64,000 nucleotides of DNA, taken from Seramator thermalis (GTDB taxonomy: Bacteria; Bacteroidota; Bacteroidia; Bacteroidales; Dysgonomonadaceae). The position numbers and the translations under genes were made by a program. Under the pieces are notes generated by a model that saw nothing but the letters and a program-made list of their open reading frames with translations, did not search any database and was not told where the DNA came from. Location of the stretch: assembly GCF_004138125.1 (NCBI RefSeq), contig NZ_RXHS01000004.1:62001-126000 (forward strand), read 5' to 3'. This document shows positions 1-64,000 of the stretch, one piece after another. How positions within the stretch are numbered: position 1 is the first letter of the stretch; each line of letters starts with the position of its first letter.

Positions 1-551
1 GCTTGCGTTCCTACAACGCCACCTCCGATAATGACCACATTGGCCGGCCTGACACCGGGAACTCCCCCCAATAATATTCCTTTTCCGTTTTGTGGCTTCT
101 CGAGATATTTTGCTCCTTGCTGTATAGACATACGTCCTGCAACTTCACTCATCGGTGTAAGCAGCGGTAGCGAACCGTCTTTTTCCATTACCGTTTCGTA
201 GGCAATGCAGGTAGCACCACTTTTCATCATAGCTTCGGTTAATGTCTTGCTCGAAGCAAAATGAAAATAGGTGAACAATAATTGTCCTTTTCGTATCAAA
301 GGGTATTCGCGTTCGATGGGTTCTTTTACTTTCACAATCATTTCAGCCGTTTGATAAACTTCTTCGATTGTGTCGAGCATAATTGCACCCGAAGATATGT
401 AAGCCTCGTCAGAAAATTGACTGGCTGCACCTGCTCCTTTTTGCACGTACACTTGATGTCCGTATCTGTGCACCAATTCCATCACACCCGCCGGCGTCAT
501 GGCGACTCTACTCTCTTGTGATTTGATTTCGGTTGGAATTCCAATTTTCAT
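1..551 (-). CDS. ald: Alanine dehydrogenase, N-terminal part (cut by window edge)
   Basis: Catalyses reversible NAD-dependent oxidative deamination of L-alanine to pyruvate and ammonia in the cytoplasm. The ATG is at 549-551 and the reading frame stays open to base 1, giving about 183 residues of a family usually near 370. The start MKIGIPTEIKSQESRVAMTP, the central KVKEP and the Rossmann entry GGVPGVRPANVVIIGGGVVG are hallmark alanine dehydrogenase segments. The catalytic domain is complete up to the first glycine-rich NAD loop; the rest lies outside the window. It follows the DUF3467 gene on the same strand with a 42-base gap, so the two may be cotranscribed. The related alternative, the N-terminal half of transhydrogenase PntA, is less likely because the GGVPGVRPA segment is alanine-dehydrogenase-like. 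Confidence 0.93.
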   Translation of the reverse strand, partial: MKIGIPTEIKSQESRVAMTPAGVMELVHRYGHQVYVQKGAGAASQFSDEAYISSGAIMLDTIEEVYQTAEMIVKVKEPIEREYPLIRKGQLLFTYFHFASSKTLTEAMMKSGATCIAYETVMEKDGSLPLLTPMSEVAGRMSIQQGAKYLEKPQNGKGILLGGVPGVRPANVVIIGGGVVGTQ

Positions 552-593
552 AAAGTAATAAATTAAGTATATAATAGTTTATTAATAAAAGGT

Positions 594-908
594 TTATGCT
601 TGACCCATCCCTCCAATGGGCGGAAAAAAACCACCAGGCTGATTATTCAAGTGTATGATCCCATTGTTTTTTTCGAATTTGTCCACATTTTCTTTCAAAG
701 CAAAGAGCAAACGCTTTGCGTGCTCGGGTGTGAGAATGATGCGTGATTTTACTTTTGCTTTCGGTACTCCGGGTACCACTCGAATAAAATCGACAACAAA
801 TTCGGATGAGGAATGCGATATGATTGCAAGATTGGAATAAATACCCTGAGCTACTTCTTCTGATAACTCTATCTGTATTTGATTTGATTCTTCAATGTTA
901 TTTTCCAT
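594..908 (-). CDS. DUF3467 domain protein
   Basis: A 104-residue cytoplasmic protein that fits DUF3467, a small family of unknown function widespread in Bacteroidota and some other phyla. Visible family features are an opening Glu-rich strand (IQIELSEEVAQGIYSNLAII), the SSSEFVVDFIRVVPG core, a KVKSRIILTPEHAKRLLFAL segment and a Gly/Pro-rich end. No catalytic motif, signal peptide or membrane segment is visible. It lies just upstream of ald on the same strand. The family assignment is from memory of the pattern; the function is unknown. Confidence 0.85.
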   Translation of the reverse strand: MENNIEESNQIQIELSEEVAQGIYSNLAIISHSSSEFVVDFIRVVPGVPKAKVKSRIILTPEHAKRLLFALKENVDKFEKNNGIIHLNNQPGGFFPPIGGMGQA

Positions 909-1010
909 TTTTATAAGAGTTTTGTGTGGTGAAACTAAAACCGGTACGTCAATAATTAATTCTGCCTGATCCCCAAAAAATAAAAAGGAACAAAAAGCTG
1001 CAATTAATTG

Positions 1011-1235
1011 TTATTTGTATATGTTTTTTCGATGTTGATTTAGACCCATTTCCACCGCGAGGGGAACACATCGAAAAAAACCGAATCGGTTTAAATGTTC
1101 AACATAGGAAACGGGCAAATTTTCATCACGTAAAAATAGAATAAAAAAATGAAATATCGTTTTTTTTGCTCCAATTTTCGAAAAGTATTTTAAATAGAGC
1201 TTCACAATTGACGGGTTATACGCTTTCATATTCAC
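1011..1235 (-). CDS. Possible small protein, unrecognised
   Basis: An open frame of 74 codons in the otherwise empty interval between the DUF3467 gene and the aldolase gene, starting MNMKAYNPSIVKLYLKYF; a start at the third codon is also possible. Composition is basic and aromatic-rich with no recognisable domain. No TAnnTTTG box is visible upstream. It may be a genuine small gene divergent from the aldolase or chance; I cannot decide from sequence alone. Confidence 0.25.
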   Translation of the reverse strand: MNMKAYNPSIVKLYLKYFSKIGAKKTIFHFFILFLRDENLPVSYVEHLNRFGFFRCVPLAVEMGLNQHRKNIYK

Positions 1236-1272
1236 AATTTTAAATGCAAATGGGCTTCAAATGTCCAAAAAG

Positions 1273-1304
1273 TTTCGCATTCTAAGGATAAATTCTTATT
1301 TTTG
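1273..1304 (+). promoter_or_regulatory. Promoter for class II aldolase
   Basis: TTTC at 1273-1276 and TATTTTTG at 1297-1304 are separated by 20 bases, fitting the Bacteroidota sigma-70-type pattern (TTTG, about 20 bases, TAnnTTTG). The box lies inside the in-frame extension upstream of codon 1357, which argues that translation starts at 1357 and not at 1261. Confidence 0.6.
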
Positions 1305-1356
1305 CGGTAGATATTTAAACATCGAATTATTCATTCACAAATTAATTAATAAAGCA

Positions 1357-2349
1357 ATGGTAAGTTATAAAGAATTAGGCCTTGTAAATTCAAGAGAAAT
1401 TTTCAAAAAGGCCATTGAAGGGGGATACGCCATTCCTGCTTTCAATTTCAACAATATGGAACAATTGCAGGCTATTATCTCGGCATGTGTCGAGACAAAA
1501 TCGCCCGTTATATTGCAAGTTTCCAGTGGTGCACGTAAATATGCCAACCAGACACTGCTACGTTATATGGCTCAGGGAGCCGTTCAATATGCAAAGGAAT
1601 TAGGATATGAAATTCCCATCGTTCTTCACCTCGACCACGGCGATAGCTTGGAACTTTGCAAATCGTGCATCGAATATGGTTTTTCATCGGTAATGATTGA
1701 TGGATCTCATCTTCCATATGAAGAAAATATTGCCCTCACAAAACAGGTTGTAGATTATGCACATCAATACGACGTCACGGTTGAAGGGGAGCTGGGCGTT
1801 TTGGCCGGAATCGAAGATGACGTGCAAGCCGAGCATCACACATATACCGAACCCGATCAAGTAGTGGATTTCGTTAGCCGTACGGGTGTAGATTCTTTGG
1901 CTATTTCGATCGGTACGTCACATGGCGCATTCAAGTTCACACCCGAACAGTGCACACGCGACGCCAATGGTCGTCTTGTTCCTCCTCCGCTGCGTTTCGA
2001 TATTCTGAAGGAAATCGAAAAACGCATTCCCGGATTTCCAATTGTGCTACATGGCTCTTCGTCTGTTCCACAGGAATATGTCGATAAAATCAACAAATAC
2101 GGTGGCAAGCTGAAAGATTCGATCGGTATTCCCGAAGAACAGTTGCGCGAAGCCGCCCGGTCGGCAGTTTGCAAAATCAATATCGACTCGGATGGTCGTC
2201 TTGCCATGACTGCTGCCATTCGTGAAGTACTTGCTACAAAACCCGAAGAATTCGATCCTCGTAAATATTTGGGACCGGCGCGTGAAGAGCTCAAAAAGCT
2301 TTACATGCATAAAACGCAAAATGTGCTGGGAAGTGCAGGAAAAGCTTAA
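1357..2349 (+). CDS. fba: Class II fructose-1,6-bisphosphate aldolase
   Basis: Zn-dependent aldolase of glycolysis/gluconeogenesis that splits fructose-1,6-bisphosphate into DHAP and glyceraldehyde-3-phosphate in the cytoplasm. The 330-residue product begins MVSYKELGLVNSREIFKKA. Key residues visible are HLDHGDS (catalytic Asp and zinc His), SVMIDGSH, VEGELGVLAG, the HHTYTEPDQVVDFV segment, GTSHGAFKF (second zinc His), IVLHGSSSVP (third zinc His) and KINIDSDGR. The start at 1357 matches the family N-terminus and sits 53 bases below the promoter box; the longer in-frame ATG at 1261 would add 32 non-homologous residues. Monocistronic: a strong terminator follows at 2412-2447. Tagatose-bisphosphate aldolase is a related possibility. 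Confidence 0.93.
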   Translation: MVSYKELGLVNSREIFKKAIEGGYAIPAFNFNNMEQLQAIISACVETKSPVILQVSSGARKYANQTLLRYMAQGAVQYAKELGYEIPIVLHLDHGDSLELCKSCIEYGFSSVMIDGSHLPYEENIALTKQVVDYAHQYDVTVEGELGVLAGIEDDVQAEHHTYTEPDQVVDFVSRTGVDSLAISIGTSHGAFKFTPEQCTRDANGRLVPPPLRFDILKEIEKRIPGFPIVLHGSSSVPQEYVDKINKYGGKLKDSIGIPEEQLREAARSAVCKINIDSDGRLAMTAAIREVLATKPEEFDPRKYLGPAREELKKLYMHKTQNVLGSAGKA

Positions 2350-2411
2350 TCGAAGCAACAGTTTTTCAAAAGCACATTTTACTACTCACTTTTATATACA
2401 TATTTATCACG

Positions 2412-2447
2412 AAAAATCCCCGATCATTATATGACGGGGATTTTTTT
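2412..2447 (+). terminator. Intrinsic terminator of the aldolase gene
   Basis: Inverted repeat AAATCCCCG / CGGGGATTT around a loop of about 12 bases, followed by a run of T from 2441. Sits about 60 bases after the aldolase stop codon. Confidence 0.85.
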
Positions 2448-2807
2448 ATTCATCGCTCATGTTAAATAGGTTGGCAGTGACGTTGTGATATGCAATTTTA
2501 TAGCAGCAAAACATTCACTGCTTTATGGGTCGGTAAAGATGAACATTTTCACTAATGATGGTTTTGGGGATTGGTATTAAGTTGTCAGATCTTTATACCT
2601 TGAAATCGGCAGAAGACAAAATTGTACGAAACAAGAGTAGCAAAAGAAGGTTGAAAAAAAGAAAAACACAAAACTACTTTTCCTCTGATTGAGTGATCAT
2701 TTGGAAAATCGACTAAAATAGAAATATAACATTTTTTCGATATCAATTGCATAGTTTTTGCAGGAAATAAAATGAAAGAAGTCTAATTGTCAAAAATTTA
2801 ACCAACT
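2448..2807. other. Intergenic region, no gene seen
   Basis: About 360 bases between the aldolase terminator and the eRF1-like gene. AT-rich; I see no open frame, RNA gene or repeat. A near-consensus -7 box (TAGTTTTTG at 2752-2760, one base longer than TAnnTTTG) lies 48 bases before the next start and may be its promoter. Confidence 0.5.
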
Positions 2808-4004
2808 ATGATAAGCAAGAAGGATATCCAACAATTTAAGAAAATTGTCGGCAGTACAGACAAACCCATACTATCAGTGTACTGTAATGTTAATCCTGCG
2901 AATCCTGAAAATTATGGTAAGGGATGGTTTATCAGATTGAAAAATACCTTAAAAGAAATGGACGAGCTTGATATTCGATTGAAAAAGGGAAAAACTTTTT
3001 ACGATGAGCTTGTGACTTTCATTGATCAAATTCAAACTGAAGCTCGTACATTGGCCCTATTTGCATGGATTAACGAAAAAGAAAAGTTGTCGATTGAGCA
3101 TTTTGAGTTACAGGTAGATTTACCGATGGTAGATTTGGCGAGCGGGAGAATTGAGGCTCATTACGGAAAACCCTATTTACTACCTATTCTTTATGCTTTT
3201 GACAAATACCGCAGGATAGGAGTGTTGCATATTTGCGGCAGTAGATGGGGTTTTTACGAAATATTTTTGAATGAAATAAAAGAAATTACCGAAACTTTTG
3301 CTGAAATTACTCCGGAAGAATGGAAAGAATTTAATGAAAACGCCAAAATCATCGAGTCCGGCGTAATGAAGGAAAGAACTTTTAACGATAAATTGAAATT
3401 CAAGGATAGACAAAAGGCCAAACTTCAGACATTAACGCATAAGTTGTATAGAAGACTGGCCGAGATGATGGAAAAATCAGTTCATGAATTGGAAATTGAA
3501 CGGTTGATTTTGATGGGAGACGATTGGCAGGTAAAATTATTTGAAAATTATCTGAATCGTCCTTTGCGTGAGTTGGTAATTGGTCATGCCTCCAATCCGC
3601 TATCTATTGAGAATCCTTCGTCAAAAGATATTTTGGATCGGGTTATTCCCATGTTGAGAGAAGCTGAGGATCGCGAAGAATTGCAGATAATAAATGAGGC
3701 AAAAAGCCCTCAAGGAATCTGCGGATTACAAAATGTGTTGGATGCTCTTCAAATGGGAAGACTGCAAATTTTAATTTTGCCATGGGATCTGCAGGCAAGG
3801 GTTTTCAAGTGTAATGACGGTTTAGTTTTTGCCACAAAAGAAGAAGCACTTGATTATGATAGCCCTTATGAAGAAGTTTCTATGAAAGAAGAAATATTCG
3901 AGATAGCGATGCAATATGCAACCCGCATAGAAGTTGTAAACGGTGCTTCAAAAGAAATTCTTTATAACGAATTGGAAGGAATTGCCGGTCTATTGCGTTG
4001 GTAA
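2808..4004 (+). CDS. baeRF-like protein (bacterial relative of eRF1/Pelota/Vms1)
   Basis: A 398-residue protein that I place among the bacterial archaeo-eukaryotic release-factor homologues (baeRF/VLRF1 group). The N-terminal strand KPILSVYCNVNP resembles the opening of eRF1-type proteins. A central RNase H-like region follows (about residues 105-150, YAFDKYRRIGVLHICGSRWG). Next is a helical basic stretch, FNDKLKFKDRQKAKLQTLTH, where eRF1-type proteins carry the catalytic loop. The C-terminal part (about 260-398) looks like the L7Ae-type domain 3, with GICGLQNVLDALQMGRLQIL typical of it. No GGQ is present, so simple peptidyl-tRNA hydrolysis is not established; family members are proposed to act on stalled ribosomes. 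Monocistronic, followed by its own terminator. Fold assignment is by pattern recognition. Confidence 0.65.
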   Translation: MISKKDIQQFKKIVGSTDKPILSVYCNVNPANPENYGKGWFIRLKNTLKEMDELDIRLKKGKTFYDELVTFIDQIQTEARTLALFAWINEKEKLSIEHFELQVDLPMVDLASGRIEAHYGKPYLLPILYAFDKYRRIGVLHICGSRWGFYEIFLNEIKEITETFAEITPEEWKEFNENAKIIESGVMKERTFNDKLKFKDRQKAKLQTLTHKLYRRLAEMMEKSVHELEIERLILMGDDWQVKLFENYLNRPLRELVIGHASNPLSIENPSSKDILDRVIPMLREAEDREELQIINEAKSPQGICGLQNVLDALQMGRLQILILPWDLQARVFKCNDGLVFATKEEALDYDSPYEEVSMKEEIFEIAMQYATRIEVVNGASKEILYNELEGIAGLLRW

Positions 4005-4032
4005 AACCGTTAATATAAATCTTATTAGATGG

Positions 4033-4064
4033 AAAAGAGTGTCCGAAACCGGCACTCTTTTTTT
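4033..4064 (+). terminator. Intrinsic terminator after the baeRF-like gene
   Basis: Stem AAAGAGTG / CACTCTTT with inner CCG/CGG pairing around AAA, followed by T residues to 4064. Starts about 29 bases after the stop codon. Confidence 0.85.
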
Positions 4065-4220
4065 GATTATCCGGTATATCCTATCATTTATAACTAAACG
4101 AACCTAAATGAATTTTGGAGTACGATCACTTTCTATCCGGATTAGCAAAAAATTATGCTAACTATAATGACAAATCGAACAAAAAATCTTGCCTCAAAAA
4201 AAAGCGAAGCCGGAAAACGA

Positions 4221-4254
4221 AAGTAGGAAGAAAACTGCCGTTTCCCTCCTACTT
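4221..4254 (-). terminator. Probable terminator of the sugar-oxidation operon
   Basis: AAGTAGGA at 4221-4228 pairs with TCCTACTT at 4247-4254 and lies 33 bases past the stop of the isomerase gene on the minus strand. The following minus-strand sequence (TCGTTTTCC) is only moderately T-rich, so the call is tentative. Confidence 0.5.
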
Positions 4255-4286
4255 AATTCTTCAAGCGATAAAGCTCAAACGACGAT

Positions 4287-5192
4287 TCAATTGGCGTAGC
4301 TTTCTTTTACGAATGTTGCATTGGCCAAATAATCATAGCTTTCTTTCACACCTTCAAACGGAGTGCCTGAATAACGTTCGACTTCCACAACCAAGTATTT
4401 GGCTCCGGACTTGTCGATATTGGCAAAGATGTTTTCGAAATTAACTTTTCCGCTTTTACCCAATTCGGTCTCGTCCTTAATGTGCAAAATTTCGAAACGT
4501 CCGGGATATTGATTGAAATATGCAACCGGATCCTTACCACCTTCGCCTACCCAATAAACGTCCATCTGAAAAAATACTTTTGCCGGATCGGTATTCTGCA
4601 GGAAATAATCGTAAATAATTTGTCCGTCTATTTCCTTGAATTCAAAATTGTGATTGTGATATCCGAAGCGAATGCCTGCTGCATTACATTTTTCGCCAAT
4701 CTGATTAAAATAATCGCAATAAGCCTTCAAGTCGTCCATCGTTTTAGGTTCGGGCATCCAGGGAAATACCATATACTTCATTCCGGCATCCTTATGTGCC
4801 TGAATGGCTGTGTCCCACCATTTCCAAACTTCATCCCAATTGATTTTCTTTACATTCTCGTCGAGTGGCCTTCCGACATGAGAGGAGAGAACAACCATTC
4901 CGGCATCCTCAATAGATTTTTTAAATTCCTGTGGCGTCAAGTCATAGAATTTTCCGTCGGCATAACCGGCCGCTTCGACGCCGGTGTAACCCATTTCGGC
5001 CACCTTAGCTATCGTTCCCGGATAATCGGCTTTGATGTCGTCACGAACCGAATAAAGCTGCAGATAAATTTCTTTCTTTACGGTTACCGAATCGGTAGCG
5101 TTTTCGGCTTTTTTCTGTCCCTGCTTACATCCTGTAAACAGTACTGTGCCTATAACTAAAGCGGCAAGAATAAATATCGATTGCTTTTTCAT
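4287..5192 (-). CDS. Sugar phosphate isomerase/epimerase-like lipoprotein (xylose isomerase-type TIM barrel)
   Basis: 301 residues with a lipoprotein signal (MKKQSIFILAALVIGTVLFTGC, lipobox FTGC), so probably membrane-anchored facing the periplasm. The mature part is an AP-endonuclease-2/xylose-isomerase-type barrel: QLYSVRDDIKADYPGTIAKV, GYTGVEAAGYADG, VVLSSHVGRPL, KYMVFPWMPEP, the metal-ligand segment GIRFGYHNHNFEF, FFQMDVYWVGEGG, EILHIKD and VEVERYSG at the end. Family members isomerise, epimerise or cleave keto-sugars using a divalent metal. Last gene of the minus-strand run DoxX-Gfo-Gfo-DUF1080-isomerase, 68 bases after the DUF1080 gene, which suggests that it processes the keto-sugar products. 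Exact reaction unknown. Confidence 0.85.
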   Translation of the reverse strand: MKKQSIFILAALVIGTVLFTGCKQGQKKAENATDSVTVKKEIYLQLYSVRDDIKADYPGTIAKVAEMGYTGVEAAGYADGKFYDLTPQEFKKSIEDAGMVVLSSHVGRPLDENVKKINWDEVWKWWDTAIQAHKDAGMKYMVFPWMPEPKTMDDLKAYCDYFNQIGEKCNAAGIRFGYHNHNFEFKEIDGQIIYDYFLQNTDPAKVFFQMDVYWVGEGGKDPVAYFNQYPGRFEILHIKDETELGKSGKVNFENIFANIDKSGAKYLVVEVERYSGTPFEGVKESYDYLANATFVKESYAN

Positions 5193-5260
5193 GATCTTTC
5201 TTGTTTTTAACTAACAAAGAGGCATACCTTATGAAAAGGTCTGCCTCTTTGATGTCTGGA

Positions 5261-6031
5261 TTATAAAATTCTGATTTTGATGTTTCTGAACCATACATCG
5301 TTACCATGATCCTGCAAACCGATATACCCTTCGTGATTTTCGCCACCGGCATTGAGAAATTCGGGCCAGTCTTTGAATTTGCTGTCGGCCACCATTTTTT
5401 TCCAGTCGTCGGTCCATAAATGATATTCTACCACGTTTTCACCATTTTGCGAATGCACTACGGTACCTTGATAAACCATGATGCCTCCGGTGTTCCATTC
5501 GCCTGCCGGTTTAGCATTTTGAGGATTGGCAGGAACCAGATCGTACAACGATGCGGACTTGCGATTGCCATTTTTACCTAATTTGGCGTCGGGATGTCTT
5601 TCGTTATCCAAAATCTGATACTCGGGGGCCGATTCATAAATAGGTCTGCCGGGAATTTCCTGAGCCAGATAAAATACGCCACTGTTTCCACCAGGAGAAA
5701 CTTTCCATTCGAAGGTGAGTTCAAAATCTTTGAATTTACGGTCGTAGATGATGTCACCGCCATCTTTGGCACCGGCTTCACCCATACCCGATCCATTAAT
5801 CTTGATGGCTCCATCTTCGATAGTCCATGCCGTGGGCATATCCGTACGGTTGTATCCGCGCCAACCATTAAAACTGGTTCCATCAAACAACGTGATCCAT
5901 TCTTCTTGTGGCTGTGCAACAGAGTCTGCAGCGGCTTCTGTTGTGTTTGCTTGTTTGTTGGCATTGCCACATGCCGTAAACATCATTGCAGACATAGCAA
6001 TTAAACTTACTGAATAAAAAATCTTTTTCAT
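5261..6031 (-). CDS. DUF1080 lipoprotein (3-keto-glycoside hydrolase/lyase family)
   Basis: 256 residues with a lipoprotein signal (MKKIFYSVSLIAMSAMMFTAC), followed by a low-complexity linker and one DUF1080 domain. Diagnostic segments are EEWITLFDGTSFNGWRGYN, the DGAIKINGSG turn, DIIYDRKFKDFELTFEWKVS, PGGNSGVFYL, the ESAPEYQILDNERHPDA segment, and GYIGLQDHGNDVWFRNIKIR at the end. DUF1080 is a concanavalin-like sandwich; members act on 3-keto-glycosides, cleaving the glycosidic bond after oxidation at C3. Placed between the two Gfo/Idh/MocA genes (upstream) and the isomerase (downstream), the expected order for such a pathway. Substrate unknown. Confidence 0.88.
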   Translation of the reverse strand: MKKIFYSVSLIAMSAMMFTACGNANKQANTTEAAADSVAQPQEEWITLFDGTSFNGWRGYNRTDMPTAWTIEDGAIKINGSGMGEAGAKDGGDIIYDRKFKDFELTFEWKVSPGGNSGVFYLAQEIPGRPIYESAPEYQILDNERHPDAKLGKNGNRKSASLYDLVPANPQNAKPAGEWNTGGIMVYQGTVVHSQNGENVVEYHLWTDDWKKMVADSKFKDWPEFLNAGGENHEGYIGLQDHGNDVWFRNIKIRIL

Positions 6032-6126
6032 AAAACTTTCATCCTTTTTTAATATTAAACTGAATATAATAAAAACTACAATCGGGAGGAAACTTGCGTT
6101 TCCTCACCGAATGTTTCAAGTATCTG

Positions 6127-7596
6127 TTAGGGCATTTCAGGCAGTTTCCATCCTTCACGGTAGTTGTGCTTGATAAGCTGTTGAGCATACTCATTGGCGT
6201 TGATCGGATCTGTCCATTTTTTATCGAACCGCGGATCACCGTCCACAATCTTAAACCCGTCCTCTACAATGGTACGAATCGTTGCATCGGCCGGAATATT
6301 AGTAAATCTCATGTTGGGTCCATCCCATTCCAGTTCTTGATTAAGAGACTGCAAACGAACAGCGAGCACGCCCATTACAACCATTTCGTTGAAAGGTCCT
6401 GCTTCGGAGAAGGGAGATGCAGTTTCTACCCTGTTTTCGGGGCTCTCTTTGCATGCGCGCACCCAATCCATCTCGTGAGAAAGGGTAACTTCGCGTTGCG
6501 TTTTCGGAGAATTAGGAACGCGTCCCGATACCAGCCAAGGATCTTTACCATAGCAACCACAAATGAGCGTGTCTTTTGTCCCATAGAAAATGCAAGCTCC
6601 ACCGGCATCATTCAGATTTTTACCAGCTGGTACACCGGCCGGACGTTCAGGCTGGATACCTCCGTCATACCAATGCACTTCAACCTCGGGCATAGCTACT
6701 TTCGGCAAATTTTCACGAGCAGGAAAAACCAGTTTCACTTTCTGAGCCACAGGGGCGCTGTCGGTCAAGAGCATAGTCGAAGTTCCTTGCGCTTTGGTTG
6801 GATAGCCGAGTTTCAGACCTTTGAAAACGGGATGAAGAATATGGCAAGCCATATCTCCAAGAGCTCCTGTTCCGAAATCCCACCATCCGCGCCAATTCCA
6901 CGGAGTGTAGATTTGGTTGAATGGACGCATCGGAGCCGGCCCGATAAATAGATCCCAATTCAATGTTTTGGGGATTGGATCAACTTTTGACGGACGGTTC
7001 AATCCCTGTGGCCAAATAGGTCGGTCGGTAAATGTTTCAACTTTGGTTACTTCACCGATTTGCCCGTCGTAAATCCAGTCGCAAATCTGACGAACTCCGG
7101 CACCTGACGAACCCTGATTACCCATTTGCGTGGCTACTTTGTATTTAGCAGCCAGTTTGGTAAGCAAGCGCGATTCGTAAACACTGTGAGTCAATGGTTT
7201 CTGCACATAAACATGTTTTCCCATGGTCATGGCATCGGCAGCAATTATTGCGTGGGTATGGTCGGAAGTTGCCACAACCACAGCGTCGATGCTTTTGCCC
7301 ATTTCATCAAACATTTTGCGATAATCGTAGTATTTTTTTGCGTTTGGGAAATAGTCAAACACGCGTTTGCTGTATTTCCAATCAACGTCGGCCAATCCTA
7401 CGATGTTTTGACTCTCGAGGTTTTTCAGGTTGGCAAAACCCATTCCTCCAACACCTACGCCGGCAATGTTTAACTTGTCGCTCGGTGCCGTATGACCCAT
7501 ACTTTTACCTAGTACCGATGACGGTACTACCGTTAGACCCGCAGCTGCTATCGCTCCGGTTTCTAAAAATTTTCTTCTTGAAATTTTTGATGACAT
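6127..7596 (-). CDS. Gfo/Idh/MocA oxidoreductase with Tat-type signal
   Basis: 489 residues. The N-terminus MSSKISRRKFLETGAIAAAG has a twin-arginine motif (SRRKFL), predicting folded export with bound cofactor. The Rossmann fold follows with NIAGVGVGGMG, VGLADVDWKYSKR, and DAVVVATSDHTHA. The usual EKP catalytic triplet appears as QKP (KHVYVQKPLTH). The C-terminal half contains TPWNWRGWWDFGTGALGDMA, shared with the secreted Bacteroidota subgroup, and a cysteine-containing GGACIFYGTKDTLICGCYG segment. Relatives oxidise or reduce sugar hydroxyls with NAD(P) tightly bound. Lies 41 bases after the second Gfo gene and 95 bases before the DUF1080 gene. A role in 3-oxidation of glycosides is inferred from neighbours. 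Confidence 0.9.
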   Translation of the reverse strand: MSSKISRRKFLETGAIAAAGLTVVPSSVLGKSMGHTAPSDKLNIAGVGVGGMGFANLKNLESQNIVGLADVDWKYSKRVFDYFPNAKKYYDYRKMFDEMGKSIDAVVVATSDHTHAIIAADAMTMGKHVYVQKPLTHSVYESRLLTKLAAKYKVATQMGNQGSSGAGVRQICDWIYDGQIGEVTKVETFTDRPIWPQGLNRPSKVDPIPKTLNWDLFIGPAPMRPFNQIYTPWNWRGWWDFGTGALGDMACHILHPVFKGLKLGYPTKAQGTSTMLLTDSAPVAQKVKLVFPARENLPKVAMPEVEVHWYDGGIQPERPAGVPAGKNLNDAGGACIFYGTKDTLICGCYGKDPWLVSGRVPNSPKTQREVTLSHEMDWVRACKESPENRVETASPFSEAGPFNEMVVMGVLAVRLQSLNQELEWDGPNMRFTNIPADATIRTIVEDGFKIVDGDPRFDKKWTDPINANEYAQQLIKHNYREGWKLPEMP

Positions 7597-7637
7597 AAGC
7601 TTTTGTAAATAAGATTAAAAAATCACATAACTGGTGT

Positions 7638-9311
7638 TTATCCTCTTGTTATTTCTTCTTTTTCTTTATCCCAATACATCCGTCGTCCTTCCAGGTAGGC
7701 TCTTGTGCCCATGTGCGCCGTAATTGCTTCTTCAAATCCGCGATCGATATTGCAGGATGGAGTAGCTCCGGTGCGAATGCATTGCAACCATTCTTTAAGA
7801 TGGAGGAAGGTTGTGTTGTATCTTTTTCCTCCAATGAAAGAATACAACAATCCTCTTTCGGCAAAATATTTTTCCGTAGCAGTGGTAACGGCATCTACAC
7901 TTCGTCCCGGAACATAGGTGTAGAAGGGTTCGCCGGGTTTTATTATTCCTTTGTCTATTTTTTCTCTATACTGATCAGACTGAGGGTCAACCGTAACGGT
8001 GAGAGTGCTTCCGACTTCCATCGTAGCATCGTGTCCCATGATTTTTCGGCTTCGGTTAAACTGGTTGGCTAATGTGGCTGAGTATAGCATCGTCAATCCA
8101 CGATCGGTATATTCAAAAACCGTTTGCAAAACGTCCGGAACGGTGCGACCATCCTTAAAGAAGTAGATTCCGCCGGACGAGGAGGCCGACGAAGGGATGC
8201 CGAGTTTCAGTATTTGATTCATTGCATCGTATTCGTGAGTCAATAAATCGCCGCTCAACCCCGTGCTATAGTCCCACCAGCAACGCCAACGGAAAAATCG
8301 TTCGAGACTGAATTTATCCCGTGCTTCGGGTCCGACATAACCGGCAAGATTGGCCGAGGTCATATAATCGAGATATTCCTTAATACGTTCCGGATCTCCT
8401 TCGAATTGTTTCCAATCCACCGTTTTAGGGTTGGCATCAGGGTGAATGGGATATACCCACGCTCCGTTCGGGTCGTTGCGATTTGTACCGGTTTCAACAA
8501 GCGTGATTTTACCCAACAAATTTTTCTCGATGATTTGTCTCGCTCGTTCGTATGCTTCAATCTGACGATTTTGATGCCCTAATTGGAAAACGATTCCCGT
8601 TCTTTTGATCGTCTCCCGCAGCAAGTAGGTTTCGGGAACAGTCCACGTCATGGGTTTTTCTACATACACGTGCTTTCCTGCATTGGCTGCAGCCATTGCC
8701 ATAGTTCCGTGCCAATGGTCGGGCGTTGCTATCACTACAGCATCCACATCCGGATCGGCAAGCAATTCTTGATAAGTGCGGTATTTTTTGGGAGGAGTAC
8801 CCAATTTTCCATTCTTACCTTCTCTATGGATGTTGGAGCCTGCAGCTACTGCTTCTGTGGCATATGTATCGAAAATGTCGCATACGGCAACTATCTCAAC
8901 GCGCAAATCTTCCTGTTCGACAAAATCCTTGTAGGCATTGTTTGAGGAATCTTTTTTTGATTGCTGAATAAGATCCTCAACAAATTCAGGAGTGGCAAAG
9001 CCCAGTCCCTGCATGAGTTGTTTACCGCGAATGCCAAATCCAATAAGGCCCAGACGGATAATTTTGTCATCTGCCGAAACAGCAGGCAAAGGAGCTACAT
9101 CCGATTTGAAGCGGAACATCTCCGACGAAGCATTATATCTGACCTCACTTTTCCTTTTTTTGTAAACACCGTAAGCCATTGCACCCAATACCGGAACTGT
9201 GGCCAATGCTTTTATTGCATCACGACGTCCTTCCGATACAGGTTTCTTTTTGTTATCTTTATCTTCGGGTTTGGAGGAATTGGGATTAATATCTTTAGTA
9301 TTGTCTTCCAT
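7638..9311 (-). CDS. Gfo/Idh/MocA oxidoreductase, second paralogue
   Basis: 557 residues. A charged N-terminal region (about 30 residues) precedes GRRDAIKALATVPVLGAMAYG, a Tat-like or membrane-anchor segment. The dinucleotide fold shows LGLIGFGIRGKQLMQGLG, EIVAVCDIFDTYA, and DAVVIATPDHWHGTMA; the catalytic triplet is the normal EKP (KHVYVEKPMTW). RFFRWRCWWDYSTGLSGDLL matches the same C-terminal subgroup as the neighbour gene, although the two proteins are clearly diverged. The start ATG overlaps the stop of the DoxX gene by one base (TAATG), which indicates translational coupling. The pair probably supplies two different specificities or a heteromeric enzyme; this is inference. Confidence 0.9.
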   Translation of the reverse strand: MEDNTKDINPNSSKPEDKDNKKKPVSEGRRDAIKALATVPVLGAMAYGVYKKRKSEVRYNASSEMFRFKSDVAPLPAVSADDKIIRLGLIGFGIRGKQLMQGLGFATPEFVEDLIQQSKKDSSNNAYKDFVEQEDLRVEIVAVCDIFDTYATEAVAAGSNIHREGKNGKLGTPPKKYRTYQELLADPDVDAVVIATPDHWHGTMAMAAANAGKHVYVEKPMTWTVPETYLLRETIKRTGIVFQLGHQNRQIEAYERARQIIEKNLLGKITLVETGTNRNDPNGAWVYPIHPDANPKTVDWKQFEGDPERIKEYLDYMTSANLAGYVGPEARDKFSLERFFRWRCWWDYSTGLSGDLLTHEYDAMNQILKLGIPSSASSSGGIYFFKDGRTVPDVLQTVFEYTDRGLTMLYSATLANQFNRSRKIMGHDATMEVGSTLTVTVDPQSDQYREKIDKGIIKPGEPFYTYVPGRSVDAVTTATEKYFAERGLLYSFIGGKRYNTTFLHLKEWLQCIRTGATPSCNIDRGFEEAITAHMGTRAYLEGRRMYWDKEKEEITRG

Positions 9312-9850
9312 TATGAACGTTGTGCTTTTGTGCTATTTTTTTTTAAAAAACGATCCAATCCGATGCATACCGAATTGGGAAATACCATCAGTACCAACAG
9401 GGCCGACATCATGATCAGATTTTTGTCAACCCACAGATATGAACCTTCGGCAGGCAATATATATGTAGCATTGATCAATGGCGGATGTGAAAGATAATAA
9501 AGAGCCAGAAAAAATATAGCCCCTATTTGCCCCACATTGGCAAACAAACCCAATATCAACGAAAGGCCGATAAGAATGAGGCCATATATATTCGCAAAAT
9601 TGGCAATGGAAAGAAGTGTCGGGTTTTCGGCTATAGCCGTAAACAAAGACGCAAAAATGCCTTTCGAATCCATTAAATACCCATAAGCCGACCAATTTGG
9701 GGCAAAAACTTTTGATAATCCCTCATATAAAAAATACCATCCGATGAGGACGCGAAGTATAACCAGCAAGACGAGTTGTGTTTTAGTGTACTGCGATGTG
9801 TCCATTTCTTTATTTTCGATATTGGATCGATTACTTTTCGTTGTAGTCAT
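9311..9850 (-). CDS. DoxX family membrane protein
   Basis: 179 residues with about four hydrophobic helices: LVLLVILRVLIGWYFLYEGL, IANFANIYGLILIGLSLILG, GQIGAIFFLALYYLSHPPL and LIMMSALLVLMVFPNSVCIG. The RVLIGWYFLYEGLSKV start and the WVDKNLIMM segment before the last helix fit DoxX/TQO-small-subunit proteins of the inner membrane. DoxX-type subunits are linked to quinone-coupled electron transfer. First gene of the sugar-oxidation block and coupled to the Gfo gene, so it could reoxidise cofactor or pass electrons to the quinone pool; that role is inference. An internal start at MDTSQYTK (codon 16) is possible. Confidence 0.85.
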   Translation of the reverse strand: MTTTKSNRSNIENKEMDTSQYTKTQLVLLVILRVLIGWYFLYEGLSKVFAPNWSAYGYLMDSKGIFASLFTAIAENPTLLSIANFANIYGLILIGLSLILGLFANVGQIGAIFFLALYYLSHPPLINATYILPAEGSYLWVDKNLIMMSALLVLMVFPNSVCIGLDRFLKKNSTKAQRS

Positions 9851-10274
9851 TAAAAATATGGCCGTAAAAATAACAATTAAAATTTTAAAAACGAAATATT
9901 AAGCCAAAGAAAATGCCATCTTTGGTGAAATTTGACAGAATTACATTTTCATTCGGCACATTTTCACAGAATCGAATCCAACTGCTTTCTGAAAATAAAG
10001 ATTGTCGAGAGCAATTCGTTTGGAAAAGAAAATTTACGCTTACACATGATGGGCTCCGTGATCAGAGAAATTCATCTAAAGGGTTCAAAAATTCATCGAC
10101 ACATATTCTACAAATCGACAAGGATATTTCCGATCGTTGTTTATTTGAAACTGATTTAGGTGAATTGATATTGCAGATAATCCATAATTGGCATTTGGAA
10201 ATTCTCTATCGAACCCCACCTCGCTCCAGGTAATTTCTATAATTTTATCAATGGTTTCATTGTTCAGAAAAAAA
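9851..10274. other. Gap between the two carbohydrate blocks, no gene seen
   Basis: 424 AT-rich bases. Open frames on both strands (up to about 106 codons) show no domain and no good start context, and I take them as chance. I found no hairpin terminator for the GHL10 gene and no clear TAnnTTTG box for the DoxX operon, although a promoter for the latter is expected here. Confidence 0.5.
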
Positions 10275-11372
10275 TTAATGAATAGCTTTCGCAAATACTT
10301 TCCAATGTCCCTCCGTCATTCGGTCGGGTGTAAACAGACAAACGCCGACAGCTCCGTTCTTCATGGACAGCTTGATGGCTTTACCAAGTTCTTCGGGCGT
10401 TAATCCATGGTTTTCGGGGTCGAGCTCAAGAGCTTTGTTAGCGGGATTAGGGCAAATAAATAAGCCACTGTAAACGATGCTTTTTCCTTTAACGGCTTTC
10501 GCTTCTTCTTTTGTCATTTTGCCCACCCAGTTGGCATCTTCAAGATAGAAATCGTTATAATTCATGGGATAAAAGGCATCCAAATTCCATTTATTCCATT
10601 CTTGACGTACGATTTTTTTTGCAATGGATGGTCCCGGAAATACGGCTGCCGATATTTTTTTCTCTTCTTTGTGCACGGCATCGGCCAGTCGGTTAACAAT
10701 TCGGGTAATCTGGTCGTAGCGGAACTGTTTCCATTCGGGAACGACGGACGGATCTTTCACGCTACGGATGTCTATGCCGGTTTGTGCCTTGAAATGGGCA
10801 ACGCACGAATCGCAATAACAATAATCGAATTGAGGATATTCGCGATCCATCACGAGGTTGTATTTTTTCCACAATCCACGCGCGAGAATGACGTCCGGAA
10901 AACGGATAAAATCCAAATGAATACCATCCACGTAAGGCACTTTGGCTATGTTAACATACAAATCCTCCAGAAACCGATAAACTCCTTCACGATCGGGACA
11001 AAGGAAAGTGTAATGTGCTACATAAGCCGGATGGGTGAGGGCAGATTCGCCCAATCCATTGACGGCGTACCACGACGAATCCAATTTATTGGAATAGGCC
11101 TGCACCATCGTCGGAATCCATGCATTGAATTCAAGTCCGGCTTCGTGAGCCAATTTTCCCACGCGTTCATAGGTGGCAGGATCATGTCCCCCATTGTACA
11201 TTAGGGCATCAATTCCTTTGGATTTGAGATCGGCAAAATAGGTGGCGATTTCCTGATCGGTAGCTTTACCCGGGCCGCCTAACCACGCATGCACCGGTAT
11301 TTTTTTTGCTTGAATGACAGCAGATACCGTCATCAGGGCGAAAAAGAGGATAAGCGTTTTTTTCATTTTCAT
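10275..11372 (-). CDS. GHL10-type putative glycoside hydrolase (TIM barrel), secreted
   Basis: About 365 residues starting MKMKKTLILFFALMTVSAVIQA, a Sec signal peptide ending near QA/KKIPVHAW. An ATG 36 bases further upstream is in frame but would put non-signal residues before the signal, so 11372 (or 11366) is preferred. The body resembles the glycosyl-hydrolase-like 10 barrel (PF02638 type): ATYFADLKSKGIDALMYNGG, GLEFNAWIPTMV, YVDGIHLDFIRFP (the DGIHLDxxRFP signature), LDAFYPMNYNDFY and GVCLFTPDRM near the end. A CYCDSCVAHF cysteine cluster sits mid-protein. Substrate unknown; family members are mostly uncharacterised. Fourth gene of the upstream block. Confidence 0.8.
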   Translation of the reverse strand: MKMKKTLILFFALMTVSAVIQAKKIPVHAWLGGPGKATDQEIATYFADLKSKGIDALMYNGGHDPATYERVGKLAHEAGLEFNAWIPTMVQAYSNKLDSSWYAVNGLGESALTHPAYVAHYTFLCPDREGVYRFLEDLYVNIAKVPYVDGIHLDFIRFPDVILARGLWKKYNLVMDREYPQFDYCYCDSCVAHFKAQTGIDIRSVKDPSVVPEWKQFRYDQITRIVNRLADAVHKEEKKISAAVFPGPSIAKKIVRQEWNKWNLDAFYPMNYNDFYLEDANWVGKMTKEEAKAVKGKSIVYSGLFICPNPANKALELDPENHGLTPEELGKAIKLSMKNGAVGVCLFTPDRMTEGHWKVFAKAIH

Positions 11373-11414
11373 AAATATTTGTTTGTGATGATAAAAAGTA
11401 TTTGGCAATCGATT

Positions 11415-13121
11415 TTAATTGCTCTCAATCACTTGTCCTTCGTCGGTATAGAGTGAGATGGGACCGTCGAGCAATACGGCTACCACCGTGCCACGAGGAT
11501 CGAGTGTGCTTTCGGGAATGTCGATATACACTATGCCGGGAACTTGGCTCCAATAAAGTTTCCCCAGAATTTGGCAATTCAATCGGGTGGCATTTCCTAC
11601 TACCCACACGCGATTGATGGAATTTTTGAGCCCTTTGATTGCCAAAGGCCCATTAGGTTTGCCATTCATCAATAAATAGAGGATAGTCTTGTCCTGCGAC
11701 AGCATCGAGGGACCGGCATAATGGAGGGTGGAGATTCCTTTTTGCCAATTGCCAACTAAAGGCATGTGCTTTTTCACCCATACATTGTCTTGTTGCAAAT
11801 AATTGATGAATGACTGCGTCAAAGATATTTCTTCTTCGGGATTTTTGAGCTTCAGCGGTTCGGCAAAATCGATAGCGACGACTGTCATTACCGGATCCGC
11901 AGCATTTTTGGGTATCGAAATGGAGAATGTTCCTGCGATGTTTCCTTTTTTTATGATCGGTTTGGTTGCAGTACCCACAATGCGGACATTTTTTATTTCC
12001 GAATCGAGTCCTTTCACTCGAACCGGTTGATTGGGAAGATGATCGAGGTAAAGAAAAAGTGTTCGTCCGTTTTTACTCAAAGCCGTAGGCCCGAAAAAGT
12101 GTCCTTCAGGTATTCCTTTTCGCGTTCCATAAATAGCTTCCTGATGTTTAGAAGTCCATCGGGCGAAAGCTTTCAAAATATCGATTTCCTCTTGAGGCAA
12201 GGTTCCGTCTTCCCTCGGGCCAACGTCGAGAAGCAGATTGCCCCCCTTGCTGATGCAATCGACAAAAGTTCCTATCAGCTGAAAGGGCGTTTTGAAGTTA
12301 TGATCGTTCGGCTGATATCCCCAACTGTCGTTCATGGTCATGCAAAGTTCCCAATAAGGATTTTCGGGCACGGTTACCGGAACACCTTGCTCGGGAGTTC
12401 CATAATCGCCATAGCCGGCCAAACGACTATTGATGATTGCATTGGGATTATGATCCAATATCTGTTTGCGCAAAGCGGGCGCTTTCCATTCGTCGGCATT
12501 ATGTTCCCAATCGCCGTCGAACCAAAATAGGTCGGGATTATAGCGAGTGGAAAGTTCATTGACTTGTCCGAAATAGAATTTTACGAATTTTTCCCAACGA
12601 TCGGGATCGTTTTGATAACGAACGCTGTCGCGTGTGAAAGCAGGATAGTCGTGATGCGACCAATCGATGAGGGAGTAGTAAAGTCCTACTTTCATATCGT
12701 TCTTTCGCAATGCATCCGCAAAGGGCTCTATCAGATCGCGACCCGCAGGTGAATTATCGACCACATTATAATGATCGGAATTGCCTTTCCACAAAGCCAC
12801 TCCGTCGTGATGTTTGGAAGTGAGCACCGCATATCTTGCACCGGCAGCTTTGAAGAGTTTCACCCAATTTTCGGCATTGCATTTCGAAGCGGTGAACCCC
12901 TTCAGTTGTTTCATATAATCGGCGTAGGTGATGTAGCCGTTGTGAAACGACCACGATTCGTCTATTCCGTTCACGGCGTAGATGCCATAATGAACAAAAA
13001 TGCCGAGCTTAGCGTCTTTGAACCATTCCATTTTCTTGTCCGTCTCTTCCTTTTTCTCCTGTGAAAAAACGGGAAGCGAAAGAAAAAGCAAAAGCGGAAG
13101 GAATCTGATTATTTTTTTCAT
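11415..13121 (-). CDS. Alpha-L-fucosidase, GH29
   Basis: 568 residues: signal peptide (MKKIIRFLPLLLFLSLPVFS, cleaved before QEKK), then the GH29 barrel and a C-terminal beta region. Family signatures are MEWFKDAKLGIFVHYGIYAV (31-50), YAVLTSKHHDGVALW (97-111), MKVGLYYSLIDWSHHDYP (143-160) and PDLFWFDGDWEH, in which Asp202 of WFD is the expected nucleophile. GGNLLLDVGPREDGTLP is the usual later segment. It removes alpha-linked L-fucose by a retaining mechanism, probably in the periplasm. The C-terminal 150 residues may include a carbohydrate-binding sandwich. It sits two genes downstream of the PNGase F-like gene, which suggests that fucosylated N-glycans are a substrate. Confidence 0.93.
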   Translation of the reverse strand: MKKIIRFLPLLLFLSLPVFSQEKKEETDKKMEWFKDAKLGIFVHYGIYAVNGIDESWSFHNGYITYADYMKQLKGFTASKCNAENWVKLFKAAGARYAVLTSKHHDGVALWKGNSDHYNVVDNSPAGRDLIEPFADALRKNDMKVGLYYSLIDWSHHDYPAFTRDSVRYQNDPDRWEKFVKFYFGQVNELSTRYNPDLFWFDGDWEHNADEWKAPALRKQILDHNPNAIINSRLAGYGDYGTPEQGVPVTVPENPYWELCMTMNDSWGYQPNDHNFKTPFQLIGTFVDCISKGGNLLLDVGPREDGTLPQEEIDILKAFARWTSKHQEAIYGTRKGIPEGHFFGPTALSKNGRTLFLYLDHLPNQPVRVKGLDSEIKNVRIVGTATKPIIKKGNIAGTFSISIPKNAADPVMTVVAIDFAEPLKLKNPEEEISLTQSFINYLQQDNVWVKKHMPLVGNWQKGISTLHYAGPSMLSQDKTILYLLMNGKPNGPLAIKGLKNSINRVWVVGNATRLNCQILGKLYWSQVPGIVYIDIPESTLDPRGTVVAVLLDGPISLYTDEGQVIESN

Positions 13122-13167
13122 AGCATATCGATAAATTACTTAATGACAACACTTTCAATTGCAGATC

Positions 13168-13962
13168 TCATCTCAAAAAATGAACAAATCCCCACATTTC
13201 CGGACGATGCATATCTACAACCCCTTGAGGCGACCATACCCAGTTTTCCTCCGACAATGGCTTGCCTGATACCGGATCTTTTTTCTTGACATATTTTCCG
13301 TTTTCAATGTTGGTATGCCATTCCACGCGACTGAAATTAACTCTCCATTGATCGCCGGCTGACGGTTTCCGATTGCCGTTCAATTCGGCAAGCACATCGA
13401 GGGGGAAAGCAATTTCTACATACCAGGCCTTGTCGGTATCCGACGGGTCGTTAAGAGTTCCGTCGATGTACACCGCCGATCGAAGACCTTTGGCATCGTA
13501 ACCGTTAAGAGCAGGGCCTCCTTCGCGATAGGGTTTCACCAACAACAAATCCCAAATGGTATTCAGGGCATTTATTTCGAATTCGTAATATAATTGGGTA
13601 TCTCCATCAGGATCGATAAAAACTTCGAAATCGTTGTCCCGAAAAATAACGGCATCCCGTTGGGTAATCGTTCCCTGAATATGCGGTTCTTCCAGCCAGG
13701 CGGCTACGTAAAAATAGTGATCGTCCCAAAGCATTTTTACCCGTGTATCGTAAACAGGTTTTGGAAAATCTTTTCCGCGAATATCTTGAAAAGATGCCGT
13801 CCAAGGGGCTTTCTCCCAACATTCGTCATCTAAGGTGCCGTCGATCTGTGGCGGTGTTACAGTGTAGTAACACTCATAACTCAAGGGAATACCCTTGGGC
13901 GAAGGATCAATGGCCGCGCAACTGCTCAGGAGCTGAAACAATGCAATAAAAATCAAATTCAT
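13168..13962 (-). CDS. CBM9-like carbohydrate-binding protein, probable lipoprotein
   Basis: 264 residues with a short hydrophobic start MNLIFIALFQLLSSCAAIDP, where LSSC could act as a lipobox. The remainder is one family-9-like carbohydrate-binding domain: TPPQIDGTLDDECWEKAPWT, KMLWDDHYFYVAAWLEEPHI, FRDNDFEVFIDPDGD, YYEFEINALNTIWDLLL, WYVEIAFPLDVLAEL and QWRVNFSRVEW. Such proteins bind glycan ends at the surface or periplasm; no catalytic residues are visible. Only 11 bases separate it from the upstream PNGase F-like gene, so the two are almost certainly cotranscribed and may act together on glycoproteins. Confidence 0.87.
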   Translation of the reverse strand: MNLIFIALFQLLSSCAAIDPSPKGIPLSYECYYTVTPPQIDGTLDDECWEKAPWTASFQDIRGKDFPKPVYDTRVKMLWDDHYFYVAAWLEEPHIQGTITQRDAVIFRDNDFEVFIDPDGDTQLYYEFEINALNTIWDLLLVKPYREGGPALNGYDAKGLRSAVYIDGTLNDPSDTDKAWYVEIAFPLDVLAELNGNRKPSAGDQWRVNFSRVEWHTNIENGKYVKKKDPVSGKPLSEENWVWSPQGVVDMHRPEMWGFVHFLR

Positions 13963-13973
13963 TTTGCTCGTAA

Positions 13974-15899
13974 TTAATCGCGGTTGATTCGGTCTTTGTG
14001 AACCAAAACGTTATCTACATAAATTTCTACGACATATCTCCCTTTGGGCAAATAATCGATATTGTATTCGAAAGTTCCTGATTTGAAATTGCTATATTCG
14101 TGGGTTTCCACAGGAACTTCGTCAGCGGTGAATTGCACCCGCAGTTTTTGTGGCTTTTTCAGAAAAGCATCCAGTTCCAATTTATCTTTCGTCCGTCTGG
14201 GATAGATGAAAAAGGCGTTTTGCGAAACGGCAGAATCCAATTTGGCTTCGGGAGCGGCCTTAAAAGCCAGGAATTGTCCGTTTCCGCAATCGCTGATGAA
14301 GTGATGCAGAATATTACCTTCCTCATCGAGTAATCGCAAATATCCGTATCCCTGCTCCGGTTCTGCCCAAAACTCAAGGCCATTGCCCCCAGTGTCAGTC
14401 AATTCGAATTCATACAATCCCGGCTTCAGGTGTATAGTGTCGGTATAGAGCATATCGGGTTTGCATTGTTGGGGGTTACGTTGATAAACCGTATCTTGCT
14501 TTTCGTTAATCATGAAGAGCCTGTTTTCTTCCGGTTTCTTGTTGGTTTTATACGCTACTACCAAATTCAAAGGAAGCGTTTTGAGTGACTTGAAAGTCGA
14601 AGTCATTCCATTATCGGCCTTCCATTGATCTTTTTTGCCGTTTGGTTTTGCCAATTCGACTTCAAAAACATTTTCCCCTTCGCCGAATTCGATGGGGCCG
14701 GGCAAAACAAGAGTGGTTTCTTCATAAAATCCCAAATAGCCTGTCCACCTATACGTTTTGCTTTTGAATCCTTTCGTTCCGTATTTGATCTCGACCTCTT
14801 TCAACGGTTCGCTCCCAACATTTCGGAATCGGATTACCGGCCGAAAGACGGAAGGATTGCGACGATTATAGAATTGCTTGTCGGTCGGGGCTTCTATTTC
14901 TTCCAGAGCGACATCATATCGATGATTGGGCTTTTTGTATTGGATGAGATAAGCGGTAATCGCCTCGCGTGCTTGTGCTTCTCCAACCGAATCCACGTAG
15001 GGCATCATGTTGATATCGATCATGCTTTCTTTCGGAAAAACCTTCACATCATAAATATCCGGATTTTGCAAATCACCCGGGCACCAATGTCCCCGATCGT
15101 AAACCCAGGTGCCGCCCTGCGGATAGAGCGGATTGCTGCCGCAATCTTTCCAAAGGTCCCTTCGGTCGATGACTTTACCGTTGAAAACGACTTCACGCCA
15201 TCGACTGCAAAATTCGCTGCAACCGTCTGGGGGAGCAAATCCGTGACCGGTATGCTGAATACGTATCCTACCGAAAGCGGCTGCATCGGCAAAAGTAATG
15301 CCAACAGGCTTGAGATAGTTTTCGATAGGATCGTTTTGGTCTCCATAAGGGAATTGGCCTTTATAAAGTTCGGTAATGGAGAGAGGATCGGCAATGGCAG
15401 GACCGGTCTGTATCTTAAAATTCACCGTGAGAGCCCAACCAAGTTTGTCGGATTCATAGCCGCTATGGATATATTCGATTTCCACACTGTCGCGCAACAG
15501 AGAAGAAAAATCGGTAGCGTCCACTTCCCACGTAAAGCTCCAGTCCTTTGTAAAACTGCTACCATAGGGAGTGATTAAGCGACTCAGTTCGATATTGTGA
15601 TCCTTCCCCGTTTTACCTCCCGTGCGACGGAGATTGATAAAATCCAGGTAGTCCCAGTGAGCAATGGCTGTAGAATCGGGATGAGCCAGGGTTACCTGCA
15701 TGGTGATGCGGCGAATATTTTCTTTTGTCGTTGGGAAAACGCCCCAACCGACGAACGATTTTTTACCTTCTTTCATGTCGGTATTGATAAACACTTTCCG
15801 ACGAGTGGTTATATTCAAAGTGTTTTGCGCAGATATTGGGTTAACAAAAATAGCCGAAATTATCAGTATCGCACATGATATGAAAATCGATCTTTTCAT
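13974..15899 (-). CDS. PNGase F-like peptide-N-glycosidase
   Basis: 641 residues with a Sec signal (MKRSIFISCAILIISAIFVN, cleavage near ISAQ). PNGase F-type enzymes hydrolyse the amide bond between Asn and N-linked glycans. Visible elements: an N-domain segment AIAHWDYLDFINLRRTGG (79-96) in place of the PNGase F DPWDR loop that supplies the catalytic Asp; IQHTGHGFAPPDGCSEFC (214-231), whose SEFC glutamate (about E229) corresponds to the second-domain acidic residue; and TWVYDRGHWCPGD (264-276). About 300 further C-terminal residues form beta-rich accessory domains, making it much longer than classical PNGase F. The ATG at 15899 is chosen because it opens directly on the signal peptide. First gene of the block, with a -7 box at 15952-15959. 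Confidence 0.85.
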   Translation of the reverse strand: MKRSIFISCAILIISAIFVNPISAQNTLNITTRRKVFINTDMKEGKKSFVGWGVFPTTKENIRRITMQVTLAHPDSTAIAHWDYLDFINLRRTGGKTGKDHNIELSRLITPYGSSFTKDWSFTWEVDATDFSSLLRDSVEIEYIHSGYESDKLGWALTVNFKIQTGPAIADPLSITELYKGQFPYGDQNDPIENYLKPVGITFADAAAFGRIRIQHTGHGFAPPDGCSEFCSRWREVVFNGKVIDRRDLWKDCGSNPLYPQGGTWVYDRGHWCPGDLQNPDIYDVKVFPKESMIDINMMPYVDSVGEAQAREAITAYLIQYKKPNHRYDVALEEIEAPTDKQFYNRRNPSVFRPVIRFRNVGSEPLKEVEIKYGTKGFKSKTYRWTGYLGFYEETTLVLPGPIEFGEGENVFEVELAKPNGKKDQWKADNGMTSTFKSLKTLPLNLVVAYKTNKKPEENRLFMINEKQDTVYQRNPQQCKPDMLYTDTIHLKPGLYEFELTDTGGNGLEFWAEPEQGYGYLRLLDEEGNILHHFISDCGNGQFLAFKAAPEAKLDSAVSQNAFFIYPRRTKDKLELDAFLKKPQKLRVQFTADEVPVETHEYSNFKSGTFEYNIDYLPKGRYVVEIYVDNVLVHKDRINRD

Positions 15900-15951
15900 T
15901 GTTCTTAGTGAATTAAATTTTAACAAACGGCAACCCTATGGTTTCACGTTG

Positions 15952-15959
15952 CAAACTTA
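15952..15959 (-). promoter_or_regulatory. Candidate -7 box for the PNGase F/fucosidase operon
   Basis: CAAACTTA on the plus strand is TAAGTTTG on the minus strand, a match to TAnnTTTG, 53 bases before the PNGase F-like start. No convincing upstream TTTG is visible. Confidence 0.45.
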
Positions 15960-16007
15960 ATCATTTTTCTTCTACCCTGTGAGATTTTTTGAACCGAAAT
16001 AGGAATG

Positions 16008-16073
16008 TTCTGACTTTCAGGCAGGGATTCTCTTGTTGTCTTTGTCCGCAGGTCGCATACCTGCGGTTATGAA
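16008..16073 (-). repeat. Inverted half copy of the modular palindromic element
   Basis: Contains a decayed CTGACTTTCAGGCAG palindrome followed by CCGCAGGT/ACCTGCGG (16046-16066) and TTATGAA. This is the reverse-complement arrangement of the right half of the full copies. It lies head to head with the copy starting at 16079. Confidence 0.6.
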
Positions 16074-16078
16074 GGTTA

Positions 16079-16218
16079 TTGCCTTTCAGGCAAAGATTAG
16101 CCGGTGAATTGAAAGCTTCCACTGCGAAGGTCTTTTCGGCTTGAAAAGCCGAATCTTCATAACCGCAGAATTCATTCTGCGGGGTGAATCGTCGGCAGAA
16201 ACCTGCCCGGAAGGCAGG
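16079..16218 (+). repeat. Modular palindromic repeat, copy 1
   Basis: About 140 bases made of successive hairpins: TTGCCTTTCAGGCAA (16079-16093), CGGCTTGAAAAGCCG (16137-16151), CCGCAGAAT...ATTCTGCGG (16163-16182) and CCTGCC/GGCAGG (16202-16218), with TTCATAA before the third. Clearly similar to copy 2 along its full length, including the spacers. Confidence 0.8.
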
Positions 16219-16815
16219 ACTTTTATTCGCTACGAAGGCGCAAAGACGCGAAGTCGTCAGATTATCGGAATTCATCAGTAAATCGATAAATCATCAAATC
16301 AATCAATTGTACATTGTGCATTATCCATTATCCATTGATTGTTGGGGCGTTGCCCCAAACCCCACATTCTTTTTTGCCTTGATGCAAAAAAGTATGCAAA
16401 AAAAAATCAAGACTACATCTCCTCATCGACCCGATAGCTGCTTGTTCGCTAAAAGACAAATAACTCACCGCCTGACGGCGGCTCAAACAGCTTGTCTTTT
16501 GCCTGACGGCACGCTCCCTGCGCAGATCGGGTACCCCGATGATGAGATGAGGTCGGGAAAATAAGGGAGAGTGGATGAGTGTGAGAGAAGAAAAGAAGTT
16601 AGAAGTGAAGAAATATCATAACCCCTGCACTGCCTGGCGGCAGTGCTTGTCCCCTTATCTTAAGGGGACTGTTTAGATGGTGTAATTCCGTAATTGAGAA
16701 TTAACAAGAAATAGAGAAATGGGAAGTAGAGAAATAAGAATTTTAAATTACGAATTTTCATTTCGTTTGTTCCTTTTCGCCGGAGTAGATATTTCTCGAT
16801 GCAGCTGCAATAGTT

Positions 16816-16955
16816 CTGCCTTTCAGGCAAAGGCTAGGCGGTGAATTGAAGGCTTCCACTGCGAAGGTATTTCCGGCTTGAAAAGCCGAATTTTCATAAC
16901 CGCAGAATTTATTCTGCGGGGTGAATCGGCTGCTCTCACCCTGCCTGAAAGGCAG
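16816..16955 (+). repeat. Modular palindromic repeat, copy 2
   Basis: Same order as copy 1: TGCCTTTCAGGCA (16817-16829), CGGCTTGAAAAGCCG (16874-16888), CCGCAGAAT...ATTCTGCGG (16900-16919) and CTGCCTGAAAGGCAG (16941-16955). The first and last palindromes are reverse complements of each other, so they also act as terminal inverted repeats. Confidence 0.8.
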
Positions 16956-17075
16956 AACTAATTATCCTTCAGAAAAAAAATGTTCCCTGTCCTTTTCCCC
17001 TGCATCCGCATTCACCTGTCCCTGCGAAAGCATTCGTCACTCGACAAACTGTAAGGCAAAACTCCCGAGAGAACG

Positions 17076-17885
17076 TCAACCGCAAATCAGAACTTTACCG
17101 CTGCCAGCATACTTCACCTCCTGCGGTTTGCCGTCAAAACCCACTTCTCCAAATTCCACCGCAGCCGAAACAATCAAAGTAACCTCCTCCGTTAAATCGT
17201 CGCGCAGCGATTCGTTCAACCCAACTTCAACCATTTGTCCTTCCCGAATATTCACGGCCGGAATCCATTCGCCGGTGAAGGTCCGGAAAATCCCGTTCAG
17301 CTTTTCGTTTGCGGGAACGTATTGTTTCAAATCTTCCCGATAAACCATATCCGATACACTACCCAGACTTATCGATATTCGGAAGAACGGTAATCGCCGA
17401 ATATTCAGCAAATCGAACGATGTGTTGATGCGGGGAATATGCACGACCGCCCTCAAATGCTCCCTCTCTATTTCGACACCTGTCGACACCTTCAGTACCG
17501 AATTGAACGAATAGTTCCGGTTGAAATTAAAGCCGCTCAAAGCCTGACGGCAGGAAGAAAGCCGGATATTCCTCGTGCCGACCTCATTTTCGGCATCCGC
17601 CTTTTGAACAGCTTTAGCCAATGCATTTAACGATGAGGTAAGATTGTAGTCGGCAACCCGTTGCAATCCGCCAAAAGCATTTTTAACGCATGAGGCAAAC
17701 CGCGTGCAACCCTTCCACTCGTTTTGCTGCAAACGCAACTTTTCGAATTTGGGAGAATTTTTAATCGTTTGCTTTGAAGCACCCCCTTTGCTTCTGACGA
17801 TAATCTTATCGCTTCCCCGCCGTTTGTAGAAACTGAGTCCACCCACGTTCCCTTCAATTTCGAATCCGCCTTTAAGTACAGCCAT
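17076..17885 (-). CDS. Orphan protein, unrecognised (distantly DUF6266-like start)
   Basis: 269 residues, no signal peptide or membrane segment. The N-terminus MAVLKGGFEIEGNVGGLSFY followed by KRRGSDKIIVRSKGG resembles the G-x-V-G-(x)-W/Y-K opening of DUF6266 proteins, which occur in multiple copies in Bacteroidota, but I do not recognise the rest. The middle is helical, with several cysteines (SCVKNAF, SSCRQAL); the C-terminal half is strand-rich. Ile/Val-rich GKVLICG ends the protein. It has its own promoter (17920-17950) and is isolated, flanked on both sides by the modular palindromic repeats. No function can be assigned. Confidence 0.75.
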   Translation of the reverse strand: MAVLKGGFEIEGNVGGLSFYKRRGSDKIIVRSKGGASKQTIKNSPKFEKLRLQQNEWKGCTRFASCVKNAFGGLQRVADYNLTSSLNALAKAVQKADAENEVGTRNIRLSSCRQALSGFNFNRNYSFNSVLKVSTGVEIEREHLRAVVHIPRINTSFDLLNIRRLPFFRISISLGSVSDMVYREDLKQYVPANEKLNGIFRTFTGEWIPAVNIREGQMVEVGLNESLRDDLTEEVTLIVSAAVEFGEVGFDGKPQEVKYAGSGKVLICG

Positions 17886-17919
17886 AGCATGAATGTATTA
17901 CGTATTGTATCGAATAGGA

Positions 17920-17950
17920 CAAAGATAATAATAAATTGTCCGAAAATCAA
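17920..17950 (-). promoter_or_regulatory. Promoter of the orphan gene
   Basis: On the minus strand, TTG (17948-17950), 20 bases, then TATCTTTG (17920-17927), a good match to the Bacteroidota pattern, 35 bases before the start codon at 17885. It supports this start and suggests the gene is expressed. Confidence 0.65.
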
Positions 17951-18164
17951 GAATAAAACTGAAATAAAACATAGATAATACATATTTTAAAAAGTATGTA
18001 TCAAATAAATGATATATAAGTATTATATATATTTAATATGAGTATAATCATAAACTAAAAAAACGGCTAAAGTAAGAACGAAATTCGATGAAAAAAAACG
18101 ATTCCGGGACGAATAACGAGAGCGGAAAAAGTGAACCGGGTATCCAAAGACAAAAAAGAGGATA
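17951..18164. other. AT-rich spacer, no gene seen
   Basis: Strongly AT-rich (runs of TATATATT near 18010-18045). No open frame, RNA gene or hairpin that I can support. Confidence 0.5.
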
Positions 18165-18313
18165 TTGCCTTTCAGGCAAAGGCTGCCTTATTGCCGAAGG
18201 AAGCGACACATCGTTTTTCGGCATAGTTTTGGCTTGAAAAGCCGAATTTTCATAACCGCAGAATTCATTTTGCGGAGAAGAGAATCAACCGATATAATCT
18301 GCCTGAAAGGCAG
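18165..18313 (+). repeat. Modular palindromic repeat, copy 3 (diverged)
   Basis: Keeps TTGCCTTTCAGGCAA (18165-18179), GGCTTGAAAAGCC (18231-18243), CCGCAGAATTCATTTTGCGG (18256-18275) and CTGCCTGAAAGGCAG (18299-18313). Between the first and second palindrome it has a different insert that forms its own stem, TGCCGAA/TTCGGCA. Confidence 0.78.
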
Positions 18314-18408
18314 AATAAATTCTCATTCATAATAACCTAACATCTATTATCATGTAAACTATATGATTATGATGAGGTAAGTGGTCCAGAACTAATTTAA
18401 AAAAACTT

Positions 18409-18416
18409 TATCTTTG
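18409..18416 (+). promoter_or_regulatory. Candidate -7 box
   Basis: TATCTTTG matches TAnnTTTG. No open frame follows; a terminator-like hairpin lies about 55 bases downstream. No good upstream TTTG is present. Confidence 0.4.
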
Positions 18417-18420
18417 TCCA

Positions 18421-18495
18421 AGCCAAATGAAGGCTTCGGTTCGATTCGTCGTACTGACGTCTATCACGTGTGGGACGGTTTCCGTCCCACTTTTT
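18421..18495 (+). ncRNA. Possible small RNA
   Basis: Starts just after the TATCTTTG box and ends in a 9-bp perfect hairpin GTGGGACGG/CCGTCCCAC (18470-18490) followed by five T. A small 5' stem AGCC/GGCT is possible. A 16-base sequence beginning AGCCAAATGAA at 18421 is repeated with one change at 18497. Structure only; no family recognised. Confidence 0.35.
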
Positions 18496-18650
18496 CAGCC
18501 AAATGAAAGCTTAATTCTCGTTTTCATCCAATTGAATATGAGAAATCAAAAGGAAGCCATAAGTTTTTTGTCTTTCCGACAATATTTTTGAAGCAAGAAT
18601 GTGATAATGAACGATTGATACGGATTTTCAAAAAACATCTTCATCGCTAT

Positions 18651-18680
18651 TTTGTATTGCGAGAATTATTCGTAATTTTG
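18651..18680 (+). promoter_or_regulatory. ars operon promoter with possible ArsR site
   Basis: TTTG at 18651-18654, 18 bases, TAATTTTG at 18673-18680, 31 bases before arsR. The sequence ATTCGTAATTTTGCGAAC over the -7 box has TTCG/CGAA ends, a plausible ArsR operator that would block polymerase. Confidence 0.55.
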
Positions 18681-18711
18681 CGAACAACAAATTGAGATAA
18701 TCATTACAACT

Positions 18712-19053
18712 ATGGTTTACCCCAAAAATAAAGCATACGACATCGATACCGAAGAGTTGGCACGTTTCGCCAAAGCGATGGGACATCCCGCCCGCATCAA
18801 CATTCTTCGGTTCTTGGCTTCCATGGACAGTTGTTTTTTTGGCGATATTTGTCAGGAACTTCCCATTGCAAAAGCTACCGTTTCGCAACACTTGACGGAA
18901 CTGAAAAACGCAGGATTAATCAGAGGCGAAATCGAACCGCCCAAAGTGAGATACTGCATCGATCAGGAGAATTGGGAAAAAGCCAATGAAGCTTTCCGGC
19001 AATTCTTCTCGAACATTCAATCCAAAGAAGTTTGTTGTAATCACGAAAATTAA
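18712..19053 (+). CDS. arsR: ArsR family metalloregulator
   Basis: 113 residues, a winged-helix repressor of the ArsR/SmtB family. The DNA-binding part reads AMGHPARINILRFLAS, then AKATVSQHLTELKNAGLI (recognition helix, 53-70), then a wing at GEIEPPKVRYCI. Candidate arsenite-binding cysteines are C41 and C47 (SCFFGDIC), C82, and a C-terminal pair C108-C109; the ELCVCDL motif of E. coli-type ArsR is absent, so the metal site is of another type. First gene of a three-gene cassette and likely autoregulated through the site over its promoter. The cysteine-to-metal assignment is inference. Confidence 0.9.
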   Translation: MVYPKNKAYDIDTEELARFAKAMGHPARINILRFLASMDSCFFGDICQELPIAKATVSQHLTELKNAGLIRGEIEPPKVRYCIDQENWEKANEAFRQFFSNIQSKEVCCNHEN

Positions 19054-19118
19054 TTGTCCGGATTAAGAGACGAAATAAAAGAAAAATTCTACTAATTTTA
19101 TCAAGATAATTTACAGCC

Positions 19119-19475
19119 ATGAATCTGATTTACACCATTGTCAAGGTGCTGCTTTCGTCCATTGTGCTGGTAGCCGTTTCCGAAATATCCAAACGAAGTA
19201 CTTTTATGGGCAGTATATTGGCTTCCATCCCGCTGGTTTCGCTGTTGGCCATCATTTGGCTGTATATCGATACCAAAGACACGGCACAAATTGCCTCGTT
19301 GTCCAGCGGAATTTTCTGGCTCGTGATCCCTTCACTCGTCTTTTTTATCGTGTTGCCCGTGCTGCTGAAAAGGAGTCTCAATTTTTGGCTGTCACTTGCT
19401 ATTTCGTTGGCACTAACTATTATAGCCTATTTCATCATGCTATTTATTCTCAAAAAATCAGGAATACAACTCTAA
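19119..19475 (+). CDS. DUF3147 family membrane protein
   Basis: 118 residues, almost entirely hydrophobic, with four predicted helices (about 5-22, 34-52, 62-82, 88-110) and basic loops. The pattern EISKRSTFMGSILASIPLVSLLAIIWLYID, split over helices 1-2, and LVIPSLVFFIVLPVLLK match DUF3147, a small inner-membrane family of unknown function that I recall in arsenic operons. It lies 65 bases after arsR and 11 bases before arsM. It might help export arsenicals, but no transport function is shown for it here. Confidence 0.8.
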   Translation: MNLIYTIVKVLLSSIVLVAVSEISKRSTFMGSILASIPLVSLLAIIWLYIDTKDTAQIASLSSGIFWLVIPSLVFFIVLPVLLKRSLNFWLSLAISLALTIIAYFIMLFILKKSGIQL

Positions 19476-19486
19476 AATTCAATAAT

Positions 19487-20308
19487 ATGGAAAAAAATAT
19501 CAAATCCGTTGTCAAAGACACGTACACATTGATCGCCAAGCAATCGAAAGAACAGAACGAAACTTCCTGTTGCGGCGTTGGCGGATGCTGTTCTACTGTC
19601 GATTACGCCGTTTTCAGTGAAAACTACCGCCAACTGAAAGGTTATCACGAAGATGCCGATTTGGGATTGGGATGCGGCATACCTACCCAATTTGCGTCCA
19701 TCAAAGAGGGCGACAGTGTACTCGATTTGGGCAGTGGAGCGGGTAACGACTGTTTTGTTGCCCGTGCCATCGTAGGGGAAACCGGTAAGGTGGTCGGTAT
19801 TGACTTTACCGATGCCATGCTGGAAAAAGCATATAAAAACAATGCCAAACTGGGTTTTCGAAATGTGGAATTTGTCAAGGGAGATATTGAGGATATGCCG
19901 TTGGAAGACAATCAGTTTGACGTGGTGATTTCCAATTGCGTATTGAATCTTGTTCCCGACAAGCGGAGGGCTTTCGACGAAATCAAACGGGTATTGAAAC
20001 CCGGCGGTCATTTTTGTGTGTCGGATGTAGTCGTAAAAGGCAATCTTCCCGAAAAATTGAAAAACGATGCAGAAATGTATGCCGGTTGTGTTTCGGGAGC
20101 TATTGAGATGCAGGACTATTTGGACATTATTCAGGAAGCAGGGTTTCAATCGGTTACCGTTCACAAACAAAAGGAGGTGCAACTGCCACAGGAAATTTTA
20201 CAGAAATACCTCAACGAAGAGGAAATTCGGCAGTTTAATCAAAAGGAAATCGGAATTTTCAGCATCACCGTTGCAGGAGAGAAAGCGATTGAAGGCAGCA
20301 TAAATTAA
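19487..20308 (+). CDS. arsM: Arsenite S-adenosylmethionine methyltransferase
   Basis: 273 residues. Methylates As(III) with SAM to volatile or less retained methylarsenicals in the cytoplasm. The SAM-binding loop is VLDLGSGAGNDC (78-89), followed by GKVVGIDFTD and VKGDIEDMPL. The conserved arsenic-binding cysteines are present: C63 (LGLGCG), C151 (SNCVLNL) and C201 (AGCVSGA). An N-terminal CC-GVGG-CC cluster (C28, C29, C34, C35) adds potential thiols. The start MEKNIKSVVKDTYTLIAKQS is the family N-terminus; longer in-frame extensions overlap the DUF3147 gene and are rejected. Only 11 bases separate it from that gene. Confidence 0.93.
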   Translation: MEKNIKSVVKDTYTLIAKQSKEQNETSCCGVGGCCSTVDYAVFSENYRQLKGYHEDADLGLGCGIPTQFASIKEGDSVLDLGSGAGNDCFVARAIVGETGKVVGIDFTDAMLEKAYKNNAKLGFRNVEFVKGDIEDMPLEDNQFDVVISNCVLNLVPDKRRAFDEIKRVLKPGGHFCVSDVVVKGNLPEKLKNDAEMYAGCVSGAIEMQDYLDIIQEAGFQSVTVHKQKEVQLPQEILQKYLNEEEIRQFNQKEIGIFSITVAGEKAIEGSIN

Positions 20309-20469
20309 CCTGTGTCAAGATTTATTTTCTTACACCTCCCGTTCCATTTTTTCCCTGTCAAACTACGGATCGGCTTATATTAGGGGGTAAGTTTGTCATT
20401 CAATGGCTATATCGTCAGCTACAAGCCTCAACGATGATTCATTGTGCATCGATCATTGTCTATCATTGT

Positions 20470-21516
20470 CTATCTTTTCCCTCTTTTATATTGTTCAGGA
20501 AAAGGCATACCCGCTGTATTAAGCGGAAAGTAGGGATTCCGGAGCAATTCACGACCCAAGAGTACCATGTCTGCCTGTTTGTTTTGCAAAATACGTTCGA
20601 TCTCCTCCGGTTGAGTAATCAATCCTACCGCAGCAACACCAATTCCTGTTTTTCGTACCGCTTCGGCAAAAGGTACTTGATAAAGAGGTTTTATTTGTAT
20701 TTGTTGGGTAGGGATATTCCCTCCGGACGAACAATCGATGATGTCAACGCCTCTCTCTTTCAGAATTTCGGCGAGTTTCACCGTATCACGAATGTCCCAG
20801 CCTCCTTCTGCCCATTCGGTTGCCGATAGTCGTACTATGATCGGGAGATCGTTATCCCATACCGTTTTGACGGCATCAACAATCATTAGTAGTAACCGAA
20901 CTCGATTCTCAAAACTTCCTCCAAAACGGTCAGTACGCTTATTCGTTAACGGAGAAAGAAATTCAGAAATAAGATAGCCGTGCGCTGCATGAATTTCCAC
21001 AGCTTGAAAACCGGATTTTGATGCTCTTAATGCTGCTTCTCTAAAATCGTTTATAATTCGAGAAATTCCATCCTCCGTAAGCTCTTCAGGCGGTAACTCG
21101 TTGTCGTAATACGGAATAGGAGATGGCGCAACTGTTTGCCAACCGCCTTCGGAAGGAAGTAACTGTTTTTCACCATTCGAAGGTTTGTCGTGCGAAGCTT
21201 TTCGTCCGGCATGAGCCAATTGAATTGCAGGAACGCAACCTTGCGAGCGGAGGAACGCCGTTATCTTTTTCAACGGTTCAATCTGTTCGTCTTTCCAAAG
21301 CCCCAAATCGTATGGGGAAATGCGTCCTTCGGGTGAAACAGCGGTAGCTTCCTGAATAATCAATCCCGCGCCTCCAATGGCTCTGGTGGCATAATGAACA
21401 AAGTGCCAATCGTTTGCCATTCCGTCCGTAGCCGAATACATACACATTGGCGACATGCCTAGACGGTTCTTAATCGTAATGGATTTGATTTTGAGTGATT
21501 CTCTATATAAATTCAT
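20470..21516 (-). CDS. NADH:flavin oxidoreductase, OYE/YqjM (NamA) type
   Basis: 348 residues, an FMN-binding TIM barrel of the old yellow enzyme class that reduces activated C=C bonds with NAD(P)H. Signatures: MSPMCMYSATDG with the YqjM-type Cys25 and Tyr27, GLIIQEATAVSPEGRIS, PAIQLAHAGRKAS, VEIHAAHGYLISEFLSPLTN containing the substrate-binding His pair, RTDRFGGSFENR, VRLSATEW, and GVAAVGLITQPEEIE/DMVLLGRELLRNPY near the FMN phosphate. The start at 21516 (MNLYRESLKI) fits the family; a longer start adds nine unrelated residues. It is convergent with the ars cassette and not part of it. Physiological substrate unknown. Confidence 0.9.
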   Translation of the reverse strand: MNLYRESLKIKSITIKNRLGMSPMCMYSATDGMANDWHFVHYATRAIGGAGLIIQEATAVSPEGRISPYDLGLWKDEQIEPLKKITAFLRSQGCVPAIQLAHAGRKASHDKPSNGEKQLLPSEGGWQTVAPSPIPYYDNELPPEELTEDGISRIINDFREAALRASKSGFQAVEIHAAHGYLISEFLSPLTNKRTDRFGGSFENRVRLLLMIVDAVKTVWDNDLPIIVRLSATEWAEGGWDIRDTVKLAEILKERGVDIIDCSSGGNIPTQQIQIKPLYQVPFAEAVRKTGIGVAAVGLITQPEEIERILQNKQADMVLLGRELLRNPYFPLNTAGMPFPEQYKRGKR

Positions 21517-21753
21517 GATGATATTTTTGCAAATACAAAACAAGTGAAATAGAGGAAATGTTTTCGTGTTGCAAGAAGAGACCTATTGACCATCTGACAG
21601 AAATAGATAACTTAACCGACAAAGAAATTAAAAAAGTAAAAAACGTTATTCGGGAAACCTTTGTCGATTAAAGTGTATTTAATACTCTGATTAACAGTAT
21701 ATGCTCATTTTTTAGGTAAAAACTTCTCTTTTAACGACCCAAAAGTCGTTTTC

Positions 21754-22542
21754 TCAAAACAGCCCGCTGATCATTCCTCCATCGATCTGGATGGTAGTTC
21801 CGTTGATGGAACGTGCATTATCGGAACAGAGATAACAAACCAAATCGCCCAATTCCTGAGGATCCATGTAACGCTTGTGCGGCAAATCGGCAACAGCCTT
21901 TTGCTCAAACTCCTCAACAGTCATGCCGGCTGCTTTGGCACGTACTTCCGTCAACCGGATAATGCGATCGGTTTTGAACGATCCGGGACAAACGTTGTTG
22001 ATGGTAATACCTTTCGAAATCAACTCCTTACTGATGGTTTTGGCATAACTCACAACGGCCGAACGAAAAATATTCGATAAAACCATGTTCTCCATCGGCT
22101 CTTTTACACTTGTGGAAACAATATTCACAATGCGTCCCCAACCGCTTCGCTCCATATATGGCAGACAGAGGTTAATCATGCGGATGTTGTACTTCAGCAC
22201 CGACTGATAGGCCTCGTCGAGATCGTCTTCCGATATTTCGCGGAAAGTGCCGGGCTTGGGACCGCCCGAATTGTTGACCAAAATATCTATCGTTCCAAAC
22301 TTTTTCACCGTTTCGTCCACGATCCTTCTGTTATCGTCTGCCGATGACATGTCGGCATTCAATGCCAACACTCCGACACCTAATGCTTCGATTTCTTTTT
22401 GCGTTTCGTGCAATGCATCAACATTGCGCGCACAAATGGTAACATTCACTCCCTCACGAGCAAGCGCAATAGCACACGCTTTTCCCAATCCTTTGCTGCT
22501 TCCGCCAACAATAGCAGTTTTTCCCCGTAAATTGAAATTCAT
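21754..22542 (-). CDS. Atypical short-chain dehydrogenase/reductase (BKR-like, no YxxxK)
   Basis: 262 residues with an SDR fold: nucleotide loop GGSSKGLG (13-20), NNSGG (90-94), and the C-terminal [16 protein letters not shown]. The classical catalytic Tyr-xxx-Lys is missing; the region after STS (143-145) reads [19 protein letters not shown], so the Tyr and Lys positions are occupied by other residues. This matches an SDR subgroup described as BKR-like with an imperfect NAD motif and tetrad. Start at 22542 ([10 protein letters not shown]) is the family start; an upstream ATG ten codons earlier is less likely. Divergent from metG. Substrate unknown. Confidence 0.85.
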
Positions 22543-22627
22543 CGTTTGTTTTTTCTGTTTATAACATCTCAAGCGAATTGTTGTTGCTCAATTTTATCAA
22601 GTTATGCGAAAAAAACTCATTTTTTCG

Positions 22628-22635
22628 TAACTTTG
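22628..22635 (+). promoter_or_regulatory. Candidate -7 box of metG
   Basis: TAACTTTG, a match to TAnnTTTG, 92 bases upstream of the metG start. No clear upstream TTTG. Confidence 0.45.
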
Positions 22636-22727
22636 CATTTCATTTTCGATACGTTAAAATCGATACCTTGCATCTGAGAAAATCATCCACATGCAACGGT
22701 TCGAGTAAAACAAACAGAGCACACAAT

Positions 22728-24788
22728 ATGTCAAAACAATTCAAACGCACCCTCATCACGGCAGCCCTGCCCTATGCGAATGGTCCCGTACACATCGGTC
22801 ATCTTGCCGGAGTGTATGTACCTGCAGATATCTACGCCCGCTATTTGCGCCTCAAAGGCGAAGAAGTGCTTTTCGTCAGCGGCTCTGACGAGCATGGGAT
22901 TCCCATCACCATCAAAGCCCGCAAGGAAGGCGTTTCGCCTCAAGACATCGTGGACAGATATCATTTTCTCATCAAAAAATCGTTTGAAGATTTCGGAATA
23001 TCATTCGATATTTATTCGCGCACCTCATCAGATATTCACACCAAAACATCTTCCGATTTCTTTCTGAAAATGTACGAAAAGGGGGAATTCGTCGAACAGG
23101 AGACCGAACAGTATTATGATGAAGAAGCGCAGCAGTTTTTGGCCGATCGCTACATCACCGGAACCTGCCCGATATGCGGCAATGAGCGCGCCTACGGCGA
23201 CCAATGCGAAGCGTGTGGTTCGACGCTCAACCCCACCGATCTGATTAATCCGAAATCGACGATAAGCGGCAGTAAACCCGTAATGCGCCGTACCAAACAT
23301 TGGTATCTCCCACTCGACAGGCACGAAGCATGGCTTCGTCACTGGATTCTGGACGAGCACAAAGAATGGAAACCGAACGTGTACGGTCAATGCAAATCGT
23401 GGCTCGACCTCGGGTTGCAACCACGTGCCGTAAGTCGCGATCTGGACTGGGGAATTCCCGTTCCTCTGCCAAATGCCGAGGGAAAAGTGCTGTATGTGTG
23501 GTTTGATGCACCCATCGGATATATTTCGAATACAAAAGAACTTTGCGGACAACAGCCCGAAAAATATGGGAACTGGGAAAAATGGTGGTGCGACCAAGAC
23601 ACCAAGCTTATCCACTTTATCGGCAAAGACAATATCGTATTTCACTGCATTGTTTTTCCCACCATGCTCAAAACCGAAGGTTTATTCATCCTGCCCGAGA
23701 ATGTGCCTGCTAACGAGTTTCTGAACCTCGAGGGCGACAAAATATCCACTTCGCGCAACTGGGCAGTGTGGCTCAACGAATATCTCGAAGATTTTCCAGG
23801 TAAGCAGGATGTGCTTCGTTATGTACTTACTGCGAATGCTCCCGAAACAAAAGATAACGACTTTACGTGGAAAGACTTTCAGGCACGCAACAATAACGAA
23901 TTGGTAGCCATACTTGGCAATTTCGTAAATCGCGCGCTAGTGCTAACGCAGAAATATTTCGACAATGCGGTTCCCGCTCTTGGCGATCTTTCTGATTACG
24001 ATCGCGAAACCATTCGCAACATCGAAGGAGTAAAAAACGCAGTGGAACAGAACATCGAACAGTTCCGTTTTCGTGAAGCATTGAAGGAAGCGATGAATTT
24101 AGCACGCATCGGCAATAAATATCTGGCCGATTGCGAACCGTGGAAAACCGCTAAAACAGATATGAGCCGAACGGCGACCATTCTGAATCTGTCACTGCAA
24201 ATAGCCGGAAACCTGACAATTGTGCTCGAACCATTTTTGCCGTTTTCCACCGAAAAAATTCGATCATTCCTCAACTTGCCCAAAATCGATTGGAAAAAAC
24301 TTGGCAGTATCGATCTTTTGCCCGAAGGGCATCGATTGGGGAACGCCGAATTACTTTTCGAGAAAATCGAAGATGACGTGATCGAACGTCAGGTTCAGAA
24401 ACTGCTCGACACAAAAAAAGCGAACGAAGATAGCTCTTACCACGCGAAACCCGTGAAAGAAACCATCGCTTTTGATGCATTCGAAAAACTCGACATTCGG
24501 GTAGGGACAGTGCTGGAATGTGAAAAAGTTCCCAAGTCGGACAAACTTTTGCGATTTTTATTGGACGACGGATTGCAGAAACGTACCATATTATCGGGTA
24601 TTGCCGCTTATTATCCCGATCCGCAAGCGCTTGTCGGGAAACAGGTATGCTTCATCGCCAATCTGGAACCCCGAAAACTCAGAGGATTTATGTCGGAAGG
24701 CATGATTCTTTCGGCAGAAGATGCCGATGGTTCGCTTGCACTTGTCGAACCATCCAAAATGGTTCATCCGGGAAGTGAAGTGAAATAA
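22728..24788 (+). CDS. metG: Methionyl-tRNA synthetase
   Basis: 686 residues; charges tRNA-Met. The class I signatures are [11 protein letters not shown] (HIGH at 22-25) and KISTS at 338-342 as the KMSKS variant. A zinc knuckle is formed by C147, C150, C160 and C163 ([18 protein letters not shown]). FDAPIGYIS and [11 protein letters not shown] are typical catalytic-domain segments. After the anticodon-binding helical domain comes a C-terminal tRNA-binding OB fold (about 585-686; [18 protein letters not shown], then [19 protein letters not shown]) that also mediates dimerisation. The start at 22728 is chosen because the family begins with [19 protein letters not shown]; the frame is open for 50 more codons upstream. 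Confidence 0.96.
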
Positions 24789-24808
24789 CAAGATATTTTT
24801 GTTTTTTT

Positions 24809-24853
24809 AATAAATGACGGCGTAACTTTTTATGTTTCAAGCCGTCATTTATT
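24809..24853. repeat. 13-bp perfect inverted repeat downstream of metG
   Basis: AATAAATGACGGC pairs fully with GCCGTCATTTATT around a 19-base loop, 20 bases after the metG stop. A T-rich run lies on the 5' side but none follows, so it may be an RNA-stabilising stem or a terminator for minus-strand transcription. Confidence 0.6.
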
Positions 24854-24933
24854 ATGTAATGCAACCACTGATGCCAAAGAAGAATAGTAAAAAAAGGAAT
24901 TTCTAATTTTCAACGATAAATAATACTTTTGGG

Positions 24934-24970
24934 GAAAAGTGAAGTCTTGCGGCTTCACTTTTCTCTTTTT
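24934..24970 (+). terminator. Intrinsic terminator of metG
   Basis: GAAAAGTGAAG / CTTCACTTTTC, an 11-bp perfect stem with an 8-base loop, followed by TCTTTTT. Confidence 0.85.
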
Positions 24971-25013
24971 AAGAAAAACACCTCCGAAATCAAAAAATCA
25001 ACGATTATTCTTG

Positions 25014-25021
25014 TAAATTTG
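25014..25021 (+). promoter_or_regulatory. Candidate -7 box of the YfhO-type gene
   Basis: TAAATTTG, matching TAnnTTTG, 29 bases before the start codon. Confidence 0.45.
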
Positions 25022-25050
25022 TGTTTTCAAACATGTAAAGTCTTTGCAAG

Positions 25051-27561
25051 ATGAGTAAAAACGACACTTTCAAAAAGATGCTTCCCGACTTGATCGCGAT
25101 CATAGCATTCGTAATTCTCTCTTTCGCCTATTTTGCCCCCGCCATTCTCGACGGAAGGGTTATTGCGCAACATGATTCACTGGCTGCCATTGGTCAGGGA
25201 CAGGAACAGCGCGACTATATGGAACGGCATAATGGTGAGCGCACGCGCTGGATCAATTCCATGTTCAGCGGAATGCCCACCTATCAGATGTCGCCCACCT
25301 ACGATTCGACCAAGCCACAGGATTTTGCAAAAAAAGTGTATTCGCTTTTTTTGCCCAATTACATGTATTTGCTTTTCATCATGCTGCTCGGTTTCTACAT
25401 CCTGATGCGGGCTTTCGATGCATCGCCATTAATCAGTGCTTTGGGAGCCATTGCATGGGCTTTGTCGTCCTATTTCCTCATCCTCATCGCAGCAGGACAT
25501 ATTTGGAAATTCGTCACCTTGGCCTACATACCTCCTACGATTGCGGGATTGGTATATGCCTATCGAAAAAAATATCTGCTCGGCGGATTGCTCATGATGA
25601 TTTTCGTCGCTTTTCAGATTTCGGCCAATCACATTCAGATGAGCTATTACTTTTTGTTCGTAATGCTGTTTTTTGTGATAGCCTTTTTCGTGGAAGCGCT
25701 TCGCAAAAAGAAACTTCCCGATTTTCTAAAATCGACGGGCGTTATCGTAATTGCAGGTCTGATTGGCGTACTGGCCAATGCCTCAAATTTATATCACACC
25801 TACGAATATTCAAAGGAAACCATGCGCGGCAAATCGGAACTGTCGCATCACGATGCCGGAAACAAAACCAACAACGGTCTGGAGCGCGACTACATCACCG
25901 CATGGAGTTATGGCATTGGCGAAACATGGACGCTGCTTGTTCCTAATACCAAAGGAGGTGCATCGGTGCCACTATCGGAAAATGAAACAGCCATGAAAAA
26001 AGCTCGTCCTGAATACGTACAGCTATACCAACAAATTGGTCAATACTGGGGAGATCAACCCGGGACATCCGGTCCGGTATATGTGGGAGCGTTTATTTTG
26101 ATGCTCTTCATCTTGGGATTATTCATTGTGGAAGGGCCGGTGAAATGGGCATTGCTGGTAGGAACAGTTTTTTCGATTTTGCTTTCGTGGGGGAAAAACT
26201 TTATGGGACTCACCGATTTTTTTATCGATTATATTCCCATGTACAACAAGTTTCGAACCGTGTCATCCATTCTCGTGATTGCCGAATTCTGCATTCCGTT
26301 GCTGGCAGCCCTCACCCTTAAAGAGTTGATTCAGCATCCAGAAAAGCTGACGAAAAACATGAAATATCTGTATATCAGTTTGGGGCTGACCGGAGGAGTG
26401 GCTCTTTTGTTTGCCGTAGCGCCGAAAATGTTTTTTCCTTCGTTCATTTCGGCATACGAAATGCAACAATTGCAAACACTTCCGGCAGAACATGTTCGTG
26501 CAGTTATCGACAATCTCACCGAGATGCGCGTTGCCATGTTCACTGCTGACGCATGGCGAAGCGTGATCATCATTGCCATTGGAACAATTTTACTGTGGGC
26601 ACTCATCAATAAAAAACTAAAACCCGAAATGGCAGTGTCGGGAATTCTGGTATTGAGTTTAATCGATTTATGGTCGGTGGACAAACGCTACCTCAACGAC
26701 AGCGATTTTACACAACCGACCACCGTAAGTCAAACTTTCGCCAAGACGCCTACCGATCAGCTCATACATCAAGACACCACAAAATATTATCGCGTGCTCA
26801 ACATGGCTACCAGTACTTTCAATGACGGTGTCACTCCTTATTGGCATAAGTGCATCGGAGGATATCACCCTGCTAAACTTCGCCGCTATCAAGATTTGAT
26901 CGATGTGTATCTGACAAAGGAAATGATGTCGCTGCAAAACGATATCATAAAGACGCAGGGAAAAATGGATTCGGTGAATGTAGATGGATTTAAGGTGCTG
27001 AACATGTTGAATACGAAATGGATTATCATGCCGGCACAGGGAGGGAGTACGCTTCCGGTAGCAAATCCCTACAATCAGGGCAATGCTTGGTTTGTAAATG
27101 ATATTCGTTTCGCGAATACGCCCGACGAAGAGATTGAGGCTTTGGGAAAAATGGATCTGCGCACACAAGCGGTAGCCGACAAAAAGTTCGAACCACTGCT
27201 AAAAGGATTTAACGTTACGCCGAAAGATTCAGCCTCTACCATTGCCCTTTCATCTTACGATTCGAACATACTCACTTACAACGTGGATGCAAAGAAAGAT
27301 GAACTGGCCGTATTTTCCGAAATATATTATCCGCAAGGTTGGCAAATAACCATTGACGGTAAACCGACTGAAATGTTACGTGCAAACTATACTTTGCGCG
27401 CGCTGCCTATTCCGCAAGGAAAACACACGGTGGTTTTCGAATTTGCACCAAAGAGCATCAAGGTTACCGACACGATTGCGTACATAGCGCTACTCATCAT
27501 GTTATTGACTGCCGGATGGATCGTCTGGAAAGAAATGAAAGGAATAAAAGCCAAAAACTAA
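25051..27561 (+). CDS. YfhO-type polytopic membrane protein
   Basis: 836 residues. The N-terminal half has about ten or more hydrophobic helices, beginning LIAIIAFVILSFAYFAPAIL, with a long extracytoplasmic loop DGRVIAQHDSLAAIGQGQEQ after helix 1 and FSGMPTYQMSP, both typical of YfhO proteins (GT-C-like glycosyltransferase fold). The C-terminal third is a soluble domain (TKYYRVLNM, GYHPAKLRRYQDL, NMLNTKWIIMP, YYPQGWQITIDGKPTEMLRA) before a last helix. YfhO of Firmicutes glycosylates lipoteichoic acid; Bacteroidota lack that polymer, so the acceptor is unknown here. The gene is monocistronic and convergent with the nuclease gene, with 9 bases between stop codons. Confidence 0.85.
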   Translation: MSKNDTFKKMLPDLIAIIAFVILSFAYFAPAILDGRVIAQHDSLAAIGQGQEQRDYMERHNGERTRWINSMFSGMPTYQMSPTYDSTKPQDFAKKVYSLFLPNYMYLLFIMLLGFYILMRAFDASPLISALGAIAWALSSYFLILIAAGHIWKFVTLAYIPPTIAGLVYAYRKKYLLGGLLMMIFVAFQISANHIQMSYYFLFVMLFFVIAFFVEALRKKKLPDFLKSTGVIVIAGLIGVLANASNLYHTYEYSKETMRGKSELSHHDAGNKTNNGLERDYITAWSYGIGETWTLLVPNTKGGASVPLSENETAMKKARPEYVQLYQQIGQYWGDQPGTSGPVYVGAFILMLFILGLFIVEGPVKWALLVGTVFSILLSWGKNFMGLTDFFIDYIPMYNKFRTVSSILVIAEFCIPLLAALTLKELIQHPEKLTKNMKYLYISLGLTGGVALLFAVAPKMFFPSFISAYEMQQLQTLPAEHVRAVIDNLTEMRVAMFTADAWRSVIIIAIGTILLWALINKKLKPEMAVSGILVLSLIDLWSVDKRYLNDSDFTQPTTVSQTFAKTPTDQLIHQDTTKYYRVLNMATSTFNDGVTPYWHKCIGGYHPAKLRRYQDLIDVYLTKEMMSLQNDIIKTQGKMDSVNVDGFKVLNMLNTKWIIMPAQGGSTLPVANPYNQGNAWFVNDIRFANTPDEEIEALGKMDLRTQAVADKKFEPLLKGFNVTPKDSASTIALSSYDSNILTYNVDAKKDELAVFSEIYYPQGWQITIDGKPTEMLRANYTLRALPIPQGKHTVVFEFAPKSIKVTDTIAYIALLIMLLTAGWIVWKEMKGIKAKN

Positions 27562-27570
27562 TAGCTTTAG

Positions 27571-30468
27571 TTATCGTCCACACAGGGTTTTGAAAGAACA
27601 GTATTGGCAATTTTTTTCGTTGTCGGTTTGCTTGAAAGGAACGTCGGGATTGAACATCTCGGACAAACATTGATTCAACAAATCGGTAAACTCATCAAAA
27701 TAAACCGAAGCATCGCTCACGCGTTCGGGTTTACTTGAAGAGGCGGCCTTTAGAGAAATAAATGGATCAAAGTTTTCGGAATAAATCGATCGCATAAAAT
27801 ATAAGGCAGGCGACAACTTTCGACCGGGAAATTGTCTGTCATAAAAAAACGAGTACAGGAAAACCTGCAAAATCTTCGACAAATCGGCATTGCGTGAGGT
27901 ATCGAAGAGAAATGGTAATTCGGAAAACACAGTACTACCTGCTCCCGTTTTGTAATCGACAATTCGATAGATATCTCCCTGCATATCGATGCGGTCGATA
28001 CTGCCCTTGAACTGAACCACCAAGTCATCGTTCACCCGATAAGCAGTTTCGAATTTGTATTCTGAACCAATGTAACGAAAAGGCGTAAACGACTTGTCCA
28101 CTTCGAGAGTCTGCTTTACATAACTGCGAATGACTTCACCAATCAAATAATTTTCGCCAACAAGCGGTTGGACGTTTGCATCATCTCTGAAATAATACCT
28201 TGCAAAAGCCTTTTCTATCAAAGTGTTCAAATAGTCGTCGTCCTTAATAATAACCGACAACGCGTCGGGTGTTACCATTTGGTTTTCGTATCGTCTGTAA
28301 ATCTGCTCCATCACCCGATGAAAAATCGAACCGAAGACATCCGACTCCACCTTCTCGCTCACTACTTCCTCATCCGAAAACCCTTCGATCGCCGAAAAAT
28401 AGAATTGCAACGAGCAATTGATATAATTATTGAGCTGTGAAGCCGAAAGCCACAAATCACCACCGGCCCTGAATCTGTCGATTTTTTGCATAACAGAAGG
28501 TGTTTTCTCAATCGAAATTGAAGGCATAGCTGATGCGAAAACATTATAAGTAGCCACGCGTTCGCGAATATCGAATGCATCGCCGTACAAAAACTTCAGT
28601 TGCGTGAAGTACCGACTTACTTCGCCCGTTTGCAAACCTTCGGTGCGTGTGTCGTAGAGCATGAAAATGCGCCTTGCTCTACCAATCATGCGATAGAAAT
28701 GATAGGCATAGGTGCTATCCTGATGCTCGTAAGTAGGCATTCCGAATCCTTTACGGAGGGTATAGGGAATAAACGAATTGGCACTACTTTTCACGGGAAA
28801 AACACCTTCGTTCATCGACAAAAGAATGATATTTTCGAAATCGAGCACACGCGTTTCAAGGACACCCATCACCTGCAATCCCGAAAGCGGTTCACCGCTG
28901 AATGAAACGCTAATACCCTGTGCCAAACGCTTCAACAAACGAAAATAGACATCAACAGATATACTGTCCACATTCTTCAATGTATCACTCAATCGGGTAA
29001 TGGCTTTGTAATATTGCACGACGAATTCTCTTTCGAGATCGATGGACGAAGCATCATTTTTCGGCTCATCAATGTGCAATTTCTCGGTCGTCAGCGAAGA
29101 GTAAATAGTTTGCATAATGAGTTGCAGATAACCCGGAATCTGTCGCCAATCAGATATAGGTTTGAAAATGAGCCGGAGCAATTCTTGTTGAGGAATGTCC
29201 GACAAGGAAACAACAACACGATTATTCGCAACAATATAATTTTTCAACTTTTCAGCTTCATCTTTAGACGAAGCCTTAACAAGCGGATGATTGAGAATTG
29301 CGGTTACAAATCTGTGATAAAAAACAGTTTCACCGTCACGCGAAGTGCGCACATTGTGTTGCAAATCTGCAATATGATTCACAAGACTGGCAACCGATGC
29401 GTGCGACATAGCATAACCCATCGTTACGTTGATTTTCCCGATTTCCGGAGGAATGGAGTACAGAATGGGGAGGAGCAAATTTTCATCAGGCAAAACCACC
29501 GCGGTTTGAATTGCCTCGTCAGGATCGGTGATTGCATTGGTCTCAATCAGCTGCGAAAGAAGTTGCGAAACATATTTTGCCTGTCCCACAGCCGAAGGCA
29601 CTCCGATAAGCTCTATAATAGGTTTATCGCAATCCCTCTCATTTTTTTCGATCTCGAAACGAGAAGGAAAACGACGTAAATTATCCTTTATCCAAAACGA
29701 AGCTTTGTTTTGTGGATCATTCACCATCTGAGATTCGTAATCCCAATAAAAATCAGCTTTGCCTACGTTTCGAAGATATTCCATCAACGCTATTTCCGAA
29801 GGCGTGAGCGCATTGAGCCCGACAAAAACATACGAGTGAGCATTCAACACAAAATCATCTTTGGCAAGCGCCTTTTCGGCAACATATCGAAACGTCATTC
29901 CCTCGTAAGCCCAACCCTTTGTTTCAAGCGCCGAACGAAACGAAGTGTACAGCTCGAAAAGAATTTGCCATGTCTCCTGAAATTTTTTCTTCGAATCGCT
30001 CAACCCACCGGACATGAAGTTACTCCAAAAACGCCGGATAGCTTCGATTTGTGATGCCGAAAGGTAAGATTTATCATCCTCAAGCGATTTCAAATCGCGC
30101 ACATTCCGAAAAAGTTGTCGCGCATCAATCAGATATTTGTCCACATCATCGAAATCATTCAACAGCATTTCACCCCAAAACAAGAAATCGTCAAATGATT
30201 CGTCGGCATTGCCGATTTGTTGATAACAGCGATAAAGCTCTGTCAGCAAAGCAATCCGATCGGCTGTTTGATAGGGTGACAATCCTACAAAAAGTTCCTG
30301 AATGGTGACTATATCCGGCGAGAAAATTGGTTTCCCCGCTATCTCCGACAGATATTTTTGAAAAAAAACGCCGGCACGCTTATTCGGAAATACAAACGTA
30401 TGCTTGTAGAGCTCGTTTGCAAACTGTGAGTAGAAAATGTCGGCGACCCGATATAGGAATGGTTTCAT
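27571..30468 (-). CDS. AddB-like Fe-S PD-(D/E)XK nuclease/inactivated helicase
   Basis: 965 residues. N-terminal region resembles a degenerate UvrD-type helicase (HTFVFPNKRAGVFFQKYLSE; IILLSMNEGVFPVKSSANSF; DSTYAYHFYRMIGRARR). The C-terminal RecB-family nuclease domain contains VQFKGSIDRIDMQGDIYR followed by IVDYKTGAG, giving the catalytic Asp and Lys. Four cysteines that would hold a 4Fe-4S cluster are visible: one in NNYINCSLQFYF and three in CQYCSFKTLCG at the very end, as in AddB. This suggests a role in double-strand break end resection. No AddA gene is present in the window. The start at 30468 (MKPFLYRVADIF) is preferred over a 46-codon extension without homology. Confidence 0.85.
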   Translation of the reverse strand: MKPFLYRVADIFYSQFANELYKHTFVFPNKRAGVFFQKYLSEIAGKPIFSPDIVTIQELFVGLSPYQTADRIALLTELYRCYQQIGNADESFDDFLFWGEMLLNDFDDVDKYLIDARQLFRNVRDLKSLEDDKSYLSASQIEAIRRFWSNFMSGGLSDSKKKFQETWQILFELYTSFRSALETKGWAYEGMTFRYVAEKALAKDDFVLNAHSYVFVGLNALTPSEIALMEYLRNVGKADFYWDYESQMVNDPQNKASFWIKDNLRRFPSRFEIEKNERDCDKPIIELIGVPSAVGQAKYVSQLLSQLIETNAITDPDEAIQTAVVLPDENLLLPILYSIPPEIGKINVTMGYAMSHASVASLVNHIADLQHNVRTSRDGETVFYHRFVTAILNHPLVKASSKDEAEKLKNYIVANNRVVVSLSDIPQQELLRLIFKPISDWRQIPGYLQLIMQTIYSSLTTEKLHIDEPKNDASSIDLEREFVVQYYKAITRLSDTLKNVDSISVDVYFRLLKRLAQGISVSFSGEPLSGLQVMGVLETRVLDFENIILLSMNEGVFPVKSSANSFIPYTLRKGFGMPTYEHQDSTYAYHFYRMIGRARRIFMLYDTRTEGLQTGEVSRYFTQLKFLYGDAFDIRERVATYNVFASAMPSISIEKTPSVMQKIDRFRAGGDLWLSASQLNNYINCSLQFYFSAIEGFSDEEVVSEKVESDVFGSIFHRVMEQIYRRYENQMVTPDALSVIIKDDDYLNTLIEKAFARYYFRDDANVQPLVGENYLIGEVIRSYVKQTLEVDKSFTPFRYIGSEYKFETAYRVNDDLVVQFKGSIDRIDMQGDIYRIVDYKTGAGSTVFSELPFLFDTSRNADLSKILQVFLYSFFYDRQFPGRKLSPALYFMRSIYSENFDPFISLKAASSSKPERVSDASVYFDEFTDLLNQCLSEMFNPDVPFKQTDNEKNCQYCSFKTLCGR

Positions 30469-30486
30469 TTCAATTTTATTGCTTGT

Positions 30487-30494
30487 CAAAAATA
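30487..30494 (-). promoter_or_regulatory. Candidate -7 box of the AddB-like gene
   Basis: CAAAAATA on the plus strand reads TATTTTTG on the minus strand, 19 bases before the chosen start. No upstream TTTG at the right distance. Confidence 0.4.
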
Positions 30495-30586
30495 CGCAAA
30501 AAAACAGAGATTCGAGAAATGCGTCCACAGATTGAGAGAAATTTAATTTCACGGCATATACTGTACACGAGGAACACACGACCACT

Positions 30587-30621
30587 AAAAAAGCCGCAAG
30601 AGACATTTGCTCTTCCGGCTT
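30587..30621 (-). terminator. Intrinsic terminator of gdhA
   Basis: Stem AAGCCG-C-AAGAG / CTCTT-C-CGGCTT (30591-30621, one mismatch), with a T run on the minus strand at 30587-30592. It lies about 36 bases after the gdhA stop. A T run also follows on the plus strand. Confidence 0.75.
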
Positions 30622-30657
30622 TCCGCGGTTTTTTTCAAGTTGTATCAGATATATTTT

Positions 30658-31995
30658 TTACACTATGCCTTGAGCCATCATAGCGTCGGCTACCTTCATA
30701 AAACCGGCAATATTGGCGCCTTTGACATAATTGATGTAATTTCCTTCTTTTCCGTGCAAAACACACTGTTCGTGAATGTCACCCATAATTTGATGCAACC
30801 GGCTGTCAACTTCTTCGTTCGACCATGAAATATGCATGGCATTTTGTGTCATTTCCAATCCCGAGCAGGCCACACCTCCTGCGTTAACCGCCTTACCGGG
30901 AGCAAAAAGCATGCGATTTTCAATAAAGAAATCGACGGCTTCAGCCGTGCAACCCATATTCGAAACCTCTGCAACAAGCATCACATCATTTTCTTTCAAG
31001 CGTTTGGCGTCCTCCAAATTCAGTTCGTTTTGAATAGCGCATGGCAGCGCAATATCCACTTTGCATTCCCACGGTTTCTTTCCGGGGAAAAACTTGGCCT
31101 TTGGGAACTGATCCGCATAGGGGGCAACAATATCATTTCCGGAATTGCGCAGCTCGAGCATACAGGCAAATTTTTCGGGCGTATTTATGCCTTCTTCATC
31201 GTAAATATATCCATCGGGACCGGAAATAGTAACAACTTTGGCACCAAGTTCGGTAGCCTTTACGGCAGCACCCCACGCCACATTCCCAAAACCGGACAAA
31301 GCAATCGTTTTACCTTTGATGTCGATATGATGTTCGTTGCACATTTGATAAACAAAATACAAAGCTCCGAAACCGGTTGCCTCGGGACGCAGACGCGATC
31401 CGCCATAGCTCAATCCTTTGCCGGTGAAAGTTCCGGTGTGTTCGCGAGCCAATTTCTTATACATTCCAAACATGTACCCGATTTCACGACCACCGACGCC
31501 GATATCTCCGGCAGGTACATCCGTATCAGGACCAATGTTACGCCACAATTCGGTAACAAACGACTGACAGAAACGCATGATTTCGGCATCAGAACGTCCT
31601 TTTGGCGAGAAATCCGATCCGCCTTTTCCTCCGCCCATCGGCAATGTGGTAAGTGCATTTTTGAATGTTTGTTCGAAACCCAAAAATTTGAGTGTGGATA
31701 ACGTAACCGACGCATGAAAACGAATTCCGCCTTTGTATGGACCAAGCGCTCCATTAAATTGGACACGATATCCGATATTGACGTGAACTTTACCCTGATC
31801 GTCAACCCAAGGCACTCTGAATGTGAAAATCCTATCGGGTTCGACAATCCGTTCGATGATTGCGGCTTTTTCAAATTCGGGATGTTGGTTATACACATCC
31901 TCGATGGAAGTAAGTACTTCCCTGACGGCCTGAAGATATTCCGATTCACCGGGATGTTTGGCCTCAAGCTGTGTCATTATGTCATTAACTTTCAT
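30658..31995 (-). CDS. gdhA: NADP-specific glutamate dehydrogenase
   Basis: 445 residues, the typical size of hexameric bacterial GdhA, which aminates 2-oxoglutarate to glutamate with NADPH and assimilates ammonia. Diagnostic segments: PYKGGIRFHASVTLSTLKFL, MGGGKGGSDFSPKGRSDAEI containing the catalytic lysine region, DTDVPAGDIGVGGREIGYM, SYGGSRLRPEATGFGALYF and the Rossmann loop ALSGFGNVAWGA. Monocistronic, with one of the best promoters in the window upstream and its own terminator. Divergent from trmB. Coenzyme preference for NADP is inferred from similarity to the GdhA subfamily. Confidence 0.95.
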   Translation of the reverse strand: MKVNDIMTQLEAKHPGESEYLQAVREVLTSIEDVYNQHPEFEKAAIIERIVEPDRIFTFRVPWVDDQGKVHVNIGYRVQFNGALGPYKGGIRFHASVTLSTLKFLGFEQTFKNALTTLPMGGGKGGSDFSPKGRSDAEIMRFCQSFVTELWRNIGPDTDVPAGDIGVGGREIGYMFGMYKKLAREHTGTFTGKGLSYGGSRLRPEATGFGALYFVYQMCNEHHIDIKGKTIALSGFGNVAWGAAVKATELGAKVVTISGPDGYIYDEEGINTPEKFACMLELRNSGNDIVAPYADQFPKAKFFPGKKPWECKVDIALPCAIQNELNLEDAKRLKENDVMLVAEVSNMGCTAEAVDFFIENRMLFAPGKAVNAGGVACSGLEMTQNAMHISWSNEEVDSRLHQIMGDIHEQCVLHGKEGNYINYVKGANIAGFMKVADAMMAQGIV

Positions 31996-32027
31996 AATAT
32001 AGAACGATTTTAATCGGTTTTACTTGA

Positions 32028-32060
32028 CAAAGGTAAGTAATAATTCGATATTCAGACAAA
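32028..32060 (-). promoter_or_regulatory. gdhA promoter
   Basis: On the minus strand, TTTG (32057-32060), 21 bases, TACCTTTG (32028-32035), a full match to the Bacteroidota consensus. It starts a leader of about 30 bases before gdhA. Confidence 0.75.
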
Positions 32061-32300
32061 AATAAAAGAGAAAAATTTCACTTTTTCAAATAATTTCTTT
32101 AATTATCCAATACATTGAAAATAGGATATATATCGAAAAAGACAAAAGGAAAACATTTAAGTTATAATTCGATATTGTGTAGAGATAATAATATCAATTT
32201 CACACATAATTGTTGCATTTGTTTTCGAATTCGAATTACGACTTACAGAATATAGGAGCAAACAGATTGTTCGCAATTTTTCGGATACGCGATAATTTCG

Positions 32301-32308
32301 TAATTTTG
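32301..32308 (+). promoter_or_regulatory. Candidate -7 box of trmB
   Basis: TAATTTTG, matching TAnnTTTG, 21 bases before the trmB start, with a T-rich stretch about 20 bases upstream. The 240 bases between this and the gdhA promoter hold no gene. Confidence 0.55.
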
Positions 32309-32329
32309 TATTTATAACGAAAAACCGAC

Positions 32330-33085
32330 ATGGGAAAAAATAAATTGACAAAGTTCGCCGAAATGGCCTCGTACAGCAACGTGTTTCAATATCCTTTCGA
32401 AAAAATCAAAAGCGAAGTCTTTCCTTTGAAAGGACGATGGAATGAGGAATATTTTCGGAACGAAAACCCCATTGTTTTGGAACTGGGTTGTGGCAAAGGC
32501 GAATATACGGTGGAATTGGCCAAACTTTTTCCCGAGAAAAATTTTATCGGGATCGATATCAAAGGTGCGCGCATGTGGAGTGGTGCAACACAGGCCATTC
32601 GCCAAAATCTGAAAAATGTAGCTTTCTTACGAACCCATATCGAATTGATTTGTCATTTTTTCGCAGAAAAAGAAATATCGGAAATTTGGATCACTTTTCC
32701 CGACCCGCAGATGAACAAGGTCAATAAACGCCTCACCTCAACACGATTTATGAGAGAATACAGTCGTCTGCTGAATGAAAACGGAATCGTTCATCTAAAA
32801 ACAGACAGCAATTTTCTTTACACCTACACAAAGGAGATGATTCGAATAAATCATCTTGACGTGTATTTCGAAACCGACGATTTATACCGATCGGAATGGC
32901 AGGATACTATTCTTCAAATTCAAACATTTTACGAACAACAATGGCGTGCTCGTGGTTTAAACATCAAGTATATTCAGTTCGCATGTCCCCCCAAAAATGA
33001 CTGGACAGAACCGGATATTAAAATAGAAAAGGATGATTATCGCAGTTTCGGTCGCAATGCGAATTTCAATAAGTCTATTCACTAA
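32330..33085 (+). CDS. trmB: tRNA (guanine-N7)-methyltransferase
   Basis: 251 residues; adds the 7-methyl group at G46 of tRNA using SAM. The SAM site is [17 protein letters not shown], with [15 protein letters not shown] after it. The TrmB signature [15 protein letters not shown] and [15 protein letters not shown] follow, and the C-terminal half contains [13 protein letters not shown], used in catalysis. The N-terminal [18 protein letters not shown] is typical for Bacteroidota members. Downstream lie a degenerate four-helix-bundle gene and mrp on the same strand. Confidence 0.94.
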
Positions 33086-33109
33086 TGAGAAAATGTGCAA
33101 ATATGCAAA

Positions 33110-33362
33110 TGTTAGGCAGGTACAAAATTGCGAAAGCAAATCCGATTTTATTCATAAATTTAAAATTTCCGCCAAAGAAGCTGAAGAAACAGAATATGGG
33201 ATACTCCTTTGCAAGCACTCAAATAATTATCCGTCTGACGAAAGCTTATTTACAAAACTCAAAGAGATTCGGAAAATTATCAATAAAATCATTTACACAT
33301 CTAAACAAACTTCCTATCCCTTCAGCACATTAATACATCGAAACATTATTAAAAACATATGA
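33110..33362 (+). pseudogene. Remnant of a four-helix-bundle (23S rRNA IVP-type) protein gene
   Basis: From about 33110 the frame reads VQNCESKSDFIHKFKISAKE, then AEETEYGILLCKHSNNYP and a LKEIRKIINKIIYTSK segment. This is the C-terminal half of the small four-helix-bundle family related to proteins encoded in 23S rRNA intervening sequences (full members are about 120 residues). The N-terminal half, which normally carries the RSGTSIGANVAE-type motif, is absent; upstream codons run into the end of trmB in another frame. The stop codon overlaps the mrp start (ATGA at 33359-33362). Best explained as a truncated, decaying gene, although a short expressed protein cannot be excluded. Confidence 0.65.
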
Positions 33363-34468
33363 CACTTTATCCTCAACTTATTATCGATGCACTCAAAACA
33401 GTGCGTTATCCCGGAACGGGACAAGATATCGTTTCGGCAGGAATGGTAGGCGAAGACATCCGCATCGACGGTATGAAAGTCAGCTTTTCGCTCATCACCG
33501 AAAAAGCCAACGATCCGTTTATCAAATCACTTGTAAAAATGGCCGAGCAGGCCATCCTGACGTATGTGGACAAAAACGTGGACATCAAAGGCAACATTAC
33601 GGTGAAATCGAAACAACCACCACGCCCTGTCCTCCCCGATTTGCTTCCGGGAGTGAAAAATATCATTGCCGTAGCCTCCGGAAAAGGCGGTGTCGGCAAG
33701 AGTACTGTTTGCGTCAATCTTGCAGTGGCATTGGCACAAAAAGGCTATAAAGTCGGACTGCTCGATGCAGATATTTTTGGACCATCCGTGCCGAAAATGT
33801 TTGGCGTGGAAGATGCAGGTCCTGTCCTCGAAAACAAAAATGGACGCGACTTGATTGTTCCCGTCGAGAACTATGGAGTAAAAATGCTCTCCATCGGCTT
33901 TTTCGTTAAAAAAGAAGATGCCGTGGTTTGGCGTGGAGCGATGGCAAGCAATGCGCTCAAACAGCTCATCGGCGATGCCGATTGGGGTGAACTCGACTAT
34001 TTTCTCATCGATTTTCCTCCCGGCACCAGCGACATTCATCTCACGCTTGTGCAAACGTTGCCCATCACCGGCGCGATTATCGTAAGCACGCCGCAGGAAG
34101 TGGCATTGGCCGATGCACGAAAAGGCATCAGCATGTTTACCGGTGACAAAGTGAACGTTCCTATCCTCGGACTTGTAGAAAACATGTCATGGTTTACTCC
34201 GGCGGAGCTGCCGGAAAACAAATACTATATTTTCGGAAAAGACGGATGCAAACGACTGGCCGAGGAATTGGGTTATGCTTTGCTCGGACAGATTCCCATT
34301 GTGCAAAGTATCCGCGAAAGCGGGGACGAAGGTCATCCGGTAGCACTCAATGCCGACAGCATAACCGGTATGGCCTTTGCCGAACTCGCCGATCATCTGG
34401 TCGTTGCTGTCGATAAGCGCAATCGAGAATTACCTCCGACTCAAATCGTGGGAGTAGCAAAAAAATAA
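33359..34468 (+). CDS. Mrp/ApbC family Fe-S carrier ATPase
   Basis: 369 residues; a MinD-like P-loop ATPase that carries and delivers Fe-S clusters. An N-terminal DUF59/MIP18-like domain (about 1-85) is followed by the deviant Walker A GKGGVGKST (108-116), GLLDADIFGPSVPKMFG, LIDFPPGTSDIHLTLVQTLP, and IIVSTPQEVALADARKG. The C-terminal region reads VENMSWFTPAELPENKYYIF, with Thr/Pro in place of the CxxC that binds the bridging cluster in many homologues. Bacteroidota homologues I recall share this replacement. The ATG overlaps the stop of the truncated gene upstream by the ATGA pattern. Confidence 0.93.
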   Translation: MTLYPQLIIDALKTVRYPGTGQDIVSAGMVGEDIRIDGMKVSFSLITEKANDPFIKSLVKMAEQAILTYVDKNVDIKGNITVKSKQPPRPVLPDLLPGVKNIIAVASGKGGVGKSTVCVNLAVALAQKGYKVGLLDADIFGPSVPKMFGVEDAGPVLENKNGRDLIVPVENYGVKMLSIGFFVKKEDAVVWRGAMASNALKQLIGDADWGELDYFLIDFPPGTSDIHLTLVQTLPITGAIIVSTPQEVALADARKGISMFTGDKVNVPILGLVENMSWFTPAELPENKYYIFGKDGCKRLAEELGYALLGQIPIVQSIRESGDEGHPVALNADSITGMAFAELADHLVVAVDKRNRELPPTQIVGVAKK

Positions 34469-34530
34469 GAAATTAGAGAAAAAGCCCTTCGAAAGAAATA
34501 TTTTTTCTTTTTAAAAAAGCATATCACCTC

Positions 34531-35043
34531 ATGCAACATCCTCTCCATCAATTTCTTTATTGTCCAAAATGCGGATCGAACCGATTTGTGGAACATAACG
34601 TCAAATCGAAAAAATGCCTCGATTGCGGATTTGTCTATTATTTCAATCCATCGGCAGCAGTTGTTGCCGTTATCGAAAACGAGAAAGGTGAAATGCTCGT
34701 GGCCATCCGTGCCAAAGATCCTGCAAAAGGGACTCTCGACCTGCCCGGAGGTTTTGTGGATATGTACGAAACAGCCGAAGAAGCAGTCGCACGGGAAGTA
34801 TTAGAGGAAACATCGCTGAAAGTCGTTTCTACAGAATATCTTTTTTCAATTCCAAATCTTTATGTATATTCGGGATTTGAAGTGCAAACTGTGGATCTTT
34901 TTTTTCGATGCAAGATAAACGATTTCAACAACTTGAATGCAAAAGATGATGTTGCACAGCTGCAATTCGTGGCTCGAAAAAACCTACATCCTGCCGATTT
35001 CGGATTGGTTTCGATACGTAAAGGAATTGAAAAACTCTTATAG
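34531..35043 (+). CDS. Nudix hydrolase with N-terminal zinc ribbon
   Basis: 170 residues. A zinc ribbon (C11, C14, C29, C32; CPKCGSNRF and CLDCGF) precedes the Nudix domain, an arrangement also seen in NudC-type enzymes. The Nudix box is GGFVDMYETAEEAVAREVLE followed by ETSL, keeping GX5EX7REVLEE but with the late glycine replaced. Substrates of this type are nucleoside diphosphates linked to another group; NADH pyrophosphatase activity is possible but the protein is shorter than NudC (about 250-260). It lies 62 bases after mrp and 51 before the TPR gene on the same strand. Confidence 0.9.
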   Translation: MQHPLHQFLYCPKCGSNRFVEHNVKSKKCLDCGFVYYFNPSAAVVAVIENEKGEMLVAIRAKDPAKGTLDLPGGFVDMYETAEEAVAREVLEETSLKVVSTEYLFSIPNLYVYSGFEVQTVDLFFRCKINDFNNLNAKDDVAQLQFVARKNLHPADFGLVSIRKGIEKLL

Positions 35044-35094
35044 TTTGTTATCGAAAATGCAATGGCGCTATTGCAGTGTAAAATACTTAAGGAC

Positions 35095-38085
35095 ATGAAA
35101 AAAAATATTTTAGGCATACTTTTTTTTCTCGTGATGCAAAGCACTTTTGCACAACGAACGGCTTATCATTTTCAACCGGAAAATCTTTTTAACCAAGGCA
35201 AAGAAATGTTTTTGGAGAAAAATTATGCCGGAGCTCAAGACCTGTTGGGTAAATTCATAGCCGAAAGCGACGACGAATTTCTCGAGGAAGAAGCCGAATA
35301 CATGATCGCACTTTCTTCCTTCTATCGCGGTTCAGGCGACAGTGGAGATCGATTAAAAGAATTTTTGGATAAATACCCCGAAAGTGTACATCGTCATCAG
35401 GTAAATTTTTTGATAGGTTCTTTCCACTTCGACAAAAAGGAATGGGCCATTGCCAAACATTGGATGGAACAGTCTGATCTGGATTATTTGACGACTTCGG
35501 AGCAAGAAGATTACAGTTTCCGGCTGGCATATTCCGATTTACAACTGGGGGACAAGCAATCCTCACAACGATATTTCGGACTTCTGTATCAAAACAGTAA
35601 GAAATATCGCGATGCAGCCGATTATTATCTGGGCTATATTGACTATACGAATGCCGAATACGATGCAGCGCTGCAACGTTTTGAACGACTACGTAATCAT
35701 CCCGAGTTCGGAGAAGAAGTAGCTTTTTATACGGCCCAAGCAATTTTTTTCAAAGAGAATTTGCAGGAAGCTATTCAGTTGGCACAAAACTTCGTCGAAA
35801 AATACCCTCAAAGCAACCACAATCCCGAAATGTATCGTGTGTTGGGGAATTCCTATTTCAGACTTGGACAACCGACCAAAGCCATTTCAAACTATCAACA
35901 CTATTTTGAAAAAGCCGATAAGCCGCTTCGCGGCGATGCCTATTTTATGGGATTGGGATATGCCGAAACCAATCAATATCGCGAAGCCATTCGCATGTTT
36001 CAACTTGCCGTGGGCGAACCCGATATGCTGACACAAAATGCCTGGGTGCAACTTGGACAGATGTTTCTGAAAACCGGAGAAAAACAATCGGCACAAATGG
36101 CCTTCGAAGCTGCCTCGCGATACAATTTCGATGAAAAAGCAAGCGAAACGGCATTATTCAACTATGCTCTGCTTGTGCACGAAACAAACTTTTCGGTTTT
36201 CAGCGAGTCTATAACGTTGTTCGAAAATTTTCTAAAGCGTTATCCCAACTCGGTTTACGCCGACCGCGTGAACGATATCCTCGCCGAAACATTTCTAACA
36301 ACAAAGGATTACTCGGCTGCACTTTCAGCCATCAATCGAATCGCAAATCCATCGCGACGAATCTTGGAGGCCAAGCAGGCGGTATTATTCCAATTGGGCG
36401 CACAACAGTTCATCGATGGCAATCTCGGCAAAGCCATATCTTATTTCGATGACTGCATCAGCATGGGCAATTATGACCGTGATGCACGCAACAACGCTTT
36501 TTTCTGGCGGGGAGAATCACATTATCGTTTGGGAAACTATACCAACGCCGAATCGGATTTCAACACATTTACTTCGACAGCTTCTCCTTCCTCCGAGAAT
36601 TATGCACTCGGGTGGTACAATCTGGGTTATGCAAGATTTAAGCAAAATCGATATGCCTCAGCCCAAAATGCTTTTCAAAGATATATTTCGACCGAAAATG
36701 ACAAGCGCAGGCCTGAAGTTGCCGACGCTTACAATCGGATTGGGGACACCTATTACTACAATCGTGCTTTCTCGGATGCTGAACGATATTACGCTCAAGC
36801 AGCCGAATTGAATCCATCGGTAGCGGATTATGCAGCCTACCAAAAAGCCTTCGTAATGGGATTGCAACACAACTATCAAGGAAAAATTGCTGCATTGGAC
36901 GATTTGATGCGGCGCTTTCCTAATTCTCAATATTTTGATGATGCACTCTTCGAGAAAAGCCGTGCCCTCACCATGCTCAACCGCGAAAATGAGGCTATTT
37001 CCGTGCTTGAACGGTTGGTTTCTTCATTCCCCAACAGTTCACTCGCAAGCCAGGCAGGTATTCAACTCGGTCAACTCTACTATAACTTAGGTGAACACAA
37101 ACGAAGTATTGATGCCTATAAAAATGTAATACAACATTTTCCCGGAACAGATGATGCCAAAACCGCACTCGTTTCGATGGAATCGGTTTATCGCGACATG
37201 AACGACATCCAATCTTATGTAAACTACGCCAATTCTCTTCCGGGTGGAATGCGTATCTCGACATCCAAACAAGATTCGCTCACCTACTTGGCTGCTGAAG
37301 GATTATACATGCGTGGATCGAGATCTCAAGCCGAACAGGCTTTATTGAGTTATCTGCAAAACTATCCGAATGGAGCTTACAGCAGCGATGCCAACTATTA
37401 TCTGGCCGTGATTTCAGCCGAAAAAGGCAACAAAGCGCAAGCGCTTGCTTATTATCGCAAGGTGATTGATGCAAACAATCCCAAGTTTTTGGAAAACGCG
37501 CTCATTTATACTGCGGACAGCGAATTCGAAAGCGGAGACTACCGCACAGCGCTCGCCGACTACTCTAAACTGGCGAGCATGGCACGAAGCTCAACCAACA
37601 AACAAATCGGTTTGATGGGTATGGTACGCGCCCAATCCAAACTCGGTAGTTTTCACGAAGCCGCCCGCACAGCTACCGATTTGCTTTCTGCTGACAACCT
37701 TTCACCGGAGATAGCCACCGAAGCGCGCTATCTGCGGGCAAAAGCCTATCAGCAAATCAACGAAGTGGACAAGGCTATGGCCGACTTTCAGGCGATTGCC
37801 AACGACACTCGCAGTGTGTACGGGGCCGAAGCTCAATTTATCCTCGCGGATACGTATTTGAAATGGAAATCGTACGACAAGGCCGAAGCGCAGGTAAAGA
37901 GTTTCATGCAAAAAGGCACTCCCCACCAGTATTGGATGGCACGCGCACTCATCGTCCTTTCGGACACTTATGCTGCCAAAGGCGACAACTTTCAGGCACG
38001 ACAATATCTCGAGAGTCTTAACGCAAACTACAAAGGAAACGAACCCGATATCCGGCAGATGATCGATGAACGACTGAAAAACTAA
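35095..38085 (+). CDS. Large tetratricopeptide-repeat protein, exported
   Basis: 996 residues: signal peptide (MKKNILGILFFLVMQSTFAQ) then tandem TPR-type helical repeats over nearly the whole length. Examples are AGAQDLLGKFIAESDDEFLE, PTKAISNYQHYFEKADKPLR, YFDDCISMGNYDRDA, YASAQNAFQRYISTENDKR and KAQALAYYRKVIDANNPKF. No enzymatic motif is visible. The gene ends 24 bases before the start of the barrel-protein gene, so the two are cotranscribed. Periplasmic or surface scaffold; a partner role for the barrel is inferred. The start at 35095 is chosen because it opens on the signal peptide. Confidence 0.88.
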   Translation: MKKNILGILFFLVMQSTFAQRTAYHFQPENLFNQGKEMFLEKNYAGAQDLLGKFIAESDDEFLEEEAEYMIALSSFYRGSGDSGDRLKEFLDKYPESVHRHQVNFLIGSFHFDKKEWAIAKHWMEQSDLDYLTTSEQEDYSFRLAYSDLQLGDKQSSQRYFGLLYQNSKKYRDAADYYLGYIDYTNAEYDAALQRFERLRNHPEFGEEVAFYTAQAIFFKENLQEAIQLAQNFVEKYPQSNHNPEMYRVLGNSYFRLGQPTKAISNYQHYFEKADKPLRGDAYFMGLGYAETNQYREAIRMFQLAVGEPDMLTQNAWVQLGQMFLKTGEKQSAQMAFEAASRYNFDEKASETALFNYALLVHETNFSVFSESITLFENFLKRYPNSVYADRVNDILAETFLTTKDYSAALSAINRIANPSRRILEAKQAVLFQLGAQQFIDGNLGKAISYFDDCISMGNYDRDARNNAFFWRGESHYRLGNYTNAESDFNTFTSTASPSSENYALGWYNLGYARFKQNRYASAQNAFQRYISTENDKRRPEVADAYNRIGDTYYYNRAFSDAERYYAQAAELNPSVADYAAYQKAFVMGLQHNYQGKIAALDDLMRRFPNSQYFDDALFEKSRALTMLNRENEAISVLERLVSSFPNSSLASQAGIQLGQLYYNLGEHKRSIDAYKNVIQHFPGTDDAKTALVSMESVYRDMNDIQSYVNYANSLPGGMRISTSKQDSLTYLAAEGLYMRGSRSQAEQALLSYLQNYPNGAYSSDANYYLAVISAEKGNKAQALAYYRKVIDANNPKFLENALIYTADSEFESGDYRTALADYSKLASMARSSTNKQIGLMGMVRAQSKLGSFHEAARTATDLLSADNLSPEIATEARYLRAKAYQQINEVDKAMADFQAIANDTRSVYGAEAQFILADTYLKWKSYDKAEAQVKSFMQKGTPHQYWMARALIVLSDTYAAKGDNFQARQYLESLNANYKGNEPDIRQMIDERLKN

Positions 38086-38109
38086 ATTTCTCATTAAATG
38101 ACAGTAGCG

Positions 38110-39846
38110 ATGAAAAAAAATATATTACTCATTTCAGGTTTAATTTTGTGTTCGGGACTATTTGCTCAAAATTCCGACACTTTGCTGAGACGTCAACTTG
38201 AATTGGAGCGACAGTTCAACCCCACATTGCAAGATGCAAATAAAATCAATTCGCTTCCGGCTTTACCTGTACCCAACATCAAAAAGGCCGATGCGAGCTA
38301 TGCTACATGGGCAGGACGTGTGAATCCGCCGATAGAGATTGCCATTCCCGGACCCGCTGCTATTGCCACCGAAATTCCTTACAGCCTGCAAAAGGGATAC
38401 ATATCGATGAGCGCCGGCAATTATGCCAATATCAACGGAGCATTGGGTTATCGAATCATCGATAATGATAACAGCAAACTTAACTTTCTGTTTCTACACC
38501 AATCGACAAACGGAGATATCAAATTTGTTCAGAATTCCGATCCATCGAGCAATACGGCTTATCGGATGGATAACGGCGGCCAATTGGCTTACGCGTATCG
38601 ATTCGCTCAGGGCACCTTCAAAATATCCGGCGGATATTCGCATTCGGCTTTCAATTACTATGGCAATACGTTTGGGAATGAACGCGTTTTCGACAACAAA
38701 CATCAAACTTTGGGCTTAGCCCACTTGCTTCTCGGGTTGCAATCTACCGAATCGGATAATCTGAATTATGCAGTAAGGGCCGAAATCAAAAACTTTTCGA
38801 CAAAATTCGGCACTACAATCGATGAAAGTGGATTGGGAGGCAACCAAACAAAATTGGCTGTTGAACTCGATAAGCCATTCGATGCGGCAGGATCGGATGC
38901 CAAAATAGGAGTCGAAGGGAAATGGGACGGCGTTTTTCTTGCAAAATCCGAAAATCCCGCTATCGATCTCTACAACTACCATCTCATCGATGCATCGCCC
39001 TTTATCTCATTCGAAGGTCTGAACTGGAAAGCCCGATTGGGAGCAAATGTTCAGTTTCAGTTTGCCGACGACGACAAAGTGCGAGTTGCTCCCAACGTGC
39101 AATTATCGGTTAAGGTAGCCGATCATTCTTCGTTATATGCCAACATCGAAGGAGGATTTGATTCGAACACGATTCTGGATATGATGAACGAATCGCGATA
39201 CGTGCAACCGATGTTGCAGGTGAAACCATCATTCACACTGGTCGATCTCGAGGCAGGAGCCAAAATAGGTTCGGCTAACGGGGTGAGATTCGATATTTTC
39301 GGGGGATATCGCCAAACGGACAACGAACATTTCTTGCTGGCAAGTGAAACATCCGACAATACAAGCAGCGTTCCGACCTTTATTCATGCCGAATACCTGA
39401 CACCGATTTATGGCAATCTGTCGCGCTCGCACGTAGGCGCAATGTTGCAAATCGCGACATGGTCACCCCTCGACCTAACGGCACGTTTCAGCAAAAATTT
39501 TTACTCGATAAAGGATATTTCCATCGACGGCGTTTCGGCTTCCGATGCTAAAGCCTATAACAAACCCGGATACGAACTCGATTGCAGGGCTTCATTCGAG
39601 GTAAGTCAGCAAATCAAACTCACGCTCAACTATTATCTGGCAGGAGACAGATGGTCGTATTTCGAAAAACAGAACGTAAAAATGAAGAACATCAACGATT
39701 TGAATCTCGGTGCCGTTTATAGCATCAACGATGCCTTTTCGATTCACCTGAATGCCAACAATCTGTTGGCTCAGAAATACGATATCTGGTACGGCTACGC
39801 CGCACAGGGATTTAATGCGATGGGTGGGTTTTCATTCAAGTTCTGA
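38110..39846 (+). CDS. Outer-membrane beta-barrel protein, plugless TonB-receptor-like
   Basis: 578 residues: signal peptide MKKNILLISGLILCSGLFAQ, a short charged helical part (LLRRQLELERQFNPTLQDAN), then many alternating amphipathic strands with aromatic ends (GYISMSAGNYANINGALGYR, LAYAYRFAQGTFKISGGYSH, YANIEGGFDS) up to a terminal GFNAMGGFSFKF, where the final Phe suits BAM-dependent insertion. The strand composition looks like the barrel of TonB-dependent receptors, but no plug domain or TonB box is present. Cotranscribed with the TPR gene. Function unknown; translocation or an anchoring pore are possibilities. Confidence 0.8.
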   Translation: MKKNILLISGLILCSGLFAQNSDTLLRRQLELERQFNPTLQDANKINSLPALPVPNIKKADASYATWAGRVNPPIEIAIPGPAAIATEIPYSLQKGYISMSAGNYANINGALGYRIIDNDNSKLNFLFLHQSTNGDIKFVQNSDPSSNTAYRMDNGGQLAYAYRFAQGTFKISGGYSHSAFNYYGNTFGNERVFDNKHQTLGLAHLLLGLQSTESDNLNYAVRAEIKNFSTKFGTTIDESGLGGNQTKLAVELDKPFDAAGSDAKIGVEGKWDGVFLAKSENPAIDLYNYHLIDASPFISFEGLNWKARLGANVQFQFADDDKVRVAPNVQLSVKVADHSSLYANIEGGFDSNTILDMMNESRYVQPMLQVKPSFTLVDLEAGAKIGSANGVRFDIFGGYRQTDNEHFLLASETSDNTSSVPTFIHAEYLTPIYGNLSRSHVGAMLQIATWSPLDLTARFSKNFYSIKDISIDGVSASDAKAYNKPGYELDCRASFEVSQQIKLTLNYYLAGDRWSYFEKQNVKMKNINDLNLGAVYSINDAFSIHLNANNLLAQKYDIWYGYAAQGFNAMGGFSFKF

Positions 39847-39968
39847 CACAGCCTCAATCCGACAAACAAACCATCCTATTACACGCACAAATAAACAAAT
39901 CAACCTGAGCTACGCCCGAAAGAAACTTTTCGAACGAAACTCAGGCTGAAATATGAATAAGGGAACTG

Positions 39969-40748
39969 CTAATTCTTCCCGTTTTCCTCGATGCCTGCCA
40001 TTTCGGGATCGATCATGATGCGTCCGCAATATTCGCAAACGATAATTTTCTTACCCAATTTAATATCCATCTGCTTCTGTGGCGGAATTTTGTTAAAACA
40101 ACCTCCGCAGGCTCCACGCTGAATGGGAACAATACCCAAACCGTTGCGCGCATTCTTGCGAATACGTTTGAATGCCGCCAACAAACGCGGATCGACACCG
40201 GCTTCAGCCTTTTTGGCCTTCTCGCGAATCTTTTCTTCCTGCGCTTTGGTTTCGGAAACAATATCGTCGAGTTCTTTTTTCTTTTGCTCCAAATCTATAC
40301 TCTTTTCTTTCAGCTGTTCCTTGGCGGCAGCAATCTGCTCCTCTGTATTTTTGATTAGTTCGGCATACTCGCGAATGTGTTTTTCGGCCAACTCAATTTC
40401 GAGCGTTTCAAATTCAATCTCTTTCGAAAGGTGATCATACTCTTTACTGTTGCGCACATTATCGAGCTGATTGTTATACTTCTCAATTTTGGCTTTGCTT
40501 TCCGCAATTTTTTTCTGCTGCTGGGTGGTAGCTTCCTTGAGACTCTGAATCTCGAGTTCGAAATTGTGGATGCGGGTATTGAGCCCGGCAATTTCGTCAT
40601 CGAGGTCGGCTACTTCGAGTGGCAATTCGCCACGAAGTGTCTTGATGCGGTCAATTTCCGAAAGATAAGACTGCAATTTGTAAAGCATTTTCAGCTTTTC
40701 TTCAACGGCCACTTCTTGTTGTTCGGCTGTTTTTTTTCTTGTTGCCAT
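39969..40748 (-). CDS. CdsZ-type C4 zinc ribbon coiled-coil protein
   Basis: 259 residues. Residues about 15-185 form a long coiled coil rich in Glu/Lys (LKMLYKLQSYLSEIDRIK; IEKYNNQLDNVRNSKEYDHL). The C-terminal zinc ribbon has C214, C217, C238 and C241 (GACGGCFNKIPPQ, IIVCEYCGRIM). This is the bacterial zf-RING_7/DUF164 architecture, also called CdsZ, proposed to bind nucleic acid. It is the second gene after the Nif3-like gene, an association common across bacteria that suggests functional linkage. Confidence 0.9.
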   Translation of the reverse strand: MATRKKTAEQQEVAVEEKLKMLYKLQSYLSEIDRIKTLRGELPLEVADLDDEIAGLNTRIHNFELEIQSLKEATTQQQKKIAESKAKIEKYNNQLDNVRNSKEYDHLSKEIEFETLEIELAEKHIREYAELIKNTEEQIAAAKEQLKEKSIDLEQKKKELDDIVSETKAQEEKIREKAKKAEAGVDPRLLAAFKRIRKNARNGLGIVPIQRGACGGCFNKIPPQKQMDIKLGKKIIVCEYCGRIMIDPEMAGIEENGKN

Positions 40749-40890
40749 AATTTGTTGATATTAATTGTAAATGATTTGAATTTCTATCCCACACATCGAT
40801 TCGTTCCATAAAAAAATGCAGTAATCGCGCGCCGAAGCGCCCTTCTTACTACATCATCCGTAACGGCGGGATCAAGTCGTACCGCTGGTG

Positions 40891-41985
40891 TTACAAATAT
40901 TTTACGGGATTCGAGTCGAATGCCGATTTATGTACGGCAAAGGTAGGATTTTTTTTCGAAATAATGTCGAAAAAAATGTCTTTTGTGCAGATTTCCGATT
41001 CGTAATGACCTATGACGGCGAGTAATAAACGTCCTTCTACATCGAAGAAGTCGTTGTATTTGGCTTCACCCGTCACAAATGCATCGGCGCCATAGGCAAC
41101 GGCATCGGGAATCAGGAAAGCACCGGCACCGCCACACAAAGCCACATCGCGAATTTCGCGATTTTGCAGTTTGGTATGCCTGATCATCGGCAAATTGAAA
41201 ACATCCTTCAACAAATCCAAAAACTCCTGCTCGGGCAGTGGTTCAGGCAAAATACCCGCCACTCCGCTGCCGGCCTGCGACCATTCGTTGCGAAGCGGAT
41301 AAAAATCGCAAACCGGTTCTTCGTAGGGATGCACCGAAATGAGGGCACGCAGTACATCAGCTTGTTTATAGGCCGGCAGAACGGTTTCAATTCGTACTTC
41401 CTTTTCGAAATGCAATTCACCTATTTCACCCACAAACGGATTGGCATGTTCGCCCGCGCGAAACGTACCCTCGCCCACTACGTTGTAGCTGCAAGCATCG
41501 TAATTGCCGATGTTTCCCGCTCCGGCATTGAACAGGGCATTGCGAACAAATTCGGCATAAGCATCGGGCACAAACGTCACCAGCTTGAGAAGTTTGCCCT
41601 TTTGCGGGCTCAATATACGTACCTGCTGCAGACCGAGCAATTCGGCAATTTTATAATTCATGCCGCTTCGGGCATTGTCCAGATTGGTATGCGAAGCATA
41701 CACACACAAATCGTTTTTGACGGCCTTCATCATACATCGTTCTATATACGTTTGGCCGGTGAGCGACTTGAACGGACGAAATGCGAGCGGATGATGTGCA
41801 ATCACAAGATTGCAACCAAGTGAAAGGGCTTCGTCGATCACATTTTCGGTAACGTCGATGCAGAGCAGAACTCCGGTAATTTCTCGATTGATATCGCCCA
41901 CTTGCACCCCACTGTTATCAAAATCCTCCTGCAACGATAGGGGAGCTATCTGCTCGATGGCCTGAAGTATTTCTTTTATGCGCAT
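40891..41985 (-). CDS. Nif3-like dinuclear metal-centre protein
   Basis: 364 residues. The Nif3/YbgI fold forms toroidal hexamers with two metal ions. Metal ligands and signatures: DFDNSGVQVG (21-30), VIAHHPLAF with H64-H65, ASHTNLDNARSGMN with D103, and the C-terminal AVIGHYESE. A PII/CutA-like insert of about 120 residues (LLKLVTFVPDAYAEFVRNAL) between the halves is typical of the longer subgroup. The start at 41985 (MRIKEILQAIEQ) is the family start; a -7 box TAAGTTTG (42007-42014) supports it. Proposed GTP cyclohydrolase I type 2 naming is not well supported. Confidence 0.92.
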   Translation of the reverse strand: MRIKEILQAIEQIAPLSLQEDFDNSGVQVGDINREITGVLLCIDVTENVIDEALSLGCNLVIAHHPLAFRPFKSLTGQTYIERCMMKAVKNDLCVYASHTNLDNARSGMNYKIAELLGLQQVRILSPQKGKLLKLVTFVPDAYAEFVRNALFNAGAGNIGNYDACSYNVVGEGTFRAGEHANPFVGEIGELHFEKEVRIETVLPAYKQADVLRALISVHPYEEPVCDFYPLRNEWSQAGSGVAGILPEPLPEQEFLDLLKDVFNLPMIRHTKLQNREIRDVALCGGAGAFLIPDAVAYGADAFVTGEAKYNDFFDVEGRLLLAVIGHYESEICTKDIFFDIISKKNPTFAVHKSAFDSNPVKYL

Positions 41986-42006
41986 ATTCGATTTTTTTTG
42001 AATACG

Positions 42007-42014
42007 CAAACTTA
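42007..42014 (-). promoter_or_regulatory. Candidate -7 box of the Nif3-like gene
   Basis: Minus-strand TAAGTTTG, 22 bases before the start codon; no clear -33 element. Confidence 0.45.
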
Positions 42015-42078
42015 ATAAAAAAAATCGGTCTGCTCCCACCCGGAAACAGAACGTTTTTTTCGTAATGCCCTGACTCGG

Positions 42079-42849
42079 TTATTCAACCGGAAAAATTCTA
42101 CGCATCGTATCGGCAAATATCGCACCCATTCGGCGCTGAATATAGGCATTTGTGCCATTTTCGGGATGCCAGCCGAAAGTCTGCCCGTCGATTTCCTGCT
42201 TGTCGTTGGTGAACAAAAGACTGATTTGTTGTCCCGTAGCCGGATGAAGAGCATTACGCGAAAATCCGATATACCGATCGAATTCCACAAGCGGGAATCC
42301 CCATTTGGCAGCCAGCTTACGCACGGAAGTATTGTGGGTTACGCGCCCATCGTGCCAGTCGGTGCAGAGAACAATGACGGCCGGCTTTCCGTATTTGGAA
42401 TTGTAGTACTCTGACCGAGGGTCGAACTTCAAATTGTAGCACTCGGTCAGGTAACGTTTGATTACATAATCGAATGCGGCCGCATAATTGCTTCGGTCGA
42501 AAGGTGTTCGGTAATCGGTGTAGCGCGGAAGAATTTGAGTTGAATCGCAAACATCCTTGTCGTGAACCTGCATAATAACCAGCGCATCTATTTTTTCCAA
42601 TTCCTCGCGACTGTAGAGTGTGCCGGCATTCATCCGATTGGCGGCATCAGCAATGGCTTCGCCCCCTATGGCGCGATTGATGGGCGTGGCACCTACCAGT
42701 GAACAGCCAATCTCGAACCAACCGTTGTTGGGCGAAGCAAATGAGGCTCCGGTAAGCAGAAAAGTGTATGAATTTTGTTTAGTGCTCTGTGCGGCAAGGT
42801 TCGCTGCACAAGCGATGAGGATGAAAAACAGGGATGTCAATCGTTTCAT
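42079..42849 (-). CDS. SGNH/GDSL-like hydrolase, exported
   Basis: 256 residues with signal peptide MKRLTSLFFILIACAANLAAQ. The segment FLLTGASFASPNNGWFEIG fits SGNH block I with Ser in place, INRAIGGEAIADAANRM fits block II glycine, and GWHPENGTNAYIQRRMG near the C-terminus fits the block V His region. ALVIMQVHDKD is the third strand region, where the usual Asn is not obvious. This looks like a Bacteroidota SGNH subgroup (possibly DUF5040); esterase or deacetylase activity on cell-wall or glycan acetyl groups is an inference. It has its own -7 box TAAATTTG (42883-42890). Confidence 0.7.
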   Translation of the reverse strand: MKRLTSLFFILIACAANLAAQSTKQNSYTFLLTGASFASPNNGWFEIGCSLVGATPINRAIGGEAIADAANRMNAGTLYSREELEKIDALVIMQVHDKDVCDSTQILPRYTDYRTPFDRSNYAAAFDYVIKRYLTECYNLKFDPRSEYYNSKYGKPAVIVLCTDWHDGRVTHNTSVRKLAAKWGFPLVEFDRYIGFSRNALHPATGQQISLLFTNDKQEIDGQTFGWHPENGTNAYIQRRMGAIFADTMRRIFPVE

Positions 42850-42882
42850 TGTTAATTGCTGCTTATAGATTTCATATTTCAG

Positions 42883-42890
42883 ACAAATTT
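42883..42890 (-). promoter_or_regulatory. Candidate -7 box of the SGNH-like gene
   Basis: Plus-strand CAAATTTA is minus-strand TAAATTTG, 34 bases before the start codon. Confidence 0.45.
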
Positions 42891-42968
42891 ACGAAAACGA
42901 TTTGAAGAAACCCCACCCTATCCGCATAAATTGGAAGCTGCAACAGAATACTTATTTAACATTTGTGT

Positions 42969-43156
42969 GCTTTGCATGTCAGCAAAGTACTTGTTCATCC
43001 CTGTTCCGATGCTTTGCATGTCTGCAAAGCACTTAAACAACCCTGTTCCGGCGCTTTGCACGCCTGCAAAGTACTTGATCAACCCTATTCCGGTGCTTTA
43101 CACGTCTGCAAAGTACTTGATCAACCCTATTCGGGTGCTTTGCACCTCCGCATAGC
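42969..43156. repeat. 42-bp tandem repeat, about 4.5 units
   Basis: Units begin at 42969, 43011, 43053, 43095 and 43137 (last partial), an exact 42-base period. Each unit opens with the stem CTTTGC / GCAAAG around six bases and continues with a conserved ACTTgatCAACCCTrTTCC-like spacer. As 42 is a multiple of three, each open frame repeats 14 residues, but no start, signal or homology supports a gene. It lies between the SGNH-like and DUF5916 genes. Confidence 0.9.
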
Positions 43157-43197
43157 AAAAAATTGCTCTCTGACGGAATTTTTGCACGATGAATGGT

Positions 43198-45729
43198 TCA
43201 AAATGTCCATGCATACGAAACCTTGAGCAAGAAATCGTTTTGTGAAACAGAATGAAACAAATCCCCAAAATAATCGCCAAAACGAAACGACCCGCCCACA
43301 TCATGCACCGTGCGCCCTTGCGACCAAACCAAATAGAGCACCGATCCCGGCCTGTACTCCCATCGATAGACCAGATTGGAACGAAATTGCAGAAAATGAA
43401 AATCGGGATTGTCGTAAGGATATTGTTCCAGCTTGCGAAAACGATCTTCAAAGCGGTCGGCACGAGGATTGACTACCGTCTTGAAATCGGAATATTCTCC
43501 CGAAAACAAGTAAGGCAGGGCATACCACTGCAGCGACATATCGGGAGTAATGCCATAATTGATGCGTACCGACATCGACGCCGCGTGCTTGCAAATAGTT
43601 GAAAGAACGTAAGTCGGAGCCGGTTCTTGTGTCATCCGAACGAATTGTTGCCGATCGGTGAATATCGAATATTCGGGATTCACCGACACCGATAACCTGT
43701 TGTTGGGCTTGTAAGTCAGATGCAGACCGTACTCGATACCATCAGCCGAATTTTCGGCGCCGATATTTCCACTGAAATTGATTTCGGCCTGAAACTTTTT
43801 TCTCGAATCAGACGACAATTCGATCCAATAATTGAAATCGGCCGGCAATTTGATGGCCGGTCCGCCACGCAGCAAGGTCGTCGAAAGTTGGTTGAACTGG
43901 TAATTGAACCCCTCGCTCAATTCGTAATAGTTTTTAAAAATGATATAGCCGTTCTGTTCTATACCCGTTCCAAGCCTTTCGCCCGAAAAATTATGGATCG
44001 CAAAGATATCGCCGTTAATTTGATATTCATTCATGATACCTTTGGGTCGCCAATCGCGATAAGCCATCCAAAATCCATTCATAACGAAATCGCTCGTCGG
44101 TTTAAATCCGACATCATTTAGTTCCAAACCTGGCGAACTGAGCGAGGAAAAATACATGAAGTTGAAATGCCCCGACACTTTGCCACCATTCACCGAAGCC
44201 CCATAGCCGTCGAGGGAGGTGCGGGTGGTGTCAAGCTCCACGTGATTTGCATCGGGACGCTGATAATATCGGGCTGACGACTGTTGCAAGCGCGCAATAG
44301 CCTCCGCAGATCCACCCAAATGGCTGTAAAAAGCTCGTGCCGTCACAAAAAAAGACTTATCTTTCCAGTATTTCGAAAAGTTTGCTCCACCGGTGTAGGC
44401 TTCATCGGCCAAAACACGAAATTGGTGTTCATCAATCTTGCGATTGGTGGCCGTCAGCATGGCGCCGACAATCATGTTGCCACTATCCAGATCCTGTTCG
44501 ATACGCCCTACAAAATAATTCGTCAATGGCTCCACGGCGTACTTGCTTTGCACTCCGTCGCGATCGATTTCGCTATACATCTTCTTCGTCACGGCATTCA
44601 ATATCCCGATGGAAATACCGTTTCGGGTTTTGCCCGATACCTTTGCTGCTCCCAAAATAGTGGTGCGAAACGGTTCTCTCACAAATTCATCGTCTGTGGT
44701 GTCGTATTGCAAATGAGGTTCACGCCCCAAACGCCGCGAATAAAAAAGTTTGTTTCGCTCGTTATTTGTGATATCGTAGGGATAATGAAAAATATTGCTT
44801 CCTTCGACAAAGAAAGGTCGTTTTTCGTCAAAATAAGTTTCAAAATTGGTCAGGTTCACAACCGAAGGATCAGCTTCCACCTGTCCAAAATCGGGATTGA
44901 CAGTGAAGTTGAGTGTGATGTCGTTGGTCAGGGCAATTTTTCCGTCAACGCCAACCGAAGCAGTAGTTCGATGGCCGGTGGCAAAAGGATTCCCATCTTC
45001 TTTTTCGGATAATGTCAGTTGAGTGAGCCCAAACGGCACGATTTCGATATCCTTTCGGGGTGATATGGAATGAATCCCTTCCAGCGTTCCGAAATTGCCG
45101 ATGAATTTGGCCGAAGCCTTGTCAATTGGCTGCCAAAGAGACATTTCGTGGTTGCGATAGATAAATCTTGCAACTTCGAATCCCCATCGATAATCCTGCT
45201 TTTTGCCAAAACGGAGTTGCGAATACGGAATGCGCATTTCGGCATACCATCCATCGGACTGCATCGATGTCTTCACTTCCCAAATAGGATCCCACGACGA
45301 ATCTTCGCCGCCGGCCTCTGTTTTCAGCATATCGCCCTTGCTTCCTGAGGCCGAAACCTGAAAAACAAATGCCGTGATTTTATCTTCATAACTGTCGATG
45401 GACACCGAAACCCAATCTCCATCGGCGACATCGCGGCGCGAAATGCGACGTACTATTTTGTCGGGTTCATCGTCGAGCGATTTTATAGCCACATACAGAT
45501 TATTGTCGTCATAAGCAACCGCAAACAAGGTTGGCTGCGAAGGAGCATCTCCGGAATTCGGCTCATATTGGACGAAGTAGCCCGTCCAAGAAGCATTGAG
45601 CCAACAATCATCCGTAAGTTGACCGTCGATATAGGGCGCCTTAGCTGTTCTTTCCGACAGGTAGGTTCTCGTTTGAGAAAATACGGTAATCGAATATATA
45701 AACAATAAAAAAAAGCAGATTTGTTTCAT
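43198..45729 (-). CDS. DUF5916 outer-membrane protein with N-terminal CBM9-like domain
   Basis: 843 residues: signal peptide (MKQICFFLLFIYSITVFS, then QTRTY), a family-9-like carbohydrate-binding domain (about 25-200: APYIDGQLTDDCWLNASWTG, LFAVAYDDNNLYVAIKSLDD, DYRWGFEVARFIYRNHE), then the DUF5916 region, which is a beta-barrel-like part (NFTVNPDFGQVEADPSVVNL, FFVEGSNIF, FYSRRLGREP). The C-terminal LLKVSYAWTF suits outer-membrane insertion. Function is unknown; it may bind or pass glycans or peptidoglycan fragments. A longer in-frame start 36 codons upstream is rejected because it would precede the signal peptide. Confidence 0.88.
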   Translation of the reverse strand: MKQICFFLLFIYSITVFSQTRTYLSERTAKAPYIDGQLTDDCWLNASWTGYFVQYEPNSGDAPSQPTLFAVAYDDNNLYVAIKSLDDEPDKIVRRISRRDVADGDWVSVSIDSYEDKITAFVFQVSASGSKGDMLKTEAGGEDSSWDPIWEVKTSMQSDGWYAEMRIPYSQLRFGKKQDYRWGFEVARFIYRNHEMSLWQPIDKASAKFIGNFGTLEGIHSISPRKDIEIVPFGLTQLTLSEKEDGNPFATGHRTTASVGVDGKIALTNDITLNFTVNPDFGQVEADPSVVNLTNFETYFDEKRPFFVEGSNIFHYPYDITNNERNKLFYSRRLGREPHLQYDTTDDEFVREPFRTTILGAAKVSGKTRNGISIGILNAVTKKMYSEIDRDGVQSKYAVEPLTNYFVGRIEQDLDSGNMIVGAMLTATNRKIDEHQFRVLADEAYTGGANFSKYWKDKSFFVTARAFYSHLGGSAEAIARLQQSSARYYQRPDANHVELDTTRTSLDGYGASVNGGKVSGHFNFMYFSSLSSPGLELNDVGFKPTSDFVMNGFWMAYRDWRPKGIMNEYQINGDIFAIHNFSGERLGTGIEQNGYIIFKNYYELSEGFNYQFNQLSTTLLRGGPAIKLPADFNYWIELSSDSRKKFQAEINFSGNIGAENSADGIEYGLHLTYKPNNRLSVSVNPEYSIFTDRQQFVRMTQEPAPTYVLSTICKHAASMSVRINYGITPDMSLQWYALPYLFSGEYSDFKTVVNPRADRFEDRFRKLEQYPYDNPDFHFLQFRSNLVYRWEYRPGSVLYLVWSQGRTVHDVGGSFRFGDYFGDLFHSVSQNDFLLKVSYAWTF

Positions 45730-45799
45730 GGAAGCAAGTTGTTTAAGGTAAGACGAAACAAACGGGAATTTGGTTACAAAATGAAGATTTTTATAAAAC

Positions 45800-45833
45800 G
45801 GAAAAGCGCGACGAATCACTCGCAGCGCTTTCC
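45800..45833 (-). terminator. Second hairpin of the tandem terminator after rplQ
   Basis: GGAAAAGCGC region (45800-45809) pairs with GCGCTTTCC (45825-45833), followed on the minus strand by a moderately T-rich GTTTTATAAAAATC. Acts as backup to the hairpin at 45847-45871. Confidence 0.6.
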
Positions 45834-45846
45834 TCAATGTTTAACA

Positions 45847-45871
45847 TTTTAAAAATCACAGCTTCGCTGTG
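45847..45871 (-). terminator. Terminator of the ribosomal protein supercluster
   Basis: CACAGC / GCTGTG with a TTC loop (45857-45871), followed on the minus strand by ATTTTTAAAA. It lies 15 bases past the rplQ stop. Confidence 0.75.
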
Positions 45872-45885
45872 GTTGACGTCATCGG

Positions 45886-46506
45886 CTAAGCTTTTGGTTC
45901 TTCGCCGTCTGATGGCGCTTCCGCAGCGATATCTTCGTTCTGCTGCGAAGCAGAATCATTTTTTATTGCATCATCTGTTTCGGGGGCTTTAACCTCTGTT
46001 GCTTCGGCTTTAACTTCGGAAACTTCTTTCATTTTCTTTGCGGTACTTACTCCTGCGGCAGCTTGAGGTTCGGCAGCTTTATCGGCAGCTTTGCGACGAG
46101 AGCGTCGTGTTTTAGCCTTTTTCGAGCTGCTATCTTTAAGCATATTCTCGTTGAAATCTACCAATTCGATAAAGCACATAGCAGCATTATCACCCTGACG
46201 AAATCCGGTTTTGAGGATACGTGTGTATCCACCCGGACGGTCGGCTACTTTTTGCGAAACTACCTGAAAGAGTTCGGTAACTGCCTGCTTGTTTTGCAAA
46301 GCACGAAACACTACTCTTCGCGAGTTGGTAGAATCGTCTTTCGAACGGGTAATAATAGGCTCAACGAACTTGCGCAATGCTTTTGCTTTGGGTACGGTAG
46401 TAAAAATACGTTTGTGCATGATCAGCGAAGTTGCCATGTTCGAGAGCATGGCTTCGCGATGCGAGCTTGTACGTCCTAAATGATTGATTTTATGATTATG
46501 TCTCAT
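45886..46506 (-). CDS. rplQ: 50S ribosomal protein L17 with long acidic tail
   Basis: 206 residues. The first ~115 are canonical L17 ([60 protein letters not shown]). The remaining ~90 residues are a basic patch ([20 protein letters not shown]) followed by an Ala/Glu/Asp-rich disordered tail. L17 sits near the peptide exit tunnel in the 50S subunit. Last gene of the cluster, 5 bases after rpoA, and followed by the tandem terminator hairpins. Bacteroidota L17 is often extended. Confidence 0.96.
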
Positions 46507-46511
46507 TGCTG

Positions 46512-47513
46512 TTAGTCTTTGTCTAATTTATATTTCGAAATATCCATACCGAACGAGAGTGAAAGGCTGTCGAGCAATTCTTCGAGTTCAGTAAGCGACT
46601 TCTTTCCGAAGTTGCGGAATTTAAGAAGATCGTTTTTATTGTGTTGAACTAATTGTCCGAGGGTTTCCACATCGGCAGCTTTGAGGCAATTGAGAGCGCG
46701 TACCGAAAGATTCAGATCAGACAATTTACGTTTGAGCATTTGACGCATATGAAGAACTTCTTCGTCGAATTCCTCCAAGTCTTCCGTATCTGTAGCTTCG
46801 ATCATGATCTTGTTGTCATCGGAAAACAAAGCGAAATGTTGAATCAGTATTTTGGCAGCGTCCTTCAACGCATCTTTGGGGCGTATAGATCCGTCGGTCG
46901 AGATTTCGAAAACGAGCTTCTCATAGTCAGTTTTCTGCTCGATACGATAATTTTCGATCTCGTACTTTACATTTCGGATGGGTGTGAAGATAGAGTCAAT
47001 GGCGATTGTTTGCACATCATCCGGAGCAAGCAAGCTGCGATTTTCGTCTGCCGGTACATATCCTCTACCCTTGTTGATAGAAAGTTCCATACGTATTTCG
47101 GCTTTCTTGTTCAAATGACAAATCTCCAACTCGGGATTCAAAACTTCGAATCCGGTCAGAATCTTGCTGATGTCACCGGCCTTGAACACTTCCGTTCCCG
47201 AAATGTGAAGGGCAACTTTTTCGGTTTCGAATTCTTCCACGATCCGTTTGAAACGAACTTTCTTCAGATTAAGAATAATACCTGTTACATCTTCAATAAC
47301 GCCGGGAATGGTCGAAAACTCGTGATCCACACCCTCTATTTTGACAGATGTAATGGCAAATCCTTCGAGTGAAGAAAGTAGAATTCGGCGTAAGGCATTA
47401 CCAATAGTAATACCATAACCCGGTTCGAGCGGACGGAATTCAAACTTCCCGAAGAAAGCATCCTCCTGCAACATAACTACTTTATCGGGTTTCTGAAATG
47501 CTAATATTGCCAT
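46512..47513 (-). CDS. rpoA: RNA polymerase subunit alpha
   Basis: 333 residues. N-terminal dimerisation domain shows [20 protein letters not shown] and [16 protein letters not shown]; the C-terminal domain (about 255-333) carries [20 protein letters not shown] and the HhH-like [14 protein letters not shown] used for promoter UP elements and activator contact. Cotranscribed with rpsD (4-base gap) and rplQ (5-base gap), the alpha-operon order. Confidence 0.98.
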
Positions 47514-47517
47514 GAAA

Positions 47518-48126
47518 TTATTGTTTAGAATATAATTCTACGATCAATTGTTCCTTGATGTTTTCAGGAATGTCGGCTCTTTCGGGCAAATGAAGCAACT
47601 TTCCGCTGAATGTGGTTCTATCCCATTCGAGCCATGGATATTTGCTGTGGTTAAAGCCGTTGAGTGCATTGGTGATGACTTCGAGCGATTTCGATTTCTC
47701 TCTCACGCCCACAATGTCCCCCGGTTTCACCTCGTAGGAAGGAATATTTACTACTTTACCATTAACGACTATATGACGATGAGAAACCAACTGACGAGCA
47801 GCAGCTCGTGTCGGAGCAATTCCCAATCGATAAACGACATTGTCGAGGCGGGCTTCGAGAAGCTGCAACAATACTTCACCTGTAATGCCACGGCTGCGAC
47901 TTGCCTTCTCGAATGTGAGGCGGAATTGTTTTTCCAGAACACCATAGGTGTATTTTGCACGTTGTTTTTCACGCAACTGTATGCCGTATTCCGACGTTTT
48001 TCTTCTACGTGAATTTCCGTGCTGACCCGGAGGATAATTCTTTTTCGAAAGAACCTTATCGGGGCCGAAAATAGGCTCGCCAAATTTACGGGCGATTTTT
48101 GTTTTTGGACCAGTATATCTTGCCAT
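47518..48126 (-). CDS. rpsD: 30S ribosomal protein S4
   Basis: 202 residues, nucleates 16S rRNA folding. The S4 RNA-binding domain is [20 protein letters not shown] with [20 protein letters not shown]. The N-terminal part has no zinc cysteines (zinc-free form). A 120-base spacer with two hairpins precedes it; S4 is the autoregulator of this operon in several bacteria, so the spacer is a likely control site. Confidence 0.98.
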
Positions 48127-48159
48127 TTTTTAAAATAAACTTTTTTACTGAAGCCTAAA

Positions 48160-48233
48160 CTGTGCAGCCGCGATTACAGAGAAGTGAATATTGTAATCAA
48201 AATCACAGCTCAAGTTTCGATGTAATGAAACTT
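48160..48233 (-). promoter_or_regulatory. Structured spacer before rpsD, candidate S4 leader
   Basis: The 120-base gap between rpsK and rpsD contains a perfect 7-bp hairpin AAGTTTC/GAAACTT (48212-48233) and a nested pair: CTGTG/CACAG (48160-48208) outside GATTAC/GTAATC (48172-48198). It lies directly upstream of the S4 start on the minus strand. I recall a Rfam-type S4 leader motif of Bacteroidia, which this could be; not checked against a model. Confidence 0.55.
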
Positions 48234-48246
48234 AAATAATTGTCGA

Positions 48247-48636
48247 TTAAACTCTTCTTGCTTTAGGAGGACGACATCCGTTGTGCGGAATCGGTGTAAC
48301 ATCAATAATTTCGGTTACTTCGATGCCCGCTCCGTGAATCGTTCTGATAGCTGATTCGCGACCGTTACCCGGCCCTTTTACAAACGCTTTCACTTTACGC
48401 AAACCAAGATCGAAAGCCACTTTGGCACAATCTTGTGCTACCATCTGTGCGGCATAGGGCGTATTCTTTTTTGAGCTACGGAATCCCATTTTGCCGGCTG
48501 ACGACCAACTTATCACCTCTCCGTCTTCGTTTGTGAGTGAAACAATAATGTTGTTGAACGATGAAGAGATGTGAGCCTGTCCTTGGGCTGTCACTTTTAC
48601 GTTTCTCTTTTTAGCTGCAACTGTTCTTTTTGCCAT
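48247..48636 (-). CDS. rpsK: 30S ribosomal protein S11
   Basis: 129 residues, platform protein of the 30S subunit near the mRNA exit. Signatures: [55 protein letters not shown] and a C-terminal [18 protein letters not shown]. Ten bases after rpsM. Confidence 0.98.
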
Positions 48637-48646
48637 GTCTTATCTG

Positions 48647-49027
48647 TTATTTAGTAGCTTTTTTCTTGTTAGCAACAGTTTTCTTTTTGCCTTTGCGTGT
48701 ACGGGCATTGTTTTTGGTGCTTTGTCCGCGAACGGGTAGCCCGATACGGTGACGAATGCCACGATAGCATCCGATATCCATCAATCGCTTAATATTGAGT
48801 TGTACTTCAGAGCGAAGGTCCCCTTCCACTTTATATTCGGTGGAAATAATTTCGCGAATGCGGGCAGCCTGATCGTCTGTCCAATCTTTTACCTTGATAT
48901 CTCTATCAACTTGTGCTTTCGTTAAAATGCTGTTTGCTGCACTGCGTCCGATGCCATAGATATAAGTGAGTGCAATTTCACCTCGCTTATTTTGCGGCAG
49001 ATCGACTCCTACGATTCTTATTGCCAT
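48647..49027 (-). CDS. rpsM: 30S ribosomal protein S13
   Basis: 126 residues; head protein contacting P-site tRNA and L5. Seen: [50 protein letters not shown] with a Lys-rich end. 38 bases after rpmJ. Confidence 0.98.
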
Positions 49028-49065
49028 ATAAGATTTTTAATTATTTGATTACAAAGATAGTAATT

Positions 49066-49182
49066 TTATCCCTGACGTTGTTTGTATTTGGGATTCTTTT
49101 TGTTGATCACATATAAACGACCTTTTCGTCTAACTATTTTGCAGTCGGCCGTACGCTTTTTAATAGATGCTCTAACTTTCAT
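49066..49182 (-). CDS. rpmJ: 50S ribosomal protein L36 (zinc-free form)
   Basis: 38 residues beginning [20 protein letters not shown] and ending NPKYKQRQG. Only one of the four zinc ligands (C14) remains and the other positions are Ala/Asn/Tyr, so this is the C-minus variant that needs no zinc. Start ATG at 49180-49182, stop at 49066-49068. Located between infA and rpsM as usual. Confidence 0.97.
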
Positions 49183-49251
49183 ATTCTCTATTTTTTATTT
49201 TAGACCGGCTGAGGATAAATAATTGTTCAGCCAAAATCTGTTTTTTGTTCT

Positions 49252-49470
49252 TTATTTATACCTAAATGAAATTCTTCCCTTAGTAAGGTCATATGGCGAC
49301 ATCTCAACACGGACTCTATCTCCGGGTAATATTCGGATGTAGTGCATCCTCATCTTTCCGGAAATATGAGCGGTAATTTCGTGTCCGTTCTCGAGTTCTA
49401 CTCGGAACATTGCATTAGACAATGCTTCGACGATAGTTCCGTCTTGTTCTATTGCTGCCTGTTTTGCCAT
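49252..49470 (-). CDS. infA: Translation initiation factor IF-1
   Basis: 72 residues, a single OB fold: [68 protein letters not shown]. Occupies the ribosomal A site during initiation. The start at 49470 is the family start; another ATG four codons upstream is rejected. 35 bases after map. Confidence 0.97.
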
Positions 49471-49505
49471 AAAAGAAATCAATATTCTTATTGTTTGTTT
49501 GTTCG

Positions 49506-50297
49506 TTAGTTATTTGTTGTTTCTTCAATAAATTCGAATGTCGATAAAATATCGGGCTTTCCGTGATGTATTGCAATCGTATGCTCGAAATGAGCGGCCG
49601 GTTTTCGGTCTTTAGTCCGAACTGTCCAACCATCGTTTTCGAATACCACATTCTTGCTTCCCATATTTATCATCGGCTCAATCGCGATACACATCCCATT
49701 TTTGATAATAGGGCCGGTGCCTCTTCTACCGTAATTTGGAACTTCGGGTGCTTCGTGCATCTCACGGCCAATTCCGTGCCCGACTAATTCGCGAACAACC
49801 GAATATCCATGTTTCTCGCAATATTGCTGTATGGTGTAACCGATGTCACCAATACGATGACCTTCGCGAGCTTGCTCGATTCCGAGATAAAGCGACTCCA
49901 AAGTTATTTTCAATAACATCTTCACCTCATCAGCTACTTCTCCAACGCAAAAAGTATAAGCAGAATCACCTGTATATCCACGTTTGGTAGTGCCGCAATC
50001 AATCGAAATAATGTCGCCCTCTTTTAGAGGGGTATTGTTGGGTATTCCATGTACGATGTTTTCGTTGACCGAAGTACAAATGGAATTTGGAAACCCTCCA
50101 TATCCCAAAAAAGTGGGGTATGCTCCATGATCGCGAATGAATTCTTCGGCGATTTTATCGAGTTGAAGGGTAGTGACTCCGGGCTTGATATGTTTAGACA
50201 ATTCACCCAACGTCATTCCAACCAAACGATTGGCATCGCGCATCAATTCGATTTCTTCGTCCGTTTTCAATATAATATCTCTTTCGCTTCTCATCAA
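49506..50297 (-). CDS. map: Methionine aminopeptidase, type I
   Basis: 263 residues; removes N-terminal Met from nascent proteins. Metal ligands are visible in [19 protein letters not shown] (two Asp), [20 protein letters not shown] (His), IAIEPMIN (Glu), and FEHTIAI (Glu). The start has two consecutive ATG codons (50297 and 50294). It lies 24 bases after secY; adk, which separates them in E. coli-like and Firmicutes clusters, is absent. Confidence 0.97.
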
Positions 50298-50321
50298 TCA
50301 AAGAAAACTTTCCTTACGGTC

Positions 50322-51644
50322 TTAATAAGCTGCAATAGATCCGGTTCGACCTTTTATTTTTTGTCCGGACTTCAGGAATCCGTCATAATGTCGCATCAGT
50401 AAATGACTTTCGATTTGCTGTAAAGTATCCAATACGACCCCCACAAGAATTAACAAAGAGGTTCCTCCGAAAAAGTTAGAAAACTGGCTGTTGATTCCCA
50501 TCAGATTAGCGAATACCGGTAGTATGGCAATGATAGCCAAAAAAATAGAACCCGGAAGTGTAATTCGCGACATAATCGTATCGAGATACTCTGCCGTTTT
50601 TTTACCGGGCTTCACGCCGGGAATAAATCCATTGTTACGTTTCATATCTTCAGCCATTTGCGTAGGATTAACTGTGATTGCAGTATAAAAATACGTAAAT
50701 GCGATAATCAGCAACGCAAAGATGAAATTATACCAAAAACTGTTTGAGTTCATGAGCGATCCGAAGAAACCTCCACCTCCCTGCGCCGTAAACTGAGCAA
50801 TCGTGATGGGGATAAACATGATTGCCTGAGCAAAAATGATAGGCATCACATTGGCAGCATTCACTTTAAGAGGAATATACTGACGTACTCCGCCATATTG
50901 TTTGTTACCAACGATACGTTTAGCATACTGCACAGGAACTTTTCGAGTACCTTGAACAAGCATGATAGCAAATGCCGTAACTACCATCAGGAAGAGAATC
51001 TCGAGTAGCAGCACGAGCAAACCTCCAGGTGCATTGAGCAATCGATCGACTTCGGCAACCAAAGCATGAGGCAAACGAGCAATGATACCTATAAGAATGA
51101 TAAACGAGACTCCGTTTCCAACGCCTTTGTCGGTAATTCTTTCACCCAACCACAATACGAACATACTTCCGGCGGCTAAAATAATGGTAGAGGGAAGAAC
51201 CCAATCCCAAAACCCGCCGGGTATAGCTCCCTGTAATGCCCCGTAGATATATGCAGGCCCTTGCAGTACAAGAATCGCAACAGTCAAATAACGTGTGTAT
51301 TGATTCATTTTTGTATGTCCGCTTTCGCCTTCACGCTGCAATTTTTGAAAATAAGGAACTGCGATGCCCAACAATTGCATAACGATAGAGGCCGAAATGT
51401 ATGGCATGATTCCCAATGCAAATATAGAGGCGTTTGAAAAAGCACCTCCCGAGAACATATCCAACAAACCCAGAAGCCCCGAGCTTGCATTGTTTTGCAG
51501 AACAGTCAACAAAGCAGGATCAATTCCGGGAAGAACCACAAAGGAACCGAACCTGTACACTGCAACTAAGGAAGCCGTAATGATAAGCCGGTGACGAAGG
51601 TCTTCAATTTTCCAAATATTTTTTAGAATTTCGATAAATCTCAT
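50322..51644 (-). CDS. secY: Protein translocase subunit SecY
   Basis: 440 residues, ten transmembrane helices, forms the Sec channel of the inner membrane. Recognisable parts: LLGLLDMFSGGAFSNASIFA (plug region), LGIMPYISASIVMQLL, the cytoplasmic loop QREGESGHTKMNQYTRYLTV, ITDKGVGNGVSFIILIGI and DMKRNNGFIPGVKPGKKTAE. One base separates it from rplO, indicating tight coupling. SecE and SecG are outside the window. Confidence 0.98.
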   Translation of the reverse strand: MRFIEILKNIWKIEDLRHRLIITASLVAVYRFGSFVVLPGIDPALLTVLQNNASSGLLGLLDMFSGGAFSNASIFALGIMPYISASIVMQLLGIAVPYFQKLQREGESGHTKMNQYTRYLTVAILVLQGPAYIYGALQGAIPGGFWDWVLPSTIILAAGSMFVLWLGERITDKGVGNGVSFIILIGIIARLPHALVAEVDRLLNAPGGLLVLLLEILFLMVVTAFAIMLVQGTRKVPVQYAKRIVGNKQYGGVRQYIPLKVNAANVMPIIFAQAIMFIPITIAQFTAQGGGGFFGSLMNSNSFWYNFIFALLIIAFTYFYTAITVNPTQMAEDMKRNNGFIPGVKPGKKTAEYLDTIMSRITLPGSIFLAIIAILPVFANLMGINSQFSNFFGGTSLLILVGVVLDTLQQIESHLLMRHYDGFLKSGQKIKGRTGSIAAY

Positions 51645-51645
51645 C

Positions 51646-52095
51646 TTATTGGATTTTTACAACATTTCCACCTGCAGCAATAATAGCCGCTTCAGCCGAT
51701 TTAGAAAAGGCATGAGCTGTGACTTCCAATTTGGCAGTTAACGAGCCTTTGCCGAGTATTTTCACCGAATGTTTCGGAGAAATCAGACCAGCATTTATCA
51801 ATGTCTCGATATCTATTTTCGATACATTTTGCGAATCGGCAATCTCTTGAAGTTTGTCCAAATTAATAGCTCTGTATTCCGTCCTTTTCAAAGGATTAAA
51901 CCCGAACTTTGGCAGTCGGCGCTGTAAAGGCATTTGCCCACCTTCGAATCCGATTTTGTGTTTGTAACCCGAACGTGATTTAGCTCCTTTATGTCCTCTG
52001 GTAGAAGTTCCACCTTTACCCGATCCGGGTCCTCGACCTATTCTTTTCCGAGTTTTGGTTGATCCTTCTGCCGGTTTTAAATTCGATAAATTCAT
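51646..52095 (-). CDS. rplO: 50S ribosomal protein L15
   Basis: 149 residues. N-terminal Gly/Arg-rich extension (RKRIGRGPGSGKGGTSTRGH) penetrates 23S rRNA; then GFEGGQMPLQRRLPKFGF and a C-terminal globular part (VSKIDIETLINAGLI, VTAHAFSKSAEAAIIAAGG). 30 bases after rpmD. Confidence 0.98.
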   Translation of the reverse strand: MNLSNLKPAEGSTKTRKRIGRGPGSGKGGTSTRGHKGAKSRSGYKHKIGFEGGQMPLQRRLPKFGFNPLKRTEYRAINLDKLQEIADSQNVSKIDIETLINAGLISPKHSVKILGKGSLTAKLEVTAHAFSKSAEAAIIAAGGNVVKIQ

Positions 52096-52125
52096 TATTG
52101 TGTATTTTTATCGTTATAAACTAAT

Positions 52126-52302
52126 TTAATCGATCACAGTAACCAGATGGCTTACTTTTGCAATTAAGCCACGTATAGCCGGAGTATCTTCGTGTTCAAC
52201 AACACGCCCGATTTTAGTAAGTCCGAGAGCATCCAACGTCCTTCTCTGAACTCTTGGGCAGTCGATTCGGCTTCTTGTTTGTTTGATCTTGATAGTTGCC
52301 AT
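52126..52302 (-). CDS. rpmD: 50S ribosomal protein L30
   Basis: 58 residues, start ATG at 52300-52302 and stop at 52126-52128. Reads [20 protein letters not shown], then [20 protein letters not shown], and ends [11 protein letters not shown]. This is the full length expected for L30, between rpsE and rplO. Confidence 0.97.
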
Positions 52303-52322
52303 ATTAGTGTTCCTCCAAATTT

Positions 52323-52841
52323 TTAACCATTGAAAACTTTATCCAAACTCACGCCTCTGTTTTGAGCAACAGTTATGGGATCTCTCATTTCACTCAGCGC
52401 AAGAATGGTAGCTTTCACAAGATTATGAGGATTGGACGAACCTTTTGATTTTGCCAATACATCGGTGATCCCTACGCTTTCGAGAACAGCACGCATAGCA
52501 CCTCCTGCTTTTACACCGGTTCCTGTGAATGCCGGTTTCAGAAACACTTCTGCACCTCCATAATGTGCGGTTTGTTCGTGAGGAATTGTTCCCTTATACA
52601 CGGGCACTTTTACCAGATTCTTCTTTGCAGCTTCTACTCCTTTGGCAATAGCCGTTGTTACTTCACCTGCTTTACCAAGTCCCCAACCTACGATACCATC
52701 TTCATTACCCACTACAACCATAGCGGCAAAGGTAAATGTACGTCCTCCTTTGGTAACTTTCGTCGTACGGTTAATAGCTACCAATCGGTCTTTTAACTCT
52801 ATATCGTTCGTCGATTTTACTTTGTTGTTTATTCTTGCCAT
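52323..52841 (-). CDS. rpsE: 30S ribosomal protein S5
   Basis: 172 residues. Involved in decoding accuracy and mRNA unwinding. N-terminal RNA-binding domain ([40 protein letters not shown]) and C-terminal domain ([20 protein letters not shown]). Five bases after rplR. Confidence 0.98.
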
Positions 52842-52846
52842 GATTG

Positions 52847-53191
52847 TTAAAATTTAAGTCCTCCTTTACGAGCGGCATCAGCCAATTCTTTTATCCGTCC
52901 ATGATAAAGAAATCCGTTTCTATCGAAAGCCACTTTTTCGATTCCGGCCTCTTTGGCATTTTTTGCAATAAGATCGCCGACCTTGGCTGCAATTTCTTTT
53001 TTCGGAAGTTTTTCTTCAATTTTTAGCGAAGAGGCCGAAGCGAGTGTTCTGCCTGTTGTATCGTCGATCACTTGTGCATATATTTGCTTATTACTCCTGA
53101 ACACCGAAAGGCGCGGACAATCTGGTGTGCCATGCACTTTTCCGCGAACGCGAGCTTTGATTTTCAATCTTCTTTGTTCTCTTGTTAACAT
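52847..53191 (-). CDS. rplR: 50S ribosomal protein L18
   Basis: 114 residues; 5S rRNA-binding protein. Seen: [40 protein letters not shown], and [20 protein letters not shown]. 22 bases after rplF. Confidence 0.98.
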
Positions 53192-53213
53192 AGTCGTTTC
53201 TGTTTACGTTAGA

Positions 53214-53768
53214 TTATTTACCTGCAGTTTTACCGGATTTGCGACGTATCTGTTCGCCAACAAAACGTACTCCTTTTCCTTTGTATGGTTCGGGTTTACG
53301 GAAAGAGCGAATTTTGGCACAAACTTGACCAAGCAATTGTTTATCGCAAGATTCCAAAATGATAAGCGGATTCTTGTTCCTTTCGGATTTGGTTTCAACT
53401 TTTATTTCCTTGGGTAGCTCCATGAAAATGCTGTGCGTATAACCAAGTGAAAGTTCAAGAATTTGTCCCTGATTGGATACGCGGTAGCCCACACCTACCA
53501 GTTCGAGCTCTTTACGAAAACCTTCGGACACTCCAACAACCATGTTATGTAACAACGCACGATAAAGGCCGTGTTGTGCACGATATTCCTTATCGTCGTT
53601 TGGTCTTTCTACTGTAAGCACGCCATCTTCGACCTTGATATTAAGATCGGGGTTGACTTGTTGCGTTAGTTCACCTTTAGGGCCTTTCAGCGTAACGGTG
53701 TTATCATCGGCGATGTTCACTGATACACCTTGCGGCAGAGTGATGGGTAATTTTCCTATTCTTGACAT
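53214..53768 (-). CDS. rplF: 50S ribosomal protein L6
   Basis: 184 residues, two L6 domains near the factor-binding site. Seen: MSRIGKLPITLPQGVSVNIA, LKGPKGELTQ, VGYRVSNQGQILELSLGYTH, and the C-terminal PEPYKGKGVRFVGEQIRRKS signature. 17 bases after rpsH. Confidence 0.98.
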   Translation of the reverse strand: MSRIGKLPITLPQGVSVNIADDNTVTLKGPKGELTQQVNPDLNIKVEDGVLTVERPNDDKEYRAQHGLYRALLHNMVVGVSEGFRKELELVGVGYRVSNQGQILELSLGYTHSIFMELPKEIKVETKSERNKNPLIILESCDKQLLGQVCAKIRSFRKPEPYKGKGVRFVGEQIRRKSGKTAGK

Positions 53769-53785
53769 ACTATTCTCTCCCTAAT

Positions 53786-54181
53786 TTAATAAACGTAACA
53801 TAAAATTTCGCCACCGACCTTTTGTTCACGTGCTTCTTTATCTGTCATGACGCCTTTGGAGGTAGATAAAATTGCGATACCTAATCCATTGAGTACTCTC
53901 GGCATATCTTTATAGCCGGTGTATTTACGCAAACCGGGTGTAGAAACACGAATCAATTTTTTGATAGCGTTTACTTTATTAATCGGATCATATTTCAAGG
54001 CAATTTTGATAATGCCTTGTGGTCCTTCATCTACAAACTTGTAATTAAGAATGTAGCCTTTTTCGAAGAGAATCTTCGTGATGTCTCTTTTAAGATTTGA
54101 TGCGGGTATCTCCACCACCCGGTGATTAGCCTGAATAGCATTTCTTAACCGCGTCAAATAATCTGCAATTGGATCTGTCAT
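53786..54181 (-). CDS. rpsH: 30S ribosomal protein S8
   Basis: 131 residues; early 16S assembly protein and, in E. coli, the spc-operon repressor. Seen: MTDPIADYLTRLRNAIQANH, GYILNYKFVDEG, and GLGIAILSTSKGVMTDKEAR in the C-terminal half. It is preceded by a 118-base spacer, long for this cluster. Confidence 0.98.
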   Translation of the reverse strand: MTDPIADYLTRLRNAIQANHRVVEIPASNLKRDITKILFEKGYILNYKFVDEGPQGIIKIALKYDPINKVNAIKKLIRVSTPGLRKYTGYKDMPRVLNGLGIAILSTSKGVMTDKEAREQKVGGEILCYVY

Positions 54182-54299
54182 ATAAAAATAATTTAAATTG
54201 ATCCCGCCAATCGGGACAATATTTAATAAAAGAACTTTCTTTATATTATCGTTTGAGGCAATTGATGTCCGAGCGATAACAATTTTTCGTTTTCTTGAA
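54182..54299. other. Long spacer between rpsN and rpsH
   Basis: 118 bases where neighbouring gaps are mostly under 40. A short stem TCCCG/CGGGA around CCAAT (54202-54216) lies close to the rpsH start. No TAnnTTTG box recognised. Could hold an S8 control site; weak evidence. Confidence 0.35.
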
Positions 54300-54569
54300 T
54301 TACCAACTTGATTTCTTTACACCCGGAATTAAGCCCTTCGAAGCCATTTCTCTGAATTCGATACGAGAAATGCCAAACTGACGCATATAACCTTTTGGCC
54401 GTCCGGAAATTTTACAACGATTGTGCAAACGTACGGGTGATGCGTTTTTGGGAATAGTTTGAAGGGCTTCGTAATTGCCTTCACTCAAATATTTGGCACG
54501 TTTTTCGGCGTATTTGGCAACCATTTTGGCTCTCTTCACCTCACGCGCTTTCATTGATTCTTTTGCCAT
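54300..54569 (-). CDS. rpsN: 30S ribosomal protein S14 (zinc-free form)
   Basis: 89 residues, the long C-minus type: [20 protein letters not shown] at the start and [20 protein letters not shown], with a single Cys instead of the CxxC...CxxC zinc site. Six bases after rplE. Confidence 0.97.
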
Positions 54570-54575
54570 GCTTTA

Positions 54576-55133
54576 TTATTTATTTTTGTCAGTTTTAAAC
54601 GGTAATCCGAATTCTCTTAGTAGAGCATACCCTTCTTCATCAGTATTTGCCGAAGTGACGAATGTTATATTCATACCAAGCAAACGAGAAATAGTATCAA
54701 TGTTGATTTCGGGAAAGATAATCTGTTCATCAATTCCAAGTGTGTAATTGCCACGTCCGTCGAGTTTACTTTCAATTCCCTTGAAGTCGCGAATACGCGG
54801 CAAAGCTACACGGATAAGTCTTTCGAGAAATTCGTACATTTTGTCGTGCCGGAGTGTAACGCGAACGCCAATAGGCATTTTCTTACGAACCTTGAAATTA
54901 GAAATATCTTTTTTCGAATAGGTTGCCACTGCCTTTTGGCCGGTGATGGCTGTTAGCTCGTTTATAGCTGTATCTATAATCTTCTTGTCGGCTACAGCAA
55001 TTCCCAATCCTTGATTGATTACGATTTTTTCAAGTTTAGGAACTTGCATTACGGATTTATATCCAAATTCCTTCATCAAGGCAGGAACAATACGTTCTTT
55101 ATAGTCCAATTTTAAACTTGCTGTACTAATCAT
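54576..55133 (-). CDS. rplE: 50S ribosomal protein L5
   Basis: 185 residues; binds 5S rRNA and contacts S13 across the subunit interface. Seen: [76 protein letters not shown]. Its start overlaps the rplX stop by four bases (ATGA), indicating coupling. Confidence 0.98.
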
Positions 55134-55450
55134 TTAATTTCCTCCCCCGATTTTTTAGCGTAACGCACTAATTTACCTTTTGAATTAAGTTTTCGACCAA
55201 TGCGTGTCGGTTTTCCTGATTTTGGATCAACCAAATTGAGATTAGAAATATGCACGGGTGCTTCTTTTTTCTCGATTCCGCCTTGCGGATTTTTTGCATT
55301 GGGTTTGGTGTGTTTCGAAACGATATTAACGCCCTCTACAATCGCACGCTGTTTTTCGACGTTCACCTCAAGTACGCGTCCGGTTTTACCTTTATCTTCA
55401 CCGGCATTCACGTAAACTATATCGCCTTTTTTAATGTGTAATTTACTCAT
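55130..55450 (-). CDS. rplX: 50S ribosomal protein L24
   Basis: 106 residues with a KOW motif: [20 protein letters not shown] at the N-terminus, then [20 protein letters not shown]. Assembly initiator of the 50S subunit. 20 bases after rplN. Confidence 0.97.
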
Positions 55451-55470
55451 CGCCTTTTTGTTTTAATGGA

Positions 55471-55836
55471 TTAAAGCACTTCAGGCGCTAAGGAAACAAT
55501 TTTCATGTTCGTGGCACGAAGTTCGCGGGCTACAGGTCCGAAAATACGGCTTCCGCGCAACTCGCCTGCATTGTTCAACAATACGCACGCGTTATCATCG
55601 AAACGGATATAGGAACCGTCGGCACGACGAATTTCCTTTTTGGTACGAACAATAATTGCTTTTGATACTGCACCTTTTTTTATGTCACTGGAAGGGATCA
55701 CGCTTTTGATGGCAACAACAATGACATCTCCAACGGAAGCGTAACGTCTTTTGGTTCCGCCTAATACCCGGATACAGAGAGCTTCTTTGGCTCCACTGTT
55801 GTCGGTAACTGTTAATCTTGATTCCTGTTGTATCAT
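55471..55836 (-). CDS. rplN: 50S ribosomal protein L14
   Basis: 121 residues. [40 protein letters not shown], and [20 protein letters not shown] are all canonical. Subunit-interface protein. One base after rpsQ. Confidence 0.98.
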
Positions 55837-55837
55837 C

Positions 55838-56095
55838 TTATTTAGCCCTTTCTATGATTTCTACCAATCTCCATCTCTTTGTTTTACTCAAAGGACGAGT
55901 TTCCATAATTCTCACTGTATCACCAATGTTACACTCATTTTTCTCGTCGTGGACGTGAAATTTCTTCGTTTTATTAACGAACTTCCCATAAATAGGGTGT
56001 TTTTCTTTCCATTTTACAGCCACCGTAACGGTTTTATCCATTTTGTTGCTGAAAACGACCCCGATTCTTTCTTTTCTTAAATTTCTCGTTTCCAT
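55838..56095 (-). CDS. rpsQ: 30S ribosomal protein S17
   Basis: 85 residues, OB fold that binds 16S r[43 protein letters not shown] and [20 protein letters not shown]. Eight bases after rpmC. Confidence 0.97.
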
Positions 56096-56103
56096 GTATG
56101 TTG

Positions 56104-56313
56104 TTATGCTTTTTTCAATTGTCTTGCTCGCAATTCCGTGAGAATACGTGCAATATTTTTGCGTTTTTGTTTGATCGAATCCGGATTGTCTAATGGATTA
56201 ATGCTGTGGCTGATTTTTAATTGGTTCAGCTCGCTTATTTCGGCTTCGACTCTTTCTTGCAAATCCTTATCGGACAGCTCTTTCAGTTCCTCTTTAACTT
56301 TCTTTGCTTTCAT
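56104..56313 (-). CDS. rpmC: 50S ribosomal protein L29
   Basis: 69 residues, two helices: [20 protein letters not shown] and [20 protein letters not shown]. Sits at the tunnel exit, where trigger factor and SRP dock. Six bases after rplP. Confidence 0.96.
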
Positions 56314-56319
56314 ATTGCA

Positions 56320-56754
56320 TTACGAGTTTTGTTGTTCAAAATCGTAGTCTCTTCGAACGACGAATTTGGTTGTAACGGGTAATTTTTGAGCTGCCAAACG
56401 CAAAGCTTCTTTTGCAATTTCGTAAGGCACGCCTTCTACTTCAAACAATATTCTACCCGGAGTTACCGGAGCAACGAATCCTTCGGGATTACCTTTTCCT
56501 TTACCCATACGCACTTCAGCAGGCTTCTTGGTAATTGGTTTGTCGGGGAAAATTCGTACCCAAACTTGTCCCTGACGTTGCATATAGCGAGTCACGGCGA
56601 TACGGGCAGCTTCGATTTGCCGGCCGGTGATCCATTTCGATTGTAACGATTTTATCCCAAAAGAACCGAATGCCAGTTGATTGCCGCGCGAAGCATTGCC
56701 TTTCATGCGACCTTTCTGCTGTCTTCTGAATTTTGTTTTCTTCGGTTGTAACAT
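56320..56754 (-). CDS. rplP: 50S ribosomal protein L16
   Basis: 144 residues; helps position A-site t[43 protein letters not shown], and [20 protein letters not shown] are canonical. 12 bases after rpsC. Confidence 0.98.
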
Positions 56755-56766
56755 TTCAGTTTAATT

Positions 56767-57522
56767 TCAAGCGTTTTTGTTATTCTTTCTGTTTCTCCTT
56801 GATCCTCTTCCCTCCGAACGATTACCGCCACGTCCATTCCCGCCATTGTGAGAATGACTTTCCTTTGACGATGTAAATGAAGGAGCGAGATCTTTCTTAC
56901 CGTAGATTTCTCCACGGCATATCCAAACTTTAATTCCAATTAAACCGACTTTTGTAAGCGCTTCGGCTTGGGCATAATCGATATCTGCACGGAAAGTATG
57001 AAGAGGAGTACGTCCTTCTTTGTACATTTCCGAACGAGCCATTTCGGCTCCATTCAATCTGCCCGAAACCTGAACTTTGATTCCTTCGGCTCCCATTCGC
57101 ATGGTTGAAGCAATAGCCATCTTTACGGCACGACGATATGCAATTTTCCCTTCAATCTGACGGGCAATGTTGTTGGCAACTATCACCGCATCCAATTCGG
57201 GTTTTTTTATCTCAAAGATATTGATTTGCACATCTTTATCGGTTATTTTCTTTAATTCTTCTTTTAGTTTGTCCACCTCTTGACCACCTTTGCCGATAAT
57301 AATACCGGGGCGAGCAGTACAAATAGTGATGGTGACCAGTTTGAGAGTACGTTCGATGACGATGCGCGAAACACTTGCCTTGGCAAGACGGGCATTCAGG
57401 TATTTACGAATTTTACTGTCTTCGAGTAAGGTATCACCATAATTATCTCCGCCATACCAATTAGAGTCCCATCCTTTGATGATTCCCAAACGATTTGCTA
57501 TCGGATTTACTTTTTGTCCCAT
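56767..57522 (-). CDS. rpsC: 30S ribosomal protein S3 with Gly/Arg/Asn-rich tail
   Basis: 251 residues, slightly longer than usual (about 210-235). The KH domain shows [20 protein letters not shown] and the C-domain [20 protein letters not shown] and [20 protein letters not shown]. The last ~35 residues are a disordered Gly/Arg/Asn-rich tail ([20 protein letters not shown]). S3 lines the mRNA entry. Five bases after rplV. Confidence 0.97.
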
Positions 57523-57527
57523 CTGCC

Positions 57528-57947
57528 TTAATTGTTATTTATTTCGTTATCTTCTTTTTTATATGTATCCACGATCAGCGTAACGTGATTGGAACGTTTG
57601 CGAATTCTGTATCCACGTCCTTGTGGAGCCGGGCGGAGTCTTTTCAAGGTTGACCCTTCGTTTACCGAAATAATCTTTACGTAAAGTTCGCCTGTTTCTG
57701 CCTTGCGTTCGTTTTTCTGTTCCCAATTTGCAATGGCCGAAAGCAAAAGTTTTTCAACTTTCTTCGAAGCTTCCTTATTTGAAAATTTAAGCACTCCTAA
57801 TGCTTTGAACACCTCCATGCCTCTGATCATATCTGCAACATAGCGCATTTTACGGGGAGAACTGGGAACATTGTTCAAAATGGCTAGCGCAACATCTTTG
57901 CGGCTTTCTTTTCGTTGTTCGGCTGATATTCTTTTTCTAGCACTCAT
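57528..57947 (-). CDS. rplV: 50S ribosomal protein L22
   Basis: 139 residues; its beta hairpin ([20 protein letters not shown]) lines the exit tunnel and is a macrolide-resistance hotspot in other bacteria. Core: [40 protein letters not shown]. 37 bases after rpsS. Confidence 0.97.
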
Positions 57948-57984
57948 GTTTTTTCTGTTTATATTTTATTTTGTGCCCGATTTC

Positions 57985-58254
57985 TCATTTCTTTCTGTTT
58001 CCGGCATGTCCACGGAATGTTCGGGTCATCGAAAACTCGCCCAACTTGTGCCCAACCATATTCTCGGTAATATAAACAGGAATAAATTTATTCCCGTTGT
58101 GAACCGCAATGGTATGACCTACGAAATCGGGAGAAATCATTGAAGCTCGCGACCAGGTTTTGACAACGGTTTTTTTACCGCTCTCGTTCATGGCGTTGAT
58201 CTTCTTTTCCAATTTCAGATTGATATACGGACCTTTTTTAAGTGATCTACTCAT
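57985..58254 (-). CDS. rpsS: 30S ribosomal protein S19
   Basis: 89 residues. [40 protein letters not shown], and [20 protein letters not shown] are canonical. Head protein next to S13. 23 bases after rplB. Confidence 0.98.
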
Positions 58255-58277
58255 AGTTTTGAAATTAATTAATCAGA

Positions 58278-59105
58278 TTATTTCTTCTTCCTTCTTTCGA
58301 TAATGTATTTCGAAGATTGTTTTTTTGGAGCTCGAGTTTTCAAGCCCTTCGAATACAAACCTTTCGCAGAACGTGGATGACCTCCCGAAGCGCGACCTTC
58401 ACCTCCACCCATTGGATGGTCAACCGGGTTTTTCGAAACACCACGGTTGTGAGGACGGCGACCGAGCCAACGCGATCTACCGGCTTTACCTGATTTTTCA
58501 AGAGCATGGTCCGAATTACCAACGCTTCCTACAGTAGCTTTGCATGTAGCAAGAATTTTACGAACTTCGCCCGAAGGCATTTTGATGACAGCGTAATTAT
58601 CTTCACGCGATACCAACTGGGCGAATGTTCCTGCCGAACGCACCATTTTAGCACCTTGTCCCGGACGTAATTCTATATTATGAATGACCGTTCCAAGTGG
58701 AATTTTTGCCAACGGCAACGTATTCCCTATTTCGGGAGCTGCTTCGGGTCCCGACATCACTGTGGTTCCAACTTCCAGTCCGTTTGGTGCAAGAATATAA
58801 GTCTTTTCGCCATCGGCATAATAGAGCAATGCAATACGTGCCGAGCGATTAGGATCATATTCTATACTTTTTACAACGGCCGGAATACCATCTTTTGTTC
58901 TCTTGAAGTCGATAATTCTGAAACGTCTTTTATGGCCGTTTCCTCGGTAACCGATCGTCATTTTCCCTTGATTGTTACGACCGCCCGTGCTTTTTTTCCC
59001 GACTACGAGAGACTTCTCCGGTTCACTTGCAGTGATATTTTCAAATGTACCGATAATCTTGTGTCTTTGCCCCGGTGTTGTGGGCTTTAATTTACGTATT
59101 CCCAT
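58278..59105 (-). CDS. rplB: 50S ribosomal protein L2
   Basis: 275 residues, needed for subunit joining and peptidyl transfer. Seen: [40 protein letters not shown], and the conserved C-terminal [20 protein letters not shown] containing the peptidyl-transferase-linked His. Seven bases after rplW. Confidence 0.98.
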
Positions 59106-59112
59106 TTTTTAT

Positions 59113-59406
59113 TTAGATATTGCTGAATAAATCGATCGTTTCTCCTTTTCTCAGAGTAACGATAGCTTTTTTGTACGACGGTTCGCGTCCTTCGACAACA
59201 CCCGATTTGGTGTAACGACTTTTGAGTTTACCATCGTATCTCGATGTATTTACGCTTTCAACATGAACGTTGTACATCTGCTCGACCGCATTTTTGATTT
59301 CAACCTTGTTCGCCTTCGGAACAACAATAAAGCCAAAGCGATTCGGAAATTTATCGGTAATCGCTGTTTGCTTCTCTGTGAATATTGGTTTAATAATTAT
59401 TCCCAT
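59113..59406 (-). CDS. rplW: 50S ribosomal protein L23
   Basis: 97 residues; tunnel-exit docking site for trigger factor. Seen: IIKPIFTEKQTAITDKFPNR, FGFIVVPKANKVEIKNAVEQ, MYNVHVESVNT. 12 bases after rplD. Confidence 0.97.
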   Translation of the reverse strand: MGIIIKPIFTEKQTAITDKFPNRFGFIVVPKANKVEIKNAVEQMYNVHVESVNTSRYDGKLKSRYTKSGVVEGREPSYKKAIVTLRKGETIDLFSNI

Positions 59407-59418
59407 GTTTTTGTCTCC

Positions 59419-60048
59419 TTATGCATTAAACAAGTTTCCGATGGCCGCGATAGAAGATTCGGTAAATACGATTTCCGAACAATCCATAATTTTGTATGTA
59501 TTTATATCAGAAGCACTTACGATATTTACTTTCTGCAAATTTCGAGCCGACAAATATACGTTTTTATTTTGACCCGGCAAAACGAAAAGTAGCTTTTTAT
59601 CAGCAAGTTGCAGATTTTTCAATATTTCGGAAAATTGTTTTGTTTTAGGTGCTTCGAAATCAAAATCTTCCACAACAACGATTGCGTTGTTTTGAGCCTT
59701 CAGCGAAAGTGCTGATTTTCGAGCCAAAGTTTTTTCCTTTTTATTGAGTTTGAAGCTGTAATCTCTCGGTTTGGGACCAAAAACACGCCCTCCACCTACC
59801 AAAATTGGTGAGTTGATATCGCCTCGGCGAGCTCCTCCACTACCTTTTTGACGGATAAGTTTACGGGTGCTTCCCGAAACTTCACTTCGTTCTTTCGATT
59901 TGTGTGTCCCCTGACGTTGGTTGGCCATGTAGCGTTTTACATCCAACCAGATAACGTGATTATTGGGTTCAATTCCGAAAATGGAATCGTCGAGTGTCAC
60001 CTTTTTATCCGTTACCTCTCCCTTGATGTTGTATATGCTTAATTCCAT
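59419..60048 (-). CDS. rplD: 50S ribosomal protein L4
   Basis: 209 residues. The extended loop that reaches the tunnel constriction is [20 protein letters not shown] followed by [20 protein letters not shown]; the globular part ends with [20 protein letters not shown]. In E. coli L4 represses the S10 operon. One base after rplC; the structured rpsJ-rplC spacer upstream is a possible target. Confidence 0.97.
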
Positions 60049-60049
60049 T

Positions 60050-60667
60050 TTATTTTTCTATTGCTACGATTGAACCTTTACATCCTGGCACAGAACCTTT
60101 GATCAATAAAAGGTTGTGTTCCGGAATTACTTTGATAACCTGAAGATTCTGAACCGTTACACGTTCATTACCCATTTGTCCGGCCATACGAGTTCCTTTG
60201 AAAACTTTTGCAGGGAATGAACATGCTCCGATAGAACCGGGTGCACGTAATCTGTTATGCTGTCCGTGAGTGGACTGACCTACTCCCCCAAATTTGTGAC
60301 GTTTCACTACTCCCTGGAAACCTTTTCCTTTGGAAGTACCTATGACATCGACATAAACAGCATCGCTGAAAAGATCAACAGTGATTTCGGCTCCGGCTTT
60401 GTAGCTGTCGCCAAATCCTTTGAACTCGGCCAAGTGTCTCTTGGGGTTAACTCCTGCTTTTTTAAAATGACCTTTTTCGGCATTGGTTGTATGTTTGTCT
60501 TTTTTGTCTTCAAACCCAAGCTGAATAGCGTCATAACCGTCTTTTTCGGCGGTTTTTACCTGAGTAACCACGCAAGGACCTGCTTCGATAACAGTGCATG
60601 GAATGTTTTTTCCATCAGCACTGAAAACGGATGTCATTCCGATTTTTTTCCCAATTAATCCTGGCAT
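60050..60667 (-). CDS. rplC: 50S ribosomal protein L3
   Basis: 205 residues. [20 protein letters not shown] opens the protein; [20 protein letters not shown] and [20 protein letters not shown] form the extension to the peptidyl-transferase centre. Preceded by a 102-base spacer containing a nested stem-loop. Confidence 0.98.
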
Positions 60668-60704
60668 TTCTCTGTTGTTTGATTATTTATTATTCAAAAT
60701 TCGA

Positions 60705-60746
60705 AAGACTAAAAGTCAAAACACAAGTTTTGAGCCTTGTAGTCTT
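60705..60746 (-). promoter_or_regulatory. Nested stem-loop between rpsJ and rplC
   Basis: Outer arms AAGACTA / TAGTCTT (60705-60711, 60740-60746) enclose an inner 7-bp perfect hairpin TCAAAAC / GTTTTGA (60716-60733) with a 4-base loop. No T run follows on the minus strand, so it is not a simple terminator. Candidate r-protein control site or RNA-processing stem within the S10 operon. Confidence 0.55.
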
Positions 60747-60769
60747 GCGTTGTATTTCTATTCTTATCC

Positions 60770-61075
60770 TTACACTTTAATCTCTACTTCTACACCGCTC
60801 GGCAATTCGAGTTTCATCAAAGCATCCACCGTTTTAGCCGTAGAGCTATAGATATCGATCAAGCGTTTGAAAGAAGAAAGCTCAAATTGTTCACGCGATT
60901 TTTTGTTCACAAACGTCGAACGATTTACCGTGAACACGCGTTTGTGAGTGGGCAACGGTATCGGACCACTTACAACGGCGCCCGTAGCCTTTACTGTTTT
61001 TACGATTTTTTCAGCCGATTTATCCACCAGGCTATAATCGTAAGATTTCAGTTTGATTCTGATTTTTTGGCTCAT
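60770..61075 (-). CDS. rpsJ: 30S ribosomal protein S10
   Basis: 101 residues; also a transcription antitermination partner (NusE). [40 protein letters not shown] and [12 protein letters not shown] are canonical. It lies 15 bases after fusA; tuf, which separates them in many bacteria, is absent. Confidence 0.98.
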
Positions 61076-61090
61076 ATAAATAATTATTTG

Positions 61091-63220
61091 TTATTTAATC
61101 AAATCAACACGACCTTTCACATCGGTCAAAACCTGTTTTGCAATCGAAGAAGATACTTCTTCATAATGCGAAAAACTCATAGTAGATGTTGCACGACCGG
61201 ATGTTATTGTGCGCAAGGCCGTTACGTAACCAAACATTTCCGAAAGCGGAGCTTTAGCTTTTACGATACGGGCTCCCGAACGGTTCGATTCCATCCCTTC
61301 GATCTGTCCACGTCGTTTGTTCAAGTCCGAAATGACATCGCCCATACTCTCTTCTGGAGTAACAACTTCAACTTTCATTATCGGTTCCAAAAGCACCGGA
61401 GCGGCTTTTTCGGATGCCGATTTAAATGCCTGAATGGCACAAATTTCGAACGAAAGCTGATCAGAGTCAACCGGGTGAAACGAACCGTCTAAGACGGTAA
61501 CCTTAAGTTTGTCTAACGGATAACCGGCAAGAATACCATTTTTCATCGCACGTTGAAATCCTTTCTGAATGGAAGGTATAAATTCTTTCGGAATATTTCC
61601 GCCTTTCACTTCGTCAACAAATTGCAATTCACCTTCGAAATCTTTATCGGCCGGTTCGACGCGAACAATGATATCGGCAAATTTTCCACGACCTCCCGAT
61701 TGTTTTTTATACACTTCGCGTAGTTCAACCGGTTTTGTAATTGCCTCTTTATAAGCCACTTGTGGACGACCTTGATTGCATTCTACTTTAAACTCACGTT
61801 TCAAGCGATCGATGATAATTTCCAGATGAAGCTCACCCATTCCGGAAATTACGGTCTGACCCGTTTCCTCATCGGTTTTAACTGTAAATGTCGGATCTTC
61901 TTCTGCAAGTTTGGCCAATCCATTTGACAATTTGTCAAGATCTTTCTGGGTCTTCGGTTCGACTGCAACACCGATAACGGGATCGGGAAAATCCATTGAT
62001 TCGAGAACGATGGGATGATTTTCGTCGCAAAGCGTATCACCCGTGCGAATATCCTTGAACCCTACACCTGCACCGATATCGCCGCATCCAATAAATTCCC
62101 TGGGATTCTGTTTGTTGGAATGCATCTGAAACAAACGCGAAATGCGTTCTTTTTTATCGGAACGAGGATTATATACATAAGAACCGGCTTCTAATTCTCC
62201 CGAATAAACACGAAAGAAGCACAAACGGCCTACATAAGGATCGGTAGCAATCTTGAATGCCAATGCGCACAACGGCTCATTAGGATCGGGATGACGAACA
62301 ATTTGCTTACTCGGATCTCGAGGGTCGGTTCCGACAATTGCTTCAGTATCTTCGGGACTAGGCAAATATGCACAAACCGCATCGAGCAAAGGTTGAACTC
62401 CCTTATTTTTAAACGAAGAGCCACATATCATCGGGTTAATCTTCATTTCGAGAGTACCTTTGCGAAGAGCTCTTTTGATTTCTTCTTCCGTAATCGTAGA
62501 TGGATCGTCGAAAAATTTCTCCATCAATACATCATCGAATTCTGCAATCGTTTCGAGCATTTTTTCTCTCCACTCTTCAGCTTCTTCCTTTACTTCTGAA
62601 GGTATTTCCTCTACATCGTAATCTGCACCCATCGTTTCGTCGTGCCAGTAAAGAGCCTTCATTCTGATAAGATCGACAATCCCTCTGAATTTTTCTTCCG
62701 CTCCAATAGGAATCTGAATCGGACAAGGATTTGCTCCCAGCATCTCTTTGACTTGACGAACAACTTCGAAGAAATTTGCACCCGAACGATCCATTTTGTT
62801 GACATAGCCTATGCGAGGGACTTTGTATTTGTCAGCCTGACGCCACACGGTTTCGGACTGAGGTTCTACGCCACCTACAGCGCAGAAAGTAGCGACAGCT
62901 CCATCGAGAATACGCAACGATCTTTCAACTTCGACCGTAAAATCCACGTGTCCCGGAGTGTCTATTAAATTTATTTTGTATGTTTGGTCGTTATATTTCC
63001 AACTCGTGGTAGTAGCAGCCGAAGTAATCGTAATACCTCGCTCTTGCTCCTGTTCCATCCAGTCCATCGTTGCCGCACCATCATGAACCTCGCCGATCTT
63101 GTGTGTAAGACCGGTATAATACAAGATTCGTTCCGATGTAGTAGTTTTACCGGCATCGATATGGGCCATGATTCCGATGTTACGAGTGAATTTTAATATG
63201 TCTTTTGAACCTCTTGCCAT
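61091..63220 (-). CDS. fusA: Elongation factor G
   Basis: 709 residues; GTPase that drives ribosomal translocation and recycling. G motifs: [20 protein letters not shown] (P-loop), [15 protein letters not shown] (switch I), [34 protein letters not shown]. Domain IV/V segments include [20 protein letters not shown] and [20 protein letters not shown]. 18 bases after rpsG. Typical elongation-type length, with no sign of the diverged EF-G2 paralogues. Confidence 0.98.
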
Positions 63221-63238
63221 CTTTTTTACCTTATTTCA

Positions 63239-63715
63239 TTAAAATCTGAAGTGCGCAAAAGCCCTGTTGGCTTCGGCCATTCTGTGCATGTCTTCTTTTC
63301 GCTTGTATGCTCCACCCTGGTTGTTATAAGCATCCACAATTTCGGCTGCCAACTTGTCGGCCATTGTTTTACCTCCTCTTTTACGTGCATAAAGAATGAG
63401 GTTTTTCATCGAAATGGATTCTTTTCTATCGGGGCGAATTTCGGTAGGCACCTGGAATGTAGCTCCACCTACTCGACGCGATTTAACTTCAACTTGAGGA
63501 GTAATATTGTCCAAAGCGGCTTTCCAAATCTCGAGAGCCGACTTTTCATCGTTAGGCAATTTAGCCTTGACTGTATTTAATGCAGAATAAAAAATATCGT
63601 ACGAAATACTTTTCTTTCCGTCATACATAAGGTGGTTAACAAATTTTGTTACCCTTACGTCACCAAAAACCGGATCAGGTAATACCTGTCTTTTTTTAGG
63701 TTTAGTTTTTCTCAT
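63239..63715 (-). CDS. rpsG: 30S ribosomal protein S7
   Basis: 158 residues starting [20 protein letters not shown]; nucleates the 30S head and contacts the E site. [20 protein letters not shown] and [16 protein letters not shown] are canonical. A start 16 codons further upstream is in frame but adds an Asn/Gln-rich stretch not seen in S7, so 63715 is chosen. Confidence 0.97.
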
Positions 63716-63806
63716 TGTTTTTTGATTTTTTGTGTTGTTTGGTTGTCTATTTACTGTCTTCAACGATTCCTCCGAATCATTTACTCAACCCTTAAAGTAG
63801 CTCATC

Positions 63807-63814
63807 CAAAAATA
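63807..63814 (-). promoter_or_regulatory. Candidate promoter in the rpsL-rpsG gap
   Basis: Minus-strand TATTTTTG matches TAnnTTTG, 92 bases before the rpsG start, inside a 161-base spacer. No clear TTTG upstream. A small stem GATTC/GAATC (63765-63778) follows. It could give rpsG-fusA a separate promoter. Confidence 0.4.
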
Positions 63815-63876
63815 TCAACAGCGAATTTAACTTGATTTACACTAAAATTTAAAAGTACGCCACTAAAAAAGGCAGC

Positions 63877-64000
63877 TTATTTTTTCTTTGCTCCCGGTTT
63901 TGCTGCAGTTGCTGCTCCCGGTTTAGGACGTTTAGCCCCATATTTCGAACGTCGTTGTGTACGACCATTTACGCCGGCAGTGTCGAGTGTACCTCGAACG
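63877..64000 (-). CDS. rpsL: 30S ribosomal protein S12, C-terminal part (cut by window edge)
   Basis: The final 40 codons are in the window, reading [20 protein letters not shown] and ending in a Lys/Ala/Pro tail ([13 protein letters not shown]). The VRGTLD-AGV-R-QRRSKYG segment is diagnostic of S12; the tail is longer than the E. coli end. The decoding-site loops lie outside the window. Confidence 0.95.

Follow-up and report, generated by a model that had tools for sequence, protein, structure and literature searches.

The hairpin-rich elements found between positions 16007 and 18316 of the window, that is, of the whole 64,000-nucleotide stretch of Seramator thermalis DNA analysed here, are very probably REP/BIME-like and non-autonomous, and copied from the multi-hairpin ends that belong to a family of Y1 (HUH) transposases of IS200-like subclass 1.2. 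The initial annotation, which had proposed a palindromic repeat family of the REP/MITE type with a Y1 transposase acting in trans, is largely right and, apart from the corrections given below, finds support in its main points.

Copies of the element in the window

The window carries three copies, composed of the following features.

about 16007-16220, + strand: copy 1, a complete tail-to-tail unit, one of 23 paired units genome-wide
16007-16092, + strand: left half-unit of copy 1, with GTTC as its foot, order as in relatives
16011-16023: hairpin A of copy 1, TGaCTTTCAGGCA, one change
16046-16066: hairpin B of copy 1, CCGCAGGTCGCATACCTGCGG
16067-16073: TTATGAA of copy 1
16080-16092: outer hairpin of the left half-unit of copy 1, TGCCTTTCAGGCA
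16138-16220, + strand: right half-unit of copy 1, inverted
16138-16150: outer hairpin of this right half-unit, GGCTTGAAAAGCC
16156-16162: TTCATAA of this right half-unit
16163-16182: hairpin of this right half-unit, CCGCAGAATTCATTCTGCGG
16204-16216: hairpin A' of this right half-unit, TGCCCGGAAGGCA, foot GGAC
16811-16960, + strand: copy 2, fused outer and inner A hairpins, spacer, intact right half-unit
18166-18316, + strand: copy 3, one A-type hairpin, spacer, right half-unit
16080-16092, 16817-16829, 18166-18178: TGCCTTTCAGGCA in copies 1, 2 and 3
16138-16150, 16875-16887, 18231-18243: GGCTTGAAAAGCC in copies 1, 2 and 3
16156-16182, 16893-16919, 18249-18275: TTCATAA with CCGCAG..CTGCGG in copies 1, 2 and 3
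16942-16954, 18300-18312: final hairpin TGCCTGAAAGGCA in copies 2 and 3; copy 1 has TGCCCGGAAGGCA instead
17076-17885, - strand: orphan open reading frame of 269 aa between copies 2 and 3

These positions bear out the earlier description of three copies whose hairpins follow one common order. Copy 1 is composed of a left half-unit, a spacer of about 45 nt and a right half-unit. The supposed inverted half copy, described as facing copy 1 head to head, belongs to copy 1 itself as its left half. The same left and right halves recur in the 23 paired units, and the full element is larger than first described.

The unit seen whole in copy 1 is shortened in copies 2 and 3. The ends of copy 2 form a perfect 19-bp terminal inverted repeat (TAGTTCTGCCTTTCAGGCA / TGCCTGAAAGGCAGAACTA), and TGCCTGAAAGGCA is the final hairpin of both copies 2 and 3. 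Because the single A hairpin of copy 2 is bordered on its left as the outer A is and on its right as the inner A is, this copy looks like the product of a deletion between two direct A hairpins, with loss of B-TTATGAA. Copy 3 is without the left half, having no B hairpin on that side, and its spacer differs and holds an unrelated internal hairpin, as had been seen. The variation for which an exchange of modules had been suggested is better read as half-units pairing variously and as deletion between direct hairpins.

At 18540-18584 the left flank resembles that of a copy on contig C22 (CCAATTG.ATATGA.AAATCAAAAGGAAGC.ATAAGTT) and is followed by a decayed A hairpin, TTGTCTTTCCGACAA; judged by this resemblance, the site is probably a fourth, degenerate remnant of the element. 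The orphan open reading frame at 17076-17885 gave no match in Pfam and NCBIfam, and nothing was found that links it to the element.

The repeat family in the genome

The genome of the window's strain (2.98 Mb, 39 contigs, 99.97% complete) contains 74 exact matches of the 13-mer TGCCTTTCAGGCA and none of its reversed-sequence control, which is far above chance and confirms a genome-wide repeat family; a BLAST search with copy 2 returned 112 pieces. In the 348 kb around the copies, 33 left and 26 right half-units were mapped on 15 contigs, among them 23 paired units of one common order and polarity, spanning 171-299 bp and mostly 200-238 bp. Further copies are thus present both in the genome and, as described below, in relatives, and the distribution over 15 contigs rules out a single recent local duplication, an explanation which the initial annotation had regarded as fatal to its own.

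Each half-unit starts with hairpin A at a foot GTTC, GTCC or GTAC, followed by hairpin B, TTATGAA and a variable outer hairpin, whose foot is GTTC, GTAC or GTCC in the listed copies, with one right end shifted to GTAT. The pairs in this genome are tail-to-tail, opposite to the arrangement around tnpA in relatives. Elements are also found near the contig ends at C17 and C39. The target duplications that the initial annotation had proposed to look for were not evident, no consistent duplicated bases being seen by eye in the flanks of the copies; a Y1 enzyme is not expected to produce target-site duplications.

The copies lie among further repeat modules, both at 16220-16700 of the window and in the flanks of most copies (e.g. 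loci L062, L063 and L064). With up to one mismatch in the 348 kb, and with controls of zero in each case, the module TTTATTTGCCACGAAGGCGCAAAGACGCGAAG has 13 matches, the module ATCATAACCCC..GTCCCCTTATCTTAAGGGGAC..CTCTTAAGATAAGAG..CCGCCGAAGGCGG..GTTATGAT has 25-34, and the module GGGGC-GTT-GCCCC..TTTTTTGCCTTGATGCAAAAAAG has 16. In design the GTTATGAT ends are similar to B-TTATGAA, and they may belong to another family of the same kind.

Matched Y1 transposase genes in related genera

In relatives, other genera among them (genomes G004, G053, G074, G315, G066 and G009), half-units directly flank a Y1 (IS200-like) tnpA gene. The gene lies between two inverted half-units which read, outward from the gene, hairpin A with foot GTTC or GTCC, hairpin B, TTATGAA and outer hairpin. 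In G004 the sole PF01797 gene of the genome (C22:29359-29700) is found between CTGCCTTTCAGGCAG at 29320 (-) and 29807 (+), the order being GGCTTGAAAAGCC-AAATTTTCATAA-hairpin B-CTGCCTGAAAGGCAG-[tnpA, 149 aa]-CTGCCTTTCAGGCAG-hairpin B-TTATGAAAATT-TGGCTTTTCAAGCC. In G053 the Y1 gene (C75:7680-8024) is placed between arrays of half-units, with units at 7079 and 8043, and A-type hairpins also adjoin the related gene in G074 (two genes), G315, G066 and G009.

A-type hairpins flank all seven TnpAs that are at least 63% identical to the G004 TnpA, in G009 clearly at the outer position only, and the TnpAs less similar to it carry other hairpins. In a maximum-likelihood tree of 51 proteins the seven A-type TnpAs form one clade (fork support 89/82, and 100/98 for the six-row fork). 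The TnpA of this clade scores 67 bits against the NCBIfam profile transpos_IS200 (cut-off 55) and 81.9 bits against Pfam Y1_Tnp (cut-off 23), and only 19.9 bits against the RAYT profile REP_Tyr_transpos of NCBIfam (cut-off 80). Its sequence relatives in the PDB include the TnpA of IS608 (E = 1.3e-7). A Y1 transposase with matching terminal hairpins, as the initial annotation had proposed, is present in relatives, in one TnpA clade, and would be the agent of mobilisation; its signature is IS200-like, of subclass 1.2, and it is not a canonical RAYT.

The initial annotation had seen no Y1 transposase in the window, and searches with Pfam and with the G004 protein found no hairpin-matched TnpA anywhere in the window's own genome. 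The two Y1 genes which this genome does contain (33% identity) fall outside the A-type clade and were rejected as the matched enzyme, being distant and carrying other hairpins, of the CCCTACGGG/GCTCCGTAGGAGC type. Downstream of these genes (L060 and L061, on C38 and C7) are the hairpins GCCCCGATGGGGC / GCTCCTACGGAGC and GTCCCTACGGGAC, with the linker TGGTAGAA; these motifs were counted one to six times each in the 348 kb around the copies. The matched enzyme seems to have been lost from the window's genome, or to lie in an assembly gap, and the copies seem to be orphaned there.

Distribution among relatives

Copies were matched in five of 61 genomes searched, a patchy distribution that comprises the genome itself, one other genome of its genus, two more from its family and one from another family of the order. 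Of the 101 genomes examined within the family, 11 contain the hairpin CTGCCTTTCAGGCAG, and these cover 7 of its 15 genera. A scan for exact 21-mers in genome contigs detected two Dysgonomonadaceae contigs, the named metagenome-assembled genomes it hits being labelled Dysgonamonadaceae and Petrimonas, and the same scan of viral contigs gave no match.

Gene-free pairs of half-units occur in both arrangements. In G004, G074 and G121 they are arranged head-to-head, about 20-30 bp of spacer replacing tnpA, and in the window's genome and G084 they are tail-to-tail. The head-to-head unit of G121 recurs on another contig with 94% identity over locus bases 1420-1635, and this repeated stretch stops close to its outer hairpins. 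At locus L129 of G074 the flanks of a head-to-head pair themselves form a long inverted repeat around it, a hint that neighbouring DNA can be captured or inverted by such pairs.

An empty site with exact excision was found at neither of the two loci searched, the window locus and the G121 pair. For the window locus, a search for the ortholog and the empty site gave no clean empty site in G003, because the ArsR side is kept from window position 18625 on and the left gene is elsewhere; for the G121 pair the relatives match one flank only.

Three-hairpin ends at Y1 loci of the Bacteroidales

Relatives of the TnpA (E <= 1e-15) are present in 187 of 393 genomes of the order. The signature Y...Q..HH is found in 50 of 51 proteins examined, in several of them exactly as YIKNQKEHH, and the HuH motif is NHLH or NHIH in most members of the A-type clade, DHIH in G009 and DH[IVL]H in many others. 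Inverted repeats scoring at least 40 are present in 28 of 50 Y1 flanks vs none of 40 control open reading frames of the same loci (p = 3e-10). The ordered series A-B-TTAT-outer hairpin with perfect stems occurs at 14 of 51 Y1 loci, vs none of 1020 shuffles and none of 26 other open reading frames, and at these 14 loci the stems stay paired while their sequences differ between families. Under this strict perfect-stem rule many Y1 loci are without a clear unit; as the loci were selected for their resemblance to a single TnpA and several can come from one genome, the counts do not represent a random sample.

A second matched family is present in G066, where the flank motif of the other tnpA (C198), a repeat CCCGGGG-TTATCCATG, recurs 27 times with a control of zero. 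At C198 and 26 other places (L241-L244) this family takes the forms CCCGGGG/CCCGTGG-TTATCCATGT, and part of it forms regular arrays with a spacing of about 311 bp (C206:17393-18342). The generic B plus TTAT pattern has 0-7 matches each in nine genomes outside the family, so that the evidence for dispersal concerns some families and does not extend to all.

Origin of the copies

By analogy with studied Y1 enzymes of the IS200/IS605 and RAYT groups, which bind single-stranded hairpins and cut near their foot (PMC6006769, PMC8266576), the TnpA would bind the folded hairpins on single-stranded DNA, would cut at or near the foot and could move or copy pairs of half-units in trans. In the window's genome the orphaned copies would now change by recombination and deletion. 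Spread through duplication of larger blocks is possible, because the flanking modules, compared copy by copy, are common to most copies; since in addition the tail-to-tail pairs reverse the tnpA arrangement, recombination or block duplication probably contributed to the copies in this genome.

Taken further, this becomes an alternative in which an old element was spread here by recombination and block duplication only, with no transposase of its own in the lineage. The common flanking modules, a near-identical tandem trio at C32:295601-296587 with a spacing of about 377 bp and the failure to find a matched tnpA in this genome fit such an origin. However, in some copies (1 and 3 of the window, and C22) the element stops at the hairpin feet and the flanks beyond are unrelated, and sister genera have both dispersed units and the matched enzyme, so we regard it as unlikely.

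Far less probable is a structured RNA or regulatory element, such as a terminator, an attenuator or a small RNA, whose fold is kept for a function of the transcript. Single-strand folding is strong (z-scores of -5.7, -8.4 and -5.4 for copies 1, 2 and 3) and the stems are conserved while sequences vary between families, yet an Rfam scan of the region gave nothing above gathering score (P9, 20.4 vs 43 bits), the copies mapped in the genome show no single orientation relative to flanking genes, and both the patchy presence in relatives and the linkage to tnpA speak against it.

Classical MITEs, derived by internal deletion from a DDE insertion sequence whose terminal inverted repeats would be AGTTCTGCCTTTCAGGCAG, would match the perfect repeats of copy 2 and a size of 200-240 bp, but the ends are themselves hairpins, identical ends flank Y1 tnpA in several relatives and no consistent flank duplication was seen by eye, which makes them the most improbable explanation of all.

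Comparison with known systems

Transposase-linked ends of the Y1 type, our preferred reading, can be compared with four described groups. Subclass 1.2 of TnpA_Y1 was listed by Quentin et al. (2018) with 'no' REPs and as generally without typical terminal structures (PMC6006769). The TnpAs described here share with this subclass a size of 148-150 aa, the Y...Q..HH signature, the occurrence in Bacteroidales and the few gene copies per genome (PMC6006769). They differ from its description in their three-hairpin ends and in the dispersed copies in two families, and the HuH motif of the subclass is DH[IV]H (PMC6006769), whereas most members of the A-type clade have NHLH or NHIH.

As in REPtrons, a Y1 enzyme is accompanied by matched palindromes, with one family per enzyme clade, and as in REPtrons, BIMEs and REPINs there are dispersed non-autonomous copies in head-to-head and tail-to-tail pairs (PMC2817692, PMC3116915, PMC8266576). 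With canonical RAYT/REP systems the elements share many dispersed extragenic copies, in the window's genome and for the second family in G066, and a Y1 gene flanked by the repeat, in relatives only and not in the window's genome. Canonical systems have one hairpin per end, here there are two or three. The assignment to canonical RAYT/REP fails because two defining features are absent: the listed copies have GTTC, GTCC or GTAC in place of the 5' GT[AG]G foot, and the protein is below the RAYT cut-off.

The closest parallel in function is offered by the TIRtrons (Di Nocera et al. 2013, PMC3733652). They likewise consist of Y1-type (TIRYT) genes between long inverted repeats which are in part self-complementary and copies of which form moderately abundant families, as here; the passages concerned mention no Bacteroidales cases, no A-B-TTAT-C half-unit and no GTTC-type foot. 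As for the IS200/IS605 group (IS608, ISDra2), the transpos_IS200 profile is matched and the IS608 TnpA is a sequence relative, but unlike the near-identical copies of these insertion sequences the genes here are mostly present in one or few divergent copies per genome, and several hairpins per end and dispersed gene-free end pairs set them apart. No description of these Bacteroidales units was found in the open-access literature, which was covered incompletely. The system is a new, multi-hairpin variant of REP/TIR-like systems; it would work in the manner of a REPtron or TIRtron product and is apparently orphaned in the window's genome.

Significance

On balance, and with some reserve, we lean towards a wider interpretation in which subclass 1.2 Y1 enzymes of the Bacteroidales would form order-wide REPtron-like systems with clade-specific, co-evolved ends, and gene-free pairs would persist after loss of the enzyme. 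This includes a three-hairpin end (A, B, TTAT, outer), a non-GTAG foot and the seeding by each clade of its own genome, and after enzyme loss the tail-to-tail units and arrays would remain, as in the window.

REPs and their transposases have been studied mostly in Proteobacteria and with the GT[AG]G foot. In a subclass reported without REPs, the ends are now seen to be structured and diversified in sequence, and some have dispersed copies; the Bacteroidales offer natural enzyme-substrate pairs with which to ask how hairpins lacking the usual foot are recognised by a Y1 enzyme. Some of the hairpin-rich intergenic DNA in Bacteroidales genomes could be explained by such elements, and in the genome of the window the repeats seem to have outlived their enzyme.
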